Source of the DNA: Candidatus Zhuqueibacterota bacterium
GTDB lineage: Bacteria > SM23-31
Reading direction: 5' to 3'
NCBI GenBank assembly: GCA_022562855.1
Contig: JADFON010000108.1
Coordinates: 1-6,557, forward strand
DNA: 6,557 bases
The position numbers and the translations under genes are program-made. Positions 1 through 6,557 of the stretch are shown piece after piece. Every line of letters begins with the position of its first letter. Positions within the stretch are counted from its first letter, which is position 1. The notes under the pieces were generated by a model, which saw nothing but the letters and a program-made list of their open reading frames with translations, was not told where the DNA came from and did no database searches.

Positions 1-285
1 GCTGCCAAGCCCCCGGGAAAGAGGGATTTGGTTCCGGACGCTGATCCCGAAACCGGGATTTTCAACCCCGCGTTTACTCAAAACCGTATTTAATGTTTTT
101 ATAATAAAATTGTCCGGACTATCTGCAAGAATACTTCCCCTGCCTTCACCGTGGAACCGCCACTCTTTGCGACCGCCGGTGAGGGTTTCCACCCTTATAT
201 CCAGGTACATGTTGAGCGCCAGCCCTATAACGTCAAAACCTGCGCCAAGGTTGCTTGTACTTGCGGGGATTTTTATATGTAACAT
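1..285 (-). CDS. thrB: Homoserine kinase, N-terminal part (cut by left window edge)
   Basis: ThrB phosphorylates homoserine with ATP to O-phosphohomoserine, the step before threonine synthase, in the cytoplasm. Only the first 95 codons are present. The protein opens MLHIKIPASTSNLGAGFDVI, the classic N-terminus of GHMP-superfamily homoserine kinases (PASTSNLGAGFDxxGLAL, residues 7-24). The last residues visible, PLSRGLGS (88-95), are the start of the glycine-rich ATP-binding loop (PxxxGLGSSSA) that defines GHMP kinases. Family members are about 300 residues long, so roughly two thirds lie outside the window. The start is the ATG at 285; an in-frame stop lies only five codons upstream, so no longer start is possible. 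No Shine-Dalgarno sequence is visible. The gene is divergent from the alkyltransferase gene across about 480 bp. It shares the aspartate-family pathway with lysA and dapF further right. Mevalonate kinase and other GHMP kinases were considered, but the TSNLGAGFD signature favours ThrB. Confidence 0.93.
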   Translation of the reverse strand, partial: MLHIKIPASTSNLGAGFDVIGLALNMYLDIRVETLTGGRKEWRFHGEGRGSILADSPDNFIIKTLNTVLSKRGVENPGFGISVRNQIPLSRGLGS

Positions 286-303
286 TGGTGGATAATCTTA
301 TTT

Positions 304-335
304 ATTATAGCAATGAAAATTAGTATCAATTTCAA
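304..335 (-). promoter_or_regulatory. Possible thrB promoter
   Basis: On the minus strand a perfect TATAAT occupies 309-304, upstream of the thrB ATG at 285. Two -35-like hexamers are available: TTGAAA at 335-330 (20-bp spacer) and TTGATA at 329-324 (14-bp spacer). Neither spacing is ideal, so the -10 box is the main support. Transcription from here would give a very short leader of about 12 nt, matching the absence of a Shine-Dalgarno sequence. Low confidence in an AT-rich region. Confidence 0.3.
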
Positions 336-380
336 TATACATAATATTAAAAACATACACAATTTGCTTTTATTGATTAT

Positions 381-396
381 AATTAATTTGACTTTG
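381..396 (+). repeat. 16-bp direct repeat, copy 1
   Basis: AATTAATTTGACTTTG occurs here and again, identically, at 699-714. The two copies are 318 bp apart and bracket the inverted-repeat element at 485-613. Each contains TTGACT, which resembles a -35 hexamer, but no well-spaced -10 box follows. The repeat may be a duplication left by a rearrangement or a shared regulatory motif; the sequence does not decide. Confidence 0.5.
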
Positions 397-484
397 GTAA
401 AAATTGTAATTTTTCCCCGTTGTGCTAATTATTTCTAAAGTGATTAATGCCAATTATTATCTTTTATCATAATAATAATACAAT

Positions 485-613
485 TATCATTCCCGATTCG
501 ACTTCCTGTCATTCCCGCGCAGGCGGGAATCTCTGCGGTAAATCTACATCAGTAGTGGTGTTTGTTCCCCAGAGATTGCCCCTAACGGGACAATGACAGC
601 AGCAGGAATGACA
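485..613. repeat. Imperfect inverted-repeat element with GTCATTCCCG ends
   Basis: The left arm (485-534) and right arm (571-613) are imperfect reverse complements. CTGTCATT at 506-513 pairs with AATGACAG at 592-599, ATCTCT (529-534) pairs with AGAGAT (571-576), and the outer TATCATTCC (485-493) pairs with GGAATGACA (605-613) with one mismatch. The left arm also holds its own hairpin, ATTCCCGC (511-518) with GCGGGAAT (523-530). This is the general look of small dispersed intergenic repeats built around TCATTCCCGC...GCGGGAATGA that are known from many bacterial genomes. It codes for nothing and would fold strongly as RNA. Whether it is repeated elsewhere in this genome cannot be seen here. Confidence 0.6.
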
Positions 614-698
614 AGGGCGCTACGTGCCCAAATGCTTCGAAGCCTGGGTGTATGAGGGTGTGATTAACCTTGAATCCAAAAATTTACCAAAGTTCAGC

Positions 699-714
699 AA
701 TTAATTTGACTTTG
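699..714 (+). repeat. 16-bp direct repeat, copy 2
   Basis: Exact second copy of AATTAATTTGACTTTG found at 381-396. This copy lies just upstream of the ogt operator-like site, and its TTGACT (706-711) could serve as a -35 box, though no good -10 box lies 16-18 bp downstream. Confidence 0.5.
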
Positions 715-731
715 ATGTTTTAATGCTGCAA

Positions 732-755
732 ATTGTACGTACAAATACGTACAAT
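732..755 (+). promoter_or_regulatory. Operator-like double palindrome before ogt
   Basis: The site is a perfect inverted repeat: arm ATTGTACGTA (732-741), 4-bp spacer, arm TACGTACAAT (746-755). It also reads as two direct repeats of TACGTACAA (736-744 and 746-754) exactly 10 bp apart, one helical turn, and the left half is part of a perfect 12-bp palindrome, TTGTACGTACAA. Short palindromic boxes in tandem on one DNA face are the usual targets of ribbon-helix-helix regulators such as MetJ, Arc and CopG. The downstream protein starts with exactly such a domain. The site ends 9 bp before the chosen ATG (765) and contains TACAAT (750-755), a possible -10 box, so bound protein would block transcription. 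A further half-site, CGTACAAT, occurs at 919-926 inside the gene. Binding and self-regulation are inferred. Confidence 0.7.
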
Positions 756-764
756 ACTCTGCTT

Positions 765-1478
765 ATGGAAAATACAAGGTTATATATTCGCATATCAAAA
801 AACCTCAAACAGGATTTGACAAATTACTGTGAAGAGCATGGCGGTAAGATGTCGACTGTTATCAAGCTCTCATTACGGCAATTTCTGAAGAAAAATACCG
901 GTAATCAAATAAAAAACTCGTACAATCTAAAGGACGAACGTATGGAAAACGATCAAAGTACGACTATCCATTATTCCTCTTTTCAATCCCCCATGGGAAA
1001 AATGCACATCGGGGTTACCGAAAAGGGGCTGTGCTGCATTGCCATGTCCGATTCGTCATGGCACGCCTTTCTGGAGGAATCCGGCAAGCGAACAGAAATC
1101 AAACTTTCTGAATCCGACAGCCGTACCGATGAAACAAAGCAAAAACTCAAGCGATATTTCGAAGGAAAAATCAAACTATTTGATATACCTGTCGATCTTT
1201 TTGCAATGACCTCATTTGAGAAAAAAGTCCTGACTTCCACAAAGAAGATACAATTCGGGAATTTGAAGTCGTACCAGGAAATCGCGGAATCTATCGGATC
1301 GCCAAAAGCGTCAAGAGCGGTTGGAAACGCCCTTGGAAAGAACCCTATACCGATCGTGATACCTTGCCACAGGGTGATAAAGACCGATGGTACTATCGGC
1401 GGCTTTTCAAGCGGTCTGGACAAAAAAAGGTTTCTCTTGAAACTTGAAAACATACATGATCCCAATCTGTTAAATTAA
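765..1478 (+). CDS. ogt: Ribbon-helix-helix / O6-alkylguanine-DNA alkyltransferase fusion
   Basis: Repair enzyme that moves the alkyl group from O6-alkylguanine in DNA to its own cysteine (suicide reaction, cytoplasm). The 237-residue protein has two parts. Residues 4-43 form a ribbon-helix-helix domain: beta strand LYIRI (6-10), helix, HGGK turn (25-28), second helix to LKK. Residues about 67-230 are the alkyltransferase, with active-site PCHRV (Cys201). Against human MGMT (Tyr114, Arg128, Asn137, Cys145, Glu172) the equivalents keep identical spacing: Tyr170, Arg184 (finger), Asn193, Cys201, Glu228, so it should be active. Typical bacterial Ogt is about 150-180 residues; the extra length is the DNA-binding domain. 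Start: ATG 765 is chosen because it follows the operator and begins the domain directly. ATG 723 would add 14 unrelated residues and place the operator inside the gene. Neither has a Shine-Dalgarno sequence. The gene is lysine-rich. It is followed by a hairpin, so it is probably transcribed alone. Confidence 0.93.
   Translation: MENTRLYIRISKNLKQDLTNYCEEHGGKMSTVIKLSLRQFLKKNTGNQIKNSYNLKDERMENDQSTTIHYSSFQSPMGKMHIGVTEKGLCCIAMSDSSWHAFLEESGKRTEIKLSESDSRTDETKQKLKRYFEGKIKLFDIPVDLFAMTSFEKKVLTSTKKIQFGNLKSYQEIAESIGSPKASRAVGNALGKNPIPIVIPCHRVIKTDGTIGGFSSGLDKKRFLLKLENIHDPNLLN
929..944 (+). promoter_or_regulatory. Internal ribosome binding site and ATG before the alkyltransferase domain
   Basis: AAAGGA (929-934) stands 7 nt before an in-frame ATG (942-944). 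Initiation here would give a 178-residue protein, MENDQSTTIHYSSF onward, which is exactly a normal-length stand-alone alkyltransferase without the ribbon-helix-helix part. This is a better ribosome site than that of either upstream start. It may allow a second, repair-only product, or be a relic of two formerly separate genes. Inferred from sequence only. Confidence 0.4.
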
Positions 1479-1500
1479 GTTTTGCCGCTTAGAAGTTAGT

Positions 1501-1530
1501 GAGCTGAAACGGTGTTTCAGCTTGATTTTG
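1501..1530 (+). terminator. Hairpin after ogt, possible terminator
   Basis: A perfect 9-bp stem, AGCTGAAAC (1502-1510) with GTTTCAGCT (1514-1522), closes a 3-nt loop (GGT). It lies 23 bp after the ogt stop codon. The downstream tract is T-rich but interrupted (TTGATTTTG), so intrinsic termination may be partial. It separates ogt from the lipoprotein gene. Confidence 0.55.
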
Positions 1531-1550
1531 ACTCATGTGTTGATTATTTT
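1522..1550 (+). promoter_or_regulatory. Weak candidate promoter for the lipoprotein-lysA unit
   Basis: TTGATT (1522-1527) and TATTTT (1545-1550) are separated by 17 bp; each matches four of six consensus positions. Transcription would begin near 1557, ahead of the ATG at 1582, and just after the ogt hairpin. In an AT-rich stretch such matches are common, so this is only a candidate. Confidence 0.2.
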
Positions 1551-1581
1551 TTGTTTCTCCTCTTATCCATATTCAAAGACT

Positions 1582-3324
1582 ATGTCTAATCCTAATTGTG
1601 CACGTTTTATTTCGCTTAATCTGATATTATTCCGGTTCATATTCTGCGCCGTGCAGGGCTCTCCATCGGGCGGACCTGTCGATGAAACCCCTCCGTACAT
1701 AATTGCAACTTTTCCCTCCATTGACAGCACAATGATTCCCGTAGATTCTGAAATTTCCATTACTTTTTCTGAGCCGATGAACCGGAATTCCGTCCTTACC
1801 GCACTATTTATTTCACCACTTCCGGAATCGGACTATGAGCTTGACTGGGATAAGCAAAGACTCAAAATAAAGTTGAACGAACCGTTAAGACAGGATCAAA
1901 CGTATGTTATCCGGGTCGGGTCGTCAGCAAAAGATCTTCGCTCTAACCCTTTGGTAAGGACATTCGGTTTTGCGTTTTCGACCGGAAGATCGATCGACAG
2001 AGGCATGATAAGCGGCAAGGTTTTCGATTTCAGGGACGGTGTAAGTGTGCTGGGCGTCCCAAACGCTATAATCTGGGCGTATAAACTAAACGATTCGTTA
2101 CAGGCGAATCCTTTGGCGGGAAAAGGAGAATTCATCACTCAAGCCGATGCGGACGGAGAATTTCAGTTGACGCATTTGGCGCCCGCGGTGTACCGTTTAT
2201 TCGCAGTGACTAACACCGACAATGACTTTGAATATTCTCCGGCGATAGACAAAATCGGAATACCGTCGGGTGATATCACGGTTCCGGACAGCGGAACAGT
2301 AAACCCGGTTGTATTTGCGCCGGTAGCCGTCGATACCGTTTCGCTTCAACTCCAACTGCTTGAGCACCCGGACCGAAATCATTTGCGGCTCCATTTCAAC
2401 AGTTCCCTGAACAGCTATGCTGTTACAACGGGGGATTTTGACATATATGCTCTTCCCGGTCAGGAAATCGTTCCCGGAGCAATCAAAGATTTCTATTATA
2501 CGGATGTTACAAAAAACATTATATCGATATATTCCGAATCCCTTGCGCCGGGTAATCAATACCAACTTAAAATAAACGGTATAGAAGATATCTTCGGCAA
2601 TCAAATCAATGACTTTCTCGATTCCACAACAATTTTTACCGCATCTTCGCTTGAGGATACCACAGGATTCTTTTTGACCGTTCTTGAGCCGCCCGATTCG
2701 GCTGAAAATGTCCCGGTTTACGCTCATGTCGGTTTCGTATTCAATCAGCCTGTCGACGCCGGTATTCTTTCCCGGCATGTACACGTTGCCGATTCTCTCG
2801 ACAACCCCGTTTCCGGCAGATTTGTTAAAATAAGCACTTCTCAATTCATGTTTATACCGGACAGGGTTCTCAGGGCGAATACACCGTACGTTGTCACCTT
2901 CGATACCGACTCCATTACAAGCCGTGAATCGAAATCCCTTATTCTGACCAAGACCGGATTTATATTCAAAACAATGGATACGAAAAGCACAGGCGCTATT
3001 CTCGGGAGTATATCGGTCATAGGCGATTCACTGAAGTACCCGGTTATTATTAGCCTCCACCCGAAAAGTTCTCAAACCGCTTCCACGTATGATCTAAGCT
3101 TGACAGAAGCCGGGCGCTATGAATTTCAGGGCGTTCTTCCGGGGGAATATGTAATCGGGGCTTTTCTCGATATAGACGGAAACCGGAAGTGGACTCCGGG
3201 CACGCTAAACCCATATAGACCGGCTGAACCATTTACCGTATATCCACAGGAGGTTACCGTACGCTCCGGTATTGAGAACGCCGGCAACAATATCATCCTC
3301 TATATTCACCTACCTTTCGAATAG
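1582..3324 (+). CDS. Large Ig-like domain lipoprotein (Big_5 / SbsA-like)
   Basis: Predicted exported lipoprotein of 580 residues; its role is unknown, probably structural or adhesive at the cell envelope. The N-terminus has a hydrophobic stretch (about residues 9-21) ending at Cys22, followed by SPSGGPVDETPP (27-38), the signature found after the lipid cysteine in this family from Bacteroidota-like phyla. The lipobox FIF-Cys is poor: Phe at -1 replaces the usual Gly, Ala or Ser. Domains by inspection: Big_5 Ig-like (34-136, with ITFSEPMN at 60-67), a carboxypeptidase-regulatory-like beta-sandwich (about 140-230), a middle Ig-like domain (about 255-355), another Big_5 (363-462) and a C-terminal regulatory-like domain (468-580) with GEYVIGAFLDIDGNRKWTPG (521-540). 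Start: a TTG at 1522 is in frame but lies in the hairpin stem, so ATG 1582 is preferred; no clear Shine-Dalgarno sequence precedes either. It ends 5 bp before lysA, suggesting one transcript. Confidence 0.87.
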   Translation: MSNPNCARFISLNLILFRFIFCAVQGSPSGGPVDETPPYIIATFPSIDSTMIPVDSEISITFSEPMNRNSVLTALFISPLPESDYELDWDKQRLKIKLNEPLRQDQTYVIRVGSSAKDLRSNPLVRTFGFAFSTGRSIDRGMISGKVFDFRDGVSVLGVPNAIIWAYKLNDSLQANPLAGKGEFITQADADGEFQLTHLAPAVYRLFAVTNTDNDFEYSPAIDKIGIPSGDITVPDSGTVNPVVFAPVAVDTVSLQLQLLEHPDRNHLRLHFNSSLNSYAVTTGDFDIYALPGQEIVPGAIKDFYYTDVTKNIISIYSESLAPGNQYQLKINGIEDIFGNQINDFLDSTTIFTASSLEDTTGFFLTVLEPPDSAENVPVYAHVGFVFNQPVDAGILSRHVHVADSLDNPVSGRFVKISTSQFMFIPDRVLRANTPYVVTFDTDSITSRESKSLILTKTGFIFKTMDTKSTGAILGSISVIGDSLKYPVIISLHPKSSQTASTYDLSLTEAGRYEFQGVLPGEYVIGAFLDIDGNRKWTPGTLNPYRPAEPFTVYPQEVTVRSGIENAGNNIILYIHLPFE

Positions 3325-3329
3325 TAAAA

Positions 3330-4595
3330 ATGCTTGCTTACAAAAACGGTTCCATTTACTGGGGTAACGTAGATTTGTCATTGCCGGCGCAAAAGTGGGG
3401 CACCCCCTTTTATGTTTACAACCGTTCAACGCTTGAGGAGTCGTTTACACTATTACAATCCCGCTTAAGACCGGAGGTCAATACGATTTGTTACGCATTG
3501 AAAGCCAACTCCAATCCACACCTGGTCGGTTGTCTTGCCGGTCTTGGCGCCGGCGCCGACATTGTATCGATGGGGGAACTGATCGCCGCCAGGAAGGCAA
3601 AAATCCCCGCAGGGAAGATCGTTTTTAGCGGAGCGGGGAAATCGGATGAGGAGTTACGATTTGCCCTGAAAGAAGGGGTAGGAGCAATAAATGTTGAATC
3701 TAAACAGGAACTTGACGCTATTGAACGGATATCTGCCGATTTAAAGACAAAAGCCCCCGTAATGCTCCGCGTAAACCCCGATATCGACCCCCAAAGCCAT
3801 CCGCTTATATCTACGGGAAAGAACTATCATAAATTCGGTATTTCCCTGGATTCCATTCCTGAATTTGCCACCCGTTGTAAAAAATCAGGTCGAATCGAAT
3901 TTCTCGGTCTCCATGTGCATATCGGTTCCCAGATTTCCCGTTTTGAATCTATCGACAATACGTTCAAAGTGATATCGAACCTTGTTAAATCTATCGAAAA
4001 GCAGGGTATTCCCATTCGGAATATCAACATTGGAGGAGGACTTCCCGTTGATTATGAATCTGCGGGAAAATCACTCCTGTCCGGTGGCTGCACCGGTATG
4101 GATACCGGATTAGAAAAGGCAACAGGCTATTGGAAAACGTGCATCAAAAAACACTTCGACTGCACAAAAATAAGCATAGTAATCGAGCCGGGCAGGTCAA
4201 TAATTGCCCATTCCGGGATCCTGTTAACACGAGTTATTTACCGTAAGCGCAATAACAAAAAGGAGTTTCTTATCGTTGACGCAGGAATGAACGATTTTAT
4301 CAGACCTGCATTGTACGGTGAAACCCATAGCATTGTACCTCTAAAAGAACCGGGAAATTTGAAAACAACTATCGATATTGCCGGACCGTTGTGTGAAACA
4401 GGGGATGTTTTCGCCAGGGACATTTCGTTTCCGGAATCCGATAAAGGGGATGTTTTAGCAATCCTGTCTACAGGGGCATATGGATTTGTATTGTCGTCTA
4501 ACTATAATTTACGTCTCCGCCCCCCGGAACTGCTTATCGACAACGGAGAGGTTGCCTGCATCCGTGAAAGGGAGAGCTATGATGACATAATCTGA
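3330..4595 (+). CDS. lysA: Diaminopimelate decarboxylase
   Basis: PLP enzyme that decarboxylates meso-diaminopimelate to L-lysine, the last step of lysine synthesis, in the cytoplasm. The 421 residues match the family's usual length (about 410-420). Visible signatures of the fold III decarboxylases: YALKAN with PLP-binding Lys58, HVHIGS (195-200), GGG (235-237) for the phosphate, EPGRS (286-290), and CETGD (355-359) with the catalytic Cys355 contributed across the dimer, then GAYG (382-385). The C-terminus IRERESYDDII corresponds to the usual RRRETYEDLI end. After the GGG motif the segment at 243-265 (AGKSLLSGGCTGMDTG and flanks) looks longer than usual for the family. ATG 3330 follows the lipoprotein stop by 5 bp; no Shine-Dalgarno sequence is seen, so translation may rely on coupling. 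Functionally paired with dapF, from which it is separated by a repeat element. Arginine or ornithine decarboxylases are unlikely given the CETGD motif and context. Confidence 0.96.
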   Translation: MLAYKNGSIYWGNVDLSLPAQKWGTPFYVYNRSTLEESFTLLQSRLRPEVNTICYALKANSNPHLVGCLAGLGAGADIVSMGELIAARKAKIPAGKIVFSGAGKSDEELRFALKEGVGAINVESKQELDAIERISADLKTKAPVMLRVNPDIDPQSHPLISTGKNYHKFGISLDSIPEFATRCKKSGRIEFLGLHVHIGSQISRFESIDNTFKVISNLVKSIEKQGIPIRNINIGGGLPVDYESAGKSLLSGGCTGMDTGLEKATGYWKTCIKKHFDCTKISIVIEPGRSIIAHSGILLTRVIYRKRNNKKEFLIVDAGMNDFIRPALYGETHSIVPLKEPGNLKTTIDIAGPLCETGDVFARDISFPESDKGDVLAILSTGAYGFVLSSNYNLRLRPPELLIDNGEVACIRERESYDDII

Positions 4596-4663
4596 ATGGA
4601 AACAACGTAGTGCCTTGTTAGGCAACGTTTGACATGTTTAAGGCGACTAACATTGATAAAATA

Positions 4664-4678
4664 TGGAAATGATTTCCA
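4664..4678. repeat. Short palindrome inside the MITE-like element
   Basis: TGGAAAT (4664-4670) and ATTTCCA (4672-4678) are perfect reverse complements around a single central base. It is the first of a series of symmetrical sequences that fill the element. Confidence 0.45.
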
Positions 4679-4707
4679 ACATAGCAGATAGAGTAGCGCC
4701 CCAGGTG

Positions 4708-4758
4708 CTCATCGAGGTGTTCTTTGGCGTAGCCGCCACTACGCGGCACCTCGATGAG
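4708..4758. repeat. Long two-stage hairpin inside the MITE-like element
   Basis: CTCATCGAGGTG (4708-4719) pairs perfectly with CACCTCGATGAG (4747-4758). Within the loop, GCGTAG (4727-4732) pairs with CTACGC (4739-4744), giving a stacked two-stem structure. It is too far from the lysA stop, and has no T-run, to be a simple terminator. Confidence 0.7.
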
Positions 4759-4807
4759 TATTCTGACGAAGGTGAGTGTTGCATAATTCCAAAATAAGTC
4801 CAACAAG

Positions 4808-4877
4808 CTGTAGGCGGGGTCGTCCCTGACCCCGCTCTTAGCACAAATGTTCGGGTCAGGGACGACCCGAACTACAG
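4808..4877. repeat. Inverted pair of GGGTCGTCCCTGACCC repeats
   Basis: The 16-mer GGGTCGTCCCTGACCC at 4817-4832 is present as its exact reverse complement at 4853-4868. Flanking CTGTAG (4808-4813) and CTACAG (4872-4877) extend the pairing to 28-base arms with 22 matches. Each 16-mer is itself partly symmetrical (GGGTC...GACCC), so either cruciform or two smaller hairpins could form. Confidence 0.75.
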
Positions 4878-4889
4878 ACTTCTGTAGTT
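4870..4889. repeat. Hairpin overlapping the right arm of the 16-mer repeat
   Basis: AACTACAGA (4870-4878) and TCTGTAGTT (4881-4889) are perfect 9-base reverse complements separated by two bases. Its left half is shared with the arm of the preceding inverted repeat, so the two structures are mutually exclusive. Confidence 0.6.
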
Positions 4890-4900
4890 GTGCAACAATC

Positions 4901-4923
4901 ACGAAGGTGAAGAACACCTTCGT
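4901..4923. repeat. Hairpin near the right end of the MITE-like element
   Basis: ACGAAGGTG (4901-4909) pairs perfectly with CACCTTCGT (4915-4923) around a 5-nt loop. The sequence CGAAGGTGA also occurs once more at 4767-4775 in direct orientation. No T-run follows, so this is not a typical terminator. Confidence 0.65.
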
Positions 4924-4961
4924 AAGCACACAAAATATATCAAAAGTTGTTTAACGCAGCA

Positions 4962-5131
4962 GTAGTTATCCTGTTTAAAATCTTCTTTTTGGCATAATCC
5001 AGCGAGTGTTCTGTAATGGTATTAACTGCCATGCAGAAAAACGTGAACTATGAAACCATTTTTATTTCTTCCGATTTTTGTTTACCTTTTATATTCTCTA
5101 CAAACCGATACATTGACATCCAAAGGAGTTT
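4962..5131 (+). other. Leader region of dapF
   Basis: This 170-bp stretch between the repeat element and dapF has no convincing gene. TATATT (5090-5095) could be a -10 box, but the position 17 bp upstream (TCTTCC) is a poor -35. A good ribosome site, AAGGAG (5123-5128), ends three bases before the dapF ATG. A 40-codon open frame (5050-5172) with a hydrophobic start overlaps the dapF start and is judged doubtful. Confidence 0.5.
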
Positions 5132-5968
5132 ATGGACCTGCATTTTGTAAAATACTCCTCACACGGCAATGATTTTATCGTAGTCGACAACAGGAACCAT
5201 ATCGTTGAACCTGACAGGAAGAATCTAATCCGCAATTTGTGCGGGAGAAGAACTTCAATCGGCGCGGACGGTATTATTCTAATCGGTACTGACAGGGACG
5301 ATTTTACCGCGGATTTTTTTAATCCCGACGGGTTACCGGCTTTAATGTGCGGTAACGGTTCGAGAGCCGCCGTGCATTTTGCCCGTCAGTTGGAGATCAT
5401 TGGGAATGAGGGAGTATTTTGGGTACAGGATAAAAGGCATAAAGCGAAGATATACAATGATGGGTCGATCGGAGTTGAGATTCATCTGAAATCTTCAAAT
5501 ATCACAGAAAAAGTTGTTTCGTATAGAGAGAAAGATTATACAGGATTTGTCTGCGATACAGGAGTTCCTCACTATGTTTTTATAAATCTTCCGTTTTGCA
5601 GGGAGGAGTTTCGTGAATTCGCCAAATACGTCAGGAATTTACCGGAATTTTCAAACGATGGCATTAATGTCGACATGGTTACCGTTGAAAGCGCCGGCAA
5701 GATGGTAATTACGACATATGAGCGCGGGGTGGAGGGTTTGACCTTATCCTGCGGGACAGGCGCCGTGGCAGCCGTGTGGGCAGGTATATCGGAAGCAGGC
5801 GTTAAACTTCCCGCCCATGTCCAGTCTGCCGGAGGATGTATTGAAGTATGCAAAGCTGACGATCCGAATTCGCTCTGGATATGGGGCAGCGTATCACACG
5901 TGTATTCCGGTATTGTCAAGGATATTGAAAGATTAGAAAAAGTACAGGAATTATTGTTGTTGCCATGA
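5132..5968 (+). CDS. dapF: Diaminopimelate epimerase
   Basis: Cofactor-independent epimerase that converts LL- to meso-diaminopimelate, the peptidoglycan cross-linking residue and the substrate of LysA; cytoplasmic. The 278 residues match the family (about 270-280). The start FVKYSSHGNDFIVVDN (5-20) is the DapF N-terminal signature. The two catalytic cysteines of the acid-base pair are both present: Cys73 in MCGNGSRA (72-79) and Cys207 in SCGTGAVA (206-213), each heading one of the two mirrored domains. DTGVPHYV (142-149) and ERGVEG (197-202) are the substrate-binding loops. The start is supported by AAGGAG 3 nt upstream. A proline racemase-like enzyme is excluded by these DapF-specific motifs. 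The gene lies in the same direction as lysA but is separated by about 536 bp containing the repeat element. manC follows after 38 bp with no terminator, so the two are probably cotranscribed. Confidence 0.97.
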   Translation: MDLHFVKYSSHGNDFIVVDNRNHIVEPDRKNLIRNLCGRRTSIGADGIILIGTDRDDFTADFFNPDGLPALMCGNGSRAAVHFARQLEIIGNEGVFWVQDKRHKAKIYNDGSIGVEIHLKSSNITEKVVSYREKDYTGFVCDTGVPHYVFINLPFCREEFREFAKYVRNLPEFSNDGINVDMVTVESAGKMVITTYERGVEGLTLSCGTGAVAAVWAGISEAGVKLPAHVQSAGGCIEVCKADDPNSLWIWGSVSHVYSGIVKDIERLEKVQELLLLP

Positions 5969-6006
5969 TATAAACCTGATTATATGTCAGTCTATCTGGA
6001 GAAAAT

Positions 6007-6557
6007 ATGCACGCCCTAATAATGGCAGGTGGAATAGGAAAGCGGTTTTGGCCGATGAGCAGGACAAAACGTCCTAAACAGTTTCTCAATCTTTTCGGCG
6101 ACGACAGCATGATCCAGATGACTTTTGACCGTCTCCAACCATTGATCAAACCGGAAAAAATTGTTATTATTACTAATAAGCACCAAAAAGATCTTACGAT
6201 AAAACATTTACCGGGATTGCCGCCTGAAAATATTATATGCGAACCATTAGGAAAGGACACCGCTCCCTGTATCGGCTTGGGGGCGCTTCACGCTATAGCA
6301 CAGGACCCCGATGCGGTTCAGATCGTATTGCCCGCAGACCATCTTATAAAAGATGTCAAAGAATTTCAACGAATCATGAGACAGGCGGCAGAACTTGCGG
6401 CTGAAAAAGATTGTTTAATAACGGTCGGAATAAAACCGTCGCGTCCGGAAACAGGGTATGGCTACATACAATGGGATGACAGGGGAGCCGATGATCATTT
6501 GCCTGAAGAGTTTCATGGTAAGGGAGTTCTCAAAGTAAAAACGTTTGCCGAAAAGCC
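6007..6557 (+). CDS. manC: Mannose-1-phosphate guanylyltransferase, N-terminal part (cut by right window edge)
   Basis: Transfers GMP from GTP to mannose-1-phosphate, giving GDP-mannose for surface polysaccharides and protein or lipid glycans; cytoplasmic. The visible 183 residues begin MHALIMAGGIGKRFWPMSR, the nucleotide-binding signature (GGxGxRFWPxSR, residues 8-19) of sugar-phosphate nucleotidyltransferases, with RPKQF (22-26) supplying the catalytic lysine region. Further family motifs: EPLGKDTAPCIGLGA (79-93), LPADH (108-112) with the metal-binding aspartate, PETGYGYI (147-154), and FAEKP at the very end, where the window cuts the gene. The full-length enzyme is usually about 350-480 residues, so whether a phosphomannose isomerase domain follows cannot be seen. 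GGAGA (5998-6002) stands 4 nt before ATG 6007. Glucose-1-phosphate thymidylyl- or uridylyltransferases share the first motif, but RFWPxSR and EPxGKDTAP point to the mannose enzyme. Confidence 0.95.
   Translation, partial: MHALIMAGGIGKRFWPMSRTKRPKQFLNLFGDDSMIQMTFDRLQPLIKPEKIVIITNKHQKDLTIKHLPGLPPENIICEPLGKDTAPCIGLGALHAIAQDPDAVQIVLPADHLIKDVKEFQRIMRQAAELAAEKDCLITVGIKPSRPETGYGYIQWDDRGADDHLPEEFHGKGVLKVKTFAEK

Follow-up and report, generated by a model that had tools for sequence, protein, structure and literature searches.

A putative antitoxin-type ribbon-helix-helix domain and operator-like palindrome joined to an O6-alkylguanine-DNA alkyltransferase gene in a Candidatus Zhuqueibacterota bacterium

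The window analysed here, a stretch of 6,557 nucleotides from a metagenome-assembled genome of a Candidatus Zhuqueibacterota bacterium, carries an intact open reading frame on the forward strand (765–1478) whose product has 237 amino acids. The features of this gene and its flanks, with the evidence for each, are as follows.

732–755, no strand assigned: operator-like palindrome ATTGTACGTA-CAAA-TACGTACAAT (10-bp perfect arms, likeness to relO and to the site of the genome's own relB)
750–755, forward strand: TACAAT, a possible −10 element within the operator (proposed by eye)
765–896, forward strand: ribbon-helix-helix (RHH) domain of RelB/DinJ type, residues 1–44 (profiles, AlphaFold, structural neighbours)
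897–941, forward strand: linker, residues 45–59, in part homologous to an orthologue's untranslated leader (alignment with L002)
929–934, forward strand: Shine-Dalgarno-like AAAGGA, 7 nt before ATG 942 (predicted pairing)
942–944, forward strand: Met60, at which the ancestral unfused alkyltransferase gene started; possible second start (the orthologue's start, L002:1519, aligns)
966–1199, forward strand: N-terminal ribonuclease-like domain of the alkyltransferase, PF02870, residues 68–145 (Pfam)
1215–1451, forward strand: DNA-binding/catalytic domain of the alkyltransferase, PF01035, residues 151–229 (Pfam, alignment, Foldseek)
1365–1367, forward strand: codon of Cys201, the alkyl acceptor of the PCHR motif (invariant in the alignment)
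1500–1524, forward strand: terminator-like hairpin 3′ of the gene (weak evidence; chance alone would give 1.2 in the region)

Further along the window, lysA (3330–4595) starts 5 bp after the stop codon of an Ig-like gene and has no Shine-Dalgarno sequence, which suggests translational coupling. Between lysA and dapF lie a 25-bp inverted repeat (88%) with a 20-bp loop (4808–4877) and two longer-range imperfect inverted repeats (4705–4931); none of these repeats had a match in Rfam.

The larger part of the protein (residues 66–231) is a complete O6-alkylguanine-DNA alkyltransferase (MGMT) with all catalytic residues present, as the first-pass annotation had claimed. A Pfam scan of the protein returned PF01035 (E 9.7e-31; 105.9 bits against a cut-off of 27) and PF02870 (E 1.4e-9; 38.8 bits against a cut-off of 21), and TIGR00589 (ogt) matched at E 2.5e-31. 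Tyr170, Arg184, Asn193, Cys201, His202, Arg203 and Glu228 do not vary across an alignment of 27 diverse sequences, and the catalytic spacings (14/9/8/27) equal those of human MGMT, in which we take the equivalent residues to be Tyr114, Arg128, Asn137, Cys145 and Glu172. The AlphaFold model of this part has a pLDDT of at least 94 across nearly all of residues 71–230, and Foldseek matched it to Ogt/Ada/MGMT structures (M. tuberculosis, archaeal, human and Ada; E down to 4e-14). By its domains and catalytic residues, this part is an Ogt/MGMT protein and is predicted to transfer alkyl groups. It resembles the M. tuberculosis and human Ogt/MGMT proteins in fold and catalytic residues but differs in that those proteins have no attached DNA-binding regulator domain. 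The genome (2.5 Mb in 491 contigs, 80% complete) gave no second MGMT match.

In residues 1–44 the protein appears to carry a RelB/DinJ-type antitoxin's DNA-binding half but not its toxin-binding half. When the 59-residue N-terminal segment was searched alone, residues 1–44 matched positions 1–44 of TIGR02384 (RelB_DinJ) at E 6.9e-5; the score of 23 is below the curated cut-off of 45.65 bits, and that of the Pfam RelB match (E 0.0026) is likewise below its cut-off (18.1 against 22.4 bits), as is expected where the DNA-binding half alone is present. Against a profile built in house from 29 RelB/DinJ proteins, hhalign aligned residues 1–44 at E 3.9e-7 (probability 93%), and HMMER scored the segment at 23.9 bits, compared with 10.7 for the best shuffle (0 of 5,000 shuffles reached the segment score). 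In the AlphaFold model, the N-terminal segment is extended and helices follow at 12–24 and 29–45 (the ribbon itself would need a dimer), and the Foldseek/VIA neighbours of this part were mostly RHH domains (DinJ, PutA, Arc, CopASO and RelB), with scores that are weak to modest but consistent (best Z 4.8). The first-pass annotation had placed an RHH domain at residues 4–43; profile search and structure prediction both bear out the domain, the RelB match moves its boundaries to 1–44, and the generic CopG/Arc-type label then given would more precisely read as a RelB/DinJ antitoxin half. The RelB match stops at residue 44, just short of the conserved GxPF region, which in RelB is part of the toxin-binding half, and MGMT follows; from GxPF onward, the C-terminal half of RelB/DinJ is absent from the protein. 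No RelE/YafQ toxin gene adjoins 765–1478, the next gene encoding a Big_5 Ig-like protein, and the Pfam scan of the protein gave no match to HTH_18, HTH_AraC or Ada_Zn_binding.

The palindrome at 732–755, a site already singled out in the first-pass annotation, holds up as a structured element. It reads ATTGTACGTACAAATACGTACAAT in full and contains a perfect 22-bp palindrome (TTGTACGTACAAATACGTACAA, 733–754) that ends 10 bp before ATG 765 and is built of a core, TTGTACGTACAA (733–744), and a partial second copy of it (745–754). Perfect arms of 10 bp were equalled by 2 of 2,000 shuffles of this upstream DNA. In E. coli, RelB recognises relO by its hexads, and the perfect half-site is TTGTAATTACAA (PMC2812701); the 12-bp core is identical to this half-site at 10 of 12 positions, and only the two central bases differ. 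Besides the fusion, the search of the same genome turned up a single genuine RelB/DinJ gene, with a RelE/YafQ-type toxin gene next to it, and its upstream site, TTGTATGTACATTGTATTACAA, shares the frame TTGTA-N12-TACAA with the site at the fusion and ends 12 bp before the relB ATG (against 10 bp at the fusion). Six 22-bp sites with this frame occur in the 2.5-Mb genome, two of which precede the fusion and this relB. With distance from the ATG held equal, the two upstream regions match to a degree reached by 20 of 2,000 shuffles; released from that restriction on position, the match is not significant (278 of 2,000). Upstream of 30 RelB/DinJ genes, TTGTA/TACAA half-sites numbered 18 against 7.2 expected, and none of 1,000 shuffles reached 18. 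The relO-like site and the RelB-type domain fit each other as an antitoxin-type repressor/operator pair, and on this comparison the palindrome is probably the operator of the RHH domain of the fusion and of antitoxin origin.

The two exact occurrences of TTGTAYGTACAW in the genome were not taken as proof, since by our estimate base composition alone predicts about two and the pattern had been fitted to both sites. A wider regulon was likewise rejected: operator sites with one mismatch are as many in this genome as those of a control pattern, and most are intragenic or have no convincing gene behind them. The genuine relB/dinJ–yafQ pair (L140, G000:C307, 163–720), which has a relO-like operator, has a toxin frame that opens with a TTG overlapping the antitoxin stop codon. 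A promoter scan at the operator site of the fusion found none. If TACAAT at 750–755 were used, we conjecture that the site would cover the promoter and that the transcript would be nearly leaderless, which would explain why ATG 765, unlike the starts of most other genes examined, has no Shine-Dalgarno sequence before it.

Our survey of other MGMT loci comprised 386 genomes (an MGMT match was present in 327), the best 80 loci on GTDB contigs, 25 viral loci and plasmid and phage hits. Among 177 distinct MGMT loci, in each of which the 600 nt preceding the MGMT domain were examined in any frame of that strand, RelB-like sequence was present in the window only. When 52 N-terminal segments, that of the window among them, were scanned against Pfam, 22 had an AraC-type helix-turn-helix and RelB was matched by that of the window alone. 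Neither genome contigs nor viral contigs held close relatives of the full fusion; the RHH domain alone had no match in viral contigs, and its hits in plasmids and phages were at chance level or to distant RHH proteins, such as those of Sulfolobus viruses. Several candidates were rejected. The long N-terminal extensions of other MGMT proteins are Ada/AraC or mostly GC-rich open frames; among plasmid hits with alignments that extend to residues 25–38, H19 and H34 are annotated as unfused, H21 is a long frame of Ada type, and the unannotated H20 has no RelB-like frame. The first-pass annotation had named absence of this region from all homologues as grounds for refutation, and the homologues examined do all lack it; the domain nevertheless stands on its own family match and on the operator, and the fusion becomes a recent singleton. 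A different regulator fusion is used elsewhere in the family: L033 (G002:C119), in a genome of the same family, encodes an MGMT joined to an AraC-type regulator and lacking the Ada zinc domain, a layout like that of Cada2 of Caulobacter.

A further comparison came from an orthologue in the same family (G001/L002), which encodes an MGMT that is 49% identical, starts exactly at the codon of Met60 and has no RHH domain. Its upstream neighbour is an unrelated enzyme gene, and downstream lies the same Ig-like (Big_5) gene as in the window. Around Met60 the two loci have homologous DNA (AAAGGA, 7 nt, ATG), but AAAGGA is the ribosome-binding site in the orthologue and lies inside linker codons in the window. 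From the homology of the leader and the retained AAAGGA, the linker appears to derive in part from a former untranslated leader; the start of the orthologue at Met60, the Shine-Dalgarno sequence in the linker and the single RelB-bearing locus together indicate a fusion that is recent and so far unique. Upstream of the operator lies a dispersed repeat (490–620); G000:C435:11827-11950 carries a copy of it (91%, 124 bp), and five further places have shorter or weaker pieces. The dispersed repeat falls within a 302-bp stretch between two copies of a perfect 16-bp direct repeat (AATTAATTTGACTTTG, 381–396 and 699–714). The direct repeats may mark a past insertion or serve as a promoter element, and the dispersed repeat between them suggests a rearrangement at the locus. 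The locus thus keeps traces of the fusion event, with an old Shine-Dalgarno sequence in a new linker and an unfused orthologue in the same family.

These traces also feed the main rival explanation, which we consider somewhat unlikely: that a truncated relB-like fragment and its operator are an inert antitoxin remnant, open and in frame before an ordinary MGMT, so that the working protein would be a short MGMT from Met60 and the RHH domain would be made little or never and have no role. The predicted Shine-Dalgarno pairing is −5.3 kcal/mol at Met60, −7.5 kcal/mol at the corresponding codon of the orthologue and +0.6 kcal/mol at ATG 765, although −5 kcal/mol is reached at 16% of random positions, and codon statistics for 765–941 are uninformative on translation. 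On this pattern, translation may also start at Met60 and give a short MGMT, and the upstream codons (765–941) may be little translated. The remnant explanation further accords with the start of the orthologue and its homologous leader, with the presence of the RHH domain in no other MGMT examined, and with the rearrangement indicated by the upstream repeats. Against it, all 59 codons are open with the RHH pattern intact, and the palindrome is perfect, with no decay.

The best explanation of the locus as a whole, to which we assign a probability of about 45%, is that the fusion is an autorepressor consumed by repair, such that damage derepresses its own gene. RHH dimers, probably an adjacent pair, would bind the palindrome at 732–755 and repress the gene; repair would alkylate Cys201 and use up the suicide enzyme; damage would thus draw the protein off the operator, through engagement at lesions and the loss of used molecules, and synthesis would be restored with no need for an allosteric switch. 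RelB autorepresses through its RHH domain (PMC2812701), and alkylated OGTs unfold or are degraded, repair then depending on new synthesis (PMC5751216). A direct alkylation switch is also conceivable, by analogy with the PCHR cysteine of Cada2. Autorepression by the fusion is plausible; we infer damage sensing, as we do translation from 765, operator binding, repression and release on alkylation. In favour of the autorepressor consumed by repair are the RelB-type RHH domain, the complete MGMT, the adjoining palindrome and the site at the genome's own relB, together with the precedents of RelB, PutA, Cada2 and the OGTs. Against it are the lack of a Shine-Dalgarno sequence at 765, the occurrence in one metagenome-assembled genome only, the sub-cut-off RHH scores, codon statistics that are silent on 765–941, the negative promoter scan and the absence of any sign in the sequence that alkylation alters DNA binding.

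Fusions of a regulator to MGMT are a known kind, and the analogy with E. coli Ada drawn in the first-pass annotation proved apt, although Cada2 and PutA are closer precedents. Ada likewise combines a DNA-binding regulator with MGMT in one self-regulating protein, but has a zinc/Cys38 domain and an AraC helix-turn-helix in place of a single RHH domain, the fusion having no Ada/AraC domain. Ada activates after methylation of Cys38, and the well-studied regulator–MGMT fusions (Ada and Cada2) have AraC-type helix-turn-helix parts and are activators. In Caulobacter Cada2, methylation of the PCHR cysteine in the MGMT domain switches the fused regulator, and the DNA-binding part is N-terminal and MGMT C-terminal, as in the fusion (PMC10957082); Cada2 differs in its B-box and RLHD helix-turn-helix domains and in activating, whereas the fusion has a repressor-type RHH domain. 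Trifunctional PutA has an N-terminal RHH domain fused to an enzyme and is an autogenous repressor of its own operon (PMC5293562). The fusion shares this arrangement, and in arrangement only, with an operator-like site before its own gene, but PutA is a proline-oxidising flavoenzyme with sensing chemistry unrelated to MGMT. With RelB/DinJ (E. coli relBE and the pair at G000:C307), the fusion shares the RHH domain and a TTGTA/TACAA operator just before the gene, but it has MGMT instead of the toxin-binding C-terminus and no toxin gene. An RHH domain fused to an O6-alkylguanine or methylguanine alkyltransferase was not found in the papers searched, and the combination of an antitoxin RHH domain, its probable operator and a proposed repressor logic is a singleton in the data and papers searched.

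Three further explanations are improbable to differing degrees. The fusion could be a plain homeostatic autorepressor that represses its own gene as RelB does, the RHH domain merely capping the protein level and alkylation having no special effect at the operator. The domain and operator evidence is the same as for the autorepressor consumed by repair, but consumption of the suicide enzyme would couple protein level to damage anyway, so that homeostasis alone, which we regard as improbable, works only if the spent protein remains stable and bound, in contrast to known OGTs (PMC5751216). There is a slim chance that the RHH domain is a tether that dimerises the enzyme or holds it on DNA for a faster search for lesions, the palindrome being left over from the antitoxin gene. 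RHH domains are obligate dimers and bind DNA, in keeping with such a role. MGMT, moreover, is known to bind DNA cooperatively (PMC5751216), but the perfect operator-like palindrome that still adjoins the gene is a better fit to regulation. An assembly artefact, in which two fragments were misjoined within the open reading frame, is very improbable: the assembly is fragmented and 80% complete and the fusion is a singleton, but the DNA on both sides of Met60, the Shine-Dalgarno sequence of the linker included, is homologous to the leader of the orthologue, so that no join lies at the domain border, and the downstream gene order agrees with G001.

More specifically, the autorepressor consumed by repair would be a one-component alkylation sensor that arose by capture of an antitoxin DNA-binding half and its operator in front of MGMT, a proposal that we hold to be doubtful in this full form. 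A repressor-type fusion would have a different control logic from that of the activators, namely derepression through consumption of a suicide enzyme. If the proposal is true, repair would consume the repressor, damage would switch on new repair enzyme independently of Ada, and an operator module of a toxin–antitoxin system would have been recycled to control DNA repair.
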